The notes beneath the pieces were generated by a model. It was given only the letters and a program-made list of their open reading frames with translations. It did no database searches and was not told the DNA's origin. 64,000 nucleotides of DNA from Blastopirellula sp. J2-11 (lineage in GTDB: Bacteria > Planctomycetota > Planctomycetia > Pirellulales > Pirellulaceae): assembly GCF_024584705.1 (NCBI RefSeq), contig NZ_CP097384.1:3782001-3846000 (forward strand), read 5' to 3'. This document shows, in pieces, positions 1 to 64,000 of this stretch (position 1 is the stretch's first letter; each line of letters starts with the position of its first letter). Both the position numbers and the translations under genes were made by a program.

Positions 1-147
1 CGCAGCGTTGATCAGCTTCGAGAACGCGACCGCATGCGAGCTGTCGAGCCCGATCAAACCAATTTTCAACGGCTCGGCGGCGCTGGCGCCGCCAGCGATC
101 AACGTGCCCAGGACGAAGCAAACGGCGGCGTTAAATAAGATCTTCAT
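1..147 (-). CDS. Secreted Gfo/Idh/MocA-like oxidoreductase, N-terminal fragment
   Basis: Only the first 49 codons are inside the window; the gene runs off the left edge. The ATG lies at 147-145. The product starts with a hydrophobic signal peptide ending near GGASAAE, followed by PLKIGLIGLDSSHAVAF, which resembles the first beta strand and dinucleotide-binding turn of planctomycete Gfo/Idh/MocA-type proteins (the usual GxGxxG is here GLDSSH). It is divergent from the hydrolase at 332. The family call is inferred from a short stretch, and the substrate is unknown. Confidence 0.5.
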   Translation of the reverse strand, partial: MKILFNAAVCFVLGTLIAGGASAAEPLKIGLIGLDSSHAVAFSKLINAA

Positions 148-331
148 GCTTAACGTTCCAATCGGTGGGAGCGGGGGGGGAAGGTCTCTGTGAAGCGAAG
201 GTCGGAATTGCGATTTTGGGAAATCGATTGCATTCAAGATACCACGAGATATCTTAGGCGTAAAGAGTTTTCTTTTTCGCACGAATTTCGCCCCTGGCGC
301 CCCCCTGCTCTTCCCACGTAAACTGGTGACC

Positions 332-1450
332 ATGAAACCTTTAACGCCGCAATCGCCGACGCATTGGACCCGAGCTTTGGGGACGCTGGCGCTGATTTTC
401 GCGGCGGCGCAAATATCTGTCGCCGCTGATCCAGCTTGGTTCGCTCAGGCCGTAACGCCGCCCCCCGCGGTTGAGACAGCAAGCAGCAAGACGTTGCAAA
501 CCGCCGACGGCATGCCGGTCACTTCCCTGGCGGAGTGGAGAGAAAAACGTCCGCAACTCGCCGCCGATTGGCGCAAATTTCTCGGCGCCTATTCTGCTGC
601 TCCGCAATTGCAATTCAACCTTGAGACGCTGAAATCTGACCGCTTAGAGCACTGCACGCGGACGTTGATTCGTTACCAGGCCGAACCTGGCCGTTCGGTT
701 CGCGCCTATCTATTAACGCCGCACCATCCGGTCGGACAAAAGCTGCCGGCGATCGTCGCGTTTCACGGCACCAACGCCAAGACGTTTCAAAAATTGGTCG
801 GCCTCGACGGAGAGCCAGATCGACACATCGGACTTCGCCTGGCGGAAAAAGGGTTCGTCGTGATTTGTCCCGAAAATTTTCTGTGGGAGCAAAAGTCCTA
901 TCTTGCTTCCACGGCCGCCGTGCTTTCGCCTCACCCTGACAGCAAAGGGATGGCCGTTATGTTGGCCGACGGATTGCGGGCGGTCGACGTCCTCTTGGCG
1001 CAAGCCGACGTTGATCCGCGGCGGATCGGCGTTTATGGCCACTCGTTGGGCGCCAAAGAAGCGCTGTACCTCACGGCGTTCGACGATCGCATTTGCGCGG
1101 CGGTCGCCAGCGAAGGAGGAATCGGGATGCATTCGACCAACTGGGAAGCCCCCTGGTATCTGGGCAAAGTCGTCAAGTCGGCCGACTTCACTCGCGATCA
1201 CGACGACCTGATCGCGCTCATTGCGCCCCGTCCGTTTCTGGTCCTCGGCGGTGAAACCGGTCGTGGTTGTTCGGATGGTGAGCGTAGTTGGCCGGCGCTG
1301 CTGGTCGGGCAACGCGTCACCCAACTCTATGACGCGCCGGTTCGTATCGGCCTTTGGAACCATCACGAGGGACACAAACTGTCGTGGGAAAGCGGCGAGC
1401 GCGTGATCGAGTGGTTGACGGCCTATGTGGCGGAAAAGAACCAAAACTAA
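332..1450 (+). CDS. Secreted alpha/beta hydrolase (dienelactone hydrolase / acetyl-xylan-esterase-like)
   Basis: About 372 residues with an N-terminal signal peptide (hydrophobic LGTLALIFAAAQISVAA). The nucleophile elbow is GHSLG with Ser238. HGTNAK near residue 145 fits the oxyanion strand, and the late NHHEGHKLSW fits the catalytic His. The layout matches the large planctomycete group of secreted dienelactone-hydrolase-like esterases thought to act on plant or algal polysaccharide esters. A GTG at 326 gives two extra residues; the ATG at 332 is preferred, although no strong Shine-Dalgarno is visible for either. It is convergent with treZ and the stop codons overlap (TAA at 1448-1450, TAG at 1449-1447). 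Substrate unknown. Confidence 0.8.
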   Translation: MKPLTPQSPTHWTRALGTLALIFAAAQISVAADPAWFAQAVTPPPAVETASSKTLQTADGMPVTSLAEWREKRPQLAADWRKFLGAYSAAPQLQFNLETLKSDRLEHCTRTLIRYQAEPGRSVRAYLLTPHHPVGQKLPAIVAFHGTNAKTFQKLVGLDGEPDRHIGLRLAEKGFVVICPENFLWEQKSYLASTAAVLSPHPDSKGMAVMLADGLRAVDVLLAQADVDPRRIGVYGHSLGAKEALYLTAFDDRICAAVASEGGIGMHSTNWEAPWYLGKVVKSADFTRDHDDLIALIAPRPFLVLGGETGRGCSDGERSWPALLVGQRVTQLYDAPVRIGLWNHHEGHKLSWESGERVIEWLTAYVAEKNQN

Positions 1451-3327
1451 CGCGAATTCGGTCGCATCAACACCGCCGTGTGTCCCGGAATAAGCCACTC
1501 TTGCGTATCAAGCAGCGCCGTGCCAGATCCGCCGTAACGCGGCTCTTCGCTCGACCAGAGCAGCGCCCAATTGGTATTCTGCGGCGGAGCGACCAGCGGC
1601 TCGGCGACCGGACGCCAACTCAGGTCGCGCCCGAGGTTGACGAACAACAAACGGTCAGCGCCGCTCGGCGTAATCCAACGCAACAAGAAAGCCTCGTCGC
1701 TGATCACCGAGCCCTCGAGCATCACGTCGTCTTGCTGCGAGATCGTCGCATCGGTCTTGCGCAGGTGAAGCAAATCGCGATGCAGCGCCACAACGGGCGC
1801 ATTGCTTTCGACTTCCTCCCAGTTCAATTTCGAGCGTTCGAACGCTTCGCGCCCGATCGGATCATTCGGCATGAACGTCTGAAAATAACCTGCGGCTCGC
1901 GGAAAACATCGCATAAACTCGAAGCGGCCCTCCCGCGCCAACTGATCGATCCCCACTTCGTGATCGGCGAAAAAGAAAAACGGGCTCGACGCGGCGAACT
2001 CCTGCCCCATAAACAGCATCGGCGTCTGCGGCCCCAACAGCATCAGCGCCGTCAATGCCCGAAACCGGCCCGGCGAAGTGAGCGCATGCGTCCGCATCGC
2101 GCTGGCCGAATTCGAAACCTGATCGTGATTCTGCAAGAAGTGAATAAAGTGCTTGCGAGGAGTCCCCAGCGACGCCGATCCCCGCTGGCGTCCTTGACGT
2201 TGGTTCCACTGTCCTTGGTAGAGATAACCCCAACGCATCGCCGAGACCATTTCCTGCGGCGTGCCGGCGAAATCGGCGTAGTAGAACTCGCTGTGCCCGG
2301 TCGCGGCGACGCGACACGCATGATGGAAGTCATCGTTCCAGACTCCATCCATGCCGTAACCGCCCGACTCCGGCGACTGCACGTGACAAATCTCTTGCGC
2401 GTCATTCTCGGCGACGACGATGATCGGGCGCTGGCCGGCCGCGGCGCGGGCGGCGCTGGTCGTCTCGGTCAGCACATGCGGCGTCGAGTCATCAAAAATC
2501 GTTTGCGTCGCGTCCAGGCGCAGGCCATCAAGATGAAACTCGCGAATCCAGTACGCCGCGTTTTCAATCACAAAATTACGGATCGGCTTCGAGCTCTTCC
2601 CGTCATAGTTGATCGCGTCTCCCCAGTCGGTCCCATGTTTTTTAGAAGGAAAATAAGGGGTGTAGGCGTTCCAATAATTGCCGGTCGGACCAAAGTGGTT
2701 GTAAACCACATCCAACATCACGCCGATCCCTATCTGGTGCGCGGCGTCGACAAAGTCGCGAAAGTCATCCGGCGTTCCGTAGATGCGTGACGGAGCATAC
2801 CAATAAACGCCGTCGTAACCCCAACCAAAGTCTCCCTGAAAATCGGCCAGCGGCATGATCTCGACCGCGGTGACGCCGATCTCTTTCAGATAAGAAAGTT
2901 TGGACTTCGCGCCTGCCCAATTCCCCTCGTCGGTGAAAGTCCCGAGATGCAACTCATACAGGACCTGGCCCTCCAGCGGCAAACCGGCCCAATCGTCGTC
3001 TTGCCATTTATAGGCGGAGGAATCAACGACTTGCGAAGGACCATGCACGCCTGACGGTTGAAAACGAGACGCCGGGTCGGGATAGAGCTGCCCATGACCA
3101 TCCAGACGATACTTATAAAGATCGCCAGCCCGCGCATCGGCTACATGCACGAAAAAGAACCCGCTTTCCTGACGCTCAAGCGCGACCAAGCGTTTCGCTT
3201 TTCCATTCTCATCGACCAGCGCCAATTCGACCTGAGTCCGCTGCGGCGCCCAAACGGTGAAATCAACGCCAGAGTCGCGGACGATTGCGCCAAAGGAATA
3301 AGTCGCGTCTGCTGGTTTCGCATTCAT
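1447..3327 (-). CDS. treZ: Malto-oligosyltrehalose trehalohydrolase TreZ
   Basis: A glycoside hydrolase of family 13 that releases trehalose from maltooligosyltrehalose in the cytoplasm, the second step of the TreY/TreZ route. About 626 residues, the usual length. An N-terminal CBM48-like domain (VDFTVWAP) precedes the (beta/alpha)8 barrel, with DVVYNHFG, HLDGLRLDA (nucleophile Asp272), VVAEND (acid/base Glu307) and FLQNHDQ (third Asp). The ATG at 3327 is chosen over a TTG at 3333. No treY, treX or glycogen gene lies nearby, so its partner must be elsewhere. The upstream gap is rich in palindromic repeats. Confidence 0.93.
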   Translation of the reverse strand: MNAKPADATYSFGAIVRDSGVDFTVWAPQRTQVELALVDENGKAKRLVALERQESGFFFVHVADARAGDLYKYRLDGHGQLYPDPASRFQPSGVHGPSQVVDSSAYKWQDDDWAGLPLEGQVLYELHLGTFTDEGNWAGAKSKLSYLKEIGVTAVEIMPLADFQGDFGWGYDGVYWYAPSRIYGTPDDFRDFVDAAHQIGIGVMLDVVYNHFGPTGNYWNAYTPYFPSKKHGTDWGDAINYDGKSSKPIRNFVIENAAYWIREFHLDGLRLDATQTIFDDSTPHVLTETTSAARAAAGQRPIIVVAENDAQEICHVQSPESGGYGMDGVWNDDFHHACRVAATGHSEFYYADFAGTPQEMVSAMRWGYLYQGQWNQRQGRQRGSASLGTPRKHFIHFLQNHDQVSNSASAMRTHALTSPGRFRALTALMLLGPQTPMLFMGQEFAASSPFFFFADHEVGIDQLAREGRFEFMRCFPRAAGYFQTFMPNDPIGREAFERSKLNWEEVESNAPVVALHRDLLHLRKTDATISQQDDVMLEGSVISDEAFLLRWITPSGADRLLFVNLGRDLSWRPVAEPLVAPPQNTNWALLWSSEEPRYGGSGTALLDTQEWLIPGHTAVLMRPNSR

Positions 3328-3531
3328 CGCCAAGACTGCTCGCTGCTATGGGTAAATTACCGGCTTCGCCTGTTTATTACAACAAACGCCATGTTAGGCA
3401 ATTTACCGAGGCTGCAAAGCCGTGAAGCGGCGAGATTTCGCTTTGCCAACGAATCCTGCTTAATGCGATCTCCTTCTTCTCTCTACTTTCTTCGTAGCCC
3501 GAAGCGCAAGCTTTGGAGTTGCGCTATTTCC

Positions 3532-3570
3532 CTGGTTGGCCGCGATAGCTCCGCTATCGCGGCCAACCAG
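3532..3570. repeat. Perfect 18-bp palindrome with TCC loop
   Basis: The arms CTGGTTGGCCGCGATAGC and its exact reverse complement are separated by three bases (TCC). The core CGATAGC-TCC-GCTATCG recurs in altered form at 3687-3713 with the complementary loop GGA, so the two look like copies of one element in opposite orientation. It could fold as a very stable cruciform or RNA hairpin. There is no T-tract, so a terminator role is unlikely. REP-like dispersed element, inferred. Confidence 0.75.
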
Positions 3571-3686
3571 CCGTAAGAGGCCTTGGTTCCCTGTAAGCAG
3601 TTCAGGGGCCATTTCGCCATTTCAAACAGCGCGGCAACCACCGCTCTGGGTTCGACCGCGGCTCAATGCCTCCTACCGACTTCGTC

Positions 3687-3713
3687 GGCCCCGATAGCGG
3701 AGCTATCCGGGCC
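3687..3713. repeat. Imperfect 12-bp palindrome, second copy of the CGATAGC element
   Basis: GGCCCCGATAGC, a GGA loop, then GCTATCCGGGCC; one mismatch in twelve pairs. It shares the CGATAGC/GCTATC core and the adjoining GGCCAACC with the palindrome at 3532-3570, in inverted orientation. Best read as a shorter member of the same REP-like family. Confidence 0.65.
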
Positions 3714-3819
3714 AACCGGAATCCGTTCGGCCCAATAGCGCAACCTCAAAAAGCGCGGGCTAGAGCGCTTTTCAGCAAGCTGAACAAAGAGTCCCCTGTC
3801 GTCTAGCTTCTCCCCCAAA

Positions 3820-3913
3820 ATCAGCCGCACGGCGTTAGCCGCGGTTTCTGACAGGAACTCTTTGTCGACGGAAAATTGGAGACAAAAACCGCGGCTAACG
3901 CCGTGCGGCTGAT
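3820..3913. repeat. Perfect 28-bp inverted repeat with 38-bp spacer
   Basis: The left arm (3820-3847, ATCAGCCGCACGGCGTTAGC then CGCGGTTT) is exactly complementary to the right arm (3886-3913). The 38-bp spacer carries no gene. A perfect repeat of this length with no selection visible on it suggests a recent or mobile intergenic element such as a MITE or REP/BIME unit. No transposase or RAYT gene is nearby. The motif GCGTTAGCCGCGG may be dispersed elsewhere in the genome; this cannot be tested here. Confidence 0.8.
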
Positions 3914-4061
3914 GTCGATACGTGCCGCGCAACACCGTCTTCATTTTCAAGCGTTGGAAAATCAAAATGGGGCAGCTAGCAGGAAACCGCTCTAGTGTGA
4001 CGATTTTCGGTTGATTCGGACTTGCCTGACGCTGGGAAGATTCTACCTACTGCGGAACCAT

Positions 4062-4793
4062 TTACTCCTCGGCCTTCGCATCTTCAAAGCAACTGCGGTA
4101 GACGAGCCCTGCGGCGATCGCGCCGACAATCGGCGCCACCCAAAACAGCCAGAGTTGCATCAGCGCCCATCCGCCGACAAAGACGGCGGGGCCTGTCGAG
4201 CGAGCCGGATTGACTGACAAGTTGGTCACTGGAATTCCGATCAAGTGAATCAGCGTCAGTCCCAAGCCGATCGCGAGCGGCGCAAAGCCGGCCGGCGCGC
4301 GACCATCGGTCGCTCCCATGATGATCATCAAAAACATGAAGGTCAGTACGATTTCGGCGACCAGACATGCCACGAGCGAGTACTCGCCGGGGGAATGCTC
4401 GGCGTAGCCATTCGCGGCGAACCCATCGGCCAGCGTAAAGCCGGCTTTACCGGCGGCGATGACATACAACACAGCGGAGCCGGCCAAACCGCCCAGCACT
4501 TGAGCGACGATATACGCCGGCAGATCTTTGGCTTCAAATCGCCCGCCGGCGAACAGACCAATCGAAACGGCAGGATTGAGATGGCAGCCTGAGATGTGAC
4601 CGATCGCATAGGCCATCGTTAACACCGTCAACCCAAAAGCGAACGAGACGCCGAGCAGACTGATGCCGATATTAAAGTCGGTTCCTTCCAGTTTGGCGCC
4701 GACAACTGCCGCCAAAACAGCGCTGCCGCAACCTCCAAAGACCAGCCAGAACGTCCCCACAAATTCCGCGGTGCAACGTCTTCCAAGATCCAT
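4062..4793 (-). CDS. aqpZ: Aquaporin Z
   Basis: A six-helix water channel of the inner membrane, about 243 residues, close in length and sequence to E. coli AqpZ. Both NPA boxes are present (HLNPAVS and SVNPARS). The aromatic/arginine filter residues Phe (SFAFGLTVL), His ([10 protein letters not shown]) and Arg (NPARS) are conserved. The position equal to AqpZ Thr183 is Leu (VTNLSVNP). Two in-frame ATGs exist; the second (4793) is chosen because GGGGA sits five to six bases before it and would touch the first (4799). Divergent from the DUF1559 gene at 5132. Confidence 0.95.
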
Positions 4794-5131
4794 ATTCATT
4801 CCCCAATAAACAGGATGCTTAAACTAGTAATTCATCGGCAATTTTGGTGTTGGCGACATCGCGTCGTTCGACTCATCGTAGCCGGTTTAAGGGACGATCG
4901 AAACGAAAATTAAGTGGAAATAAGAAGAATTCGCGTGCAGTCAGCGCATCTCATAATCCAACGCTGACCGACCTATTTCCGATCCAGCGGAAAGCCTTGA
5001 ACGACAACGATCACTCTGCCCGCGGCGCTCCTCCAACCTGTTTTAACCTTTTCTTGCACTTGCATATTGACTGCAAGTGCATTCATTCTAGACTAAAGGG
5101 ACCTGAACGAGAAAACCCTGGAGAAGCGTCG
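4794..5131. other. Divergent intergenic region between aqpZ and DUF1559 gene
   Basis: About 340 bases carrying the promoters of both neighbours. The reading frame of the DUF1559 gene stays open back to 4844, but the residues encoded there lack any pilin-like character and precede a well placed ATG with Shine-Dalgarno, so the extension is rejected. The notable content is the 10-bp inverted repeat at 5055-5081 and the promoter-like boxes overlapping it. Confidence 0.5.
5055..5081 (+). promoter_or_regulatory. 10-bp perfect inverted repeat overlapping a candidate promoter
   Basis: TGCACTTGCA (5055-5064) and its exact complement TGCAAGTGCA (5072-5081) flank seven bases. A -35-like TTGACT (5067-5072) lies at its centre, and a weak -10-like TAGACT (5089-5094) follows after 16 bases. 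The ATG of the DUF1559 gene is at 5132. A dyad laid over the -35 is the arrangement expected of a repressor operator. A 5' UTR hairpin is the alternative. Regulator unknown. Confidence 0.4.
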
Positions 5132-6121
5132 ATGAAGACCGATATTTATGCCGCAGCAGTGCGGCGCAACGCGTTTACCTTGGTCGAACTATTGGTGGTG
5201 ATTGCGATCATCGGCATCCTGATTGGGCTGCTGTTGCCGGCGGTGCAACAAGCGCGCGAAGCGGCGCGGCGGATGCAGTGCAGCAACAACTTGAAGCAGC
5301 TAGCGCTAGCGGCGCACAACTATGAGTCGACCTATAAAACCTTTCCCTATCCGGCCGAAGACTCAAACTACGGCTATTCGGCTCAGTCGAAGATGTTGCC
5401 GTTTCTCGAACAAGGGAACTTCCAGGATCAGCTCGATTTTTCGCAACCGCTAATGATCGGCGTCAGCTACATGAAGACGCTCAACCCGATCTATGACAAC
5501 CTGGTCGGCATGAAGATTAACGTATTGGTCTGTCCCAGCGACCCCGGCGATCCGCTGTATGTCGATGACGATATTACTTGGGCCGGCGGCAACTATATGG
5601 TCAACGCCGGACCAGGTGTCGGCGTCCAATATTGCAGCACTAGCGATACCGGCGGGCTCTTCTGGCGCGGATCTGCAACGCGATTCCAAGATATTACCGA
5701 TGGGACCACCCATACAATCTTGTTGGCCGAGACCCTGTTTGGGAATCGACTCACTTCGACCGAACTCTTGGACGCGCAAACGCAGATGCGTTCGACCAGC
5801 GGCGGCGGCAGTCCTTGCTCGACCACGGCGGACGATCTCGACGCCAGATCGGTCGCTAGTTACGACGGACGCCGCGCCGGTCAATGGCTGCGCAATCTAA
5901 CCTATCAATCGTTCATCAACGGGTACTTCCCCCCCAATTCACCCTCGCCCGACATCTTGTATCACGGCGACGCCGTGATGGGCGCCCGCAGCGCTCACCC
6001 CGGCGGCGTGATGGTCAGCTTTGCGGACGGCAGCGTCCGCGTGGTGAGTGAAACGATCGATCTCTCGACCTGGCGAAATCTGCACGCTCGCAACGATGGC
6101 GCCGTACTCGGCGAGTTCTAA
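5132..6121 (+). CDS. DUF1559 domain protein with type IV pilin-like N-terminus
   Basis: 329 residues. The N-terminus has the prepilin-type methylation pattern FTLVELLVVIAIIGILIGLL followed by PAVQQAREAARR, and the C-terminus has the H-x9-DG motif (HPGGVMVSFADGSVR). DUF1559 proteins are hugely expanded in planctomycetes; they are presumed exported pseudopilin-like surface proteins of unknown role. The start at 5132 is supported by GGAGAA about eight bases upstream. It has its own promoter region and lies 45 bases before the PQQ-propeller gene on the same strand, so the two may be cotranscribed. Two more family members sit in this window. Confidence 0.93.
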   Translation: MKTDIYAAAVRRNAFTLVELLVVIAIIGILIGLLLPAVQQAREAARRMQCSNNLKQLALAAHNYESTYKTFPYPAEDSNYGYSAQSKMLPFLEQGNFQDQLDFSQPLMIGVSYMKTLNPIYDNLVGMKINVLVCPSDPGDPLYVDDDITWAGGNYMVNAGPGVGVQYCSTSDTGGLFWRGSATRFQDITDGTTHTILLAETLFGNRLTSTELLDAQTQMRSTSGGGSPCSTTADDLDARSVASYDGRRAGQWLRNLTYQSFINGYFPPNSPSPDILYHGDAVMGARSAHPGGVMVSFADGSVRVVSETIDLSTWRNLHARNDGAVLGEF

Positions 6122-6166
6122 AGCAACCACATTCCCCTTTGTATTGACACGCATTAGGACCTCGAA

Positions 6167-7678
6167 ATGAAAACCATTTCGCCCATTATTGCGCTGCTGA
6201 CGCTCGTCTCGTTCGCAGCCGGACAAGATAGTTGGCCCCAGTTCCGCGCCGGCGGCAGCTCCTATGTCGGCGGCCCCTTGCCGCTTACTTGGTCTCCTCA
6301 GACAGGAATCGCCTGGCAGCGTGAACTGGAAGGCTATGGGCAGTCAACGCCTATCATCCACAACCAGCGGGTTTTCGTGACTTCCACCGCCGGGCCGAAC
6401 AAAGAAACCTGCGTCGTTTCCTGCATCGACATCGATACCGGCGGTCAGCTTTGGCGGTATCGCTTTCCCGCCGCTTCGACGGCGCCTTCCAGTTACATGA
6501 TGGCCCGCGCCGCTCCGACGCCGGTCGTCGACGATCTGGGAGTCTATCTCTTTTTTGAAAGCGGTGATGTCGCCGCGATCGATCCTACGGGCGCTCTCCG
6601 TTGGCGTCGTGATCTTGCCGCCGATTTTGGGCCTCTTGAAAACAATCACGGAATTGGAGCGTCTCCCGCCCAGACCGATCAATGCGTCATCTTAAACGTC
6701 GAGCATCGCGGCCCCTCGTACTTGATCGCGATCGACAAGCAAACAGGTGAAACACGCTGGAAGACGGATCGTCCTTCGTCGAACTCTTGGTCATCGCCGA
6801 TTGTAATTCACGGTCAGATCATCATCAGTTCCAATGGCGCTGTCGCCGCCTATGACGCAGACTCGGGAGAATCGTTGTGGACCGTCGGCCAGTTGGACGG
6901 CAATTCGGTAGCGTCGCCTACACCGGATGGCGATCGGCTGTATGTGGGCGCCCGCGTCTCCGAGTTTTCTAGCGGCGGCGACGCGCAACGATCCAATCTC
7001 TGCATCCAATGCAAAGCGAATTCTCCGCAGATTATCTGGCGAGCCAAGAAAGCGGTCAGCGACTATGCGTCACCGGTCGTCTGCGGAGAGTGCGTTTATT
7101 ATCTCAATAATGTTGGAGTCGTTTATTGTCTGGACAAAATGACCGGACGACAGCATTACGCCAAACGAATTGGGACCGATTGCTGGGCAACTCCGATCGT
7201 GTCACAAGATCGAATCTATTTTTGGGGGAAGGATGGACAGACCACCGTCCTCAAGTCTGGCCCGCAGTTTGAGCAGCTTGCTTCTAACTTGCTTTGGGAT
7301 CTCCAGTCCCCTCCTCCGCCAGAGACCTATGTTGAAAACGTCTCGTCCGGAAAATCTCGCGGTTTCGAGAGTCTCTTGGAGACCGGCGACGCTAACGGCG
7401 ATGGCTTTTTGACGATCGAAGAAGTCTCTGGTCGATTCCGCTCGATGTTTCCCAGTAGCGACATCAATCAGGACGGACGTCTGGACGCCGATGAACTTCG
7501 ATCCGCTGCGAAGTTGTTGGCCGCACGTCGTTCCGAATCGCAAAATAACGCGCGAGATCCCATCGTCTATGGCGCCGCCGCAATCACCGGGCGAATCGTG
7601 ATTCGCACCGGAACACGACTCTATTGCATCTCGCAACCATCGTCCCCGTCGCTTGTAAAGGAGCCTGTCAAAAAATGA
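6167..7678 (+). CDS. Secreted PQQ-like beta-propeller protein with EF-hand pair
   Basis: 503 residues. A signal peptide (IIALLTLVSFAAGQ) leads into WPQFRAGG, the usual opening of planctomycete PQQ-propeller proteins, then repeated blades such as TGETRWKTDR, DSGESLWTVG and IIWRAKKAVSDYASPVV. Two calcium-binding loops of dockerin/EF-hand type follow near residues 405-445 (DANGDGFLTIEE and DINQDGRLDADE). Propellers of this kind resemble BamB or quinoprotein dehydrogenases, but no catalytic PQQ-ligand set could be identified, so a structural or binding role is as likely. Its stop codon overlaps the ATG of the next gene (ATGA at 7675-7678). Confidence 0.85.
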   Translation: MKTISPIIALLTLVSFAAGQDSWPQFRAGGSSYVGGPLPLTWSPQTGIAWQRELEGYGQSTPIIHNQRVFVTSTAGPNKETCVVSCIDIDTGGQLWRYRFPAASTAPSSYMMARAAPTPVVDDLGVYLFFESGDVAAIDPTGALRWRRDLAADFGPLENNHGIGASPAQTDQCVILNVEHRGPSYLIAIDKQTGETRWKTDRPSSNSWSSPIVIHGQIIISSNGAVAAYDADSGESLWTVGQLDGNSVASPTPDGDRLYVGARVSEFSSGGDAQRSNLCIQCKANSPQIIWRAKKAVSDYASPVVCGECVYYLNNVGVVYCLDKMTGRQHYAKRIGTDCWATPIVSQDRIYFWGKDGQTTVLKSGPQFEQLASNLLWDLQSPPPPETYVENVSSGKSRGFESLLETGDANGDGFLTIEEVSGRFRSMFPSSDINQDGRLDADELRSAAKLLAARRSESQNNARDPIVYGAAAITGRIVIRTGTRLYCISQPSSPSLVKEPVKK

Positions 7679-8076
7679 CGCATCGCGTTGATCACGACTA
7701 CCATCGAATCCGCGTTCTTACCCTGATTCTTTCTCTCGCGTGCCTGGGATGCGGCGTTCCTGCCGCCGAGACGGTTGTTAACGTTGATTCCTTCGCCGTC
7801 AATCACTTCACCGATCAAGGCGTCCTCTGGCGCAAACAAGAGACGCTAACGAAGGAGGATCACGCAATCCTCGACCGTTTTTTTCAAAGCCAGCCCGACT
7901 GGAGTGACAGCACCGAAGTAGAAGGAACGCCGGTCGTGTACGCTTCCGGCGATCAGCGCCGCTTCTATTGGATCCGCGCCGCCCAAAAGGACGCGATTTG
8001 GACTTGTATTCATTGGGAGAAAAAGCGTTTTCGCGCCACTAGCGGCGCTGGCGATCTTGCTTCCTCCACAAACTAG
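7675..8076 (+). CDS. Small secreted or lipoprotein of unknown function
   Basis: 133 residues. The ATG at 7675 overlaps the stop of the propeller gene by four bases, and AAAGGAG lies about ten bases upstream, so it is translationally coupled. The N-terminus is basic then hydrophobic and ends in LACLGCG, which can be read as a lipobox. The rest (VVNVDSFAVNHFTDQ, GDQRRFYWIRAAQKD) contains no domain I recognise. Coupling suggests a role together with the PQQ/EF-hand propeller. A longer frame starting at 7624 is not supported by a start site. Confidence 0.7.
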   Translation: MTHRVDHDYHRIRVLTLILSLACLGCGVPAAETVVNVDSFAVNHFTDQGVLWRKQETLTKEDHAILDRFFQSQPDWSDSTEVEGTPVVYASGDQRRFYWIRAAQKDAIWTCIHWEKKRFRATSGAGDLASSTN

Positions 8077-8131
8077 AGCCTTGGATTTCTTCGTTTCCAC
8101 AAAACTCCAAACACGAACGAGCGAGCCCAAT

Positions 8132-9505
8132 ATGCTGAAGAACCAAACGACTTTCACGGCGTTAGCGCTGCTACTGCTCCTATCCGCTGGATGGCTCTGC
8201 GCGGAAGAAGCGTCGAGCGACCAACATCGCCAACCGCGCGTGATCGCGCGGCTCTTCTGGCAAAACGAAGCGGACGCGACGCTTCGATTCGCCGATCTGG
8301 TCAAAGGAGACGAATGGACGCTAAAGCCCCAGCCGATCGCCGGCTTCCCCAAAATCGATCGCGACTCCCAATCGTTGGTGCAGATGGAAGCGATCGGCAA
8401 CGTGCTGCTGGTCGGCGTTCGTGACGCCGAAGAAGGGGAACTGGAAAGCGGCTGGATCGCTCTCGACGCAGGCGCCGTCGAAGAAGAGCATGGCGATCAT
8501 ACGCATTGGCGTTTTCCGGATGCTCCGAAAGTAATCGCCAAACGTTTGGATGATCAGCAGGGAAACCCGGCGCATCTCTACCAATATGACGGCGCTTTTT
8601 ATCTGGCGAACGATCAGAAAGATGGCTTTACGCGGATTCTGCCTGAGCAACTACTGGGAGACGACTTCGAACAAGCCGCGACCTTTTTCTCTGGCGGCGG
8701 CGATCACATCACCTTGGCGGCGGTCGACAATCAAGTCGCATACTCGACTTGGATTGATCGCGACGGCGACAACCAAGGACGCATCGACGTCATCAACTTA
8801 GGCGATCAACAAGCAGGAAAAGAAAATTACTCGATCCAGACGCCAACCGGAGGCTTGCACGGAGCAATCGCCAATTCGGGGCGCGTCTTCTTTGCGCCGG
8901 CAGATGGGATCTGCTGGGTCGACGCCGATCGTAACCTGTCGCAGAACGAGAAAACGGCCGAAGTTCGCTATCTCTCGCTTGGTAAAGATCCCGAGACCGA
9001 ACAACCGCTACGGACCGGCGCCTTCGCTAATGCGGGTCATTGGGTGGCGTTCGCATCACGCTCTTCCGAAGAATCCTTTCTCGGCCTGATCGACGCTGCC
9101 GCGACCGAACCGAGCCTCCAGAAATTACCGATCGAAACGGCCGAGGGACTTCGCCTGACGACGCCGCGGATTTTGGAAACGCCCAGCGGTCTGAAAATGG
9201 CGTTTCTCTTTCAAGATCGGCACGATGGCGACGCCGAAGAGTTGCTGAGCGTCGTCAATCTCGATCCCGACCGCAACGGCGATTTCTCGGACGCCAAGTT
9301 GGTGAAGAGCATGCCGGTCGGCCGCAGCAAGGTCGTCGGACATAGCGGGCATCACGATATTTGCCTGTTGCCCGGCGGGCGATATGCCTGCGTCACCAAT
9401 CCCGGAGACGGCGCGATTTGGGTCCTGTCACTCACCAAGTTGGAAGTGCTGGAGAAGATCAAGGTCGACGGCGCCCCGGGACGCATCGTCACCGTGGGGG
9501 AATAA
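8132..9505 (+). CDS. Secreted hypothetical protein, beta-propeller-like
   Basis: 457 residues from the ATG at 8132 (the open frame extends to 8057 but runs back into the preceding gene). The signal peptide is TALALLLLLSAGWLCAEEA. The body is rich in aspartate and short beta-strand-like stretches, and ends with HHDICLLPGGRYACVTNPGD followed by a segment typical of the last blades of YncE/lactonase-like propellers. A DRDGDNQGRID stretch near residue 210 looks like a calcium loop. It follows the propeller and lipoprotein genes by 55 bases, so the three may form one operon of exported proteins. Function unknown. Confidence 0.75.
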   Translation: MLKNQTTFTALALLLLLSAGWLCAEEASSDQHRQPRVIARLFWQNEADATLRFADLVKGDEWTLKPQPIAGFPKIDRDSQSLVQMEAIGNVLLVGVRDAEEGELESGWIALDAGAVEEEHGDHTHWRFPDAPKVIAKRLDDQQGNPAHLYQYDGAFYLANDQKDGFTRILPEQLLGDDFEQAATFFSGGGDHITLAAVDNQVAYSTWIDRDGDNQGRIDVINLGDQQAGKENYSIQTPTGGLHGAIANSGRVFFAPADGICWVDADRNLSQNEKTAEVRYLSLGKDPETEQPLRTGAFANAGHWVAFASRSSEESFLGLIDAAATEPSLQKLPIETAEGLRLTTPRILETPSGLKMAFLFQDRHDGDAEELLSVVNLDPDRNGDFSDAKLVKSMPVGRSKVVGHSGHHDICLLPGGRYACVTNPGDGAIWVLSLTKLEVLEKIKVDGAPGRIVTVGE

Positions 9506-9676
9506 TCCGATTCTATCCCTTGTTTTTTCGTGACGCTTGCACAACGCTTCCACAGGCGCTATCGTCACAGTTACGGCGACGCGCCTTTGAGAAGGGGGCC
9601 ATGATGCGTGCAGGTCGCATCCTGACTGACTTCGAGAAGTCCCTACCAAGCTCACGCATAACAAGGAATGTCACCG

Positions 9677-10108
9677 ATGAAGATGAAAACGCACGGATCG
9701 GCTGTCTGGGAAGGCGGCCTGAAGGATGGCAAAGGCGCCATCTCGACCAAAAGCGGCGCACTCGAATCGTATCCCTATGGTTTCTCGGCCCGGTTTGAAG
9801 GCAAGCCGGGGACCAATCCCGAAGAGCTGATCGGCGCCGCGCATGCCGGTTGCTTCACGATGGCCCTTTCGCTGATTTTGGGCGAAGCCGGCTTCACCGC
9901 GGAGAAGATGGAAACCAAAGCGGACATCACGCTCGAAAAACAGGAAGAAGGATTCGCGATCACCGCAGTTCACCTGACGCTGACTGCGACGATCCCCAGC
10001 ATCGAGCAAGCGAAGTTCGAAGAACTAACCGCCGCCGCAAAAGCCGGCTGCCCGGTCTCAAAATTGTTGAGCTGCGAGATCACGCTCGACGCAACGCTGA
10101 CGTCGTAA
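9677..10108 (+). CDS. osmC: OsmC family peroxiredoxin
   Basis: 143 residues, a cytoplasmic thiol peroxidase that reduces organic hydroperoxides. The catalytic cysteines fall at Cys59 (HAGCFTMALS) and Cys125 (KAGCPVSKLL), the same positions as in E. coli OsmC, and the YGFSARFEG..GTNPEELIGAA block is highly conserved. AAGGA at 9662-9666 is ten bases before the ATG at 9677 but only one base before an in-frame ATG at 9668, so the later start is preferred. It is a single gene, followed by two inverted-repeat elements. Confidence 0.94.
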   Translation: MKMKTHGSAVWEGGLKDGKGAISTKSGALESYPYGFSARFEGKPGTNPEELIGAAHAGCFTMALSLILGEAGFTAEKMETKADITLEKQEEGFAITAVHLTLTATIPSIEQAKFEELTAAAKAGCPVSKLLSCEITLDATLTS

Positions 10109-10122
10109 CAGATGAACCGTAG

Positions 10123-10190
10123 CGTGGGTGGAGCAAGCCGAATCCGACTCGGCCATGTTTAGTCAACACTACCGGCTTGCGCAACCCACG
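10123..10190. repeat. 18-bp imperfect inverted repeat (GTGGGTGGAGCAAGCCG type)
   Basis: CGTGGGTGGAGCAAGCCG (10123-10140) pairs with CGGCTTGCGCAACCCACG (10173-10190) with two mismatches around a 32-base spacer. A degenerate relative occurs at 40919-40990 (ATGGGTGGAACAAGCG ... CTTGTGCAATCC), so this is a dispersed intergenic element. It may also end transcription of osmC, but there is no T-tract. Confidence 0.65.
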
Positions 10191-10195
10191 GGGAA

Positions 10196-10300
10196 AATGA
10201 CGAATGTCTAAGGACCAATGTCTAATAAAATTCGTGGCTGCATTTCTCCTGCGCAGCTCAAAATCGAGCATTAGACATTCGTTCTTAGGCATTCGTCATT
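10196..10300. repeat. 31-bp inverted repeat with AATGTCTAA units
   Basis: The left arm 10196-10226 and the right arm 10270-10300 are complementary at 28 of 31 positions around a 43-base spacer. Within each arm the word GAATGTCTAA or AATGTCTAAT is itself repeated. The word AATGTCTAA also occurs at about 20249, in the repeat-rich gap before the LarA-like gene. It sits four bases after the stop of the minus-strand gene ending at 10305, so it could also work as a 3' hairpin for that gene. Confidence 0.7.
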
Positions 10301-10304
10301 CCCA

Positions 10305-11255
10305 TTAACCGCTTGGCTTGAGGATGATCTCGTAGCGTTCCAGATCGTGGCGATCGAAGAACTCACGATCGGTCAGATCGTCGTCGCAGGTTTTGCCGCG
10401 TTCGATGACAAAAATGCTGGCGTCGTATTTGCCGTTGGCGATCTCGAACGTGTAGATCTCGTCCGCCGACCAAATCTCGATCCGGCCGATCGCGACTTCT
10501 AGTTTCGAGCGAAAAACCAGCTCGCGCGGCTGCGAGACGTCAGGCTCGCGATTGATCCAAAGGTCGCAGCGGATCGACAGCGGATCGTCGAGCACATAAA
10601 ACTCGATCAATTGTCGATCGAGCGCCCGGCCGCCGCGATCGACGTCGTCGTCATCCGGCGACAAGTCGGCCTGATCTTCCAATTCTTCAAATAGATCAAA
10701 GTTACCGATCATCACCGGCGCCGGCTCGAGCGAAATCAGGAACTTGCCGTCGGGATCGGTCGGCTTGCGCTGTGCGAGAAACTCTTGCCAGGCCGGCAAG
10801 ACTTGATGCTCGAGCGCTGGTTCGGCGGCTAGGTTAGCGGAAGCCAGGACGCGATCAATCTCGGCCGAATCAAACTCATCGTGCGGCGCTCGAGCGACGA
10901 CCATCACAAAGACCCATTCGTCGCCGCATTGCACCAGATAATCGCCGTGAGCAGCGCGGCCATGCGATCCTAGTCCGCGTAAATAGCGATGGATCTGCAC
11001 ATTGGAATGGACGCCGGTGAGGATGCCGGGATCGACGGCGGTCCGGTTCTGAACCATTTGCTGCATGACGCGCGTCAAGTTTTTCGCTCCATCGGGATCC
11101 AACGGAGTCGCGATCAGTCGCCAGCGGCGCGCAGCGATGGAGAGCTCGTCATCTTGAAACGACTCGACCTCAAATTTCGCCGTCGCTTCATCCAGCGACA
11201 ATCGCAACAAGTTGAGTCGCGGCGTCTTGGTTTGCTGCTGTTCTTCTTCGCTCAT
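10305..11255 (-). CDS. Hypothetical cytoplasmic protein
   Basis: 316 residues from the ATG at 11255, which has AGGA eight bases upstream; an ATG at 11297 would add fourteen basic residues and is disfavoured. There is no signal peptide or membrane segment. The protein is acidic with a low-complexity linker (LSPDDDDVDRGG near residue 205) between two parts. The C-terminal third (FYVLDDPLSIRCDLWINRE to YEIILKPSG) looks like an independent all-beta domain. I do not recognise the family. It lies 131 bases downstream of lutC on the same strand and may be the last gene of that operon. Confidence 0.65.
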   Translation of the reverse strand: MSEEEQQQTKTPRLNLLRLSLDEATAKFEVESFQDDELSIAARRWRLIATPLDPDGAKNLTRVMQQMVQNRTAVDPGILTGVHSNVQIHRYLRGLGSHGRAAHGDYLVQCGDEWVFVMVVARAPHDEFDSAEIDRVLASANLAAEPALEHQVLPAWQEFLAQRKPTDPDGKFLISLEPAPVMIGNFDLFEELEDQADLSPDDDDVDRGGRALDRQLIEFYVLDDPLSIRCDLWINREPDVSQPRELVFRSKLEVAIGRIEIWSADEIYTFEIANGKYDASIFVIERGKTCDDDLTDREFFDRHDLERYEIILKPSG

Positions 11256-11386
11256 CCATCCAATCCTAAGGGGACGACGCGCGACGCGAATCTTCACAAG
11301 GGTTCGCCGCCGGTAGAGTCGGCCTAATGGTTATTCTAGAGTTCGTCGCCGCAATATGCATCCATCGGCGCTGATCTTCGCCCGAT

Positions 11387-11992
11387 TTATTGTCGCAAAA
11401 AAAAGACGTTTAGCGACCGGGCTCCATGCGCGCCGATGACTAGCGATTGTTCAATATCGGCCGTTTTGGAGGGGCCTGAAACGAACGTTCCAAATTGTGG
11501 TTCGCCCAGCGAGATTCGCTCGTAGGCCTGGTGCATGTTGTCGACGATTGCGTCGGCCACATGGGTCGGCGATCGCACAATAAACGACAAATGCTGGGGA
11601 ATAAAGTAAATCACACGATGTTTAACCGCGGCGTCGTCTACCCAGACGGCCCCATTTTCGGCCACGGCGAACTGGGCCGGCAACACCGCAAAGTCGACAT
11701 CTTCTAGCGCATGCGGATCGTCGATTGCGTCGAAATCAACATTGCCCGAAATTTGATCGCAAAGGCTAACAATTTTGGAAGCGTGCGCAAAAGCCGGAAC
11801 CCTGCTCAATTCAGCCGTGATTTCTTCCGCCGAGTCAACCACATGCGCCGCGCCGCCGACGGCGGTTAAAACGGTCGCGAAATGCGCGACACGATCGTCG
11901 TAGCGAATCCAATCGCCGGCGAGTCCCGGGTGATCAACGCTGGCGACAACCTGATTACGAATGCTTTTTAAAATCTGATCGCGGCTACTCAT
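11387..11992 (-). CDS. lutC: LUD domain protein, LutC type
   Basis: About 201 residues. A LUD-domain protein of the LutABC iron-sulfur complex that oxidises L-lactate to pyruvate in the cytoplasm. The C-terminal FVSGPSKTADIEQSLVIGAH with GARSLNVFFL is the LUD signature. The ATG at 11992 overlaps the lutB stop (ATGAGTAG); an upstream ATG at 12013 would overlap lutB by 29 bases and add seven residues. Third lut gene of the minus-strand operon. Confidence 0.88.
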   Translation of the reverse strand: MSSRDQILKSIRNQVVASVDHPGLAGDWIRYDDRVAHFATVLTAVGGAAHVVDSAEEITAELSRVPAFAHASKIVSLCDQISGNVDFDAIDDPHALEDVDFAVLPAQFAVAENGAVWVDDAAVKHRVIYFIPQHLSFIVRSPTHVADAIVDNMHQAYERISLGEPQFGTFVSGPSKTADIEQSLVIGAHGARSLNVFFLRQ

Positions 11993-13373
11993 CGCTGGCT
12001 TTTTTCGACTCATGAATTTGGTACAGCTGTCGGAAGCTTTGCTGGGGGGACTCTGGCATTTCGCGTTGTTTGCCCCAGGGATTCAGCCCATGGTAAATCG
12101 CCCAACGAGGCAAATGCCGCAAGCAGAATTTCCCGATCGCTCCGACCCAACGAAACAGCCAGGGAGATCGCATCATCCAACTGGTCAGTTTCATCGGCAC
12201 GGTTTTCGACATCGGCAATTGACCGCGCCGATGAATTTCGCCGCGCCACTCCAGCAACTCGTGATGCAAATCAATTTTTACCGGGCAGACGTCGGTGCAA
12301 GATCCGCACAAGGTACAAGCGAACGGCAGGCTTTTATGCGCCTTCGAATCGCGTGACGGCGCCAAGATCGACCCAATCGGCCCCGGCACGGTTGTTCCAT
12401 AGCTATGACCGCCGCTGCGTCGATAAACAGGGCAGGTATTCATGCAAGCGCCGCAGCGGATGCACTTCAATGAGTTTCGAAATTGCTCGCTCCCCATCAG
12501 ATTGCTGCGACCGTTGTCGACCAAAATGATATGCAGTTCACTCCCTGGCGACGGTCCATGAAAATGGGACGAGTAAGTCGTGATCGGCTGCCCTGTTGCG
12601 CTGCGCGCCAGTAGCCGTAAAAAGACGCTGAGGTCTGCCGCGTGGGGAACAAGTTTTTCGATCCCCATGCAAGCGATGTGCATTTTGGGAAGCGAAACTC
12701 CCAGGTCGGCGTTTCCTTCGTTGGTGCAAACGACCAGACCGCCGGTTTCTGCGATCGCAAAGTTCACCCCGGTGATGCCGACATCGGCGGCCAGAAACTT
12801 CTCGCGCAGATGATTACGAGCCGCTTCGGTCAAATAGTTAGGATCGTTGTTGCCGGCCTCGGTCTGCAGGTGCTCGTGAAAGGTCTCGCTGACCTCTTCC
12901 TTTTTGATATGAATCGCCGGCAATACGATATGCGACGGCGTTTCTTTGCGCAGTTGCACGATCCGCTCGCCCAGATCCGTGTCAACGACTTCGATCCCCT
13001 GCGCTTCCAAAAACGGGTTCAGGTGACACTCCTCGGTCAGCATCGACTTGCTTTTCACCACCTGCTTGGCGCCTGCTTTTTGCAGCAGCGACAAGACGAT
13101 CTGGTTATGCTCTTCGCTATCGCGCGCCCAATGGACCACCGCGCCCAGCTTGGTCGCGTTTTGTTCAAACTGCTCCAGATAGTCGGCCAATCGACTGACT
13201 GTGTGCAGTTTGATTTGCGACGCGGCGCTGCGCAGTTGCTCCCATTCGGGCAGGCTGACCGCCATGCGGTCTCGTTTCTCGCGCACAAACCACAGCGCTT
13301 GATCGTGCCAATGGGCGCGTTGGTCGTTGGCGACAAACTTAGACGCTTGCTCTGGATGCTCCGCCGTTTTCAT
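11985..13373 (-). CDS. lutB: Lactate utilisation iron-sulfur protein LutB
   Basis: 462 residues. LUD domain in the N-terminal two thirds (VGITGVNFAIAETGGLVVCTNEGNA..., shortened: GVNFAIAETGGLVV), then two 4Fe-4S clusters, CIRCGACMNTCP near residue 308 and CTLCGSCTDVCP near residue 360, and a basic C-terminal tail. It is the electron-transfer subunit of LutABC. The ATG at 13373 overlaps the lutA stop as ATGA. The open frame continues upstream inside lutA, but that part is shadow sequence. Confidence 0.93.
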   Translation of the reverse strand: MKTAEHPEQASKFVANDQRAHWHDQALWFVREKRDRMAVSLPEWEQLRSAASQIKLHTVSRLADYLEQFEQNATKLGAVVHWARDSEEHNQIVLSLLQKAGAKQVVKSKSMLTEECHLNPFLEAQGIEVVDTDLGERIVQLRKETPSHIVLPAIHIKKEEVSETFHEHLQTEAGNNDPNYLTEAARNHLREKFLAADVGITGVNFAIAETGGLVVCTNEGNADLGVSLPKMHIACMGIEKLVPHAADLSVFLRLLARSATGQPITTYSSHFHGPSPGSELHIILVDNGRSNLMGSEQFRNSLKCIRCGACMNTCPVYRRSGGHSYGTTVPGPIGSILAPSRDSKAHKSLPFACTLCGSCTDVCPVKIDLHHELLEWRGEIHRRGQLPMSKTVPMKLTSWMMRSPWLFRWVGAIGKFCLRHLPRWAIYHGLNPWGKQREMPESPQQSFRQLYQIHESKKASDE

Positions 13374-14119
13374 GATTTCGCTTCGCTCTCGTTCAGAATC
13401 TCGGCGATGTGCTTGATTTGCAGCGGCATTTTTCCTCGCGCCGACAATCCTTGCAGATGCATCAGGCAAGACATATCGGCGGCGGTCAGCACTTCGGCCC
13501 CGGCCGACAGATGATCTTGCAGACGATCTTTGCCCATCATGCAGGAGACCGCTTCTTCGTTGACGGCGAACGTCCCGCCAAATCCGCAACACTCGTCCGG
13601 TCGCTGCGGTTTGACCAACTCGATCTTGTCCAGCATCGCTAATAGATGTCCCGGCTTACTGAAATCAACGCCTACCAGCTCGCTCGGTTTGCCCATTCCC
13701 AACTCACGCAGCCCATGGCAGCTCGAATGAAGACCGACCTTGTGCGGATAGACGCCGTCCCACGATTCGACTTTCAAGACGTCGACCAAAAATTCACACA
13801 GCTCGAACGTCTTGGCTTTCAGTTCCTCGAAACCAGGTCGCCCCGAGAGGAACTCGTCATAATGTTTTCGCACCATCGCAACGCAGCTGCCGCTCGGAGC
13901 GACCACATATTGATACGGCGCGAAGATCTCGAGGAAACGTTCGGCCAGCGGCCGTGCGTCCGAGTTACACCCGGTATTGGACATCGGCTGACCACAGCAC
14001 GTTTGCGCCGCAGGAAAGACGACGTCGCACCCGCGACGCTCCAAAATTTCTAACGTCGCCATGCCGACGCGCGGATAGAGCTGGTCGATATAGCAGGGAA
14101 TGAACAGAGCGACTTGCAT
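13370..14119 (-). CDS. lutA: Lactate utilisation Fe-S oxidoreductase LutA
   Basis: About 249 residues. Two CCG domains, with AQTCCGQPMSNTGC in the first half and PDECCGFGGTF in the second, bind the non-canonical cluster of the LutA/GlpC/HdrB family. It acts with LutB and LutC on L-lactate. Conserved sequence begins at MQVALFIPCYIDQLYP (ATG at 14119). A longer frame starts at 14188, where its ATG overlaps the kinase stop as TAATG, so a 23-residue extension by coupled initiation is possible. Confidence 0.9.
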   Translation of the reverse strand: MQVALFIPCYIDQLYPRVGMATLEILERRGCDVVFPAAQTCCGQPMSNTGCNSDARPLAERFLEIFAPYQYVVAPSGSCVAMVRKHYDEFLSGRPGFEELKAKTFELCEFLVDVLKVESWDGVYPHKVGLHSSCHGLRELGMGKPSELVGVDFSKPGHLLAMLDKIELVKPQRPDECCGFGGTFAVNEEAVSCMMGKDRLQDHLSAGAEVLTAADMSCLMHLQGLSARGKMPLQIKHIAEILNESEAKS

Positions 14120-14187
14120 CAATATCGAAGGGGGGGCGAAAGGAAGGACGCCGATTCGCATCCTGTCAGTCGGGAAATAGCCCTGCA

Positions 14188-14964
14188 TTATACTCGTTTG
14201 ACGGCTGATGGGTTACCCGCTATCGAAGCCCATTTATCGAAATCCTGATTGGCGCGAATCAGTGGAAAATCGATCGTCAGGCGCGTTCCGGCGCCGGGGC
14301 TCGAGTCGATTTTCGCCTCGACGTCAAACAACTTGGCGCGTTCGGCGATTCCCTTCAGCCCGAACCCCGAAGCGGCGGCCCCAGCCGCATCAAACCCGAT
14401 TCCGTCGTCCGCGACCGACAAGATCAGCCGCTCGCCAGCTTCTCTTAAACCAATTTTGGCGTGTTGGGCCTGACTATGACGCATGATGTTGGCGACCGAT
14501 TCTTGCACGACCCGATAAATCGTACATTCCAACAGCGGCAGCAAGCGATCGAACTGGACGTCATGTTCAAATTTAATTTCGCAACTGTCCGGCATCTGCT
14601 CCTCCAGCATTCCTTCGATCGCCGCAATCACGCCGATATCCTCCAGCAGCGGCGGACTCAAGCCTTTCATAACGCGACGCGCTTCGGCGACGCTGCCGCG
14701 CAAGATCCGCAGCGCCGTATCAATTCGACCTTGATCGATTTGGCCCGGCGCCGTCTCCAGATGCATCATCGCCGCGGTTAGCCCTTGCACGACGCCGTCA
14801 TGAATTTCATAGGCGATCAGTTGCCGGTCCCGCTCATGCCCAGATAGCAAGTACTGCAAATAAACTTTGTCTTGTAACAACTGCTGCTCGACGAGCGAGC
14901 GTTCGCGAATCTCCGCTTCTAACTTGGCGTTCAGGTTTTGCAATTCGCGCGTACGTTCTTCCAT
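14188..14964 (-). CDS. Soluble sensor histidine kinase, NarX/DegS type
   Basis: 258 residues. An N-terminal coiled coil (residues 1-45) leads into a HisKA_3 dimerisation domain with phospho-acceptor His55 (YEIHDGVVQG) and a HATPase domain (ESVANIMRHSQA, VADDGIGFD, SGFGLKGIAERA). No membrane segment or named sensor domain is visible, so the input is unclear. GGAG six bases before the ATG at 14964 favours it over a GTG at 14982. The stop overlaps the first possible lutA start (TAATG), so kinase and lut genes form one transcript. No response regulator of the NarL class is present in the window. Confidence 0.85.
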   Translation of the reverse strand: MEERTRELQNLNAKLEAEIRERSLVEQQLLQDKVYLQYLLSGHERDRQLIAYEIHDGVVQGLTAAMMHLETAPGQIDQGRIDTALRILRGSVAEARRVMKGLSPPLLEDIGVIAAIEGMLEEQMPDSCEIKFEHDVQFDRLLPLLECTIYRVVQESVANIMRHSQAQHAKIGLREAGERLILSVADDGIGFDAAGAAASGFGLKGIAERAKLFDVEAKIDSSPGAGTRLTIDFPLIRANQDFDKWASIAGNPSAVKRV

Positions 14965-15328
14965 CGCTTGCTCCAACTCCACTGGATCAGCGAAACTCGC
15001 TGCCCGTATATTCGATTATCTAATGATGCGCCGCCCTGCGCGAAATCGGACCCAACCGAGGATTTCTTCTCGATCATCGCAGGCCGCGAGCCTGGGAAAA
15101 AAAATCGGGATGAAAACTAACGCCCAGTTTCTGCAATTTGGTTTCTCTCGCCCCACTCTATAGGAGCCGAAAACAGGGCAAAATGGGATCCCTCTAATGA
15201 CCTAATCCCTCGAGAACATCTCGTTATAATTTATCCAATTTAACCCAAGCTTGATTCAAAACGCCAAACGGCATCGTTACAATCAGCAAAGTCAGGGCAA
15301 CTTCAATAAAACTCGGGGAGAAACCTAA
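14965..15328. promoter_or_regulatory. Divergent promoter region between kinase/lut operon and YTV-type protein
   Basis: About 360 bases without a gene. A perfect TATAAT lies at 15226-15231, about 100 bases before the ATG at 15329, but there is no convincing -35 box at the right distance. The stretch from 15220 to 15310 is AT-rich compared with its surroundings. GGGGAG at 15315-15320 is the ribosome binding site of the repeat protein. The region must also carry the promoter of the kinase-lut operon on the other strand; I see no clear boxes for it. Confidence 0.35.
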
Positions 15329-16732
15329 ATGATTCGCAGCTTGTTATTACTTACTTCGGTGGCCGCCGTGTTTAGCACGGTCGATGTGGCCGAAGCGTGC
15401 CGTCGTTGCCGACCGGGTTGTGCGCCCGTCTGCTCGACCTCTTGTGACGCACCTTGCGCACCAGAAGTCCAATATGTGGAAAAGACCATCATGGTCCCGG
15501 TGCAAACGTACGAAACTCGTACGATTACCTGCACCGAAATGCAGCCGGAAGTGCGCCAAAAGACTGTCACCGTTTATCGCTGCGTTCCGGAAACGAATTC
15601 CGTGACGCGGACGTATACGGTGATGGTCCCGGAAACCTTGACGAAGACCGTCGAGTACACCGTTCGCAAACCCGTTTACGGCACCCAGACCGTCACCAAG
15701 ACCGTGATGGTTCCGTCCTATGAGACCCGCGAAGGAGTTCGCGACGTCTGCCGGATGGTGCCGGAAACTTCCACCAAAACCGTGGAGTACACCGTTTGCA
15801 AACCGGTTCATGGGACCAAAACCGTGACCAAAACCGTGATGGTTCCGTCTTACGAAACCCGCGAAGGGACCAACACTGTTTGCAAAATGGTGCCGGAAAC
15901 TTCCACCAAAACGGTCACCTACAACGTCTGCAAACCGGTTCACGGTACGAAAACCGTCACCAAAACCGTGATGGTTCCGTCGTACGAAACCCGCGAAGGG
16001 ACCCGCACCGTCTGCAAGATGATGCCGGAAACGATCACCAAGACCGTCTGCAAGGACGAAGGCGCTTGGGAAGAGAAAGTCGTGACGGACTGCTGCGGTT
16101 GCTCGAAGGTCTGCAAGACTTGGGCGCCAAACATCGTGCAAGTCGAAGTTCCCTGCACCGTCATGCGTCCAGTCACTGAAGAAGTCCCGTACACCTACAA
16201 GGTTTGCGTGATGAAGCCGGTCGAAAAAACCTACCAGGTTGCGACCTGCACCTATGAAACCGAAGTAGTCTCGAAAGACGTCACTTGCACCGTGATGCGA
16301 AAAGTTACAGAAGAAGTTCCGTACAGCTACAAGGTTTGCGTGATGCAACCGGTCGAAAAAACCTACCAGGTTGCGACCTGCACCTACGAAACCGAAGTCC
16401 TCACCAAGGACGTCACCTGCACCGTGATGAAGCCGGTTACCGAGCAAGTTCCGTACAGCTACAAGGTTTGCGTGATGAAGCCGGTTGAAAAAACCTACAC
16501 GATTCCGACCTGCACGTACGAAACCGAAGTGCGGACCAAAGAAGTCCCGTATACGGTTTGCCATGCGGAAACGCGTGAAAAGACCTACGACGTGACGACC
16601 TACAAGAACGTTCCGGAAGAAAAGGTCGTTTCGTACACCTGCATGGTTCCGGTTCAAGTCACCAAAGAAGTCAAGGTCCCCGTCTGCAAGATGGTTCCCA
16701 AGACGATCACCGTGCCGACTTGCGGCTGCTAG
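15329..16732 (+). CDS. Secreted Cys-rich repeat protein of planctomycete YTV type
   Basis: 467 residues. Signal peptide (LLLLTSVAAVFSTVDVAEA), a Cys-rich head (CRRCRPGCAPVC), then tandem repeats of about 38-45 residues. Three repeats carry KTVTKTVMVPSYETREG and three later ones carry VTEEVPYSYKVCVM-PVEKTYQV with TCTYETEV. Each repeat has one or two cysteines, about 30 in total, with abundant Thr, Val, Tyr, Glu and Lys. This matches the YTV repeats described from Rhodopirellula, where such proteins were found in the proteinaceous cell wall; disulfide cross-linking is inferred. CCGCSKVC sits between the two repeat types. GGGGAG precedes the ATG and a strong terminator follows. Confidence 0.88.
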   Translation: MIRSLLLLTSVAAVFSTVDVAEACRRCRPGCAPVCSTSCDAPCAPEVQYVEKTIMVPVQTYETRTITCTEMQPEVRQKTVTVYRCVPETNSVTRTYTVMVPETLTKTVEYTVRKPVYGTQTVTKTVMVPSYETREGVRDVCRMVPETSTKTVEYTVCKPVHGTKTVTKTVMVPSYETREGTNTVCKMVPETSTKTVTYNVCKPVHGTKTVTKTVMVPSYETREGTRTVCKMMPETITKTVCKDEGAWEEKVVTDCCGCSKVCKTWAPNIVQVEVPCTVMRPVTEEVPYTYKVCVMKPVEKTYQVATCTYETEVVSKDVTCTVMRKVTEEVPYSYKVCVMQPVEKTYQVATCTYETEVLTKDVTCTVMKPVTEQVPYSYKVCVMKPVEKTYTIPTCTYETEVRTKEVPYTVCHAETREKTYDVTTYKNVPEEKVVSYTCMVPVQVTKEVKVPVCKMVPKTITVPTCGC

Positions 16733-16757
16733 TCGCTGCCGTACTGACGTAAACGAC

Positions 16758-16788
16758 AAAAACCGACGGTCGATGACCGTCGGTTTTT
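16758..16788 (+). terminator. Rho-independent terminator of the YTV-type gene
   Basis: A perfect 14-bp stem (AAAAACCGACGGTC with its complement) around a three-base loop, ending in five T. It starts 26 bases after the stop codon. The A-tract on the left arm makes it work in both directions, which suits the minus-strand gene ending at 16882. Confidence 0.9.
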
Positions 16789-16881
16789 GCGTTTCTTGAC
16801 CAATCGCTTCGCAGTCGTTTGATTTTCCGCTTCGATAGCGAGTTGTTGAGACGGGGCCGATCCGAGAAAATCCAGAGGCGG

Positions 16882-17850
16882 TTAGGCGTGCGTCTGTCCC
16901 AAGCAGCGGCGGCAAAGTAACTGAATGTTACTCTCGTCGTCTCCCCCCCCCATCGACTTCGGGATGATTCGGACCATCTCCAAATAGTCGCCGGCGCTGC
17001 ACGCGGCGCAGCGACCGTTGTATTTACGCCAGATTCGCGCCCGTAATTCGTGCGGGATCGTCATGGTTTCCAGCGCCTGCGTCGACTGCACGCGCGACTT
17101 GAGGCGCGCCATCTCGCTGACCGCGTACTGGCAAAAGTCGCTCGGCATTTCAAGTTGCTGCAACAGCCAGACCATGGTCTCTTCTTCGTGCGCCGAGATC
17201 TCTCCATCGGCTTTCGCGTCGACGATCACATGCTCGACAAACTCGTGCGTCTGATGCCGGATCGCCTGCAAAAACTCGTGATGCGAGATTCCCAATTTGT
17301 TGGCGGTGCTTAATAGCGTCGCCCATTCTTCGGTCAACAAATGATTGTCGGCGACCGCTTCCAGAAACATGCCGCGGAGAAACTTCTCCCCTTCCGCTTG
17401 AAAAAAGACGCCGGCGAATGTCGCCATCGGCATGCCGATCGTATCGCTGATCTTCTGCAGACGCCGCTCATCGTCAGCGTCAAGCGCGCCGTCCGACATC
17501 GCGCGCCCCAGCGCTGCGGCGAATTGTTGTTTGGCCAGATCCAATTCAATGGCGGCGAACTCCCCTTCCGGCAGATCGAGTCGCTCGGCGATCCAACGTG
17601 CGGTCTGTTGCTCGTCGCGGGTAAACTGTCCATCCTCCCACGCGCGCTCAATCACCTTCCGATAGACGGCTTGCTTCGCCTGATCCAGTAGTTGCGGATC
17701 ATACGAATCGACAGGAAGCGCGGTTGATACCGAGAATGACTCTGGGTTTTGCGCCAAAGAGTTTTCTAGTATTTGGATAAGCGAATCTACACGCGACTCG
17801 ACGTCGTTTTTCGTCGGCTGACAGGCAATCGTTGAATCGGCTGAGGACAC
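16882..17850 (-). CDS. TerB-like repeat protein with degenerate HNH domain
   Basis: 322 residues. Four helical segments with acidic, EF-hand-like turns recall TerB (WEDGQFTRDE near 70, MSDGALDADDE near 122, VADNHLLTEE near 170, AKADGEISAHEE near 218). The C-terminus resembles an HNH nuclease: RARIWRKYNGRCAAC, then MVRIIPKSMGGGDDESN and LLCRRC. The zinc cysteines (CxxC twice) and Asn are present, but the catalytic His of the usual DHIIP is Arg, so cleavage activity is doubtful. The GTG at 17850 has AAGGG six bases upstream. It stands alone, with neither ter operon nor restriction genes beside it. Confidence 0.75.
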   Translation of the reverse strand: MSSADSTIACQPTKNDVESRVDSLIQILENSLAQNPESFSVSTALPVDSYDPQLLDQAKQAVYRKVIERAWEDGQFTRDEQQTARWIAERLDLPEGEFAAIELDLAKQQFAAALGRAMSDGALDADDERRLQKISDTIGMPMATFAGVFFQAEGEKFLRGMFLEAVADNHLLTEEWATLLSTANKLGISHHEFLQAIRHQTHEFVEHVIVDAKADGEISAHEEETMVWLLQQLEMPSDFCQYAVSEMARLKSRVQSTQALETMTIPHELRARIWRKYNGRCAACSAGDYLEMVRIIPKSMGGGDDESNIQLLCRRCLGQTHA

Positions 17851-18158
17851 AGCATTCCCTTTCGGTGAGTTCGTAGGTTCTGCGGCGCAAACCGCTCTAC
17901 CAGAAAACTACGCCGCGCCGCTGCGGTAAGTCGCGTTCTCTCGCTCGAGGCTGGTAATTTCCGACCGTGGTCCACGCGTTCAGATCGTCAAATCGCGCCA
18001 ATCGGCACATTCTTCCCGCGTCACGGCCATTGAATCTGGCGGTATTTCAAACTGTTTCGGCGGAGCGATGTCAATAAGAAGGGTTGACCCGCATCAATTT
18101 CTGGCGTGATAATCGAACCCTTCCCCCATTTGATCCCACCCCCATTTGATCCCATCTG
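17851..18158. other. Divergent gap between TerB/HNH-like and YeiH-like genes
   Basis: About 308 bases with no supported gene. Apart from a 16-bp tandem duplication directly before the YeiH-like start (18123-18154), nothing structured is seen. It must hold both promoters, but no clear boxes stand out. Confidence 0.4.
18123..18154. repeat. Two tandem copies of a 16-bp word before a start codon
   Basis: CCCCCATTTGATCCCA occurs twice without a gap (18123-18138 and 18139-18154), and the ATG of the transporter follows four bases later. The C-rich sequence contains no Shine-Dalgarno, so this leader is unusual. It may be a recent slippage duplication or a regulator-binding pair. Confidence 0.6.
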
Positions 18159-19580
18159 ATGAGCGACACCCCTCCGCCTGCCCCTGCCGAACGTCTTCCC
18201 CTGCTGCAAGAGATGCGCACCGCCGAAGATTGGTGGGCGATCTGGTTAGGCGCGTTGATTTTGGCGGTCATTTTTTTCTCGGTGCAGATGACATCGACTC
18301 CCGGCGAAGCCGGCGCCGAAGCGACTGTCTCGGCGACCAGTTCGCTGAAGTCGTGGATCGTCAAACCAGGGTCATGGACGAACAACCCTCTCACGGCGTT
18401 TAGCAAAGGGGACCAATCGCTGCTGCCATGCATGATCGCCATCGGCGGCGTCTTGCTGGCGATTTTCGCCGCAGCGCAGGGAATCATGGGAAAGCCGGTC
18501 GCCGGGTTCGCCGCGGCGTTTCCAGTCATCTTCCTGTTGGCTCTGCTCGCATATCTGCTTTCCACGCAAACGGTCATCAAGCATTACAATCTCGAGTATG
18601 CGCTGTGGGCGCTGTTGGTCGGACTAATCATCAGCAATACGATCGGCACGCCGGAGTCCTGGAAGCCGGCGATCAAAACCGAGTTCTATATCAAGACCGG
18701 CCTGGTCTTGCTGGGCGCCGAAGTCTTGTTAGCCAAGTTGTTCGCTCTCTCGGTACCCGGCATCGCAGTCGCTTGGCTCGTCACGCCGATCGTGTTGATC
18801 ACGACTTTCATCTTTGGGCAGAAGATACTGCGAATTGCGTCTCCCTCGCTCAATATGGTGATCTCGGCCGATATGTCGGTCTGCGGCGTTTCAGCGGCGA
18901 TCGCGACCGGCGCCGCTTGTCGCGCAAAGAAAGAAGAGCTTTCGCTGGCGATCGGAATGTCGCTAACGTTTACCGTCATCATGATGGTCGTCCAACCGAT
19001 CTTGATCAAAGCGTTTGCGATTGACGATCTGGTCGGAGGAGCTTGGATCGGCGGCACGATTGATGCGACAGGCGCGGTGGTCGCCGCGGGCAACGCGTTG
19101 GGCGAACGAGCCGAAAAAGTGGCCGTCACCGTTAAGATGATCCAGAACGTGTTGATCGGCGTCGTTGCGTTCGGCGTTGCGCTCTACTGGGTCGCGTTTG
19201 TCGAAAAGACCAAAGATGGAGCCCGCCCCAATGCGATGGAAATCTGGTATCGCTTTCCCAAATTTGTGCTCGGCTTCGTGCTGGCGTCGATTGTCTTTTC
19301 GGCGATCGCCTATTTTGTCACCGCCGGCGATCTACAGGTCAAAGCGACGACCGATCTGTCCAAGGCGCTCCGCGGATGGCTCTTTTGCCTGGCGTTTGTC
19401 AGCATCGGGCTCGAGACTAACTTCCGTGAGCTTGCCGTCTACCTGAAAGGGGGCAAGCCGTTAGTCCTGTACCTTTGCGGTCAGACGCTCAACCTACTGC
19501 TGACCTTGATTATGGCCTACGTCATGTTTGGCTGGCTGTTCCGCGACTACATCGAGAAGATGCTCCGTGGCGCAAGCTAA
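18159..19580 (+). CDS. YeiH family (UPF0324) putative sulfate/anion exporter
   Basis: 473 residues with ten or more membrane segments. Signature stretches of the YeiH/UPF0324 family include [48 protein letters not shown] and the C-terminal [14 protein letters not shown]. The family is annotated as putative sulfate exporters; the true substrate is not proven. It is longer than the E. coli protein because of an extra N-terminal helix and loop (residues 30-90). No Shine-Dalgarno precedes the ATG, only a 16-bp tandem repeat. The small membrane protein at 19567 overlaps its 3' end. Confidence 0.85.
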
Positions 19581-19809
19581 TCTCCCACTCGAAACGACCG
19601 GCGGACCGGCAGATCGCCGCCGCCGCTGGACGCGACTGCTGATCGCCGTCGGCATTGTCGCCGTCGTCTGGCTGGTCATCTTGCCGCAAATCGCCGAAAC
19701 GCCCCCGGTCAAACGGCACATCGAAAAGATGCAGGCCGCCGGAATCGACCCCAGTGCGATGTTCTATAGCGAACTGGAGCCGCATCTCTTTTTGCAGCCG
19801 CAAAAGTAG
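19567..19809 (+). CDS. Small single-pass membrane protein
   Basis: About 80 residues starting at GTG 19567, inside the last codons of the YeiH-like gene (14-base overlap). A basic stretch (DRRRRWTR) precedes one membrane helix ([19 protein letters not shown]), then a short outside segment. No family recognised. The overlap suggests coupled translation and possibly an accessory role for the transporter. The frame is open further upstream, but those codons lie within the transporter and have no better start. Confidence 0.6.
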
Positions 19810-20437
19810 ATTTCCCCCTGGAATCACCAATTTTTGTCGCTTGACAAAGCGCACGGACTTGGGGTCGATTACAGGCGGAGAATTAGCCATCCATTCCCGT
19901 TTGCGCGTAGGCCGAATCGGTTAACGAGCCTGGAGATTTTATGCGCTGCTTTCGTTCCGAATCCCAAGATCATGTCATGATTGGGCGGCCCCCCCGCACG
20001 AGACCTCGGAGAGAGGGATTGATGGGGCAGACATTCATCGCCGATTCGACTTCCCATCCGCAGACTCGCCCAGCAAAACCAAAGCGGTCCGGTCCAGTCC
20101 AACCTTTCAAACGAGAAAACAGGGCAGTCCGGTCCAGTCCAACCTTTCGAACGAGAAAACAGGGCGATCCGGTCCAGTCCAACCTTTCGAACGAGAAAAC
20201 GCGGCGGTGCGGTCCCACCGACCATGAACGACTAATTTCTATGCAGGAATGTCTAAAGAAGAACGGAGATCGATGCTGCTCGGTTCTTTCATTCGTCCTT
20301 CGACATAAGACATTTCTCAAGTCCGTTTCCGCTGTGAGGACGACAACGGACGCTGTAGCCTGACGTCAATCGACGATTCGCAAGTTGGCCGGTAGAATAC
20401 AGTTTTGCCCACCCACGTTGATCCTGCGCACAGATCT
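19810..20437. other. Repeat-containing gap before the LarA-like gene
   Basis: About 630 bases without a supported gene. Long open frames on both strands (19941-20363 and 19869-20225) are produced by the 40-bp tandem repeat and encode repetitive non-globular sequence; they are rejected. The word AATGTCTAA near 20249, with ACATAAGACATTT near 20304, is related to the inverted repeat at 10196-10300. The promoter of the LarA-like gene is not evident. Confidence 0.55.
20091..20210. repeat. Three tandem copies of a 40-bp unit
   Basis: Units start at 20091, 20131 and 20171, each beginning GGTCCAGTCCAACCTTTC and containing AACGAGAAAAC. Units one and two differ at three or so positions, and unit three diverges only in its last ten bases (GCGGCGGTGC). 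The next ten bases start as a fourth copy (GGTCCCACCG). There are no unique spacers between the units and no cas genes, so it is a direct tandem repeat and not a CRISPR. Confidence 0.85.
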
Positions 20438-21709
20438 ATGCAATTCCCGAAACTCTTCCGTCTGCGTCAAACCTTCCCGCGCCCTCTGGTGACCGATGTC
20501 ATCGGCGAAGTCGATCGCCAACTCACCATGTTGGAGTTGAGCGAGAAGGTAAAACCAGGCGAAACGGTCGCGATCACTGCGGGCAGCCGCGGCATCGCCA
20601 ACATCAAAGAGATCATTAAAGCGATCGTCGACCATCTGAAGCAGATCGGCGCCAAGCCGTTTATTGTGCCGGCGATGGGGAGCCACGGCGGCGGAACCGC
20701 CGAAGGCCAGATCGGCGTCCTCGCTTCGTACGGAATCACGCCGGAGTACTGCGGATGCGAAATTCGCGCCAGCATGGAGACGATCGTCGTCTGCCAGGCG
20801 AAGGAAGGCTTTCCGGTTCACTTTGACAAGCATGCTTCGCAGGCCGATCACGTCGTCGTTTGCGGTCGGGTGAAAGCGCATACCGATTTCACCGGCGAAA
20901 TCCAAAGCGGTTTGATGAAGATGATGCTGATCGGGCTTGGCAAGCATAACGGCGCCAAGGTCTATCACAAAGCGATCATGGACAACAGCTTTACGCAGAT
21001 TGTGCAAAGCGTCGCCCGCGAAGTGCTGAGCCAATGCAATATCTTGTGCGGACTAGCCATCATTGAAAATGGCTACGACGAAACAGGGCACATCATCGGC
21101 GTGCCAGCCAACGAAATCGAACAGCGCGAGCCGGAACTGCTTCGACTGGCCAACAGCTTGTTGCCGAAACTGCCGTTTGAAGAAGCCGACGTGTTGATTG
21201 TCGATGAGATCGGCAAAAACATCAGCGGCGCCGGCATGGACACCAATATCGTCGGCCGCAAGTTCAATGACCATGCCGCAACCGGCGACGAAACTCCCCG
21301 CGTCAAACGGATTGTCTTGCGCGGCCTGACCGAAGAAACGCACGGCAACGCGTCGGGGATCGGCATGTGCGAGTTCTGTCTAACGCGAATGGTCGAGCAA
21401 ATGGATCGCAACATCACGAACATTAACAGCATCACGTCAGGGCACGTGACGGCGGCGATGATTCCGATCCACTACGACACCGACCGCGAGATCTTGGAAA
21501 ACGCGTTGCAAACCATCGGTCTACGTCCCCCGCACGAAGCTCGCATCATGTGGATCCCCCACACGCTGGCGATCGACGAGGTCGTCTGCAGCGAGGCGTA
21601 TCTGGCCGAAGTAAAATCCCGCAGCGAACTTGAAGCGTTGTTTCAGCCGCTCGAAATGCCCCTGGATAGCGCCGGAATGCTCCCTTCGGTCACCAAGTGG
21701 CTACCGTAA
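20438..21709 (+). CDS. LarA-like (DUF2088) lactate-racemase-domain protein
   Basis: 423 residues. The N-terminal half matches the LarA/DUF2088 fold, with VKPGETVAITAGSRGIANI, AMGSHGGGTAEGQ and CGRVKAHTDFTGEIQSG. LarA itself racemises lactate with a nickel-pincer cofactor, but many relatives have other or unknown substrates, and no larB/C/E genes are seen here. The ATG at 20438 is preferred to a TTG at 20405. The lutABC operon is only 6 kb away, so a lactate link is possible but unproven. Confidence 0.75.
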   Translation: MQFPKLFRLRQTFPRPLVTDVIGEVDRQLTMLELSEKVKPGETVAITAGSRGIANIKEIIKAIVDHLKQIGAKPFIVPAMGSHGGGTAEGQIGVLASYGITPEYCGCEIRASMETIVVCQAKEGFPVHFDKHASQADHVVVCGRVKAHTDFTGEIQSGLMKMMLIGLGKHNGAKVYHKAIMDNSFTQIVQSVAREVLSQCNILCGLAIIENGYDETGHIIGVPANEIEQREPELLRLANSLLPKLPFEEADVLIVDEIGKNISGAGMDTNIVGRKFNDHAATGDETPRVKRIVLRGLTEETHGNASGIGMCEFCLTRMVEQMDRNITNINSITSGHVTAAMIPIHYDTDREILENALQTIGLRPPHEARIMWIPHTLAIDEVVCSEAYLAEVKSRSELEALFQPLEMPLDSAGMLPSVTKWLP

Positions 21710-21999
21710 CGGTCGGTTTCCTCGACAAACTGCGGCGTTCGACTTTCCCCCAAAACGCTGCAGCGACCAATTACGGTTGTACAAATCCCACACGCGGATC
21801 GCTTTTTATGCAAAGCGATGAACTTCACGTTGTTAATTTGGCACGTAGGGGATATCAATGACTATTAGACGCCGAAAGTTCAAGACTTAACCAACTAGAA
21901 CGAAACCGCGGCGTTACAATAGTGCCGGCCCCCCCCAAGCGATGCACCGACGGGCACGCTGCCCGGTCGCTTCCACCACATACCGCTAAAGGAAATTGC

Positions 22000-23127
22000 A
22001 TGAAATTCTCGCACCTCACTTTGGCCGCTTTGCTGCTGGCCGCTTTGCCGTGCGTCTCGCTGCTTTACGCGGCCGAAGACGCGACGGCCGATGAAACCAA
22101 AGCAGCAACGGACCCGCTGGATCAACTGAAGGCCGACCCGAATAACGTCGAGGCGCTGAACGCCTATTTGCAGAAGAACCTGGGCCTGATCATGCGGGAA
22201 GCCGGCGAAGACGCCGACGGCGCGATCAAGCAGCTCGCCGAGATGAAAAAAACGCTTTCGCAGCTAAAACCAACCGAAGAAAAAGCGGTTAACTTCTTTG
22301 CTCAGGTCGATAACATCCTGGACTCGTTCACCAACCGTATCGAATTGCAGGCGATGTCGCTGGCCGATCTTCGCGCTAAAATCGCCGCCGCGCCAGAAGA
22401 TGCGGAACTTGTCGGCAAGTACGGTATGAAAGTGATGATGGAACTCGCCGGCAAGCTCAGCGATGACTGGAAAGCAGCCGACAAACGCTTGACGGAAGAA
22501 ACCGCCTATCTTGATTCGCTTGCCGAAGGGACCGAAGTTCCCGCCGTCAAAACGGCCGTCACCAGCGCCAAACTTACCTTGTCGCGTTTGACGGCTGCGA
22601 TCGAACGTCAAAAGCGTCTGGAAGAACTCGTCGGCAAGCCGGCGATGCCTCTTTCCGCCGAAGCCTGGGTGAACGGCGCTCCGCTGACCGACGCCGAACT
22701 GAAGGGCAAAGTCGTGATGCTCGACTTCTTCGCCATTTGGTGCGGCCCTTGCATTGCGACCTTCCCACACCTGCGTGAGCTGGAAAAAGAATACGGCGAT
22801 AAAGGCCTAGAGATCATCGGCGTGACCGGCTATTACAACTATGGGTGGAACGAAGAGCGGATGGCTCCAGCGCCATCGCAAGACGCGGAAGTTTCGCACG
22901 AAGATGAGCAGGTGATGCTGCAAAAATTCGCCGCTTCGCACGAGCTGAAGCATGTCTTCGCGATCGATCCCGAAGGCAAAATGTCGAAGTACTATGGCGT
23001 CAGCGGAATTCCGCACATGGTCTTAATCGACAAAGAGGGAAAAGTCGCCATGGTCAAAGTTGGTTCGGGCGAGGCCAACGCCAAAGCCATTGAAGCGAAG
23101 GTGAAAGAGTTGCTCGGCGAAAGCTAA
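22000..23127 (+). CDS. Secreted thioredoxin-like protein (TlpA/AhpC-TSA type) with helical N-terminus
   Basis: 375 residues. Signal peptide (LTLAALLLAALPCVSLLYA), an Ala/Glu/Lys-rich helical region (residues 30-200), then a thioredoxin domain with active site WCGPC (Trp247 to Cys251) and the cis-Pro loop GVSGIPHMVLID. It is probably a periplasmic thiol reductase of the TlpA/ResA class. AAAGGA is seven bases before the ATG at 22000, which excludes the upstream part of the frame. A strong terminator follows. The role of the helical region is unknown. Confidence 0.88.
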   Translation: MKFSHLTLAALLLAALPCVSLLYAAEDATADETKAATDPLDQLKADPNNVEALNAYLQKNLGLIMREAGEDADGAIKQLAEMKKTLSQLKPTEEKAVNFFAQVDNILDSFTNRIELQAMSLADLRAKIAAAPEDAELVGKYGMKVMMELAGKLSDDWKAADKRLTEETAYLDSLAEGTEVPAVKTAVTSAKLTLSRLTAAIERQKRLEELVGKPAMPLSAEAWVNGAPLTDAELKGKVVMLDFFAIWCGPCIATFPHLRELEKEYGDKGLEIIGVTGYYNYGWNEERMAPAPSQDAEVSHEDEQVMLQKFAASHELKHVFAIDPEGKMSKYYGVSGIPHMVLIDKEGKVAMVKVGSGEANAKAIEAKVKELLGES

Positions 23128-23155
23128 GCCAACCGCACTTCTCGATCAAACGCCA

Positions 23156-23189
23156 AGAGCGGCGCTGGAATTATTTCCAGCGCCGCTCT
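23156..23189. terminator. Bidirectional terminator between thioredoxin-like gene and bestrophin
   Basis: A perfect 15-bp stem (AGAGCGGCGCTGGAA and complement) with a TTAT loop, followed by CTTTCG. It lies 28 bases past the thioredoxin stop and 17 bases past the end of the minus-strand bestrophin gene, so both transcripts could end here. Confidence 0.85.
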
Positions 23190-23206
23190 CTTTCGAGATC
23201 GCCCCG

Positions 23207-24184
23207 TTAGCTGCTGAGCGTTGAATTGACCGCGAAGGTTCGAATGGTGTTCGGTTTGCGGATCTCATTGATTTCGATTTCCATATCCCGTTCTTCAAAG
23301 GGAACCATTTTCGGCAGATCCTCCAACGAGGCGAACAAATTGTTTCGGATCATGGTTGAAATGTCGCCAAGCGGTAGATGATTCAAACGGCGATGAGAAA
23401 ACGGATCTTGCAACTCGACCCCAATTTGATCGAGCGACAGCAGCGGGTAAGCGACTAGCAGCGTCATCAACGGAGTAAAGGCGCCGACATAATCGACCAA
23501 GGCCAGCGGCAAAAACGTCAAATAGAGAAATAAGAACCGTCGGATCTTGATAGAGAAGGCCAGCGCTAATGGTGTCGCCAAAATACGCTCACACATGCCG
23601 ATATGATCAATCAGGCGAGCACGTTCTTCTTCGGCTTTGAGAAAATAGAACCGGTCTAGCTGACTATCCTCCACGGCTTGCTTCAGTAGTTCAGCAATGC
23701 GTCGGACGACGTACATCGGCATATGATTGCAGTTGGCCAAGCGTTCTGCTTCGACTCTCCCGACGATTTTCACGAGATCTTTGATCTCATCAAAGCTGAA
23801 TTGCTTGCGTAAACTATGCCGACAAACGGCGGAAAAAGCGGCGACCCAACGCAAATACGATTCGCGCCACTGAGGATCCTGCGGACCGTAGATGACGCCA
23901 ATTTGCCCAAGATTACGAGATTGATTGACAATCCCTCCCCAGACTTTGCGTGCTTCGTACCAGCGGTCGTACCCAGCGTTGGTTCGCAAAACTAACAGCA
24001 GCGCCAGAACGGCGCCGATGTATTCGTAGTGTGAGTTCGCCAAAATGTGGGTCATTCCCAAGTAGGTCATAACCGCCGTGACCACGGCGGCGAACAAGGT
24101 GAAACCCAATAGGCGGCCGATAATCAGCGGAGTCGCTGACCCTCGCAACGTAAAAACTTCGCGCCAAAATTCAAAGCGTGGCAT
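23207..24184 (-). CDS. Bestrophin family anion channel
   Basis: 325 residues of the bestrophin/UPF0187 family, which form pentameric anion channels; eukaryotic members conduct chloride and bicarbonate. Seen: four membrane segments, the early SATPLIIGRLLGFTLFAAV, then LVLRTNAGYDRWYEARKVWG, the family's most conserved stretch, and a C-terminal LQDPFSHRRLNHLPL. It is the last gene of a minus-strand set with carbonic anhydrase, SulP and USP, 55 bases after the USP gene. The context favours bicarbonate as a substrate. Bacterial homologues include cation-selective ones, so selectivity is open. Confidence 0.9.
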   Translation of the reverse strand: MPRFEFWREVFTLRGSATPLIIGRLLGFTLFAAVVTAVMTYLGMTHILANSHYEYIGAVLALLLVLRTNAGYDRWYEARKVWGGIVNQSRNLGQIGVIYGPQDPQWRESYLRWVAAFSAVCRHSLRKQFSFDEIKDLVKIVGRVEAERLANCNHMPMYVVRRIAELLKQAVEDSQLDRFYFLKAEEERARLIDHIGMCERILATPLALAFSIKIRRFLFLYLTFLPLALVDYVGAFTPLMTLLVAYPLLSLDQIGVELQDPFSHRRLNHLPLGDISTMIRNNLFASLEDLPKMVPFEERDMEIEINEIRKPNTIRTFAVNSTLSS

Positions 24185-24239
24185 AGCGAAAAATGCTCCT
24201 CAATCAAGTTTGTTTCTATTGTTGTGATCTCGACATCCC

Positions 24240-25058
24240 CTAGGCGTACGCGTAGATCGTCAATTCCGTATGCTGCAAGATGTCGCTGCCGAGCTGGCCA
24301 AATGGCGAGCCCCACCAACTGCTCGTCCTGGCGACTCCTAGCACCAGTAAATCGGCCTCCCATTTCTGGGCGTATTTCGCCGCAGTTTTCACCGGCGAAC
24401 CGGGCAAACAGCCAACTTCTAACGATTCCATTCGCGATCGGCAGTATTGCAACATCGCGCGATAGGCGCCGCTTTGCGGGCTAGCCGCTTCGCCGACACA
24501 TAGCAACCGATACTGGCTGCCCAGATAGGCGGCATGTTGCGACAAGAATGAACGAATCGAACGGCTTGATGCGTTGGATCCGTCGTAAATCAACAACACG
24601 CGCTCGAGCTGCCTTGGCTTCTGCCGCAGCACAAGCAGCGGGTGCGCACCGCGCTGCGCCAACTCCATCAACTCATGGGCAGATAGCCCCACATCATGAC
24701 GATGCGGGTTTCCACCGTAAGAAACAATCGTCAAATCATTGTATTTCGCTTCATCAGCGAGCAATTCGATCGGATCGCCACGAACGTCCAACACATCACA
24801 GTGGACTCGACTTCTTCGACAAACGCTGAGAAACTCCTCACGCGATTGCATCTGGCGACGATGCGCCAGAGTCATTCGAGTCGCTTCGACCCCAGCATAG
24901 GCCGCTGACTCGATCGCCGCCTTCTCAAAAAACGTACGCGTATCCAAGATCGAGACGCCGCGAATCCTCGCCTGGGCGACGCTCGCTAATTTCACCGCCG
25001 TTTCAACCACAGATTTCGTGCGACTTGAATTACAAAGATGTACTAACAGATTCTTCAT
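24240..25058 (-). CDS. Universal stress protein, tandem-domain
   Basis: 272 residues with two USP-like halves. The first half begins MKNLLVHLCNSS and has the loop LTIVSYGGNPHRHDVGLSAH; the second begins VLLIYDGSNAS and ends with DLLVLGVARTSSWWGSPFGQ, close to the ATP-binding pattern G-2x-G-9x-G(S/T) but degenerate. The ATG at 25058 is chosen because the preceding 15 codons are not conserved-looking. It lies between sulP and the bestrophin gene, 68 and 55 bases away, and may act as a nucleotide- or stress-responsive regulator of those transporters. That role is inferred from position only. Confidence 0.85.
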   Translation of the reverse strand: MKNLLVHLCNSSRTKSVVETAVKLASVAQARIRGVSILDTRTFFEKAAIESAAYAGVEATRMTLAHRRQMQSREEFLSVCRRSRVHCDVLDVRGDPIELLADEAKYNDLTIVSYGGNPHRHDVGLSAHELMELAQRGAHPLLVLRQKPRQLERVLLIYDGSNASSRSIRSFLSQHAAYLGSQYRLLCVGEAASPQSGAYRAMLQYCRSRMESLEVGCLPGSPVKTAAKYAQKWEADLLVLGVARTSSWWGSPFGQLGSDILQHTELTIYAYA

Positions 25059-25126
25059 CACAGAAACGCCTCTATTTCGAATCAAGAATATATTTGCAGA
25101 CAATCGGTCAAAAATTGAATCAACGC

Positions 25127-26767
25127 TTACTTCGACCGAAGCGATTCTTCGATCGTGCGCTGGTCTGCGCCGCTAGATTCTCGGGGCGATTCTCCCCTTG
25201 GTTTTTCGACGTACCGATCATGAAAACGAGCCGCAAGTCCATCCCAGTCGATCACCAAGCTTCCGCCTGACGCTTCATGCTGCTTCTCCCAAGACATCAG
25301 CAAATCGAGACAGGCATGATCGATGTAGTTCAGTTGCTCGAAATTGACATGCAATTCGACGTTGCCTGGGATTTGCTCCAGCTCCGAAGCCAACGCCGGC
25401 AATCGCATGAACGTCGCGGTTCCGATCAGTCGCAAAGTCAACTTGCCTGAAGCGGGATCTCCCTCGCGACGTATTTCTAAGCGAGAGAAGACGTACAACA
25501 ACTTGCAAGCGGCTAATACGATTCCGGTGACGACGCCGATTAACAAATCGGTCGCGACAATCGTGACCATCGTGGCGAAATAGATGAAGACCTCGCTCTT
25601 TCCATACTTGGCCAATTCGCGAATCGAAGCGGGATTCACCAGCTTATACCCGGTATAAACCAACACGGCCGCCAAACTGGCGACGGGAATTTGCTTCAAC
25701 AAGAAGGGGAGAAACGCCACAAACAAGAGCAGCCAGCCCCCGTGCATGATCGCGGACCAGCGCGACTTTGCGCCTGCCGAAACGTTGGCGGCGCTCCTCA
25801 CGATCACCCCGGTCAACGGCAATCCGCCGATTAGCCCGCAGACCGAATTGCCCAAACCCTGCGCCATCAACTCACGATCGTAGTTGGTGCGTTCCCCTTC
25901 ATGCATTTGATCCACTGCGGTGGCGCACAAGAGCGTCTCCGCACTAGCGATCAAGGCGACGCCGGCGGCCGCCATTAGAATCTCAACAATTGGCGCTGAC
26001 ATCCACATGCCGAGATCGGGAAAGACAAAACTGCTGAAAAAGCTCGCTGGAATGCTCGCTTCCAGCCGCTTAATCGGAACGTCGAATAATTCGGAGAACA
26101 ACGTCGCCAACACGACGCCAAGCAACGGACCAGGGATCAGCTGTAATTTTTTCGGCGCCATTTTCCAGAGCACGATCACCGCAATGGTGAACAAGCCAAG
26201 TCCCGCCGCAAGATGGTGCGACTTCGATTCGTCAAATGCAAATACGCGGCCAATCGCCTGGGGAATCGTCAGCAGATTCGCCAAGCCGGCTTCCAAATGA
26301 ACGCCGCCGATCACCAACTCTTTCCGCGGCTGATCGTCGATCATGATGTGAAACTGACTGCAAAAAATCAGCACGCCGATTCCGGCCAGCATCCCCTTCA
26401 CCACCGCCGGTGAAACTGCGCGAAACCACTGCCCCAGTTTCAAGAAGCCGGCGACAATTTGCATCAAACCCGCCACCACGATCACCAGCATCACAAGCTT
26501 GATGTCAAATTTCTCGAACAAGCTATAGACCAGCACCGTTAGACCGGCTGCGGGGCCGCTGACCTGCAGCGGAGCGCCTGCAAAAAAGCCGACGACCAGA
26601 CCGCCCACGATACCGGAAATGAGTCCAGCCGCCGGGGGCGCTCCCGACGCGATCGCGATGCCGAGACAAAGGGGAAGTGCGACTAGAAATACGACAATCG
26701 ATGGGAAGACGTCATTTCTGATCGTCTCCCAACAAAAAAATGGAGGACCACTGGATTTGTCGGACAT
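25127..26767 (-). CDS. SulP family anion (bicarbonate/sulfate) transporter with STAS domain
   Basis: 546 residues. A membrane domain of 10-14 helices opens with DVFPSIVVFLVALPLCLGIA and GAPPAAGLISGIVGG, and contains QVSGPAAGLTVLV and the GLIGGLPLTGVIVRSAAN block. The cytoplasmic STAS domain follows at about residues 420-520 (VELHVNFEQLNYIDHACLDL). The sequence type is that of SulP proteins which pair with or are fused to carbonic anhydrase, and BicA-like sodium/bicarbonate uptake is the best guess. The gene follows the carbonic anhydrase gene by 57 bases on the same strand. Sulfate transport remains possible. Confidence 0.9.
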   Translation of the reverse strand: MSDKSSGPPFFCWETIRNDVFPSIVVFLVALPLCLGIAIASGAPPAAGLISGIVGGLVVGFFAGAPLQVSGPAAGLTVLVYSLFEKFDIKLVMLVIVVAGLMQIVAGFLKLGQWFRAVSPAVVKGMLAGIGVLIFCSQFHIMIDDQPRKELVIGGVHLEAGLANLLTIPQAIGRVFAFDESKSHHLAAGLGLFTIAVIVLWKMAPKKLQLIPGPLLGVVLATLFSELFDVPIKRLEASIPASFFSSFVFPDLGMWMSAPIVEILMAAAGVALIASAETLLCATAVDQMHEGERTNYDRELMAQGLGNSVCGLIGGLPLTGVIVRSAANVSAGAKSRWSAIMHGGWLLLFVAFLPFLLKQIPVASLAAVLVYTGYKLVNPASIRELAKYGKSEVFIYFATMVTIVATDLLIGVVTGIVLAACKLLYVFSRLEIRREGDPASGKLTLRLIGTATFMRLPALASELEQIPGNVELHVNFEQLNYIDHACLDLLMSWEKQHEASGGSLVIDWDGLAARFHDRYVEKPRGESPRESSGADQRTIEESLRSK

Positions 26768-26824
26768 TGAATCTGCCTTATCGCGATGTTATTTGGAAAC
26801 CAGGAAAAGCGTCAGACTCGGCCA

Positions 26825-27481
26825 TTACGCAAAACCCGATGTCGAGTCATTGATCTCGCTAAACGCCGCATCGCTCAGCGGCACAAACGCATCTTTCTCG
26901 CAATCAAGCATTTCCACTTTTCCCGATCCAATGTCGTACGCCCAGCCATGCAACTGAACCTGATCGTTGGATAACGCATCGGCGACGCAGCGCAACGCTT
27001 GCAGGTTTTCCAATTGCATTCGGACATTCTCCTGGATGACCAGTTCCAACATCCGCTCTGGCGACTGCTCGCCATGGCGCTGCAAAGTTCGCTGCGCCAA
27101 TCCATCCGCGTTTTGCAACCACGCGGCGACAGCCGGAAGTTGGTCACACGACCCTGTTTGAAGAATTGCATTCATCGCGCCGCACTGAGAGTGCCCGCAA
27201 ACGACGATATCCTGAACACGAAGCGCTTTGATCGCATACTCGATCGTCGCCGCTTCTCCACTCGCTTGACCATGTCGCGGAATCAGATTTCCCGCGTTCC
27301 GCAACACAAAGAGATCTCCGGGATCGCTGCGTGTTATCAAGTTGGGGTCGATTCGCGAGTCAGAGCAAGTAATAAACAGCGTCTGCGGCGACTGCCCGTG
27401 GGCAAGTTCTTCAAACAAAGACTGTTTGTGCCGATAGTCTGAGTTCTGAAATTGAGATAGTCCGCTGATCAGTTTCTGCAT
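26825..27481 (-). CDS. can: Beta-carbonic anhydrase
   Basis: About 218 residues from ATG 27481. It interconverts CO2 and bicarbonate in the cytoplasm. The zinc ligands are Cys39 and Asp41 (CSDSR), His97 and Cys100 (CGHSQCGAM), with the usual NAGN and ATIEYA motifs. It is the first gene of the minus-strand set can-sulP-usp-bestrophin. An upstream start at 27511 (ten more residues) is possible. No signal peptide is present, so it would act inside, next to the SulP transporter. Confidence 0.94.
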   Translation of the reverse strand: MQKLISGLSQFQNSDYRHKQSLFEELAHGQSPQTLFITCSDSRIDPNLITRSDPGDLFVLRNAGNLIPRHGQASGEAATIEYAIKALRVQDIVVCGHSQCGAMNAILQTGSCDQLPAVAAWLQNADGLAQRTLQRHGEQSPERMLELVIQENVRMQLENLQALRCVADALSNDQVQLHGWAYDIGSGKVEMLDCEKDAFVPLSDAAFSEINDSTSGFA

Positions 27482-27684
27482 GGTTCGAATACTCACTGGG
27501 CGCATCGACATGCGCCATGCTGGCGTTTCGTATATCTGAAAGATTCCAGCGGCGCTGCAAACACTTCTCTCTGCTCGCGTCAGAGCATAGATGAGTGCGC
27601 AGCAGAAGCCGGAGTCACGATGTTTGTGCGTTCAAATCAACTCAGGAACGCTGGCCCAAGAAGAGGCCAAGAAATAACGCTTGT

Positions 27685-27996
27685 TTAAATGCGCAGCGCC
27701 GCGCCGATCCCGTTCCAAGCGCTTCGTTCGGCACGAATACCGCTGAATGCCGCCCGAGAAATACGACCAGGCAGTGGAGCCGACAGAAAATCGGCAGAAC
27801 GATCGTCAGCAGTGATCTTAGGACGAAATTCGACCGAAACGATTTGCCCCAGCAGCACGACCTCCACTTCTCGCGAAGTTTCCGTCTCCTGCTCAGCAAG
27901 CGACCGCGGAGGCGAGATCGTCCCCACCAACATCGCAAACATCATGAATAGAAAAGGAGCAATTGGCAAAGGCGATCGGCGATTGATTCGTCTCAT
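27685..27996 (-). CDS. Small secreted protein of unknown function
   Basis: 103 residues. AAGGGAG sits six bases before the ATG at 27996, the best ribosome binding site nearby. A basic start (MRRINRR) and hydrophobic core (IAPFLFMMFAMLVGTI) form a signal peptide. The mature part is about 70 residues with VEVVLLGQIVSVEFRPKIT and no cysteine. No family recognised. It lies on the same strand as the carbonic anhydrase gene, 203 bases upstream, and may be cotranscribed. Confidence 0.6.
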   Translation of the reverse strand: MRRINRRSPLPIAPFLFMMFAMLVGTISPPRSLAEQETETSREVEVVLLGQIVSVEFRPKITADDRSADFLSAPLPGRISRAAFSGIRAERSAWNGIGAALRI

Positions 27997-28219
27997 TGCG
28001 CTCCCTTCTTTTTTATGTTAGAGATCGGACAAAATGGCGAACCAGCAAAAGATTCCGCCAAGATGACGTATTCCAACTTTACGTTCGACGGCGTAGTTAA
28101 GTCAAGTCTGCTTTCTTCTCCCCTGATCGGAGAGAATGCGGCGCAACCTGAATAATATCAAGTGATTTCGGCGATACTTCACTACGCATGAAATCTTGCC
28201 GCGGCTTTTTTTCTCGGCA

Positions 28220-28261
28220 TAAAAAAAGCTTGCCTTCAGGCGACGCGTCGCTGAAGGCAAG
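28220..28261 (-). terminator. Terminator of the Cys-rich secreted protein gene (minus strand)
   Basis: Read on the minus strand, GCTTGCCTTCAGCGAC pairs with its complement (one bulged base) and is followed by seven T. It begins 30 bases after the stop at 28291. It separates the porin and Cys-rich protein genes from the small secreted protein and the carbonic anhydrase set. Confidence 0.88.
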
Positions 28262-28290
28262 CCGATCTAAAACTGGAGGTGATGCTATGG

Positions 28291-28827
28291 CTATTGAGCA
28301 GCCGGCAGGAGCACCGGGACAACATACCCGCTCGGCAGAATGTCGTACTGCGGAACCGCTCCCGCGCTCACCGGCGGGACCATCGGCGGAATCGGCGGAT
28401 CGCCCGCAGGCAGTTGAACATCGACCGGAGCGCTGCTGCAGGGAACGCATGATTTGAGGCACGTTCGGATCCACTCAAATTTCGGTACCGAAACTTTGTA
28501 CTCGTTTCGCCACAATTGATTGACGGTGCGAACCTTACCGCACTTCACCAGCGGCGGTTCACATCCGCAGCAATCTGATTTTTCCCAAGGAAAGCGAACC
28601 GGCGGGATTTCGATCTGCTTGCAGCGCGTCGTCCAGCAATGCTCTGTTTCTTCTTCGCACGACTTCTTCAGCAGGTAGGGGGCGCACTCCCAACAGGGAT
28701 GCTCACAGCAGCAGTTGCCATGAATGGTTGGCCTGCCGCATCCGCCCACCATCGCTTCGCCGCTATGGGCGATGTTCGCACACAGCGCCAATCCGGCCAA
28801 CAAAAAGTAGATTGCAATCCGTCGCAT
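28291..28827 (-). CDS. Secreted cysteine-rich protein
   Basis: 178 residues. Signal peptide (IAIYFLLAGLALCANIAHS), then a Cys-rich segment with CCCEHPCWEC, DCCGCEPPLVKC and CLKSCVPC, and a Pro-rich tail (PPIPPMVPPVS). About 20 cysteines are present. The segment WRNEYKVSVPKFEWIRTC resembles one repeat of planctomycete Val/Cys-rich surface proteins, so a wall or envelope role is plausible. AAGGA is eight bases before the ATG at 28827, better than the ATG at 28836. It is 51 bases downstream of the porin gene and has its own terminator. Confidence 0.72.
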   Translation of the reverse strand: MRRIAIYFLLAGLALCANIAHSGEAMVGGCGRPTIHGNCCCEHPCWECAPYLLKKSCEEETEHCWTTRCKQIEIPPVRFPWEKSDCCGCEPPLVKCGKVRTVNQLWRNEYKVSVPKFEWIRTCLKSCVPCSSAPVDVQLPAGDPPIPPMVPPVSAGAVPQYDILPSGYVVPVLLPAAQ

Positions 28828-28878
28828 AGTATTCATCCTTCTATCTTTCGCCGAGGCGTTTGTTTTGATTCATCTGGT

Positions 28879-30459
28879 TTAGAAATCGACCATAAAGCGA
28901 CAACCCATGATCCAGAAGTTGCCTCCCGTGTAGCCGCCCACCGGCCTGTGCTCACTGATGTCGCCGTAGATCGCGTTGAACTGCATCTTCGAGTGCGAAG
29001 TCCACAGCCAGTTCAAACCTAGCGTCGCGTTGGTCTCAACGCCGCCCTGAATGTTATCGTCGGTTAGATCCAAGTACGAGATACGTGCAGCGACTTGCCA
29101 GGCGCCCCAACCGGTTCCAAAGTTGCCGTTGCAATCAGGAACCAGAAAGAAATTCTCAAACGGCTTCACGCGAGAGAGCGTGCTGCTTTTGCGATCGTAC
29201 GCCATGTGCTCGCCGGTCAGAAAGTATGCGGCTTGCAAATAACCGCCATGGAAATTGACGTCGCTCATGCCGTTGTCACGCTGCAGCCAGGTCGCCTGAT
29301 ACTCGCCGCAGAAATTCCAGGCGCCCACATTCAGCATTGATTCCAACGCGAACACTTCGTACCAATCGGCTCCCGCAATAGCGCCGGTGTCGATCCAGCG
29401 ACTGCTTGAACGCGCTTCAGGACGCGTACGAAAGCGTCCTTGATTGGAGTGCGGCGTTGTCGCCAATACATCACCATCAGGATTGGCCACCATACCGGCG
29501 ATCGCCCAGTGGTAATAACCACGTCCTCCCGATGAATCGTCATACCATGGGCTGCTCGCCAAGCGAGCGTTGCCGCTTCCTTGAAACGCATCGCCGAGAT
29601 AGGTTCCGGTGCCGGACACGTTTTCCATATTGAAAATGCCGTAGCGCCAGTTGTAGACCAGATCGTCTGAGTAGCTGTAGCCGCATAACCCGAGACGACG
29701 CGCATCTTCGTTGAACGCTTCCACCACCAGCGGCCGTTCCATAAAAATGTTGAACCGCGAACTGTTTAACGCGTCTAAACCAAGCGGACGCTTTTGATTA
29801 CCCAGCAGCACGGTCGTATTGCCTGGCAGTTCGTCCCAGCCAATGTAAACATCCTTGATCGCAGGATCATTGGGATCAGCGAAGTCAACCTGAATGCGCC
29901 ACAGCATCGTTTCAAAAGCATCACCGCTCGTTTCCAAGCGGACGCGTCGAAACGCCCAGCGATTTTCCGGGTCATTGCCGGTCGCCGGATTTTCAAAGAA
30001 GCCGATCCCCGGCGTATTACTAGGAAAGTCCCAAGTGTCAAAGTGAACGCGACCGCCGATCTTGAACGTTGGTTTCGTCGGCGGGACGTATTCTTCCGCT
30101 ACCTTCGCGAGTTGAGCGCCTTGAACGGTCTGGGCCGCTTCCAGCCGTTCGATTCGTTCCATCAAATGCCCGACGTTCGTCATCGGCACATTTTGAATGT
30201 TTTGCATGTTCGGCATCGCGCCAGTCGGCGCCGGCGGCGCCGATAGGCCAGGTTGCAACGGTGCGTCTAGCTGATCAATTCGCCGCTCCAACTCCATTAG
30301 CCGTCGGCTGAATTCATCTTGCGGTGCAACATACAGCTCGGTGGTATAGCTACTGAAGGACGTCTCCTGAGCCAAAGCCGGCGCGGAGAAATGCGTAGCT
30401 CCGAACAGCAAAAGCCCCGCTGCAACCGTGCTAGCAATTCTTTTTGGTAACATCGTCAT
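28879..30459 (-). CDS. OprO/OprP-like outer membrane porin
   Basis: About 526 residues. Signal peptide (VAAGLLLFGATHFSAPALAQ), a coiled-coil segment (residues 40-70, LMELERRIDQLD, and 95-120, LMERIERLEAAQ) typical of porin anchors, then a beta-barrel with alternating strands such as KIGGRVHFDTWDF, RWAFRRVRLETSGD and LLGNQKRPLGLDALNSSRF, ending in Phe (FMVDF) as expected for BAM-inserted barrels. The family includes phosphate- and pyrophosphate-selective channels. It is upstream of the Cys-rich protein and carbonic anhydrase genes. Three close ATGs (30468, 30459, 30453) make the exact start uncertain. Confidence 0.85.
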   Translation of the reverse strand: MTMLPKRIASTVAAGLLLFGATHFSAPALAQETSFSSYTTELYVAPQDEFSRRLMELERRIDQLDAPLQPGLSAPPAPTGAMPNMQNIQNVPMTNVGHLMERIERLEAAQTVQGAQLAKVAEEYVPPTKPTFKIGGRVHFDTWDFPSNTPGIGFFENPATGNDPENRWAFRRVRLETSGDAFETMLWRIQVDFADPNDPAIKDVYIGWDELPGNTTVLLGNQKRPLGLDALNSSRFNIFMERPLVVEAFNEDARRLGLCGYSYSDDLVYNWRYGIFNMENVSGTGTYLGDAFQGSGNARLASSPWYDDSSGGRGYYHWAIAGMVANPDGDVLATTPHSNQGRFRTRPEARSSSRWIDTGAIAGADWYEVFALESMLNVGAWNFCGEYQATWLQRDNGMSDVNFHGGYLQAAYFLTGEHMAYDRKSSTLSRVKPFENFFLVPDCNGNFGTGWGAWQVAARISYLDLTDDNIQGGVETNATLGLNWLWTSHSKMQFNAIYGDISEHRPVGGYTGGNFWIMGCRFMVDF

Positions 30460-30581
30460 TTCAGCCATCCGTGACACACGAAGTAGAACAATCAATTTCG
30501 TCATGTCGCGATCATCGGGAAGAGCCCGCATAATCAAATATTAAGATTGCACGATTGATAGTCGCGCCGCCTGTGACGATT

Positions 30582-31394
30582 TCAGTGATCGTTTTGACCA
30601 GGCATGGTGGTAACGGAAAATGGGTCCGCAAATGCCGCAAATGCGCCCAATCCGCCATCCACTTCGAGATCGGTCGCGGTGACAAACGAAGCGCCGTCAC
30701 TGGCCAACCACATCACGGCCGCCGCAATTTCCGGCGGTTCGGCGATCCGACCTAAAGGATGCCGATTCGCCAAAGGCGCTTCTCCGCCTTGCTGCGCGAG
30801 AGATGCCCGCAAAAGCGGAGTTCCCACCGCACCAGGAGAAACCGATACGACCCGCACTCCTTCACGCGCCAGCTCGACCCCCCATTGTTTCGCCTGCATG
30901 AGATTGGCCGCTTTGATCGGTCCATAGGCAGGCACCTCACGAGCGGTCCGGTGCCCTTGGGCGCTCGCCATATTGACGATCACGCCGCTTTGCTGCTTGC
31001 GCATCACCGCAGCCGCTTCCATCGCCATGTAAGCGTAGCCAGAGAGATTGATCGCGACCATCTTATCCCAGACCGCAGACGACAATTGGTCGATTGGTCG
31101 GTACGAGTCGGGAGGCTGGATCGCGGCGTTGTTGACCAACACGTCCAGCGCGCCTGCCTCTTCGACAACTTGCGTAATAACGCGCTGGCAATCGTCGCGT
31201 TGCGAGACATCACCCAAGATCAACTTGGCCGGCAGATCGACCCCCGGTTCGGGCTGCGACACATCCACAGCATAGGTCGTCGCGCCCGAAGCGGCGAACG
31301 CCTGGCAGATCGCCAAGCCAATTCCGCCTGCGCCTCCGGTCACCAAAACGACACGCCCCGAGTTATTAAATTCAACGTTTCCGCGCGGTCGCAT
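30582..31394 (-). CDS. Short-chain dehydrogenase/reductase
   Basis: 270 residues, classical SDR. It has the cofactor loop TGGAGGIGLA, NNAA near residue 90, Ser in VNMASAQGHR and the catalytic pair in AYGPIKAAN (Tyr-x3-Lys). Asp in TYAVDVSQP suggests NAD rather than NADP. The ATG at 31394 is taken instead of a TTG at 31400. It is 23 bases downstream of the Dabb gene and probably cotranscribed with it. Substrate unknown. Confidence 0.88.
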   Translation of the reverse strand: MRPRGNVEFNNSGRVVLVTGGAGGIGLAICQAFAASGATTYAVDVSQPEPGVDLPAKLILGDVSQRDDCQRVITQVVEEAGALDVLVNNAAIQPPDSYRPIDQLSSAVWDKMVAINLSGYAYMAMEAAAVMRKQQSGVIVNMASAQGHRTAREVPAYGPIKAANLMQAKQWGVELAREGVRVVSVSPGAVGTPLLRASLAQQGGEAPLANRHPLGRIAEPPEIAAAVMWLASDGASFVTATDLEVDGGLGAFAAFADPFSVTTMPGQNDH

Positions 31395-31417
31395 AGTCAA
31401 TTGCTTTATTACCAGAG

Positions 31418-31822
31418 TTACTTCGAAGCCCAGTAATCGATGACGAACGCTTCTTCCAAATGGGGAAGCAATAGTTCGACAAATTCTTTGTGCGCCGGGT
31501 GCGGCAGATAGGCTTCGCGATCCGCTTCGCTTTTGAAGGTCACCAGAAAGCAGTGCGTAAAGCCTTTATCAAGCATCTCGGGGCTGTTATTCGTGCCCCA
31601 TTCAAAATCAGCGATCTGCGAAATCTTGCCTGGCAACGCGGCGAACGCTTCCTCAACCATCTTCTGATCCGAAGGCTTCACCCCTTCTTTGAACTTGAAA
31701 ATCACGACATGCCGCAACAACTTCTCCGGCTTGGCCGCGTCATCGGCAAACGAACGCGTATTCATGGCGACCACCATAACCGCCAGCAAGGCGAAAATCG
31801 AATAACAGAAGACGCGATTCAT
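31418..31822 (-). CDS. Secreted Dabb (stress-responsive A/B barrel) domain protein
   Basis: 134 residues. A signal peptide (YSIFALLAVMVVAMNTRSFA) precedes a Dabb domain of about 95 residues, starting LLRHVVIFKFKEGV and ending with ADREAYLPHPAHKEF. Dabb folds form dimeric ferredoxin-like barrels; several act on aromatic substrates, many are uncharacterised, and export is a planctomycete habit. AGAGA lies before the ATG at 31822. Neighbours on the same strand are the DASS transporter and an SDR. Confidence 0.82.
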   Translation of the reverse strand: MNRVFCYSIFALLAVMVVAMNTRSFADDAAKPEKLLRHVVIFKFKEGVKPSDQKMVEEAFAALPGKISQIADFEWGTNNSPEMLDKGFTHCFLVTFKSEADREAYLPHPAHKEFVELLLPHLEEAFVIDYWASK

Positions 31823-31922
31823 GATGAATTCTCTCAGCAAGGGTAGGTATGTCCAATGCAGTTGGCCCTCTCTAGGATACCAACGCGCCGCCCCCGCGAC
31901 AAATTGGCCCCCGGAAGAGCGG

Positions 31923-33431
31923 CTACATCTTCAACGAATGGAACACGAGCGGCCCGATCGTCGAAATCACCAGTACAATCAGCGCCAGCGACACCAGGTT
32001 CAACACGAACCCGGCCTTGATCATCTGCCGCATGGTCACCCGACCAGAGCTGTAGACGATCGCATTAGGGGGAGTCGCCACCGGCATCATAAAAGCGCAA
32101 CTCGCGGCCAGCGTGGAGGGAATCAACAGCAACAGCGGGCTGACCTGCAACTCATCGGCCGTGCTGGCCAAAATGGGATTCAGCATCTGCACGCTCGCCA
32201 AATTTGAGGTCAGTTCAGTCAGGCAAATCATTCCGCTGGCGGTCAGCGCCGCCATGACGATCGGCGACAAGCCTGTCATCATGCCGGCAAGTCGTTCCCC
32301 CAAAAAGCGATCGAGTCCGGTTTCGTGCAATCCGCCGGCGAGCGCTACGCCGCCGCCAAACAGCAATAGCACTCCCCAAGGAATTCGGACGGTTGACTGC
32401 CAATGCAGCAAACGACTGCCATCTTCTTTTCCGCTGGGCAAATAGAAACAAAGCAGCGCCATGAGAATCGCGGCTGTGCCGTCATCCGCATATTTGCTCT
32501 GCAACAAAGGCCCCCATCCCCAGCCTTCGGTCGGCTCGCGCAAGATCCAGAGCAGCGCCGTGACAAGAAAGATTCCTCCGACGCGCCATTCCGCCGCCGA
32601 CATCGCCCCCAGCTTGTCCAGCTCATCACGGATCACTTCTCGTCCGCCGACCGAAGCTTCGGAACCGCACGGAAAAATCCAGTAAGTCATCGCTCCCCAA
32701 CAAATGCCGAGAAACATCAGCGTGAAGGGAAGCGCAAGGATCATCCAACTCAAAAAGCTGACGTATTCGCCATCGGGATATTCCTTGGCGTAAAAGCTGG
32801 CGAACGCGACGTTGGGCGGCGTACCAATAATCGTTGCGACTCCGCCGATGCTCGCCGCATAGGCGATTCCTAACATCAGCGCAGCCCCCAGATTAATTCG
32901 CCGCTCTAGCGACATCTGACCGGCGTCAACGCGCGTCAAAATGCTCGCCGCAATCGGCAGCATCAACAACGCGGTCGCCGTGTTTGAGATCCACATCGAA
33001 AGGGCCGCCGTCGCGATCATGAAACCTAGCACAATCCGCCGCGGCTGATCTCCCATCGCGTAGACGATCGACAGGGCGATGCGGCGGTGCAGTCCGCTTT
33101 CTTCCACCGCCAACGCGATCAAAAATCCCCCCAAGAAGAGAAAGATAAATCGACTGCCGTAGCTGGCTGAGACATCGGCCATCGATTGAATGCCCAACAA
33201 CGGCATCAGCGCCAGAGGAACCAGCGCCGTCGCCGCAATCGGCAACGCTTCGGTCAGCCACCAAACCGCCATCAGCGCAGCGACGGCCGCCATGTAGTTC
33301 AGCTGAGGGTCCTCTGGGTGCAATTGCCACCCGAGACTTGGCCCGGCGACCAACGTGATCGCGATCGCCAATCCAAGCCAGCGACCGACCATCGGGATCC
33401 GGCCTGTTCCTTCCGTAGATTGCGTGCTCAT
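31923..33431 (-). CDS. DASS/SLC13 family sodium-coupled dicarboxylate (or sulfate) symporter
   Basis: 502 residues with about eleven or twelve membrane helices. Family marks are AVWWLTEALPIAATALVPL at the N-terminus, MWISNTATALLMLPIA (the SNT motif) and the second repeat LTSNLASVQMLNPI with MPVATPPNAIVYSSG. It would import succinate, malate or a related anion with sodium. The start lies nine bases after the stop of the lectin-like protein gene, so both are likely on one transcript with the Dabb and SDR genes downstream. Confidence 0.9.
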   Translation of the reverse strand: MSTQSTEGTGRIPMVGRWLGLAIAITLVAGPSLGWQLHPEDPQLNYMAAVAALMAVWWLTEALPIAATALVPLALMPLLGIQSMADVSASYGSRFIFLFLGGFLIALAVEESGLHRRIALSIVYAMGDQPRRIVLGFMIATAALSMWISNTATALLMLPIAASILTRVDAGQMSLERRINLGAALMLGIAYAASIGGVATIIGTPPNVAFASFYAKEYPDGEYVSFLSWMILALPFTLMFLGICWGAMTYWIFPCGSEASVGGREVIRDELDKLGAMSAAEWRVGGIFLVTALLWILREPTEGWGWGPLLQSKYADDGTAAILMALLCFYLPSGKEDGSRLLHWQSTVRIPWGVLLLFGGGVALAGGLHETGLDRFLGERLAGMMTGLSPIVMAALTASGMICLTELTSNLASVQMLNPILASTADELQVSPLLLLIPSTLAASCAFMMPVATPPNAIVYSSGRVTMRQMIKAGFVLNLVSLALIVLVISTIGPLVFHSLKM

Positions 33432-33440
33432 GACGGCGTT

Positions 33441-34118
33441 TTATTCGAACTCACCGCCAATTTCAACCGCCATCGTTCCTTGATTGTCCGAGTTATCGAC
33501 ATCGAACATTTTCAAGAACAAGCGTCCCGACGCCGGCGCGGCGAAATCTCGCTGTTTGCCGATCGTAAACGGCTGCGGCTTTTTGTCGCCAGGCACGGCG
33601 ATATAACCAACCAGGCTGCCAAGCTTCAAGTCGCGAAGTTCGCGCGGCGGCTCAACTCCGTCGGCGTCTCCTTCAAACACAAAGGTCCACTTCCCTTCGG
33701 CGACGATCCTAAGCAAAGCTCCCTTGTTCACATTGATGCCGGTATCGCGCCAATCGCCGTTGGCGCTGATCGTCAACGACTTGCGGTTCGATCCGATCAA
33801 ATTGCGATTGATCGCTTCCAGCTTGTCTTTCGCCCCTTTGTACTGCGGAGCGAGCTTCAAGATCTCGACAAAAACCGACTTCGCTTTGGCCCAGTCTTGT
33901 TTGCGAGCGTACTCATCTCCCAGATCTTCCGCCTTCTCCACAAACTCTTTCTGAAACTTCAAGAGACGCGGATCTTGCGTCGTGGGCTCAGACGGAGCCG
34001 GACTTTGCGTCGAGCCGCGACCGCGGCCTTGTGCAAACAACGACGAGCTGAGCAGCAGCGATACGAACACGGCGAGAGCCAACGACTGGCCAGACTGCCG
34101 TAGGTACCAAGAGAGCAT
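33441..34118 (-). CDS. Secreted protein with helical/TPR-like segment and PA-IL-like lectin domain
   Basis: 225 residues. GGAG lies eight bases before ATG 34118. Signal peptide (LALAVFVSLLLSSSLFA), a Pro/Gly/Ser linker, a helical TPR-like segment (residues 45-95, with YARKQDWAKAKSVFVEILK), then a beta-domain with GDWRDTGINVNKGALLRI, GSLVGYI and MFDVDNSDNQGTMAVEI. The order and motifs resemble the calcium-dependent galactose-binding PA-IL/LecA fold. Lectin activity is inferred. First gene of the set leading to the DASS transporter. Confidence 0.72.
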   Translation of the reverse strand: MLSWYLRQSGQSLALAVFVSLLLSSSLFAQGRGRGSTQSPAPSEPTTQDPRLLKFQKEFVEKAEDLGDEYARKQDWAKAKSVFVEILKLAPQYKGAKDKLEAINRNLIGSNRKSLTISANGDWRDTGINVNKGALLRIVAEGKWTFVFEGDADGVEPPRELRDLKLGSLVGYIAVPGDKKPQPFTIGKQRDFAAPASGRLFLKMFDVDNSDNQGTMAVEIGGEFE

Positions 34119-34517
34119 GAGCGAAACTCCAGCGGGGGGGCAAATCGATGAGGGAGCGGCTATTAGAACGTCTGCGACGCTCCGGTTCAACAAAGACGGC
34201 AGGCCGCAAACTGTTCTCTTAGAAAAAGCGAGCCGCCAGCGCTAGTGTACTTTAGAAATTGGGGCGATTGATGCAGAAATGTGCAAACCTGCGCGCCAAC
34301 AAGCCGAAAATCGGTAGCTGCAGCGCATTCGGCGCGCCAAGGCAAGCGCGGCGGACAATTCCCATTAGTTACAATCTTTTATTACGACACCCACAAGACG
34401 TTTATCTCGATTCTTTTGATACCATTCATAATCAATCACTACCATGACATCTAAAAATTACTACAATAGACAATCACTCTATTCGTACATCTTTTATCTT
34501 GATCAAGGGTTAAGTTC
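34119..34517. other. AT-rich divergent gap before the DUF423 gene
   Basis: About 400 bases without a gene. From about 34360 to 34515 the sequence is strikingly AT-rich (runs such as CTTTTATTACGAC and AAAAATTACTACAA) compared with the GC-rich surroundings. It should hold promoters for both flanking genes, but no box pair can be singled out among many A/T words. AAGGG at 34504-34508 is a possible ribosome binding site for the gene at 34518. Confidence 0.45.
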
Positions 34518-35009
34518 ATGTCGCGGTATAATTTAATCACCGGAGCCTTGTTTGGCCTTACGGCGGTCTTGGTTGGAACTGTGTTCGAATCAACCGTGAA
34601 AACGAAGCTAGACGAAGAGTTGTCCGAGAAAGAATTCGAACTGCCGGAAGAATTAGATGCTGACGGCAATATATTGAAACCAAAACGCAGCATTATTAGC
34701 GAAATGGACCGCGCAGATATTGCGGATAGATGGAAATCTTATCGAGATGGATGCCAGTACATAATGTACCACGGATTCTCGATGCTGTTTCTAGGATTCA
34801 TCGCATCGCGTGCTGCGAAAACAAACATCCTAGCCAAACTTGGGGGCGCTTGTTTCACCTTCGGGGCCCTCTTTTTGGGATTCGGACTGGCCATTGCCGG
34901 AATAGGGGATTTGCCTATCCTCGCTGTCATGGCTCCGTTGGGCGCTTTAGCTTTTTGCGGAGGCTGGATCTGCATCACGATTTTGTCGATTCGGGCAGAT
35001 GCAACCTAA
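34518..35009 (+). CDS. DUF423-like small membrane protein
   Basis: 163 residues with four membrane helices. The first helix is LITGALFGLTAVLVGTVF; a charged acidic loop (residues 27-70) follows; then YIMYHGFSMLFLGFIA, an ALFLGFGLAIAGIGD helix and a C-terminal MAPLGALAFCGGWICITI. This order, including the Y-x2-YH motif and the late Gly-rich GW, matches DUF423, except that the hydrophilic loop after helix 1 is longer than usual. Base composition is lower in GC than in neighbouring genes, which hints at transfer or a foreign origin. Function unknown. Confidence 0.72.
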   Translation: MSRYNLITGALFGLTAVLVGTVFESTVKTKLDEELSEKEFELPEELDADGNILKPKRSIISEMDRADIADRWKSYRDGCQYIMYHGFSMLFLGFIASRAAKTNILAKLGGACFTFGALFLGFGLAIAGIGDLPILAVMAPLGALAFCGGWICITILSIRADAT

Positions 35010-35070
35010 GTCGCAATCTGGATGGGAAGCGATCATGCCTCGCTTCCCATTCGTGTGAACGCCAGCATAC

Positions 35071-35466
35071 TTATCTTCGCGACCGGCGCAACTTCTTTGT
35101 GGTCAGCTCGAAGTTGTACTCGTTGCTACCTTCCGCTGAAACGTCTGCAAACAAATCAGAGTGTCCATCGAGGTAGTGAATCGGCACCGTCACCTTGCTT
35201 GCGGTTCGACCAAACACCGTCACGCTCTTTTCACCGGCGATACATTCGAGCGTATAACTGCCGTCCTTAATCTTGCCGGACGCTGCTCCGTTCGCCGCTC
35301 CAACTTTTGGGGAAAAGACGACGAACCCATCTTGGAGCGGCGTCCCATCAAGCGTGACGACCCCAATCACAGTGAACATCTCGGGGCCGCGGGAGCAACC
35401 TCCCAAAAATCCCGTCGCTAAAATGCCCGCTAGAACAGCTGTAATTCTAAATGCTTTTTGATACAT
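35071..35466 (-). CDS. Lipoprotein with transthyretin/CarboxypepD_reg-like domain
   Basis: 131 residues from ATG 35466. The signal ends in a lipobox (LATGFLGGCS). The mature part has one beta-domain, with GVVTLDGTPLQDGFVVFSP and DGSYTLECIAGEKSVTVFG, like the short carboxypeptidase-regulatory domains found in hundreds of planctomycete lipoproteins. Such genes typically sit just downstream of a DUF1559 gene, as here (198 bases after it on the same strand). It is probably an outer-surface partner of that protein. Confidence 0.8.
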   Translation of the reverse strand: MYQKAFRITAVLAGILATGFLGGCSRGPEMFTVIGVVTLDGTPLQDGFVVFSPKVGAANGAASGKIKDGSYTLECIAGEKSVTVFGRTASKVTVPIHYLDGHSDLFADVSAEGSNEYNFELTTKKLRRSRR

Positions 35467-35664
35467 GGCGTAATTCGCGGCAAAACGATTCGCACCGTTC
35501 GAATCCGCGCCCCTTAAAAAAAGATGAAATCTATGCGTCACAAATAATGACGCATGGCCTAAGCAACATCGATCGCGGTCCTCACGACGACCGCGATCGT
35601 AATGCGTTTTGGGTCATCGAAAAGTCAAGTGACGCCTGACGATGATCCGCCATTTACTAGAACG

Positions 35665-36615
35665 TTAGAATGAGCCAACGACGTTACCGTCATTGCGTGC
35701 GCCCAGGTTCCCATAGATATCTTTGTTCATCGTATCCGGCAGAAATGATACGGCGGAATCGGCGCGAACGACCATGACGCCGCCCGGATGATAACTACGC
35801 AGTAATTGCAGCGCAGCGGCGGGAGCTCCAACACCGCAAGGTTTCTTTAAAGAATCCGCACATCCTCCGTCACGGACAAGATCGGGAACCTCGGTATTAA
35901 ATCCCCATGCCGCACGTGGGCTGAATACGGCCTCTAGAAACTGGCCATCCCAATAAGCTCCGATCGCGTCAGTTTCCGTGCCAGCAGGATCCTGGACGCA
36001 CTCGCCGAACATCAGCGTGTTACTGGAGCCATCCGTGATGTCGCGGAAATTGATGCTTGACTTGTTAAAAAACAAACCGTTCGCATCGGCCAAATTGCCT
36101 GGGTGCAGAATGTCATTGTGACTGTTTCCAAGATAGTTACCCTGAAAACCAACCGCGCCAATCTTTCCGCCAGCGGGATCGGAAGGGCAAACGAAAGCAC
36201 CGACAACAGTCTTGCGCGCCGTCTCATCCCATGAAGTGGACGCCATGTTCGGCATGTCCGACTTAACAGCGTCGTAAATCGCAGATTGCTCTACAAACGG
36301 AAGAATCCCTTGAAACCACGTAGCGCCAAATGGCTGTTCGCCGGGAGTGTCGGTATAAGCCGGGGCTAGTCCACTGTGAAATCCATAGGCGAATTGCCCA
36401 TACGGCAACGACAGAAAAGTATCGTGATAATTGTGCATCGCCAAGCCCAACTGCTTCAAGTTGTTGCTGCAACTAATGCGTCGCGCCGCTTCGCGGGCTT
36501 GTTGCACGGCCGGCAGCAGCAATGCGATCAAGACGCCGATGATCGCGATGACCACCAACAACTCGACCAACGTGAAGGCGCTACGGCGGCGTCCGCCGAA
36601 GAAAGAGATCTGCAT
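35665..36615 (-). CDS. DUF1559 domain protein with pilin-like N-terminus
   Basis: 316 residues. The ATG at 36615 has GGGGA eight bases upstream; the frame upstream of it is not coding-like. N-terminus FTLVELLVVIAIIGVLIALL then PAVQQAREAARR. The C-terminal H-x9-DG motif is degenerate: HPGGVMVVRADSAVSF has Ser for Gly. A lipoprotein gene follows on the same strand. Confidence 0.93.
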   Translation of the reverse strand: MQISFFGGRRRSAFTLVELLVVIAIIGVLIALLLPAVQQAREAARRISCSNNLKQLGLAMHNYHDTFLSLPYGQFAYGFHSGLAPAYTDTPGEQPFGATWFQGILPFVEQSAIYDAVKSDMPNMASTSWDETARKTVVGAFVCPSDPAGGKIGAVGFQGNYLGNSHNDILHPGNLADANGLFFNKSSINFRDITDGSSNTLMFGECVQDPAGTETDAIGAYWDGQFLEAVFSPRAAWGFNTEVPDLVRDGGCADSLKKPCGVGAPAAALQLLRSYHPGGVMVVRADSAVSFLPDTMNKDIYGNLGARNDGNVVGSF

Positions 36616-37290
36616 TTGAGCGTCCCCTAAAACATGAAAAATAAATTCGCTGCCTGTCGCACATGCGCTAGGCAGTTGATTCGCAAACGCGGGGCATGAT
36701 GGGGTTGCGCTGCAATAGTTGGGGCAGACGCCAAAATACGAAGGGTTATCCAACCTATCTATAGTTCCGCCTGGGGGGCGCCTTTTGCATAACATGGCGT
36801 CAGGAAAAATTCTTTCTTCGTCTCAAAATATAGGCGACTGACTGCCAGCGAAGACCAACTCGGACTTAGGATGAAAATCACGAGAAAGATCGGCGTTCGC
36901 GTTCTTTCAGCCGAAACTCATCTTGAATTCCTGAAACGCTACCGCGAGAAATAAACGCGTAGTTTTCCCCAAACCTTCGCCGTAATACCCGCAAATCACC
37001 GAGAACTATTTTGACATTTATTTTGACTTCGATCACTCGATTGGAGTCGAAAAGCAGACTTATCCCCCCTTGAAAGCGACTTTAGCCGCAACGAGGTGGG
37101 ATACTTCCCGATTACAGAAACATCGCGAATTTTAATTTCTACCTAGACACCACAAATTCGTTCACAATAGTCCAGGCAATTTTCTGACTGGTCACAGCAG
37201 ACCGTCCTGGCGCAGAGCGGCGCAAGAGAAATCGAAATCGGGTGAATTCTGCCCGAAAATGCAGCGGCCTCCCTTCGCAATGATTGAGAA
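36616..37290. other. Long intergenic region upstream of DUF1559 gene
   Basis: About 675 bases between pyrF and the DUF1559 gene, both on the minus strand. Contents: a 27-residue open frame on the plus strand (36871-36954, MKITRKIGVRVLSAETHLEF...) with no clear ribosome binding site, and a perfect TTGACA at 37011-37016 lacking a matching -10. No terminator-like hairpin and no RNA gene were found. It probably contains the DUF1559 promoter on the minus strand plus non-coding filler. Confidence 0.35.
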
Positions 37291-38203
37291 CTAAATTGCC
37301 GCGAGTCGTCCGGCCGGCGTATCGGCCTTTAGCGCAGCGATCATATCGCGCGTTGCGGCGGCGCTGGCGTCTTGCCATTTCGCCGCGCCATACTGCGATT
37401 TGTAGGGCTCTTTGGCGAACGCAAAGTTCAGCCCGCGAGAGTTGTTGATGAGCGCTCCTAGTCCGTTGGGGTCAAACGCCGCGGCGACATCTTTCGGACC
37501 GCCCCCTTGGCTACCGAAGCCCGGCACGAGCAGCCAGGCCGACGGCATCACTTCGCGCAGTTCCGAGAGTTGCTCGGGATAGGTCGCTCCGACAACAGCG
37601 CCCACCGCGCCGTACTGCTGCCCCGTGTTTTTTGTCGCAGCGGCTAACGACTCGACATGCGCGGCCATTCGGCGATAGATCGTCTCTCCGTCAATCGACA
37701 GATCTTGCAGCGTGCCGCTGCCGGGGTTCGACGTCTTCACCAGTACAAAGATGCCAGAGTCGGTCGCAACGCACTGGTCGACAAACGGCGTCAGGCTGTC
37801 ATCGCCCAAGTAAGGGCTGACCGTCAAGCAATCGGCGCCCCAGGCGCTGTCGTCCCCCAGATACGCTTTAGCGTACGCTTCGGCCGTGCTGCCGATATCC
37901 CCTCGTTTGCAATCGAGGATCACCAGCAAGCCCTTTTGTCGGGCATACGTCACCACTTTGGCGAGCGCCGCCATTCCTAGCGGCCCGAGTTGCTCGAAGA
38001 AAGCGGCTTGCGGTTTGACCACAGCGACCAGGTCGGCGATCGCGTCGATCAACTCGCACGAGAATTTTTCAAACGCGGCGGCTTGGCCGGCCAGCGACGA
38101 ATCGGTTTGCAGCGCAGGAGGAAGCTGCTCGAACCGCGGATCGATACCGACCAGCGTCGGAGTTCCCTTCTGCTGGACAGCCGTCGCCAATCGTTCTGCA
38201 AAG

Positions 38204-38211
<8 letters not shown>
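37291..38211 (-). CDS. pyrF: Orotidine 5'-phosphate decarboxylase, group 2
   Basis: 306 residues; it converts OMP to UMP, the last step of pyrimidine synthesis. The catalytic Asp-Lys-Asp set is in [17 protein letters not shown], and [13 protein letters not shown] and [10 protein letters not shown] are typical of the longer group 2 enzymes found in planctomycetes, mycobacteria and myxobacteria. It starts at GTG 38211, with AAGGAG six bases upstream, inside the last codons of mutS (eight-base overlap). The two are therefore cotranscribed and translationally coupled. Confidence 0.93.
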
Positions 38212-40825
<2,614 letters not shown>

Positions 40826-41213
40826 CGCGACAATTTATCACGATGCGCGCGGCGCATGAAGGGGCGAGAGGAGAAAGAAATTGGGAGAGATTTGCCGATT
40901 TGAAAAAATGCGTCCCGTAGGATGGGTGGAACAAGCGCCGATAGACTCACAACGCCATCACTTGTGCAATCCAACAGCCCATCTACCCGCTCCCCTCTTG
41001 GTTGAACGATCGCCCTTCGGGATTCGACAACTGGCCACCTAGAATCTCGCTTCACGGTAACCAGACATCGCGACGAAACCCGTGTGTGGCGGCGCCATCC
41101 ATGAATCGCCGTCCGGCTGAACACCTTTTCTCGTATCGATTTCACATAAACTTTGCGCCCCCGCGGTAGAGTGCAGCTCCATCCCAGGGAGTAACTTCGG
41201 AGCATCCTCTACC
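40826..41213. other. Divergent gap with degenerate GTGGGTGGAGCAAGCG-type repeat
   Basis: About 390 bases between mutS and the giant propeller gene, divergent. At 40919-40990, TAGGATGGGTGGAACAAGCG and a complementary-like CTTGTGCAATCCAACAGCCC form an eroded copy of the inverted repeat at 10123-10190. GGAG at 41199-41202 precedes the ATG at 41214. Nothing else is recognised. An ORF across part of this gap on the minus strand is not supported. Confidence 0.5.
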
Positions 41214-44200
41214 ATGTCGAAACGTATCCGTTGCCCACAGTGTGGTGAAGCAATACGCATCGCTTCTGATTTGCCAGACGGAAAGATTGCCTGCGCCAGC
41301 TGCGGCGGCCGCTTCAAGGTTCGCCGCAAAGAACGAGTCGAGGAGGAAGAACTAAAACTTGCCCCGCTTCCTGTTGCGGCCGAACCTCCCCCCAGGCTCA
41401 ACCCTTTGCCGCTGCAAGAACCTTCTGCTGCTCCATCGAAAGAGATCTCTCCTTATGTGATCGTCGCGGGCATTGCAGCGGTGCTGCTTGGTGTTGTCTG
41501 CGGCGCAATCGCCTTGGGGCTCACGAGTTTTGGCGATCGCCAAAACTCCATCGATTCCGCAGTTGCCCAAATGTCCGAAGCCGAGAAGCCTGGTCCTACA
41601 GAGAATCTGCAGTCGGAAACGAGCGCGGCCAAGCCCTTTCGTCCTAGCGAATACTCTTCTCAGGGGAACTTTGTCACCTATGAAACGGCCGCGGCTGCAG
41701 CCCCGACCACGCCGGAGTTGATCGCGATTCGCGGCCAGGTGAATCCCTGGGAAAAGCGTGCTTTCTGGCAACACTATTTCGTCGCGGAGGGGAACTGGAA
41801 TCTTGATATCGGTCCAGGCCGCAAGTGGACGATTGCCCCCGATTTGAAATTGCTGATCGAACCGAATTCGATCCCTTATAGCCCCTGCCGCGTTAGCCGT
41901 AGGAAAAGTATCGAATTTCCGACGATGGCCGACATGCAGGGACCTTTTGCAATCTTGCCCCCAGAAACCCGCTGGGAACAGCCCAGCTACAAGTTTACCG
42001 CAGAGAAAATCGATTTCGCAGGGATCGTTCAACAAGCGAATCGAGCAAAGCTCTCCGACGACGAATTGCGCAAAGCGTTCGCAGAAAAGATCAGGGAGCT
42101 GGCTCCCTACGAGATCCATCGCAACGCTCCTTTTCGTTTGATGGATCTGCGCACAGGCGAACAGGTCGGGCATTTCAGTGATTTGTTACCGCTGTGTTGG
42201 GAAATCGCACTCAGTCTTGACGGGACATGGGCCATTAGCGCGGATCCGGTTCCCGAAGATTGCAAATCACCAGAGCGAAAGCTGTTTGTCTGGAAGAAAG
42301 ATCAAATCGACGGACCGATCGGCACGATCGATTTGGAACATACGTTGATCTGGCTGAGCTTTATTGACGAGAAACGTCTGCTGTTTTTGGATGCTGGGGA
42401 AGCGGGCGTTTCGTTGAAACTTTGGGATGTCGAAACAAACGAGCAAGTCGCCCGGTTGGAGATCGATCCAGAGCAATTTCCAGTGCGAGATCAGACGGTC
42501 CACACGGAAGCGAACAAGGTGCTGATGATGGAATTGGGACGTCGCAGCCGAGAGCGACGGGAAGAGGCGCCCCGCCCGCGACCCGACAGAAAAAAGAAAA
42601 CCAATCTGGAAGAAGGGACGGACACTTATCAACTGAACGATCCGCACGCGATCACCACGCGTTGGTCGCCGCGGAAAGAACTGGGAACGCTAAGTCCTGA
42701 TGGGAAGCACCTCATCTTGCATGGCCACGCAAGTTTGTTGATCTGCGCAATCCCTCGGTTGACGATTCAAGGGACGTTTAGCCGCACCCAGGAGTCGTAC
42801 CGCACCTTCTCCGTTTATGGAAATTGGCCCACGTTCGATTTCTCGGCCGATGGACGGGAACTCTTGGGACATTTTGGAAATCAGCAACTCCGAATCTCGA
42901 CGCAAAATGGTCAAGTTCTGGAGTGGCGCGAACCTGTTTCCGCGGTAATTCCCGGAGCGAATTTGACACGGCGACTCTCGCCGCTGCCTAACTGGCGAAC
43001 GTGGTCCTTTACCGAGCAGGGCCTTCCCTTCTCGCATCTGATACGTCAGCCAAGAGTGCCCCAAGGAAGGCAAACAGTTATCAAGCTGGGCATCGACGCC
43101 AGTAACGCGCTGCTGGTGAAAGAGATGACCCATCAACCTGGCGGAAACAACGGACGCTATGAGATGCATCTCCGCTCGCTGGCGGAGGATTCTCCCAGCC
43201 CAGCGACTGCCCAACCCCAATCATCCCCACTGAATTCGCAACAATTGCTGGACGCCATCGCGTTGCATCCAGAGTTCTTACAAACGACGCCTCGGCGGAG
43301 GAAACCGGTCACCGCCGCCGAGTTGAAGCCGCTGAGTCGAGAGTTCGATTTCACCGTGGGAGGATCGCCTTGGACGCCGCCGCAATCGATGACTCCGCCC
43401 ACCATTCCTTGGCCTGACGCTTGGAATGGGCTCGAAGGGGGAGAGCTTCAGTTACAAGCAGAGGATCTCGTTTGGATTCCGCCCGCAGATCCGACGAATA
43501 GCTTCCACTCGAAACAAGTCGTGCTGGCATTACCGGGTTTGGCGAAAGTTTGGCGACCGCGAGCCGATGACTTCCCAGAGCGGATATCGGCATTCAATTT
43601 TGAAAAATTGGAGAGTAACTATGATCGAACCCGCAGGATTCGAACTACCTGGGAAAAAGGAGAAGGCGCTGCACCTCTTGTCGTACTTGACCCGCAGCAT
43701 TCTCGTTTCGCCCTGACGTGTCACTGGGGATGGCGCGACGTGGTGATCGTGTTCGACAAGGAGGGACAACCTCTGTTTCGCCTTACGCCGGGGATTGGCC
43801 CAGTCCAAGCGGTTGCGTTTGCGGGACCTCAACGGTTGCTCACCTTGGCCGATGGCCGATTGACCGCTTGGGATACGACGAGTGGAGCCGACCTATGGGA
43901 AGTCGATGGCAGTTATCACGGGACCATCGCCGTGGGCCCACAGGCGCGTTGGCTCGCGGTCGCCAATGCGAATAGCGTCGACTTACTGACGACGGAAACG
44001 GGGGAGTTGCTAAGCCGGGCGCCCATCGAACATGCGGCTGTAGTTCCTCGATTCGCGATCAGTTCTGACGGCCGCTACCTGGCCGCATGGGTCCAAGAAG
44101 AATTTACCAAGTTGGACGAGGAAATGGCCCGGAAACGCCCTGACCTGCCGCCGAACTATAATCCTGTGGTCGAAACAACCGCTCTTGTGGGCGACTTGAC

Positions 44201-45047
44201 GACCCAAACGTGGCGCGAGATAGCGATCCAGGGAGGCGCATCTGGACATTGCTTTGGGTTTGTTGGCCCTGATCTATTGGCCGTGGGCGGGCACGACAGC
44301 ACCCACATCTATGATTTAAAGCTTCAGCTCGAACTGGCCACAGGGCCCGGCAAAATGCACTTGGCCCCTAACGGCGCTTTGTGGAAGGTTGCGACCAAGT
44401 CGACCTTCGAACGAGTCTGGCGGCGCATCCCCTTTCCCGACCCTCAACTTGTCGACCACCAGGTTCTGCTGAATCCGGATCGGCGCGTCGGCGGGGGAAC
44501 AATTCCCCAATACCAGCTTGAGGTTGATCTGGGCAAATCGATATATACCAATCAGCACGGACCCCAGATCGCTTCGAGACTGAACGCCGCCGGATTTAAG
44601 ATCGGTCCCAGCGAGTGGACGATTCGCGTCACGGCTCAAGCCGGACTGACAGGCGATTCCCTGAAAGCGATCCGAGAGATTCATAATCCTGTCGCCGCAA
44701 AGTACAACATCCCTCAAATCACCTACCACTGGACAATCCTAAATGCCGAGGGGGAGGAGATCTACGCAACCAAGTCGCAAGGGCATTTTCTCGCGGGCAA
44801 AAGTCGCTACTACAAAGGTGCTCCGTTGGACCCGCGTCGTAACGCCAGAGATCTTCCGGAGGGGATGTATCAATTCTCAGGCGATCCCACTCGAGATATG
44901 GCCGAGGAAATCCTGCGAACAGGTGACGGCCTAGTGCGCATTCCGCTGCTGGCCAAATTCAAAAATGCCGCCGCCAACGTCGTCTCGGTCGAGAACCAAC
45001 AAGTGGAGTTACCGATTGCCTTGATGGCTGACACTTCTTCTAAGTAG
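41214..45047 (+). CDS. Giant zinc-ribbon, single-pass membrane, WD40/propeller-like protein
   Basis: 1277 residues. The N-terminal zinc ribbon (residues 5-42) has CPQCGEAI and CASCGGRF. A Pro/Glu-rich linker follows, then one membrane helix (residues 83-107, YVIVAGIAAVLLGVVCGAIAL). The remaining 1150 residues are WD40/PQQ-propeller-like, with blades such as DGTWAISADP, DVETNEQVARLE and GPQARWLAVANANSVDLLTT. The topology suggests a cytoplasmic zinc ribbon and a propeller on the other side. This build is typical of planctomycetes; function unknown. It has no close neighbours on its strand. The C-terminal 200 residues (ITYHWTILNAEG) form a further domain that I do not recognise. Confidence 0.8.
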   Translation: MSKRIRCPQCGEAIRIASDLPDGKIACASCGGRFKVRRKERVEEEELKLAPLPVAAEPPPRLNPLPLQEPSAAPSKEISPYVIVAGIAAVLLGVVCGAIALGLTSFGDRQNSIDSAVAQMSEAEKPGPTENLQSETSAAKPFRPSEYSSQGNFVTYETAAAAAPTTPELIAIRGQVNPWEKRAFWQHYFVAEGNWNLDIGPGRKWTIAPDLKLLIEPNSIPYSPCRVSRRKSIEFPTMADMQGPFAILPPETRWEQPSYKFTAEKIDFAGIVQQANRAKLSDDELRKAFAEKIRELAPYEIHRNAPFRLMDLRTGEQVGHFSDLLPLCWEIALSLDGTWAISADPVPEDCKSPERKLFVWKKDQIDGPIGTIDLEHTLIWLSFIDEKRLLFLDAGEAGVSLKLWDVETNEQVARLEIDPEQFPVRDQTVHTEANKVLMMELGRRSRERREEAPRPRPDRKKKTNLEEGTDTYQLNDPHAITTRWSPRKELGTLSPDGKHLILHGHASLLICAIPRLTIQGTFSRTQESYRTFSVYGNWPTFDFSADGRELLGHFGNQQLRISTQNGQVLEWREPVSAVIPGANLTRRLSPLPNWRTWSFTEQGLPFSHLIRQPRVPQGRQTVIKLGIDASNALLVKEMTHQPGGNNGRYEMHLRSLAEDSPSPATAQPQSSPLNSQQLLDAIALHPEFLQTTPRRRKPVTAAELKPLSREFDFTVGGSPWTPPQSMTPPTIPWPDAWNGLEGGELQLQAEDLVWIPPADPTNSFHSKQVVLALPGLAKVWRPRADDFPERISAFNFEKLESNYDRTRRIRTTWEKGEGAAPLVVLDPQHSRFALTCHWGWRDVVIVFDKEGQPLFRLTPGIGPVQAVAFAGPQRLLTLADGRLTAWDTTSGADLWEVDGSYHGTIAVGPQARWLAVANANSVDLLTTETGELLSRAPIEHAAVVPRFAISSDGRYLAAWVQEEFTKLDEEMARKRPDLPPNYNPVVETTALVGDLTTQTWREIAIQGGASGHCFGFVGPDLLAVGGHDSTHIYDLKLQLELATGPGKMHLAPNGALWKVATKSTFERVWRRIPFPDPQLVDHQVLLNPDRRVGGGTIPQYQLEVDLGKSIYTNQHGPQIASRLNAAGFKIGPSEWTIRVTAQAGLTGDSLKAIREIHNPVAAKYNIPQITYHWTILNAEGEEIYATKSQGHFLAGKSRYYKGAPLDPRRNARDLPEGMYQFSGDPTRDMAEEILRTGDGLVRIPLLAKFKNAAANVVSVENQQVELPIALMADTSSK

Positions 45048-45115
45048 CCAGAAGCCAAGCAACAGGCTGCCCCTTGTGGCCGTTTTCACGACTGAACAAT
45101 CCCACGATTTCTCAT

Positions 45116-46012
45116 CTACTTCGCGGCCGACTCCCCTTTCAACTCGCGTTCAAAGAACGTCATCGCCTTCATCAGCGCCTGCAGTCCTGTCGCTGGGCCA
45201 AAGCCGTGACCGTCGTTTTCGTAGAGGACGAATTCTGACTTGCGGCCTGCTTTTTTGAGGGCTTCGTGCAGTGCTTCAGTTTGGCTCGGGGGGACGAGTT
45301 GATCTTTGCCGCCTTGCAGGATTAAGAAGTTGGCGCTCTTGTCGTCAACGTGCAGCGTGGGGGAAGCGGCGATTTGGTTTTCTTGGTTTCCCTTCTTCAG
45401 GAAACGATCGATCATCTCTTGGACGGCGACGTTGGCGCTGATTTCGTACTTCGTCCAATCTTTGGTCAAGTCGCCGGGGCCGTAGATGTTGACGACGGCT
45501 TGCACGCGGGTTGACGGTTCGCCCGCTTTCGCCGCATCGGTGGCGCCGAGCAGCGAGACGAGATGTCCTCCGGCCGAATCGCCGGCGGCGCCGATCTTGG
45601 TGGGATCGATGTTCAGCTTCTCGGCGTTCTCACGAATCCAGCGGACCGCCTGACGACAATCATCGATCGCGGCGGGCCATTGGTTTTCGATTTGACCATC
45701 GGCGCCATCTTTTACCAGGCGATAGTTGATGCTAACGGCGACGTAGCCCTGTTTCGCCAACATTTTTCCGATGGCGACCACGGTTCCGGCTTGCTTGTTG
45801 CCGCCGCGCCAGCCGCCGCCGTGGACGAGCAAGACGACAGGCCGAGGAGCGTCCGACTTTTCGGCCGGTGAATAGACGTCGGCCAGCAACTTCAAGTCGC
45901 CGACGGTTCCATAGACCACATCACGATCGATTGTCGAATCGGCGGCGCGTGCCTGCGTAACCAGAAAGCCAGTCAACAAGAACAACGACAGCAGAGATAG
46001 TTTGCGCAGCAT
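45116..46012 (-). CDS. Secreted alpha/beta hydrolase, lipase/carboxylesterase (HSL-like)
   Basis: 298 residues. Signal peptide (LSLLSLFLLTGFLVTQARA). The oxyanion-hole motif is VHGGGWRGG, the nucleophile motif GDSAGGHLVSLLG, and the acid and His lie in QGGKDQLVPPS and ENDGHGFGP. This matches planctomycete BD-FAE/Est-type hydrolases; the substrate (feruloyl, acetyl or lipid esters) is unknown. It is separated from the next gene upstream by about 45 bases on the same strand, so cotranscription with the redoxin/copper protein is likely. Confidence 0.88.
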   Translation of the reverse strand: MLRKLSLLSLFLLTGFLVTQARAADSTIDRDVVYGTVGDLKLLADVYSPAEKSDAPRPVVLLVHGGGWRGGNKQAGTVVAIGKMLAKQGYVAVSINYRLVKDGADGQIENQWPAAIDDCRQAVRWIRENAEKLNIDPTKIGAAGDSAGGHLVSLLGATDAAKAGEPSTRVQAVVNIYGPGDLTKDWTKYEISANVAVQEMIDRFLKKGNQENQIAASPTLHVDDKSANFLILQGGKDQLVPPSQTEALHEALKKAGRKSEFVLYENDGHGFGPATGLQALMKAMTFFERELKGESAAK

Positions 46013-46058
46013 GGTGGGGTTCTTTCTTAGGGCAGATCGTAGAGCAATAAATCGGAGC

Positions 46059-47936
46059 CTATTTTCGCGAACTCAATTTCAATCGCAAGCGCGCCGCCGC
46101 GCGGTCGATCCCTTCGCGGGTCAGGCGATCAATCACCATCGGTGGGATCGACTCCTTTTTCTCGGTCGTGACCAAGAAAAAGCAGTAAAGCATCTCGTCG
46201 TTCGTCTCTTCCCCCCAGGTAACGCGCTGCGGCGGTGAGCTGGGATTGGATGGGTTCTCTTCCGAGTTATCGTAGCTCGCTTCTGAGACAATCTGCGTTC
46301 CCTTGGGCAGCTGAAACGGTTCGGCGAAGACGTACTCGTCTTGCCAGTTGAAATCCCACTGCGGGACGTGGATCAAGTCGCGGGTCGTGCCGTCGGGCAA
46401 ATGGGCGACCACGTTCATCGTCTGACCTAGCAAATGCATGTGCGGGATCATGCTGAGCATCGTGACGTCTTCGGTGAGCGTGTAGGAGGCTTTCAAGCGA
46501 TAGTCGCTCTCGCCGGGCTTGATGTCATGCATGAACGAAGAGGTCCACAGGGCGAACGCTTCCTGCTTCGGCTTGTCGACAAAATAAATACCGACTTTCG
46601 AGCGATCCTTTTCGGCCTTGCCGCTGGGATGGTAATGAATCTGCATCACCAGGTCCGAGCCTTTGCCCAGCAAGCGGCCGAGTCCTTCCGGCAGTTTGCG
46701 CGGCGTCTTGCCTGGCGACCAGCCGCCGATGCTGCCGGTCGGCAAAAAGCCGGGACCGCCGAAGGTGCCGTAGCCCGGCTCAGGCGTTCTTTCGTCTAAC
46801 ATCCGAGCCGCGCCGTTTTTATCCAGATAAAGGAGCGAGTGATGGACCACGCTCGGTGCGCCCGGCTTGAACTCGACCGTTGCGACGAACTTGTCTTCCG
46901 GCACGTCAATCGGAATGACAAAGTTTTGATACAAGTCGCGACCGTCCGCCGGCACTGCAAACTCGGCCGGCATCTCCACAATCAAGTCAGGCTCGCCCAG
47001 GTACCAACCTTCCGGAAATTTCGGCAGTTGCGGCATGTCGGCCAGATCCCCTTGGGCCCGATTGGTTGCGGCCCATGCTTTCAGAACGGCGATCTGCTTG
47101 TCGGTCAGCGTTCGCTGCCCTTCAAACTCGCCATGCCGCTCGGCTACTTTCCAAGGCGGCATCAGGCGCGACTGGCAGACCCGCGCGATTTGCCGAGCGC
47201 GTTTCGCCGCGTCTTCGTAGGTGACCAACGAAAAGGGACCGACTTCTCCGTCACGATGACACGTGACGCAGTTGGCGTACAAAATCGGCGCGACATCGCG
47301 GGTATAGGTCACTTCGGCCGCTTCGTCTTCGAGCGGTGCGTACGATTCATAAAAACAGCCGACCGCTTCGGTAACGGCTGCTTTGACCGGCAAACCGGCG
47401 ACGACCGCCGCGACGGCGTCGGCCAAGGTGTTTTCGCTCGCTTCGGGACGTTTACGGCCGATCTCGCGATACATGTCATCAATGCGACCGCGATAGACCA
47501 GCTTACCGTCGGCATCCAGTACAAAGGCTTCCGGCACAAACTTGGTTTGAAAACGCTGGCCTAATTGGCCATCTCGATCGACCAGAATCGGCAGATCAAT
47601 GGAGAACTCTTTCGCGAACTGACGGATCTCGGCCGGCGTGTCGGTCACATCGGCCCAGACGGCTCGTAGCGAGACTTTGCTCTCGGGCGTATTCCACTGT
47701 TTATCGAGCCGGCCGAGCAGCGGAAAATAGCCGCGAGAGATCGGACACTCGCCGGTGACAAAGACAAAAACGCGGGCCTGTTTGGGCGAAGCGGCGGCCA
47801 AGGGGTGGATTTCGCCGGTAGAGTCGAGCAGCGAAATATTCTCGGCCAACGGCTGTTGAGGGCTCGTTTCGGCGGCTTGCAGGCTTGTCAGAGACAGTAG
47901 CAGAAAAATCAAGCTGGCGACTGCGAATCGATCCAT
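46059..47936 (-). CDS. Redoxin – cytochrome c – copper type II monooxygenase-like fusion protein
   Basis: About 625 residues, exported (signal VASLIFLLLSLTSLQAAE). Residues 30-180 form a thioredoxin/AhpC-like domain with VTGECPISRGYFP, where only one Cys of the usual CxxC is present. Residues 220-300 hold one haem c site (NCVTCHRDGEVGPF). The C-terminal 300 residues have paired histidines like copper type II ascorbate-dependent monooxygenases (VVHHSLLY, MQIHYHPSG, MIPHMHLLG). The ATG at 47936 is favoured by GAGG nine bases upstream; a GTG at 47951 is the alternative. Substrate unknown. The fusion recurs in planctomycetes according to general knowledge of their annotation. Confidence 0.85.
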   Translation of the reverse strand: MDRFAVASLIFLLLSLTSLQAAETSPQQPLAENISLLDSTGEIHPLAAASPKQARVFVFVTGECPISRGYFPLLGRLDKQWNTPESKVSLRAVWADVTDTPAEIRQFAKEFSIDLPILVDRDGQLGQRFQTKFVPEAFVLDADGKLVYRGRIDDMYREIGRKRPEASENTLADAVAAVVAGLPVKAAVTEAVGCFYESYAPLEDEAAEVTYTRDVAPILYANCVTCHRDGEVGPFSLVTYEDAAKRARQIARVCQSRLMPPWKVAERHGEFEGQRTLTDKQIAVLKAWAATNRAQGDLADMPQLPKFPEGWYLGEPDLIVEMPAEFAVPADGRDLYQNFVIPIDVPEDKFVATVEFKPGAPSVVHHSLLYLDKNGAARMLDERTPEPGYGTFGGPGFLPTGSIGGWSPGKTPRKLPEGLGRLLGKGSDLVMQIHYHPSGKAEKDRSKVGIYFVDKPKQEAFALWTSSFMHDIKPGESDYRLKASYTLTEDVTMLSMIPHMHLLGQTMNVVAHLPDGTTRDLIHVPQWDFNWQDEYVFAEPFQLPKGTQIVSEASYDNSEENPSNPSSPPQRVTWGEETNDEMLYCFFLVTTEKKESIPPMVIDRLTREGIDRAAARLRLKLSSRK

Positions 47937-48109
47937 GTTCAAGATCCTCACTCCCTTTTGGCGACAGGTGGAAATCGTGCCCCGCAGCGACCGGCCGAGA
48001 CAACAAGATTTCAGGCGTTCACTATAGACTTACCCAGGCCTAGAGGGCAAAGGTTGCGTAGCGAATGAATTTTCTGGGAGAATCTAGAGAGACCGAAGAA
48101 GGGCGTGCG

Positions 48110-48164
48110 AAAAAGGGGGTCAGACCCCAGTTTCGCGGCGAAATTGGGGTCTGACCCCCTTTTT
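48110..48164. repeat. GGGGTCAGACCCC-type palindrome, 20-bp perfect arms
   Basis: AAAAAGGGGGTCAGACCCCA (48110-48129) is perfectly complementary to 48145-48164, and the 15-base middle (GTTTCGCGGCGAAAT) also pairs internally. Each arm is itself a near-palindrome (GGGGTCAGACCCC), so several alternative folds exist. T-tracts at both ends let it work as a terminator for ndk on the minus strand. The same word is known as a widespread bacterial repeat, which is recalled general knowledge and not tested here. Confidence 0.8.
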
Positions 48165-48224
48165 CAGCGCCCTGCCTGTGCGGGGCGCTTTGAACGGAGA
48201 GGAATTGTTGGCGGAGTTCCGACT

Positions 48225-48683
48225 TTACTCGTCGTCAGCTCGCAGCCAGGGAGTCAGGCTGAGCGTGCAATCGCACAATTCCGACTCGGTGAAATAAAGG
48301 CCGATTTCGCGAGCGGCCGCTTCGGGACCGTCGGACGCGTGGACCAGGTTCATTTGGCGGCTGCTGCTGAAATCGCCGCGGATCGTGCCGGCGGCCGCTT
48401 TTAATCCGCTGGTCGCGCCCAGGATATCGCGGATAACGCGAATCGCTTCCAGACCTTCCAGCACCAGCGCTACGACCGGCGACGCGGTGATGAACGCTTC
48501 CAAACCAGGATAAAACGGCTTCGAGACATGTTCGGCGTAGTGCTGTTTCGCCAGATCGGGCGTAATTTGCATCAATTTCATACCGACGATGTTCAGCCCT
48601 TTGTCTTCAAAGCGGCTGATGATCCGGCCGATGAGACGGCGCTGGACGCAATCGGGTTTCAGTAGAATAAGCGAGCGTTCCAT
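48225..48683 (-). CDS. ndk: Nucleoside-diphosphate kinase
   Basis: 152 residues, standard length. It exchanges gamma-phosphates among NTPs and NDPs through His115 (MNLVHASDGPE), with the ATP-site motif TLLLKPD-like SLILLKPDCVQ at the start and FSSSRQMN before the His. The gene has its own start 143 bases beyond the phoB end and is separated from it by a terminator at 48778-48802, so it is a separate unit. A palindromic repeat follows its 3' end. Confidence 0.95.
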   Translation of the reverse strand: MERSLILLKPDCVQRRLIGRIISRFEDKGLNIVGMKLMQITPDLAKQHYAEHVSKPFYPGLEAFITASPVVALVLEGLEAIRVIRDILGATSGLKAAAGTIRGDFSSSRQMNLVHASDGPEAAAREIGLYFTESELCDCTLSLTPWLRADDE

Positions 48684-48777
48684 ATCTATCTATTCTCCAA
48701 AGCGTGGCTGAACCGAGCGATTTTAGAGAATCCTCGCTCGCGGCTCAACCGCGGGGCAGGCGGCAAGGGAAAGAAAA

Positions 48778-48802
48778 TAGGCCAGCTTTGCGGGCTGGCC
48801 TA
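48778..48802 (-). terminator. Terminator of phoB (minus strand)
   Basis: TAGGCCAGC and its exact complement around a seven-base loop; read on the minus strand it ends in TTTTCTTTC. It starts 25 bases after the phoB stop and ends the pho locus before ndk. Confidence 0.8.
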
Positions 48803-48826
48803 GTAGCTGTTTGATCGAGATATCGC

Positions 48827-49570
48827 CTAGTGCTGGACGAATTGTCCGGCGTCGACATCGTCGGTCGTGTCGGTCACGGCGCCTGGGTCGCGAAACCGAT
48901 AGCCGACGCCGCGAACGGTTTCGATCAATTCGGCTTCATCGGCCATCTTGCGGCGGAGCGCTCGAATATGGACGTCGATGGTTCGTTCCATCACGACAGT
49001 ATCTTCGCCCAAAGCGGCGTCGATCAGTTCCGAGCGTTCAAAAACGCGGCCCGGCTGACGGGTCAGCGTTTCGAGCAGGCGAAACTCGCTGCGCGTCAGT
49101 TGCAGCGGGCGACCGCTGGCGGTTGCGCGATGTCGGCGACGATCGATCGTAATCCCTTGGGAAGCGATAACGTCATCGAGCGAGTTGTCAGCGCCACGTT
49201 TGCGACGAACCAAAGCTTTGATTCGTTCCAACAGCACTTTGACGCTAAACGGCTTGGTGACGTAATCGTCGGCGCCCAGCGAGAAGCCGATCAGCTGATC
49301 CGACTCTTCCGACTTAGCGGTCAGCATCAAGATCATGATGTCTTTGGTCGATGCATCCGCTCGCAGTCGACGACAAACTTCGTGACCGTCGATGACCGGC
49401 AGCATCAGATCGAGAATGACCAGATCCGGAGTTTTGATCTGGGCCTGGGTAAGTCCGTCTTGGCCGTCGTAAGCCGAGATCACTTCGTATCCGGCTTGGC
49501 GCACGTTGTACGCCAGGACGTCGGCGAGAGAACGGTCGTCTTCGACGATAAGAACCTTCAAACGGGCCAT
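48827..49570 (-). CDS. phoB: Response regulator, PhoB/OmpR family
   Basis: 247 residues. Receiver domain with Asp11/Asp12, phospho-acceptor Asp54 (LVILDLMLP) and Lys in VTKPF; winged-helix effector with SEFRLLETLTRQPGRVFERS and TIDVHIRALRRKM. GGGGA is seven bases before ATG 49570, better than an ATG at 49597. The N-terminal sequence MARLKVLIVEDD is PhoB-like. Being beside phoU and phoR, it most likely controls phosphate-starvation genes. No pst transporter genes are in the window. Confidence 0.9.
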   Translation of the reverse strand: MARLKVLIVEDDRSLADVLAYNVRQAGYEVISAYDGQDGLTQAQIKTPDLVILDLMLPVIDGHEVCRRLRADASTKDIMILMLTAKSEESDQLIGFSLGADDYVTKPFSVKVLLERIKALVRRKRGADNSLDDVIASQGITIDRRRHRATASGRPLQLTRSEFRLLETLTRQPGRVFERSELIDAALGEDTVVMERTIDVHIRALRRKMADEAELIETVRGVGYRFRDPGAVTDTTDDVDAGQFVQH

Positions 49571-49612
49571 CAAACAATCCCCAACGTAATGTTGCATTAA
49601 AAGGTGGATAGG

Positions 49613-49642
49613 TGACTAACTCGACAGTAACTAACTCGACAG
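49613..49642. repeat. 15-bp tandem duplication across the phoU stop codon
   Basis: TGACTAACTCGACAG (49613-49627) is followed directly by TAACTAACTCGACAG (49628-49642), one mismatch. The second unit contains the last codons of phoU, the first lies just after its stop. Likely a recent slippage duplication; no function implied. Confidence 0.65.
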
Positions 49643-50296
49643 GCCCGGCTGGTGCCGGACAATTTCGCCGTCGACCAGATAAATAACATCTTCGGCGATA
49701 TTGGTTGCATGGTCGGCGATTCGCTCGATATGGCGACTGGCCGAAAAACAGTGCAAACCCGGCTCGATCTCGAACGAGGAGATCTTCATCCGGTCTTGCA
49801 ACTCTTGAATAATTTCGCGATTGAGCAGGTCGACGTCGTCGTCCAATAGACGAACGTTCATCGCGGCTTGACTATCGAGACCGACGAACGCGTCGAGCGC
49901 TCCGGCGACCATCTGCCGCGTGATGTTGACCATCCGCTCCATCCGGAGCGGGATCTCAAAGTTCGGATATTGCACCAGGCATTTGGCCCGCTCGGCGATG
50001 TTGACCGTCAGGTCGCCAATTCGCTCCAAATCATTATTGACCTTCATCACCGTCGCAATTCGTCGCAGGTCGACGGCGACCGGTTGATGCAGCGCCAGCA
50101 TCTTCAGGCACTCCTCTTCGATCACCACTTCCTTTTGGTCGGTCAGCTCGTCCGCGGCGATCACTTCTTCGGCCAACGGGAAGCTGCGGTCGTACAGCGA
50201 CTTGATCGACTTTTCGATCATCTCTTCCACCAACCCTGACAGCGACAAAATCTCCCGGTGAAGAGAGTCGAGGTCGCGTTGCAGATGGCGGCTCAT
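49631..50296 (-). CDS. phoU: Phosphate-signalling protein PhoU
   Basis: 221 residues, two three-helix bundles. Typical PhoU motifs are visible: LHREILSLSGLVEEMIEKSI at the start, VDLRRIATVMKVNNDLERIGD in the first bundle and ASRHIERIADHATNIAEDVI in the second. It couples the Pst transporter and PhoR. It sits between phoR (upstream) and phoB (downstream). A PhoP-box-like repeat lies 79 bases before its start. Gene order phoR-phoU-phoB differs from the common phoB-phoR...phoU. Confidence 0.94.
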   Translation of the reverse strand: MSRHLQRDLDSLHREILSLSGLVEEMIEKSIKSLYDRSFPLAEEVIAADELTDQKEVVIEEECLKMLALHQPVAVDLRRIATVMKVNNDLERIGDLTVNIAERAKCLVQYPNFEIPLRMERMVNITRQMVAGALDAFVGLDSQAAMNVRLLDDDVDLLNREIIQELQDRMKISSFEIEPGLHCFSASRHIERIADHATNIAEDVIYLVDGEIVRHQPGLSS

Positions 50297-50374
50297 CGGG
50301 TGCGATCCAAAATGGGGGGCCGGCTGGATAGCCGGGGGGTAATTCTCCTGATGAGCTAGAATCTAGTCGCCAAT

Positions 50375-50391
50375 TGTTAACTTCATGTTAA
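50375..50391 (-). promoter_or_regulatory. PhoP-box-like direct repeat upstream of phoU
   Basis: On the minus strand TTAACA-TGAAG-TTAACA: two identical hexamers with 11-bp period, matching the TT(A/C/T)A(C/T)A repeats bound by Bacillus-type PhoP. A further TTAACG (50414-50409) lies 23 bases from the neighbouring hexamer, roughly two helical turns. The site is in the phoR-phoU gap, so autoregulation of phoU-phoB by PhoB is inferred. The GTTAAC words are palindromic, so orientation is not certain. Confidence 0.5.
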
Positions 50392-50424
50392 CACCAGGTG
50401 AGCGACTTCGTTAATTTGTAAAAA

Positions 50425-52191
50425 TCATCCCCGGGGAAGCCGCACCGTAAATTTGCTTCCTTCCCCTACCTGGCTTTCGACGGTCACGCCGCCGTTCATC
50501 GCCTGGGCGGTATGTTTAACGATCGAAAGCCCTAGACCGGTTCCCCCCATTTCGCGCGAACGAGCCTTGTCGACTCGAAAGAAACGCTCGAAAATCCGCT
50601 CCAGCGCCGCTTGCGGGATGCCGATCCCGGTATCCTTGACGGTGATCGCTACGTGCGACCCTTCCAACCCCCAAGCGACATCAACCGCCCCCCCCTCCGG
50701 CGTGTACTTCATCGCATTGTCGATCAGATTGCCTAAGATCGTGCGAACCCCTTCTTCATCCCCCAAGACGGAAATCTCCTCCTCAGGTGGATGAATTCGG
50801 AGCGCAATCTGACGCGCCGTAGCGACATCGCGCTGCACTTGCAGCACATTCTCAATCACGTCAGCGATCGGCACTTCGGTAATATCGAACGCTTCTTCCC
50901 GCGATTCGATCCGAGCCAGATGGAGCATGTCTTGAATCAGTTCGTGCAGTCGATCGGCCGAATCCATGATCTGCGACAGAAAGTAACCACGGTTCTCGAT
51001 ATCTTCGATCGCGCCTAGCTGCAGCGTTTCGGTATAAGCGCGAACGGCCGCCAGCGGCGTTTTCAGTTCGTGGGAAACGCTCGACACGAACTCGCGCCGC
51101 ATATTTTCTAACCGCCGCAATTCGGTGACGTCATGCAACACCATCACGACGCCGGGACAAGGATCGCCAGGCAAGCGATTCGCCTGCAGACTAAGCGTAC
51201 GTCGCGGCGTGGTCGAAACTTCAAACTCATTGCGATACGGTTCGTCACTAGCGATCGCCGCACGAAACGACTCATCCAACGACCGATTGCGCGTCAGCTC
51301 TAACAACGGGCGTCCCACCGCGTCGTCCGCTCGAATCGCCAACAACTTTCGGACGGCGCCGTTGGCCAACAGCACGCGCTGCTGGGCGTCGACGGCGATG
51401 ACCCCTTCCACCATGCTGCCGAGAACGGTTTTCAAACGGTTCGATTCGCCGGTCAGTTGATCGACGCGCAGATCGATCGCGGCTTGCATTTGCGAAAACT
51501 GTCGCGCGGTCTCTCCCAGTTCATCTTCCGCCGCCGCCCAGACATGTCCGGTATAGTCCCCGTTCGCGACGCCGGCGCAGGCGCGAGTCAATTGTTGAAC
51601 CGGAGCGACGATCCGCTCTTCAAATCGACGTGCAATGAAATAAGCGCCGGTCAAAATAACGATCCCCAGCGCCATCGATCCAATGGCCAGGCGATAGGAA
51701 GCATTCAGGCCGCCGGCCTCAACATCCTGCCCGACGCGGACATAGCCGACGAGCTTCCCTTGATCTTCGATCGGCAACACGATGAAATAAAACGGGCGCC
51801 CCGGTAGTTGCGGATCGCTGGCCGCTTCGCCGATTCCCGTTTCGGCCGCCGCTCTGAATTCAGGCAAGCGCAGAACGTTCGCCATCCGCGCCGCCTCTTG
51901 CCGCGTATCGATCAGCACTTTGCCATCTAAATCGGCGACGGTGACGTAAAGCTCGGACTCTTTGGCTTGCGAGTGGACCAACGCGTTCAACGCTTGCGGG
52001 TCAAACGACAAACCGACCGCTTCCAACTCACGACGAAAGAATCGCGCCGAGGTCTGCAGCGAGTCAAGTTGACGCAGTCGGGCTCGCTCCATGCCGTCAA
52101 GAAAAAAGAGCGCGATCGCACCGGTCGTAAACAGGAAAATAATCAGCCCAAGCCAAAAGAAGAGGGCCCAGCCGATTCGAGATTGCAGCAT
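50425..52191 (-). CDS. phoR: Phosphate-sensor histidine kinase PhoR-like
   Basis: 588 residues. Two membrane helices (about 10-32 and 172-192) flank an extracytoplasmic sensor of about 140 residues; then HAMP (VQQLTRACAGVANGDY), PAS (residues 250-350, IAVDAQQRVLLANGAV), HisKA with SHELKTPLAAVRAYTETLQ and HATPase boxes NLIDNAMKYTPEGG, DTGIGIP and GGTGLGLSIVKHTAQ. This is the longer PhoR of Gram-positive and planctomycete type, with a periplasmic sensor. It is upstream of phoU and phoB on the same strand. Confidence 0.9.
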   Translation of the reverse strand: MLQSRIGWALFFWLGLIIFLFTTGAIALFFLDGMERARLRQLDSLQTSARFFRRELEAVGLSFDPQALNALVHSQAKESELYVTVADLDGKVLIDTRQEAARMANVLRLPEFRAAAETGIGEAASDPQLPGRPFYFIVLPIEDQGKLVGYVRVGQDVEAGGLNASYRLAIGSMALGIVILTGAYFIARRFEERIVAPVQQLTRACAGVANGDYTGHVWAAAEDELGETARQFSQMQAAIDLRVDQLTGESNRLKTVLGSMVEGVIAVDAQQRVLLANGAVRKLLAIRADDAVGRPLLELTRNRSLDESFRAAIASDEPYRNEFEVSTTPRRTLSLQANRLPGDPCPGVVMVLHDVTELRRLENMRREFVSSVSHELKTPLAAVRAYTETLQLGAIEDIENRGYFLSQIMDSADRLHELIQDMLHLARIESREEAFDITEVPIADVIENVLQVQRDVATARQIALRIHPPEEEISVLGDEEGVRTILGNLIDNAMKYTPEGGAVDVAWGLEGSHVAITVKDTGIGIPQAALERIFERFFRVDKARSREMGGTGLGLSIVKHTAQAMNGGVTVESQVGEGSKFTVRLPRG

Positions 52192-52343
52192 TCCTGAAAA
52201 GGCCTTCGTGCGACTGAGGGAAGTGGGGACGCGGCGAAAACGGGGTAACCGTATCCCAACAAATTGGGCGTAATCTCGTAACCTAGTCGGATCTCGTGAA
52301 AATGAGAAGCCTCTTCACGGGAACTTCTTGCGGTTACGAACGT

Positions 52344-52376
52344 AAAAAAGGGGCGCGTCCCGAAGAACGCCCCCCC
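52344..52376 (-). terminator. Terminator of the Gfo/Idh/MocA gene (minus strand)
   Basis: On the minus strand GGGGCG pairs with CGCCCC around a UUCG-type loop (TTCTTCGGGACG in between), followed by six T. It starts 33 bases after the stop at 52409 and separates that gene from phoR. Confidence 0.75.
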
Positions 52377-52408
52377 CTGTTTGCATTTTTCCGTTGTCGC
52401 GATCCGAC

Positions 52409-53791
52409 TTAGACTTTGACCGTTTTGCCTGGAATCGGCGTCGGGTACGGCGAACCGTCGACGCGGGTCGGCTTCCCTTCGGCGTTCGGCTGAACCGGCG
52501 CTTCGGTATCCATCGAAGTAATTTTGTCGAAGTCGGCCAACGTATCTTGCGAGTTGAACGCTTCGTCCCAACTGAGGTTGCGGCCTGAGTAGGTCGCCAT
52601 GCGGCCGAAGATCGCAGTCATCGTGCTCATCGCGCCATATTCGGCTTCGTTCGGGATCTCGCCGCGACGCAGCTGCGCGAACAGGTCGTGATGTTCTTCC
52701 TGGTGACCGTTGCCGCCGCCGTTGCCAAACTCCCAAGCGACTTCGCCGTTGGGCTTGAAGATCTTGGCGCCGCTGATATCGCAGTACCCCTTGGTGCCGT
52801 GGGCATGTTCCGAAACGCTGCTCCACGTCTTCGGAATATGGCGACAGCAGCTCATCATCTTCGTCCCTTCACCATAGGTGAATTCAATCATATGGTGATC
52901 GAAGATCTGACCGCTGTCTTTGCCAACGCGAACTTCACGTCCTCCCATCCCTTCGGCCATGGTCGGATAGCCCTGCATCAACCAGTTGATCACGTCGAGG
53001 TTATGGATGTGCTGTTCGACGATATGATCGCCGCAGAGCCAGTTGAAGTAGTACCAGTTGCGCATCTGGTATTCGAGCTCGGTCTGCTTGGCGTCGCGGG
53101 TGTTCATCCAAACGCCGTTGCTATTCCAATAAGCCCGCGCGAAAACAATGTCGCCGATCGCGCCGTCATGCAGACGTTTGATCGTCTCGACATAACGGGG
53201 CTCATGGTGACGTTGCAAACCAACGGCGACTGCCAGGTTCTTTTCTTTGGCGATTTCGTTGGCGGCCAACACGCGACGGATGCCGGGAGCGTCGGTCGCA
53301 ACCGGCTTCTCCATGAAGATGTGCTTACCGGCGTTCACGGCCGATTCAAAGTGAAGCGGGCGGAAACCGGGAGGAGTCGCCAGAATCACCAGATCAATGT
53401 CTTGTTCCAACACCTTCTTGTAGGCGTCGAAGCCGACGAATTGACGCTCTTGCGGAACGTCGACTTTGTCCGCATGTCGCGAGGTGACGCCGCGCAGACA
53501 CGATTGCAGACGATCGCCGAACGCATCGCCCATCGCGACCAACTTGGTCGGGCCTTCGGTGTTCATCGCTTGCGTCGCAGCGCCGGTGCCGCGTCCGCCG
53601 CAGCCGACCAGACCGATTTTTATGACATCACTGCCGAAGACATGCGCCGCACGGGCCATGCTTAGCGAGCCAGACATTGCGCCGCCGGCAATCAACAAAG
53701 ACGAGCCGGTTTTGATAAAGTTGCGCCGCGACGACTTCGAAGCGTCGCTGGTTGGTTCGGCGGCAGGTTGTAGGTTGGACTCTTCAGACAT
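52409..53791 (-). CDS. Tat-exported Gfo/Idh/MocA family oxidoreductase
   Basis: 460 residues. The twin-arginine signal SSRRNFIKTGSSLLIAGG is followed by the Rossmann opening IKIGLVGCGGRGTGA and the typical FMEKPVATDAPGIRRV (EKP motif). The second half is the C-terminal beta-sheet domain with HIVEQHIHNLDVINWLM. Such exported sugar or inositol dehydrogenase-like proteins are abundant in planctomycetes and likely act on sugars in the periplasm with a tightly bound cofactor; substrate unknown. GGAGG lies eleven bases before ATG 53791. A terminator follows its 3' end, and it has no close partner. Confidence 0.9.
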   Translation of the reverse strand: MSEESNLQPAAEPTSDASKSSRRNFIKTGSSLLIAGGAMSGSLSMARAAHVFGSDVIKIGLVGCGGRGTGAATQAMNTEGPTKLVAMGDAFGDRLQSCLRGVTSRHADKVDVPQERQFVGFDAYKKVLEQDIDLVILATPPGFRPLHFESAVNAGKHIFMEKPVATDAPGIRRVLAANEIAKEKNLAVAVGLQRHHEPRYVETIKRLHDGAIGDIVFARAYWNSNGVWMNTRDAKQTELEYQMRNWYYFNWLCGDHIVEQHIHNLDVINWLMQGYPTMAEGMGGREVRVGKDSGQIFDHHMIEFTYGEGTKMMSCCRHIPKTWSSVSEHAHGTKGYCDISGAKIFKPNGEVAWEFGNGGGNGHQEEHHDLFAQLRRGEIPNEAEYGAMSTMTAIFGRMATYSGRNLSWDEAFNSQDTLADFDKITSMDTEAPVQPNAEGKPTRVDGSPYPTPIPGKTVKV

Positions 53792-54295
53792 GAGGTGCGT
53801 ATCCTCCGGATCGTAGAGATTTAGGTGCAAGAGGTGAGAAACATCAGGCAGGAGAGGGGAAGTTAGCAAACTCACAGCCTAAACTAGTTTCTGCCCCCAA
53901 TCAATCAGATATTACGCAGAAGTCCCTTCCCTAATCTACTTTTCGCGTCAGCGGAAAGTCCCACGAAATCGCTTCAAGCGGACGATCTCGCGCAATCCCA
54001 AGAGCGCATCCCCCTGAACACGCAAAAGGGGGCTTTTTGGGGGCAGGATCTTCCGCACTCAGCGAATTGTCGACTTCGTTCACCGGACGCAGCGCCGCCG
54101 CTTGAAGATCTGGCGATCGTTTCGTAACACTTTTTTGCGGCAGGCATCAAAACCGAAATCCAATTCTGATTGCTTCCAGCGGTTGAACTTCGTTCGATCG
54201 GGCGTGGTTTTGCCGAATTTCTGCCGCGAGGATCGGCATACGATGTGCATTAGGGTTGGGAAAATCTTTGCGCACCCCCAGGATTTTCGCCCATC
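53792..54295. other. Divergent gap upstream of egtD
   Basis: About 500 bases. No supported gene. One weak hairpin is present: CCCCCT (54010-54015) and AGGGGG (54027-54032) followed by CTTTTT, a terminator-like shape with no gene upstream to serve. Promoters of the oxidoreductase and egtD should be here, but no clear boxes were found. Confidence 0.4.
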
Positions 54296-55255
54296 ATGGA
54301 TATGATCGCCCCCCCACAGGAAGTCGCTACAGAACGTTTTTTTCAAGATGTTGCGGCCGGCCTCTCCGCCGCCTCCAAATCGCTCCCGTGCAAATACTTT
54401 TACGATCAACGCGGCTCTCAGCTGTTTGATCAGATCTGCGAGCTCGACGCGTATTATGTCACGCGGACCGAAATGCAGATCATGCAAAGCTTCGCTGCCG
54501 AAATGGCGGCGGAACTTTCGCAGACGGAGACATTGGTCGAACTCGGCAGCGGCAGCAGTGTGAAAACGCGGTTGCTGCTCGACCAGATGGATCGTCTTGC
54601 TGTCTACGCGCCGGTTGATATTAGCGGAGAGCATCTCTATCAAACGGCGATAGCTTTAAAACGCGCTTACCCGCATTTGGACATCGCGCCGCAATCGGCC
54701 GATTTTACGCAGCCAATCTCCTTGCCTGAGCATCTTCCGCAAGACGGTGTCGCCGCGTATTTTCCAGGTTCAACCATCGGCAATTTTGAGCCTGACGAAG
54801 CTGTCAAATTAATGCAAGCAATCGCGACGACCTGCGGCCCAGGCGGAGAACTGCTGATCGGCGTTGATCTAGCGAAGCCGGAAGAAGTGCTCCTGAATGC
54901 GTATGACGATCCCCAGCAGATAACCGCCGCGTTCAACCTAAATCTACTTCGTCGCATCAATCAAGAGCTGGAGGGAAACTTTGATCTTTCCCAGTTCCGT
55001 CATATGGCGATCTTCAATGCCGAGGCGAGTCGAATGGAACTCTACCTGGAGAGCCTGGTCGAGCAAACTGTCTCGGTGGGAGAACATGAATTTCAGTTCT
55101 CCGCCGGCGAACGAATCTTGACCGAGTACTCTCACAAATACTCGATTGCCCAGTTTACCGACTTAGCCGCCGCGGCCGGTTTCACGATCGAAGCATCTTG
55201 GACCGATGACCGCGAATACTTTGCGGTGATGTTGCTACGCGTCCTCGGGCGTTAG
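54296..55255 (+). CDS. egtD: L-histidine N-alpha-methyltransferase EgtD
   Basis: 319 residues. It trimethylates histidine to hercynine using SAM, the first step of ergothioneine synthesis. Family signs are SLPCKYFYDQRGSQLFDQI with CELDAYYVTRTE at the start, VELGSGSSVKTRLLL (SAM loop), YFPGSTIGNFEP, and the C-terminal ILTEYSHKYSIAQFTDLA. The ATG at 54296 is followed by MDMIAPPQEVATERFF. It is convergent with egtB, which is only 66 bases away. Confidence 0.94.
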   Translation: MDMIAPPQEVATERFFQDVAAGLSAASKSLPCKYFYDQRGSQLFDQICELDAYYVTRTEMQIMQSFAAEMAAELSQTETLVELGSGSSVKTRLLLDQMDRLAVYAPVDISGEHLYQTAIALKRAYPHLDIAPQSADFTQPISLPEHLPQDGVAAYFPGSTIGNFEPDEAVKLMQAIATTCGPGGELLIGVDLAKPEEVLLNAYDDPQQITAAFNLNLLRRINQELEGNFDLSQFRHMAIFNAEASRMELYLESLVEQTVSVGEHEFQFSAGERILTEYSHKYSIAQFTDLAAAAGFTIEASWTDDREYFAVMLLRVLGR

Positions 55256-55261
55256 CGCCGC

Positions 55262-55317
55262 ATGCGTTTTTCTCGCAGGCGCTCCGGCGATCTGGCGCCT
55301 GTGCGAAATACGCATGG
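55262..55317. terminator. Inverted repeat between convergent egtD and egtB
   Basis: CATGCGT, then TCGC and AGGCGC on the left pair with GGCGCCT, TGCGA and ACGCATG on the right around a short loop; the long arms contain a few mismatches. It lies between the two stops (55255 and 55322) and probably stops both transcripts. The T-run in the left arm (GTTTTTC) is part of the stem. Confidence 0.55.
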
Positions 55318-55321
55318 ACGA

Positions 55322-56596
55322 TTAAATCGATTTCGCCAGGCGTATCCCGCTGAACTGCCAACGTTTGTTCGGACCAAAAAAGTTGCGATAGGTCGCGCGG
55401 ATGTGCGACTGCGGCGTCACGCACGATCCGCCGCGCAAGACAAACTGGTTGCACATGAATTTGCCGTTGTACTCTCCCAAAGCGCCTGCCGATGCGCGAT
55501 ATCGCGGGTACGCGGTATAGGGACTTGCCGTCCATTGCCAAACGTCGCCAAACAACTGCTGCATCGGATCTGTATCATCCAGCGATGCCGGCAAGGGGCG
55601 AAACTCTTCGCTTTCCAGAAAAACGCCATGGATCGAGTCTTGCGACGCCAGCTCTGATTGAGCCGCCGCTTCCCACTCTTGTTCGGTCGGTAGGCGATTG
55701 CCTGACCAACGAGCAAACGCATCCGCTTCGTAATAGCTGACGTGATGCACCGGCTGCGCCGGAGAAATCGGCGACAAACCACCGAGCGTCAATAGCAGCC
55801 ATTGCTCCCCCTCTGATCGCCAGTAGAGGGGCGCGACCACTTGTTGGCTTTGCAAAAAGTTCCAGCCGTCCGACAACCACCACTGCGGATCTTGATAGCC
55901 GCCGTCGGCGATAAACTTGAGATACTCGCCGCAAGTGACCAAACGCGAAGCGAGCACATACGGCTCTAGTAAGGTCTGGTGCGCCGGTTGCTCATTGTCG
56001 TAACAAAATTGGTTTCCGTCGTAGCCGATTGAGCAGATTCCTCCTTCATACGCAATCCACCGCAGTTCGGCCGTAGCCGTATCACGGATCGCGGCTTGAT
56101 CCACATACGCCGGGCAAAGCGGATTGCAGGAAAACGCATGCTTCAAGTCGGTCAGCATCAGCTCTTGATGCTGTTGCTCGTGATGCACGCCCAGTTCGAT
56201 CACCGCCAACAGTTTCGCTTCGATCGATGTCGCCAACTCGTCGATACGCTCCTCGACATACCGGCGGTACTGCAGCACCTCATCGACCGTCGGCCGCGAC
56301 AACAATCCGCGTTGCGAACGGGGAAAGGGACGCCCTACCGTGTTGTAGTAGGAATTAAACAGATACTCAAACTGCGGCCAGGGCGAGACGTAGCCAGCGA
56401 TCGACGGCTGCAGCACGAACGTCTCAAAAAACCAAGTTGTGTGCGCCAAATGCCACTTGATCGGGCTGGCGTCCTCCATCGACTGCACCACATAATCTTC
56501 GACTTCCAGCGGCGCAACAATTCGCTCCGAACGCTGGCGTACTTCGCGAAATTGTCGCATCAAGGATTCAAGACGGGTGTCGACGTCGGTACTCAT
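55322..56596 (-). CDS. egtB: Ergothioneine synthase EgtB (sulfoxide synthase)
   Basis: 424 residues from ATG 56596. It is a non-haem iron enzyme that attaches a thiol (gamma-Glu-Cys or Cys) to hercynine. A DinB_2 domain carries the iron histidines (IKWHLAHTTWFFE and VHHEQQHQELML), and an FGE-sulfatase domain follows (HHVSYYEADAFARW, RLPTEQEWEAAA, FGDVWQWTASPY, LRGGSC). The pair egtD plus egtB without egtA/C/E is the usual short bacterial pathway. It is convergent with egtD. An upstream start at 56647 is possible but the extension is not conserved-looking. Confidence 0.94.
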   Translation of the reverse strand: MSTDVDTRLESLMRQFREVRQRSERIVAPLEVEDYVVQSMEDASPIKWHLAHTTWFFETFVLQPSIAGYVSPWPQFEYLFNSYYNTVGRPFPRSQRGLLSRPTVDEVLQYRRYVEERIDELATSIEAKLLAVIELGVHHEQQHQELMLTDLKHAFSCNPLCPAYVDQAAIRDTATAELRWIAYEGGICSIGYDGNQFCYDNEQPAHQTLLEPYVLASRLVTCGEYLKFIADGGYQDPQWWLSDGWNFLQSQQVVAPLYWRSEGEQWLLLTLGGLSPISPAQPVHHVSYYEADAFARWSGNRLPTEQEWEAAAQSELASQDSIHGVFLESEEFRPLPASLDDTDPMQQLFGDVWQWTASPYTAYPRYRASAGALGEYNGKFMCNQFVLRGGSCVTPQSHIRATYRNFFGPNKRWQFSGIRLAKSI

Positions 56597-56726
56597 CGCG
56601 GCTGGCTCCAAGCTGTTTCGTTGTACGAAAGAGATTTTACCCGCCAATTTAAGGCATATTCCGTACCAAAACGAACAGACATCGCCGACTTGGCGGACAA
56701 AGAGAGAAGCCCAGGGGAATTCGCAA

Positions 56727-58673
56727 TTAGCTTTCCGGCTCCAAATAGAGATCGCGAATGGGAATCGAGCGAAATCGAGAAGAAACCTTGCCTCCTCCGC
56801 CGACGTAATAAGTCATCAGCAAGCGGCCCTTCCAGAACAAGACGCTGGTATAGGCGTACCCGTAACCTTTCTCCGCTTCCACATTGCGGCGCAATCGCCA
56901 GGTCTTCCCTTCGTCAGAACTAATCGCCAGCGTCAGCGGATTGCGTGCTCCGCCGTGATGATGCCCTTTTTCCAGGTTATCATTCCAGATCAGCAACAGA
57001 TCGCCGGTCGAGGGAATTCGCCGAATCGTCGCCGGCGCTTCCGGGCCTGGCACTCCGAGCGATTGCGGCTCGCTCCAAGTTTCGCCGCCATCTAGCGAGA
57101 TCGATTGCGCGATGTGCCCTAGCTGATTGCGAAAAATCATCATCACCCGATTACCGTCGATTTCCACCACTTCCGGCTCCATCGCGCCGCGCTTGGGATA
57201 GTCGACGCTTTCCTGGCCTAGCCGCCAGGTTTCTCCCCCATCATCCGAGAGACAGCATTGGCAAACGAAATGATTGACTCGCTGTACGTCTTCGGTCGAC
57301 GCCAAGGGAACGATTAAACGCCCCGTCGACAGACGCGTGACACGATCGTTATTGAGGATGTGATAGCCTAAATGCGGAGAAACGCGGATCGGATCACCGA
57401 ACGTACGACAGTCGTCATCTGAGATGCGTAACATCACCCGGATGTCGCTGTACGAATTTTTGTTGAGATAGAACATGCCGATCGGGCGATGCCGTTCTGT
57501 CGGCGGCGCAAGATGGCGGAGCGTCACGGACATCACGTTGAGGCTCCCCGTGTTCGGTTGCAGCACCTGCTTCTCGCCCCAAGTCAAACCGCCGTCGTTC
57601 GATCGCCGTGCGACGATCTGCGCATCAGCATGATCTGAAGATTTGCGAAATTCGGTCACCGCATATAACAATACGTCATCGTTGAGGCCGATGACCGAAC
57701 CTTCGCTATAACGCGGAAATTCGGGAGTCGCCGGAAAAACATTACGGGCAAAGTTCGCCGTCTGGTCGCTTGCCGCGGCGTCGTTGCGGTGCGCTAGTTT
57801 CAAAATCGCCTGAGCTGTGAGAATCGCCGTCCCTTCGTCGGGGTCGGCAAGCAAGCGAATCAATTCAGGCCGAGCGGTTGCAATTCCGGCTTCGCCGATA
57901 AACTTGATCGCGTCACTGCGCACCAGCGGATCGGAGTCTTGCAGAAAGTTGGGTAACGCACTACGCGCCGTCTCGTCGCCCAACAGCGCAAGAGCGGCGT
58001 CAAACGCCAACCGATCACGGACCGTACGAGCGTCTTGCTGGCGCATCTTCAACAGCGCCACGTCGTCCGTCTCTCCCAGACGCGCAAGCGCCCCCGCGGC
58101 AAGTCGGGCATCTGGCCATTCCGCTTGCTTGACGACTTCGCGCAGTTTTGCCGCCGCCTGAGGATTGCCCCATTGCGCTAATGCAGCGGCTGCCAGGATC
58201 GTTTGGGCGTTGACGTTTTGCAACTGATCGTAGCGTTTTCTTAAGATGCGTCCCTCGCCGATTTCATCGATCTGAAAGAGCGCGTCACAGGCGACAGCCT
58301 GGGTCTCCAATGCGACGTCGTCTTGCAACGCTTGCACGAGAATGGCGAGATACGAACGCTCGCCGGCACGCACTAATTCTCGAGCCAACTCACACTTGCG
58401 ATCGCTCCCTTTTGTCTGCTTCAATTTCGGCGACAAAGCGGCGATCACTTCTTTTTGCTTACCAGCAGCAGTCAAACCTTCGGCGGCGTTCAACAAGTTG
58501 GCGAAACTCGAAGACTGAAGACCGCGTTGTAGAATCTCCAAACTACGTTGCTCTGGATTTTCCACCGCCGACGGTTCGTCTGCCAGGAGCGCCGAAGTAG
58601 CGAATAACATTGCGGCGCAAACGAACGGAGCGCTGCGGAACGTGTTGCTCCAGAGAAATCTTAAATTCTTCAT
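56727..58673 (-). CDS. Secreted HEAT-repeat plus BNR/sialidase-like protein
   Basis: 648 residues from ATG 58673. Signal peptide (SAPFVCAAMLFATSALLA), a HEAT/Armadillo-like alpha-solenoid (residues 40-290, e.g. ATQAVACDALFQI-like ETQAVACDALFQI, LVRSDAIKFIGEAG), then a six-bladed sialidase-like propeller with Asp-box repeats SNDGGLTW, SDDGGETW, SLDGGETW and SSDEGKTW. The catalytic triad of true sialidases could not be matched with confidence. Last gene of a six-gene cluster that also contains a DapA/NanA-family lyase. Probably a glycan-binding or hydrolytic exported protein. Confidence 0.82.
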   Translation of the reverse strand: MKNLRFLWSNTFRSAPFVCAAMLFATSALLADEPSAVENPEQRSLEILQRGLQSSSFANLLNAAEGLTAAGKQKEVIAALSPKLKQTKGSDRKCELARELVRAGERSYLAILVQALQDDVALETQAVACDALFQIDEIGEGRILRKRYDQLQNVNAQTILAAAALAQWGNPQAAAKLREVVKQAEWPDARLAAGALARLGETDDVALLKMRQQDARTVRDRLAFDAALALLGDETARSALPNFLQDSDPLVRSDAIKFIGEAGIATARPELIRLLADPDEGTAILTAQAILKLAHRNDAAASDQTANFARNVFPATPEFPRYSEGSVIGLNDDVLLYAVTEFRKSSDHADAQIVARRSNDGGLTWGEKQVLQPNTGSLNVMSVTLRHLAPPTERHRPIGMFYLNKNSYSDIRVMLRISDDDCRTFGDPIRVSPHLGYHILNNDRVTRLSTGRLIVPLASTEDVQRVNHFVCQCCLSDDGGETWRLGQESVDYPKRGAMEPEVVEIDGNRVMMIFRNQLGHIAQSISLDGGETWSEPQSLGVPGPEAPATIRRIPSTGDLLLIWNDNLEKGHHHGGARNPLTLAISSDEGKTWRLRRNVEAEKGYGYAYTSVLFWKGRLLMTYYVGGGGKVSSRFRSIPIRDLYLEPES

Positions 58674-58751
58674 CGGTACGCCAAATGAAAGAGATGGTGG
58701 TTGAGCCAACAGCGTCGCCATATTAACTTCGCCATCGAGAGGACGATTGGA

Positions 58752-59666
58752 TTATTGAGGAACGTCGCAAGCCAGCGCTGCTCGAGAGATCGCCTGTTGC
58801 ACGATCGGCAAGCTGCGAAACCGTTCTTGCTGGGGCGGCGAAAGCAACCGGAGCGGCTTGGGAGCCATTCGGCCCGGAATGCCGCGCAGATTGAGCAACT
58901 CGGAGGTCGTGGAAAAGATCGACGCATCGATCGATTGCATCGCCGCCAGCAACTCGTTGAATTGATTTTGAATTTGCGTGACGGCAAACCAGTCTTCGTT
59001 GCCGAGTGCGGTTTGCAGGTCGCGAATCCAGTGAGGCGCAAACCCGAAGACCCCGTCCAAATGCTCGCGGACGCCTGCTTTTAACAACACGTCCAGCATC
59101 GTCGGCTGCGCGATGATTACCCGAAATTGATCCGATTGCTGCTCCAGCAACGGGCGACTCTGGGCGAAGTGATCCGAACATTTGATTCCATGAATATTCG
59201 GGTGTTCGCTCAACGTTAGCACCGTACTAATCTCCAATTTCGTCCCGGTCAGGCGCGGAAGATCGTATAGGAAGAGCGGCTTTTTGCTGGCGTCCGCCAA
59301 GTCGGTGAAATAATCGACCAACTCGGCTTGGGTAAACTTCAAGAAGTAGGGGCTGATGATGACAAGCCCGTCGATCGGCAGATTCTCAACCGCACGAATT
59401 CGAGCCAAAGTGGTCGACGTACCGGTGTCGCCCACTCCCACCAACAATTCGGCTCGCGATCCGCTGATGCGAACGCTCTGGGCAACCAATTGCAGATACG
59501 CTTCCATCGACAGCATTTGCATGAACCCCATGGTTCCGGCGACTAATAGGCTGTCGATGCCGTTCTCTAGTTGATCCTCGATATGCGTTTCGAGGCCAGC
59601 GACGTCAATCGCGTCCTCTTCGTTGAGCGGGGTACAGAGCGCGGTGATGAACTTCGTAGCTTGCAT
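58752..59666 (-). CDS. DapA/NanA family aldolase (dihydrodipicolinate synthase-like)
   Basis: 304 residues, a (beta/alpha)8 class I aldolase of the DHDPS/N-acetylneuraminate lyase family. The Schiff-base Lys lies in IHGIKCSDHF, the catalytic Tyr in LFLYDLPRLTG and the pyruvate-binding loop near VAGTMGFMQML, where true NanA or DapA has GSTGE or GTTGE; the change argues for another 2-keto acid substrate. It lies between two BNR proteins. A sugar-acid lyase role is inferred from the neighbours. AGGG seven bases before the ATG supports the start. Confidence 0.87.
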   Translation of the reverse strand: MQATKFITALCTPLNEEDAIDVAGLETHIEDQLENGIDSLLVAGTMGFMQMLSMEAYLQLVAQSVRISGSRAELLVGVGDTGTSTTLARIRAVENLPIDGLVIISPYFLKFTQAELVDYFTDLADASKKPLFLYDLPRLTGTKLEISTVLTLSEHPNIHGIKCSDHFAQSRPLLEQQSDQFRVIIAQPTMLDVLLKAGVREHLDGVFGFAPHWIRDLQTALGNEDWFAVTQIQNQFNELLAAMQSIDASIFSTTSELLNLRGIPGRMAPKPLRLLSPPQQERFRSLPIVQQAISRAALACDVPQ

Positions 59667-59792
59667 GCGAACCCTGGCAATGAAAAGTAATCGGGAACTT
59701 AAAATGGTATGCGTTGACTCAAAGCCGTCGCATTCGACTGGGCATGTCGTTCGCGACGCAGCGAACGGATAACAACTTGCAGTAAGCCTCGG

Positions 59793-60914
59793 TCATTTGC
59801 CGTAGAACCAGTCGACGTCGATCCGCGCCAAGTGGACGCCGTCGTTGGCGTGGTAAGCGATCAAGGCCGTGCCGTCCTCCAAAAATTCAACGCATTGATA
59901 GCCAAAATCGTTTTCTGAATCTTGCACGATGTTCCGCTGATGAATGAATGTCTCACCTTCATCCTGGGAGATCGCGGTCGTCAGCGCCGAGCGGACCACC
60001 AGCTTAGGATTCGATTTCAGCGCAGAGCGTTCGCTGATCCAGACGAACAGCAAGTCTCCGGTCGAAGGAATCCGCCGCACCGTCGGCAGACCGGCGTACG
60101 GCATTTTTAACGCCGGGATCATTTCGCCTTTCGACCAGGTTTCGCCGCGATCGCTCGAGAAGGCTTTGACGGGATGCCCGCTGTAGGTTCGGGCAAACAT
60201 CATCAGTCGGCCGTCGCGCAGTTCGACCGCATCCGGTTCTTGAACTTCGATTTTCGCCGACGCGTATAGGTCGACCACGTTTTTGCTGGGATACCAGCTA
60301 TACCCCTGATCGTCCGAGTAAAATGTAAGGCCGACATACCCGTTGTGATCTTGCGAGCTGGGAAGATATTTTTTGTTGGCGGCGACGGCGATAATCCGGC
60401 CATCTTCCAGCATGAGCAACTTATCGTTGTGAATCAGCGTGTAGCCGGAATAAGGCGTCAGCGGAAATTGCTCGCCCCAAGTCGCACCATCGTCGGTGCT
60501 GCGTCGATAGAGAGTTCCCGCATAATAGGGCTTGGTCGGGTGAGTCGTGTAGTTATAGGACAACAGCAGATCGCCGTTGGTTAGTCGCAGCAAACTCGGA
60601 TGGTTGAACCGGCCGGGGTCGGGCGCCACCGGCTGCGGGACCAAGATCTTCGCCTCGGTCCAGGTTCGTCCTTGATCGGTTGAACTCTTCGCGACGATGC
60701 CTCCCTCGGGGCCGTATTCCGTATAGCAAAACAGGAGCGAGCCATCTTTCCGCTGGATCATGTCTCCATTGATGCCGCGATACCCGCGAGGCTTATTCGG
60801 TTTGACGACCAGGTGGACGCTCTCGATCGTTTCCGTCGCTTGGATCGCAGCAGGAAGACCGAAATTCCAAGCTACAAGTCCGATCGCAACGATGATTATC
60901 AGCAACGGTTTCAT
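59793..60914 (-). CDS. Secreted BNR/sialidase-like protein
   Basis: 373 residues. Signal peptide (LLIIIVAIGLVAWNFGLPAAIQA). Five Asp-box repeats: SSTDQGRTW, STDDGATW, SDDQGYSW, SSDRGETW and SQDEGETF, the layout of a six-bladed sialidase-like propeller. RGINGDMIQRKDG near the start could hold the conserved arginine-loop residues. AGAGAG lies before the ATG. It follows the SDR gene by 93 bases and precedes the aldolase gene by 126 bases, same strand. Glycan target unknown. Confidence 0.85.
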   Translation of the reverse strand: MKPLLIIIVAIGLVAWNFGLPAAIQATETIESVHLVVKPNKPRGYRGINGDMIQRKDGSLLFCYTEYGPEGGIVAKSSTDQGRTWTEAKILVPQPVAPDPGRFNHPSLLRLTNGDLLLSYNYTTHPTKPYYAGTLYRRSTDDGATWGEQFPLTPYSGYTLIHNDKLLMLEDGRIIAVAANKKYLPSSQDHNGYVGLTFYSDDQGYSWYPSKNVVDLYASAKIEVQEPDAVELRDGRLMMFARTYSGHPVKAFSSDRGETWSKGEMIPALKMPYAGLPTVRRIPSTGDLLFVWISERSALKSNPKLVVRSALTTAISQDEGETFIHQRNIVQDSENDFGYQCVEFLEDGTALIAYHANDGVHLARIDVDWFYGK

Positions 60915-61007
60915 GACAAAGCTCTCTGGCGGGTTGAGGTCTCAAAGCTGTTTCGAGCGGGACTGGCGAGCAACGCCAGCTATCCATTTGGCAGGACGAC
61001 GCTGCGG

Positions 61008-61829
61008 CTAAACATGCGTCGGGTAGTCTTCTGGAAATTGGCGACGCTTGAACGAATAGGGGGAGCATTGATGAAACCAACCTCCATCAATTTCAATACA
61101 GGTTCCCGTGATGTAGGCCGAGTCGGGTCCCGCCAACGTGACGATGCTGCGAGCAATCTCCGCCGGCGTTCCGTAACGCTGAAGCGGGATCATCTGCTCC
61201 ACCGCCTGACGAAGTTCCGCTGCAAGCGAATCGCCGTCGGCTGCAACGTATTGATCGTTTAAACGGGTGTCGATCGCGCCCAAGTTGACTGCCAGCACGC
61301 GCACGCCAGAAGGTCCATACAGCGTCGCCAACTCGTAGGTCAGCGCATCCAGACCTCCCTTGGCGGCGATGTAAGCGGGACTGACGCCGGCCGCGAACTT
61401 CGATTGAATGCTGGAAACGTTGACGATCACTCCTTGCCGGCGCGCTTCCATAAAGGGAGCGGCCGCTTGGGCGAGAAACGCCGGCGCGGTCAAACAAACG
61501 CGGATCGTTTTCTCCCACGATTCGCGGGAAATCGATTTCATGGTCGTCACGTCGCGCCAGGCCGCGTTGTTCACTAGGACGTCCATTCGCCCAAACTTTT
61601 CCAGACAATCGCGCACCGCCTGTTGGGCGAAGTCTAAATCACCGAGGTCGCCAATCGCGGTTGCGACCGATCGGCCTAGTTTTTCAATCGCTCTGACCGT
61701 GTCCGCCAACGCCGTAGCGTCGATATCTAACAGATAGCAGTCGTAACCACGCGCGGCGAACTCGAGCGAGGTCGCCGCGCCAATTCCGCCTGCGGCTCCG
61801 GTAATCAGTACGGTCGGCGCGTCAGTCAT
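61008..61829 (-). CDS. Short-chain dehydrogenase/reductase
   Basis: 273 residues. Classical SDR with TGAAGGIGAA, VNNAAWRD and Tyr-x3-Lys in SPAYIAAKGGLDAL, Ser in VNVSSIQSK. Asp in CYLLDIDATA suggests NAD. Probably oxidises a sugar or sugar acid in the catabolic cluster of the DapA-like aldolase. AAAGAGA precedes its ATG. It begins 52 bases after the DUF1559 gene. Confidence 0.9.
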   Translation of the reverse strand: MTDAPTVLITGAAGGIGAATSLEFAARGYDCYLLDIDATALADTVRAIEKLGRSVATAIGDLGDLDFAQQAVRDCLEKFGRMDVLVNNAAWRDVTTMKSISRESWEKTIRVCLTAPAFLAQAAAPFMEARRQGVIVNVSSIQSKFAAGVSPAYIAAKGGLDALTYELATLYGPSGVRVLAVNLGAIDTRLNDQYVAADGDSLAAELRQAVEQMIPLQRYGTPAEIARSIVTLAGPDSAYITGTCIEIDGGWFHQCSPYSFKRRQFPEDYPTHV

Positions 61830-61881
61830 TCAGATCTCTTTTCCGTCTATGGATGCGATCGGTACGCGTCGGCCGAAAGTC

Positions 61882-62814
61882 TTAGAACTGCTCTAACACT
61901 TCGCCGCCGTTGCGCGTGGTGAGCCCCGATAGCAGCGTTTGATCGATTGTTTCCGGAAAGAACCGAACCGAGCCGTCCGCCAGGGCGAAATGAGCGCCGC
62001 CGGGATGGAAGCTCGAGAACCCTTGAGGGCGCCATTCGAAGGTTCCGCCGCCGGGAACCGTGAACGGGCCGTTGATCCCGGTGGACGTATCCAAGGTGTT
62101 GTAAACGGCGTAGGTGTTCGCGTTATACGTCGTTGTACTGCTGCTGGTCGCTTGATTCGGATCGCCTGTGACTTCGCCGACGAACAAAGTATTGGAAGTA
62201 CCGTCGATGATGTCGCGAAAATTGGTTTTCGACAACGCGTAAAAGATTCCATTACCATCAGAACGGGGACGCAAACCCACGGTTCCCGAAGAATTGCAGC
62301 GCCAGTCGCGTGAATCGGCCACGCCGGCCATATCCGAGCGGGGAACTGACTCTACCCCCGCAGAAAAGGCCGGATTCACCATGGTGTCAGACTGCGGATT
62401 CGAGGCGCACAAGTAGACCGGAACCGGCCCCAATGCGATCTCCGGCTCATAATTCGCTTGCGTTTGAATTGGCGCCGCAACATTAAAGTTCACCGCATCG
62501 TAGCGCGCGTTTTGCTCGAGAAATGGCAACGTGTGAACGCCCCAGGAGAAGAAGTGCGTACCCGTAAAACCGCTGCAACCACCGCTGATTCCGCTTCCCA
62601 AGGGAAACGTCAGATGCGTGTCATGATAGTTATGCAACGCGAGTCCAACCTGCTTAAAATTCGCCGAACAAGACAATCGCCGCGCGGCCTCGCGCGCCTG
62701 CTGAACGGCCGGCAGCAACAGTGCAATCAGCACGCCGATGATGGCGATGACGACCAATAGCTCGACTAACGTAAAACCGTTGCGTCGAGATTTCGAGCTG
62801 TTTCTACAAAACAT
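61882..62814 (-). CDS. DUF1559 domain protein with pilin-like N-terminus
   Basis: 310 residues. N-terminus GFTLVELLVVIAIIGVLIAL with PAVQQAREAARR; C-terminus HPGGAHFALADGSVRFF is a standard H-x9-DG. GGGGA lies seven or eight bases before the ATG. It is located inside the GntR-SDR-BNR-aldolase cluster with a 74-base gap to the GntR gene, so it is probably produced with it and may be a substrate-specific surface protein. Confidence 0.93.
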   Translation of the reverse strand: MFCRNSSKSRRNGFTLVELLVVIAIIGVLIALLLPAVQQAREAARRLSCSANFKQVGLALHNYHDTHLTFPLGSGISGGCSGFTGTHFFSWGVHTLPFLEQNARYDAVNFNVAAPIQTQANYEPEIALGPVPVYLCASNPQSDTMVNPAFSAGVESVPRSDMAGVADSRDWRCNSSGTVGLRPRSDGNGIFYALSKTNFRDIIDGTSNTLFVGEVTGDPNQATSSSTTTYNANTYAVYNTLDTSTGINGPFTVPGGGTFEWRPQGFSSFHPGGAHFALADGSVRFFPETIDQTLLSGLTTRNGGEVLEQF

Positions 62815-62888
62815 CGCGCGATCCCCTGGAATAAGAAATGAAATGAGAAAAGGTAGAATTGGAGGTTTAAAATTCCTGATAGCTTTCT

Positions 62889-63575
62889 TTAGTCGTGCGG
62901 ATCGCCGCCGATCGCACTTCGCAAGAGATCCTTCGTACGAGCGATGTGCCGTCGCAGCAGATCGGAAGCGGCTTGAATATTGCCGTCGTGCAGATCAGCC
63001 AGGATCTGGCGGTGCTCTTGAATCACGCCGATCTCTTTCTGCACTCGGACGTCGTCCGGAACCGGCGCTAAAAAATAAATATGCTGCGCCGAATGAGAGA
63101 ACATTTTGACCAGAATCTCGTTTTCCGAGAGTTCCAGCAACTTCTGATGAAAGAGGAAGTCCGACTCGCAAAACCCCATGGTCAATCCAGAGTGATGCAA
63201 GTCTTCCATCGTGTCACAGATCTTATGCAGCGGGGCTAAGTCTTTTCGCGCTGCGCCGGGAGCAAAGGAGATGTCGATCGCGCCGAGTTCCAGGACGATC
63301 CGCGCGTCGATCAATTCCTCATACCGAATCTCTTCGAGCGTCGGCACAAAAAAGCCGCCTGTCGTCCGCCGCGTTAATAGTCCGTCATGCGCCAGCAGGG
63401 CCATCGCTTCGCGCAAAGCGGCTCTTTGGGCGCCTAGCCGCTGCGACCACTCCACTTCGGCCAGACGACTCCCCACAGGGATCTGGCCACACACCAGCAT
63501 CTTGCGCAGCGCGGAATAGCACTTTCCGCTCGCGTTCATCAAAACAGGTTGGTCGAGTCGCTTTTCAGTAATCAT
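62889..63575 (-). CDS. GntR family regulator, FadR/FCD subfamily
   Basis: 228 residues. N-terminal winged helix (LVCGQIPVGSRLAEVEWSQRLG, shortened here: GSRLAEVEWSQRLG, then RAALREAMALLAHDGLL) and a C-terminal FCD ligand domain (YEELIDARIVLELGAI, FLFHQKLLELS and EHRQILADLHDGNIQAA) with metal-binding histidines. FCD regulators usually sense organic or sugar acids. It heads the minus-strand cluster that runs to 56727, so it likely controls it. The ATG at 63575 is chosen over a GTG at 63584. Confidence 0.9.
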   Translation of the reverse strand: MITEKRLDQPVLMNASGKCYSALRKMLVCGQIPVGSRLAEVEWSQRLGAQRAALREAMALLAHDGLLTRRTTGGFFVPTLEEIRYEELIDARIVLELGAIDISFAPGAARKDLAPLHKICDTMEDLHHSGLTMGFCESDFLFHQKLLELSENEILVKMFSHSAQHIYFLAPVPDDVRVQKEIGVIQEHRQILADLHDGNIQAASDLLRRHIARTKDLLRSAIGGDPHD

Positions 63576-63903
63576 GTTTATCACTCTACTACGCTATGAG
63601 TACAAAAACAAGCCTTTTTTGAACTCACGCAAAAATTCCAATCGGTTTCAATAATTTCTGACACAAACGACCGACGATGCGAAGAAGTCCCTAGAAATCA
63701 CCTAAAATCAAGGACAATCAGCGAACTTCATTGATCCCCAACGAAACCCAAGCCGCCTGGGCGGCTTGGTGACCACCCAGAAATGAGTACATTATCTGCT
63801 TGATTTTGTGCATCAGAATGTGCTAACCTTAAAAGCGTCTTAAATTGGGATTTTCATTTTCTCATGGGCGCCTGATCTTCACTCTTCTTCTGGGACGTTC
63901 TGT
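63576..63903. other. Divergent gap before the right-edge lipoprotein gene
   Basis: About 328 bases, AT-rich for this genome, with no gene. It contains the inverted repeat at 63748-63769. It must carry the promoters of the GntR-headed cluster and of the lipoprotein; no box pair is certain. Confidence 0.4.
63748..63769. promoter_or_regulatory. 10-bp perfect inverted repeat in the GntR/lipoprotein gap
   Basis: CCAAGCCGCC (63748-63757) and GGCGGCTTGG (63760-63769) around two bases. It has no T-tract. It could be an operator for the GntR regulator, a hairpin, or a short repeat element. GntR operators are usually shorter dyads with A/T-rich centres, so this is uncertain. Confidence 0.35.
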
Positions 63904-64000
63904 ATGCTCAAGCAATTTCCTCTGTTCGGCCTGGTATTGCTCGTTGTCTTGGGAGCATTCTCCTCGGGCGGATGTACGCAAGAAGCAGGACTCGAGCGAC
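63904..64000 (+). CDS. Lipoprotein, N-terminal fragment
   Basis: Begins at ATG 63904 and runs off the right edge with 32 complete codons. The hydrophobic core FGLVLLVVLGAFSSGG is followed by Cys (SSGGCTQEAG), a good lipobox, so the product is a lipoprotein. Nothing more can be said about function. Divergent from the GntR-headed cluster. Confidence 0.7.
   Translation, partial: MLKQFPLFGLVLLVVLGAFSSGGCTQEAGLER

Follow-up and report, generated by a model that had tools for sequence, protein, structure and literature searches.

The pairing of a beta-carbonic anhydrase (CA) gene with a gene of the SulP transporter family is known and has already been published for the can2-sulP genes of A. ferrooxidans. 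According to the available part of that report (PMC6458275), clade C sulP genes are always juxtaposed or fused to can2 while those of other clades are fused to STAS, and the can2-sulP transcripts drop as CO2 rises. Besides bicarbonate transport, its authors also considered proton homeostasis. The best studied bacterial bestrophin, KpBest, is described in two reports as a Na+ channel (PMC8496536) which is opened by ATP (PMC6081419). The three neck residues of this channel are IIF, and those of the animal anion channels are IFF (PMC8496536).

Here we describe a locus in which members of these families stand side by side. The window, i.e. the whole stretch of 64,000 nucleotides that was analysed, is part of the complete 6.43 Mb genome (G000) of a marine planctomycete of the genus Blastopirellula, whose SulP is 94% identical to the SulP of Blastopirellula marina DSM 3645. 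At 23207-27481 on the minus strand of the window, a CA, a SulP, a divergent tandem universal stress protein (USP) and a bestrophin form one tight row (Table 1). Taking the shorter starts of the CA and the USP, which lie at about the same start point in several orthologues, the intergenic gaps are 57 bases (CA/SulP), 68 bases (SulP/USP) and 55 bases (USP/bestrophin). This layout had been given by a sequence-only reading of the window and is confirmed by the ORF coordinates and by Pfam, where all four proteins score above the curated cut-off. In the three other genomes of the genus the four genes have 63-95% identity, which shows that they are not chance ORFs.

The same reading had placed a shared terminator 3' of the bestrophin gene. 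The hairpin itself is real, as a 61-base stretch folds with -37.2 kcal/mol and 0 of 200 shuffles were equally good. Its role as a terminator is presumed, since it has no T tract, is absent from the terminator-scan output and lies between convergent genes. An RNA element was rejected too, as the window contains no tRNA and nothing in it reaches the gathering score of an Rfam family. A defence function was rejected, as PADLOC gave no match for the four proteins.

Table 1. Positions in the window of the four genes, the hairpin at their 3' end and the genes upstream.
Feature	Position	Strand	Remarks
Beta-carbonic anhydrase	26825..27481	-	218 aa; longer ORF start 27511
SulP-family transporter with C-terminal STAS domain	25127..26767	-	546 aa
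Divergent tandem universal stress protein (USP)	24240..25058	-	272 aa; longer ORF start 25103
Bestrophin	23207..24184	-	325 aa
Hairpin 3' of bestrophin, possible bidirectional terminator	23156..23189	-	fold z -6.6; no T tract
Small protein, secreted-like start (by eye)	27685..27996	-	103 aa; no Pfam match; 61-98% identity in G001-G003
Cys-rich protein, secreted-like start (by eye)	28291..28836	-	181 aa; no Pfam match; adjoins porin
PF07396 (OprO/P) porin	28879..30537	-	Porin_O_P 139 bits

The CA, one of three beta-CA matches in the source genome, scores 162 bits with Pro_CA, above the curated Pfam cut-off. By eye its translation contains CSDSR and GHSQCG, which we take to be the zinc-site motifs. 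The nearest solved relative is 5swc_A (E 1.4e-54), presumably the cyanobacterial CcaA.

Outside the genus, 32 of the 35 listed SulP matches above 278 bits were compared, and at 21 of these 32 loci a CA adjoins the window-type SulP, once as a CA-SulP fusion. The CA is absent at the other 11 loci; in three of them a contig end cuts the locus short. A further nine SulP loci, all scoring above 420 bits, include eight with a neighbouring CA and one without (L172). Around the SulP of the 10 Nitrospira-type and Melainabacteria loci, no CA was seen within 3 kb; among them, the Nitrospira relatives (L032-L037, L040-L042) possess a close homologue of the window SulP. The same genomes often encode related SulP-CA fusions, in which a single long frame holds both matches. 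One genome (G079; L115 7505-9793, L039 9284-11572) carries both fusion orders side by side: first a CA fused N-terminally to SulP and STAS, then another SulP frame that has its CA at the C-terminus.

The SulP itself scores 207.5 bits with Sulfate_transp and 33.3 bits with STAS_2 (cut-off 29.2) in Pfam. It stays far below the NCBIfam cut-offs of BicA (NF050096; 134.8 against 880 bits), DauA (169.4 against 614 bits) and sulP (164.2 against 380 bits), and BicA membership was rejected on this score. Judged on domain content alone, the presence of STAS_2 also sets it apart from clade C without STAS as defined in the available part of the can2-sulP report (PMC6458275). Many of the outgroup SulPs (L016-L030) carry about 100 or more extra residues near the position of window-SulP residues 172-182, which the window SulP does not have.

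The SulP could be a transporter of sulfate or another anion, with the CA and the bestrophin placed next to it for regulatory convenience. It is the single match of its kind in its genome at E <= 1e-20, and no CysW-type sulfate permease was found above the cut-off in this genome. The best CysW candidate reaches 153.3 of the required 329.1 bits and sits between ORFs reading like ModA and an ABC ATPase, so the SulP may be needed for sulfate. However, a DASS-family symporter 5 kb away (TIGR00785, above cut-off) could take sulfate, and a CA beside or fused to the SulP at most related loci, including the N-terminal CA-SulP fusion, argues against this explanation. We consider the sulfate explanation very doubtful. 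Besides the SulP, two anion-transporter-like genes are found nearby, at 18159-19580 (Cons_hypoth698, YeiH-like, under the NCBIfam cut-off) and at 31923-33431 (DASS-family symporter). The gene at 20405-21709 scores above the NCBIfam cut-off of NPN_iso_grp_22, the nickel pincer cofactor-dependent isomerase group 22 (523.9 against 400 bits).

The USP scores 41.7 bits with Usp (Pfam: PF00582; cut-off 24), with the best stretch in its C-terminal half. This half aligns with a canonical USP of the same genome at an hhalign E-value of 1.3e-6, and the N-terminal half aligns weakly (E 0.02). The usual nucleotide-binding loop of USPs has the pattern G-x2-G-x9-G-[ST]. It is present by eye in two of three USPs of the same genome which were compared (L093 and L095), and it is absent in all 15 orthologues of the window USP and in all 30 sequences of a wider set.

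To place the USP among its relatives we searched 296 genomes of the order, of which 76 had a match at E <= 1e-6. Strong orthologues (E ~1e-40 or better) are found in 16 genomes, spanning the genera g1, g43 and g53 plus one genus each in the families f2 and f3, and in 14 of these 16 a bestrophin gene lies directly downstream. Outside the genus, 10 of 12 strong USPs are directly upstream of a bestrophin gene; the two exceptions (G138, G154) stand without a bestrophin. The next 14 weaker USP relatives have no bestrophin within ~1.5 kb. In the bestrophin tree, those next to a USP (13 rows) fall into a single clade, supported at 100/99. In one genome (G292), a USP frame with one in-frame TGA stands beside an intact bestrophin (L126).

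As a partner of the SulP, the USP was rejected, because among 20 USP rows tested the two lie within 6 kb only in the four genomes of the genus (SulP matches listed). These neighbourhoods group the USP with the bestrophin, as its probable partner, and not with the SulP. The USP-bestrophin pair is apparently undescribed: no description was found in the literature searched, with subscription journals mostly outside its coverage. The sequence-only reading did not know the four-gene combination as a described operon, but its can-sulP half had already been published (PMC6458275).

The bestrophin is one of four bestrophin matches in the source genome and scores 221.3 bits with Bestrophin_2 (Pfam: PF25539; cut-off 27). 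Its PDB relatives are KpBest chains, with E-values of about 1e-27. In the alignment, its neck carries A58, L62 and L66, which is neither the KpBest nor the animal pattern, so ion selectivity cannot be read from the sequence. To call the protein a bicarbonate channel is unproven, given that the studied bacterial homologue KpBest conducts Na+ (PMC8496536). As KpBest is opened by ATP (PMC6081419), a partner linked to nucleotides is conceivable, but all 15 USP orthologues lack the usual nucleotide loop.

Apart from the USP, planctomycete bestrophins have a second recurrent neighbour. Of 67 bestrophin loci from planctomycetes outside the genus, nine have a beta-CA gene directly beside the bestrophin gene. 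Six of the nine belong to the 41 loci found at order level and three to the 26 found at phylum level, with two of the 26 under the family cut-off. A rough estimate with two CA genes per ~5000 predicts ~0.05 such neighbours in 67 loci. These counts leave out ten listed bestrophin matches from other genera, a number of which are fragments, and four small fragment rows. Four of the nine CAs were confirmed by Pfam and four more (at L063, L068, L070 and L075) by a CA profile built here; the ninth is the CA end of a fusion beside L205 and is supported by Pfam through L224.

In a tree of 77 bestrophins, the CA-neighbour label is scattered with 8 changes, of which 7 are forced by well supported branches. 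This tree left out 6 of the 26 phylum-level rows, three because they were near-copies and the others as fragments or weak matches. The label is no more clustered than in shuffles (153 of 500 as low), and the count of changes fits repeated gains as well as repeated losses. In a distant family, one genome (G429) has a CA, a SulP-CA fusion and a bestrophin in a row on one strand. The tight row in the window, where a bestrophin and its USP stand with a CA and a SulP, suggests that some bacterial bestrophins may take part in inorganic-carbon handling.

The order CA, SulP, USP and bestrophin is kept in all four genomes of the genus. The flanking genes are kept there too, and the whole neighbourhood being syntenic, the genus-level order is weak evidence and was rejected as independent support. 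Outside the genus Blastopirellula the full order was not found among the genomes searched. One of the genus genomes (G001) has a bestrophin gene split by a single in-frame TAA (L074 7260-8300), either a real loss or an assembly error, and this interrupted gene was left out of the trees. Outside the genus, one genome (G045) has both pairs unlinked, with USP-bestrophin on contig C84 and CA-SulP-porin on contig C80. With the pairs unlinked there and separate elsewhere, the window joins two pairs; judged by gene order, the four-gene row splits into two pre-existing pairs, CA-SulP and USP-bestrophin.

The two pairs might be functionally unrelated and joined by a chance rearrangement in one genus. 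The genus-wide synteny would explain the conservation there, and SulP and bestrophin are indeed seldom neighbours elsewhere: among 98 genomes, with SulP matches listed, a single genome outside the genus (G009) has them within 6 kb. CA-bestrophin neighbours, however, recur at the nine loci described above, and the row in the distant family brings CA, SulP-CA and bestrophin together again. We regard a chance joining of unrelated pairs as improbable.

Upstream of the CA lie the genes of a small protein, a Cys-rich protein and an OprO/P-like porin. A PF07396 porin is found within 6 kb of the SulP in 13 of 98 genomes, nine of them outside the genus, where uniform gene placement would predict 0.4 (SulP matches listed, with no gene counted again for a second segment). 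CA, SulP and porin follow each other in this order on one strand in all eight g43 genomes searched. Relatives of the Cys-rich protein adjoin the porin in other genera as well (L088 11202-11741, L089 and L148). For another small protein, at 31418-31840 and upstream of the porin, a relative likewise stands next to CA-SulP in G045 (L088 5468-5995).

A T-tailed hairpin within 28215-28275 follows the Cys-rich gene. Together with the distance of ~200 bases that separates the CA from the 103-aa gene, it suggests that the four genes are a unit of their own. A common transcript of the porin and the Cys-rich gene with the four genes was rejected for this hairpin, and the two genes probably form a separate transcript. 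The earlier suggestion that the porin may belong to the system is backed by its proximity to the SulP.

We put at roughly 0.5 the probability that in this row two pre-existing gene pairs have been combined into an inorganic-carbon and pH module. In such a module, small anions would cross the outer membrane via the porin, the SulP would exchange or import bicarbonate across the inner membrane, and the cytoplasmic CA would equilibrate it with CO2. The bestrophin would be a gated ion channel or leak passing bicarbonate, or chloride as a counter-ion, for charge and pH balance, and the tandem USP, as its dedicated partner, would set its gating or level. Gene content, order and recurrence are observed; from them we infer the substrates, selectivity, direction and gating. 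A bicarbonate-handling or pH system, as first proposed, is the best reading given the CA-SulP and CA-bestrophin neighbours, with the stress-sensor part of that proposal unproven.

The RuBisCO large subunit (Pfam: PF00016) was not found in the Blastopirellula genome; of 14 control genomes, 5 contain it. The carbon would thus serve ordinary carboxylases, or the module would serve pH balance, rather than a carboxysome-type CO2-concentrating mechanism.

The same gene links and the RuBisCO result would also fit pH homeostasis or CO2 disposal, in which the CA hydrates respiratory CO2 and bicarbonate leaves via the SulP and/or the bestrophin with no uptake. Proton homeostasis was, as noted, considered for can2-sulP in the available text (PMC6458275). 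The direction of flow is not fixed by gene data, and the porin link fits uptake at least as well. We consider this alternative rather unlikely.

A more specific reading goes further. It holds that the tandem USP is a dedicated regulator of a bacterial bestrophin and also that planctomycete bestrophins are bicarbonate-permeable channels working with CA, giving a channel-plus-transporter inorganic-carbon module in heterotrophs. As a whole we consider this tentative and rather doubtful. If it is true, inorganic-carbon toolkits, described mainly for autotrophs, extend to organisms without RuBisCO. The recurrent CA neighbours and the conserved USP partner make it testable whether the bestrophin passes bicarbonate and whether the USP gates it.

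Several described systems resemble parts of this row. BicA of cyanobacteria (6ki1), a SulP-type bicarbonate transporter, belongs to the same superfamily as the window SulP and aligns with it over most of the membrane part. Besides the score of 134.8 bits against the BicA cut-off of 880, the two differ in the alignment (IDALLT versus AETLLC) at a stretch which we take to be the Na+ site of BicA. KpBest of Klebsiella pneumoniae (4wd8) is of the same family as the window bestrophin, which aligns with it over residues 5-284. It differs in the neck, with I, I and F (PMC8496536) against A, L and L in the window protein, and the window bestrophin has a partner USP gene.

The bestrophins BST1-3 of Chlamydomonas are comparable in that they are proposed to serve inorganic-carbon supply. 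They are thylakoid proteins of an alga with RuBisCO, and in the available part of the source their bicarbonate transport itself is said to need confirmation (PMC10096703). The closest likeness in gene order is to A. ferrooxidans can2-sulP and to SulP-CA fusions such as Rv3273, with a beta-CA directly upstream of a SulP and a predicted bicarbonate transport (PMC6458275). As far as the accessible text describes them, the two parts are otherwise the same as here, the A. ferrooxidans host is autotrophic, and the CA-linked clade C SulPs have no STAS link, whereas the window SulP has both STAS_2 and a CA neighbour. Unlike can2-sulP, the row in the window continues with a USP and a bestrophin.
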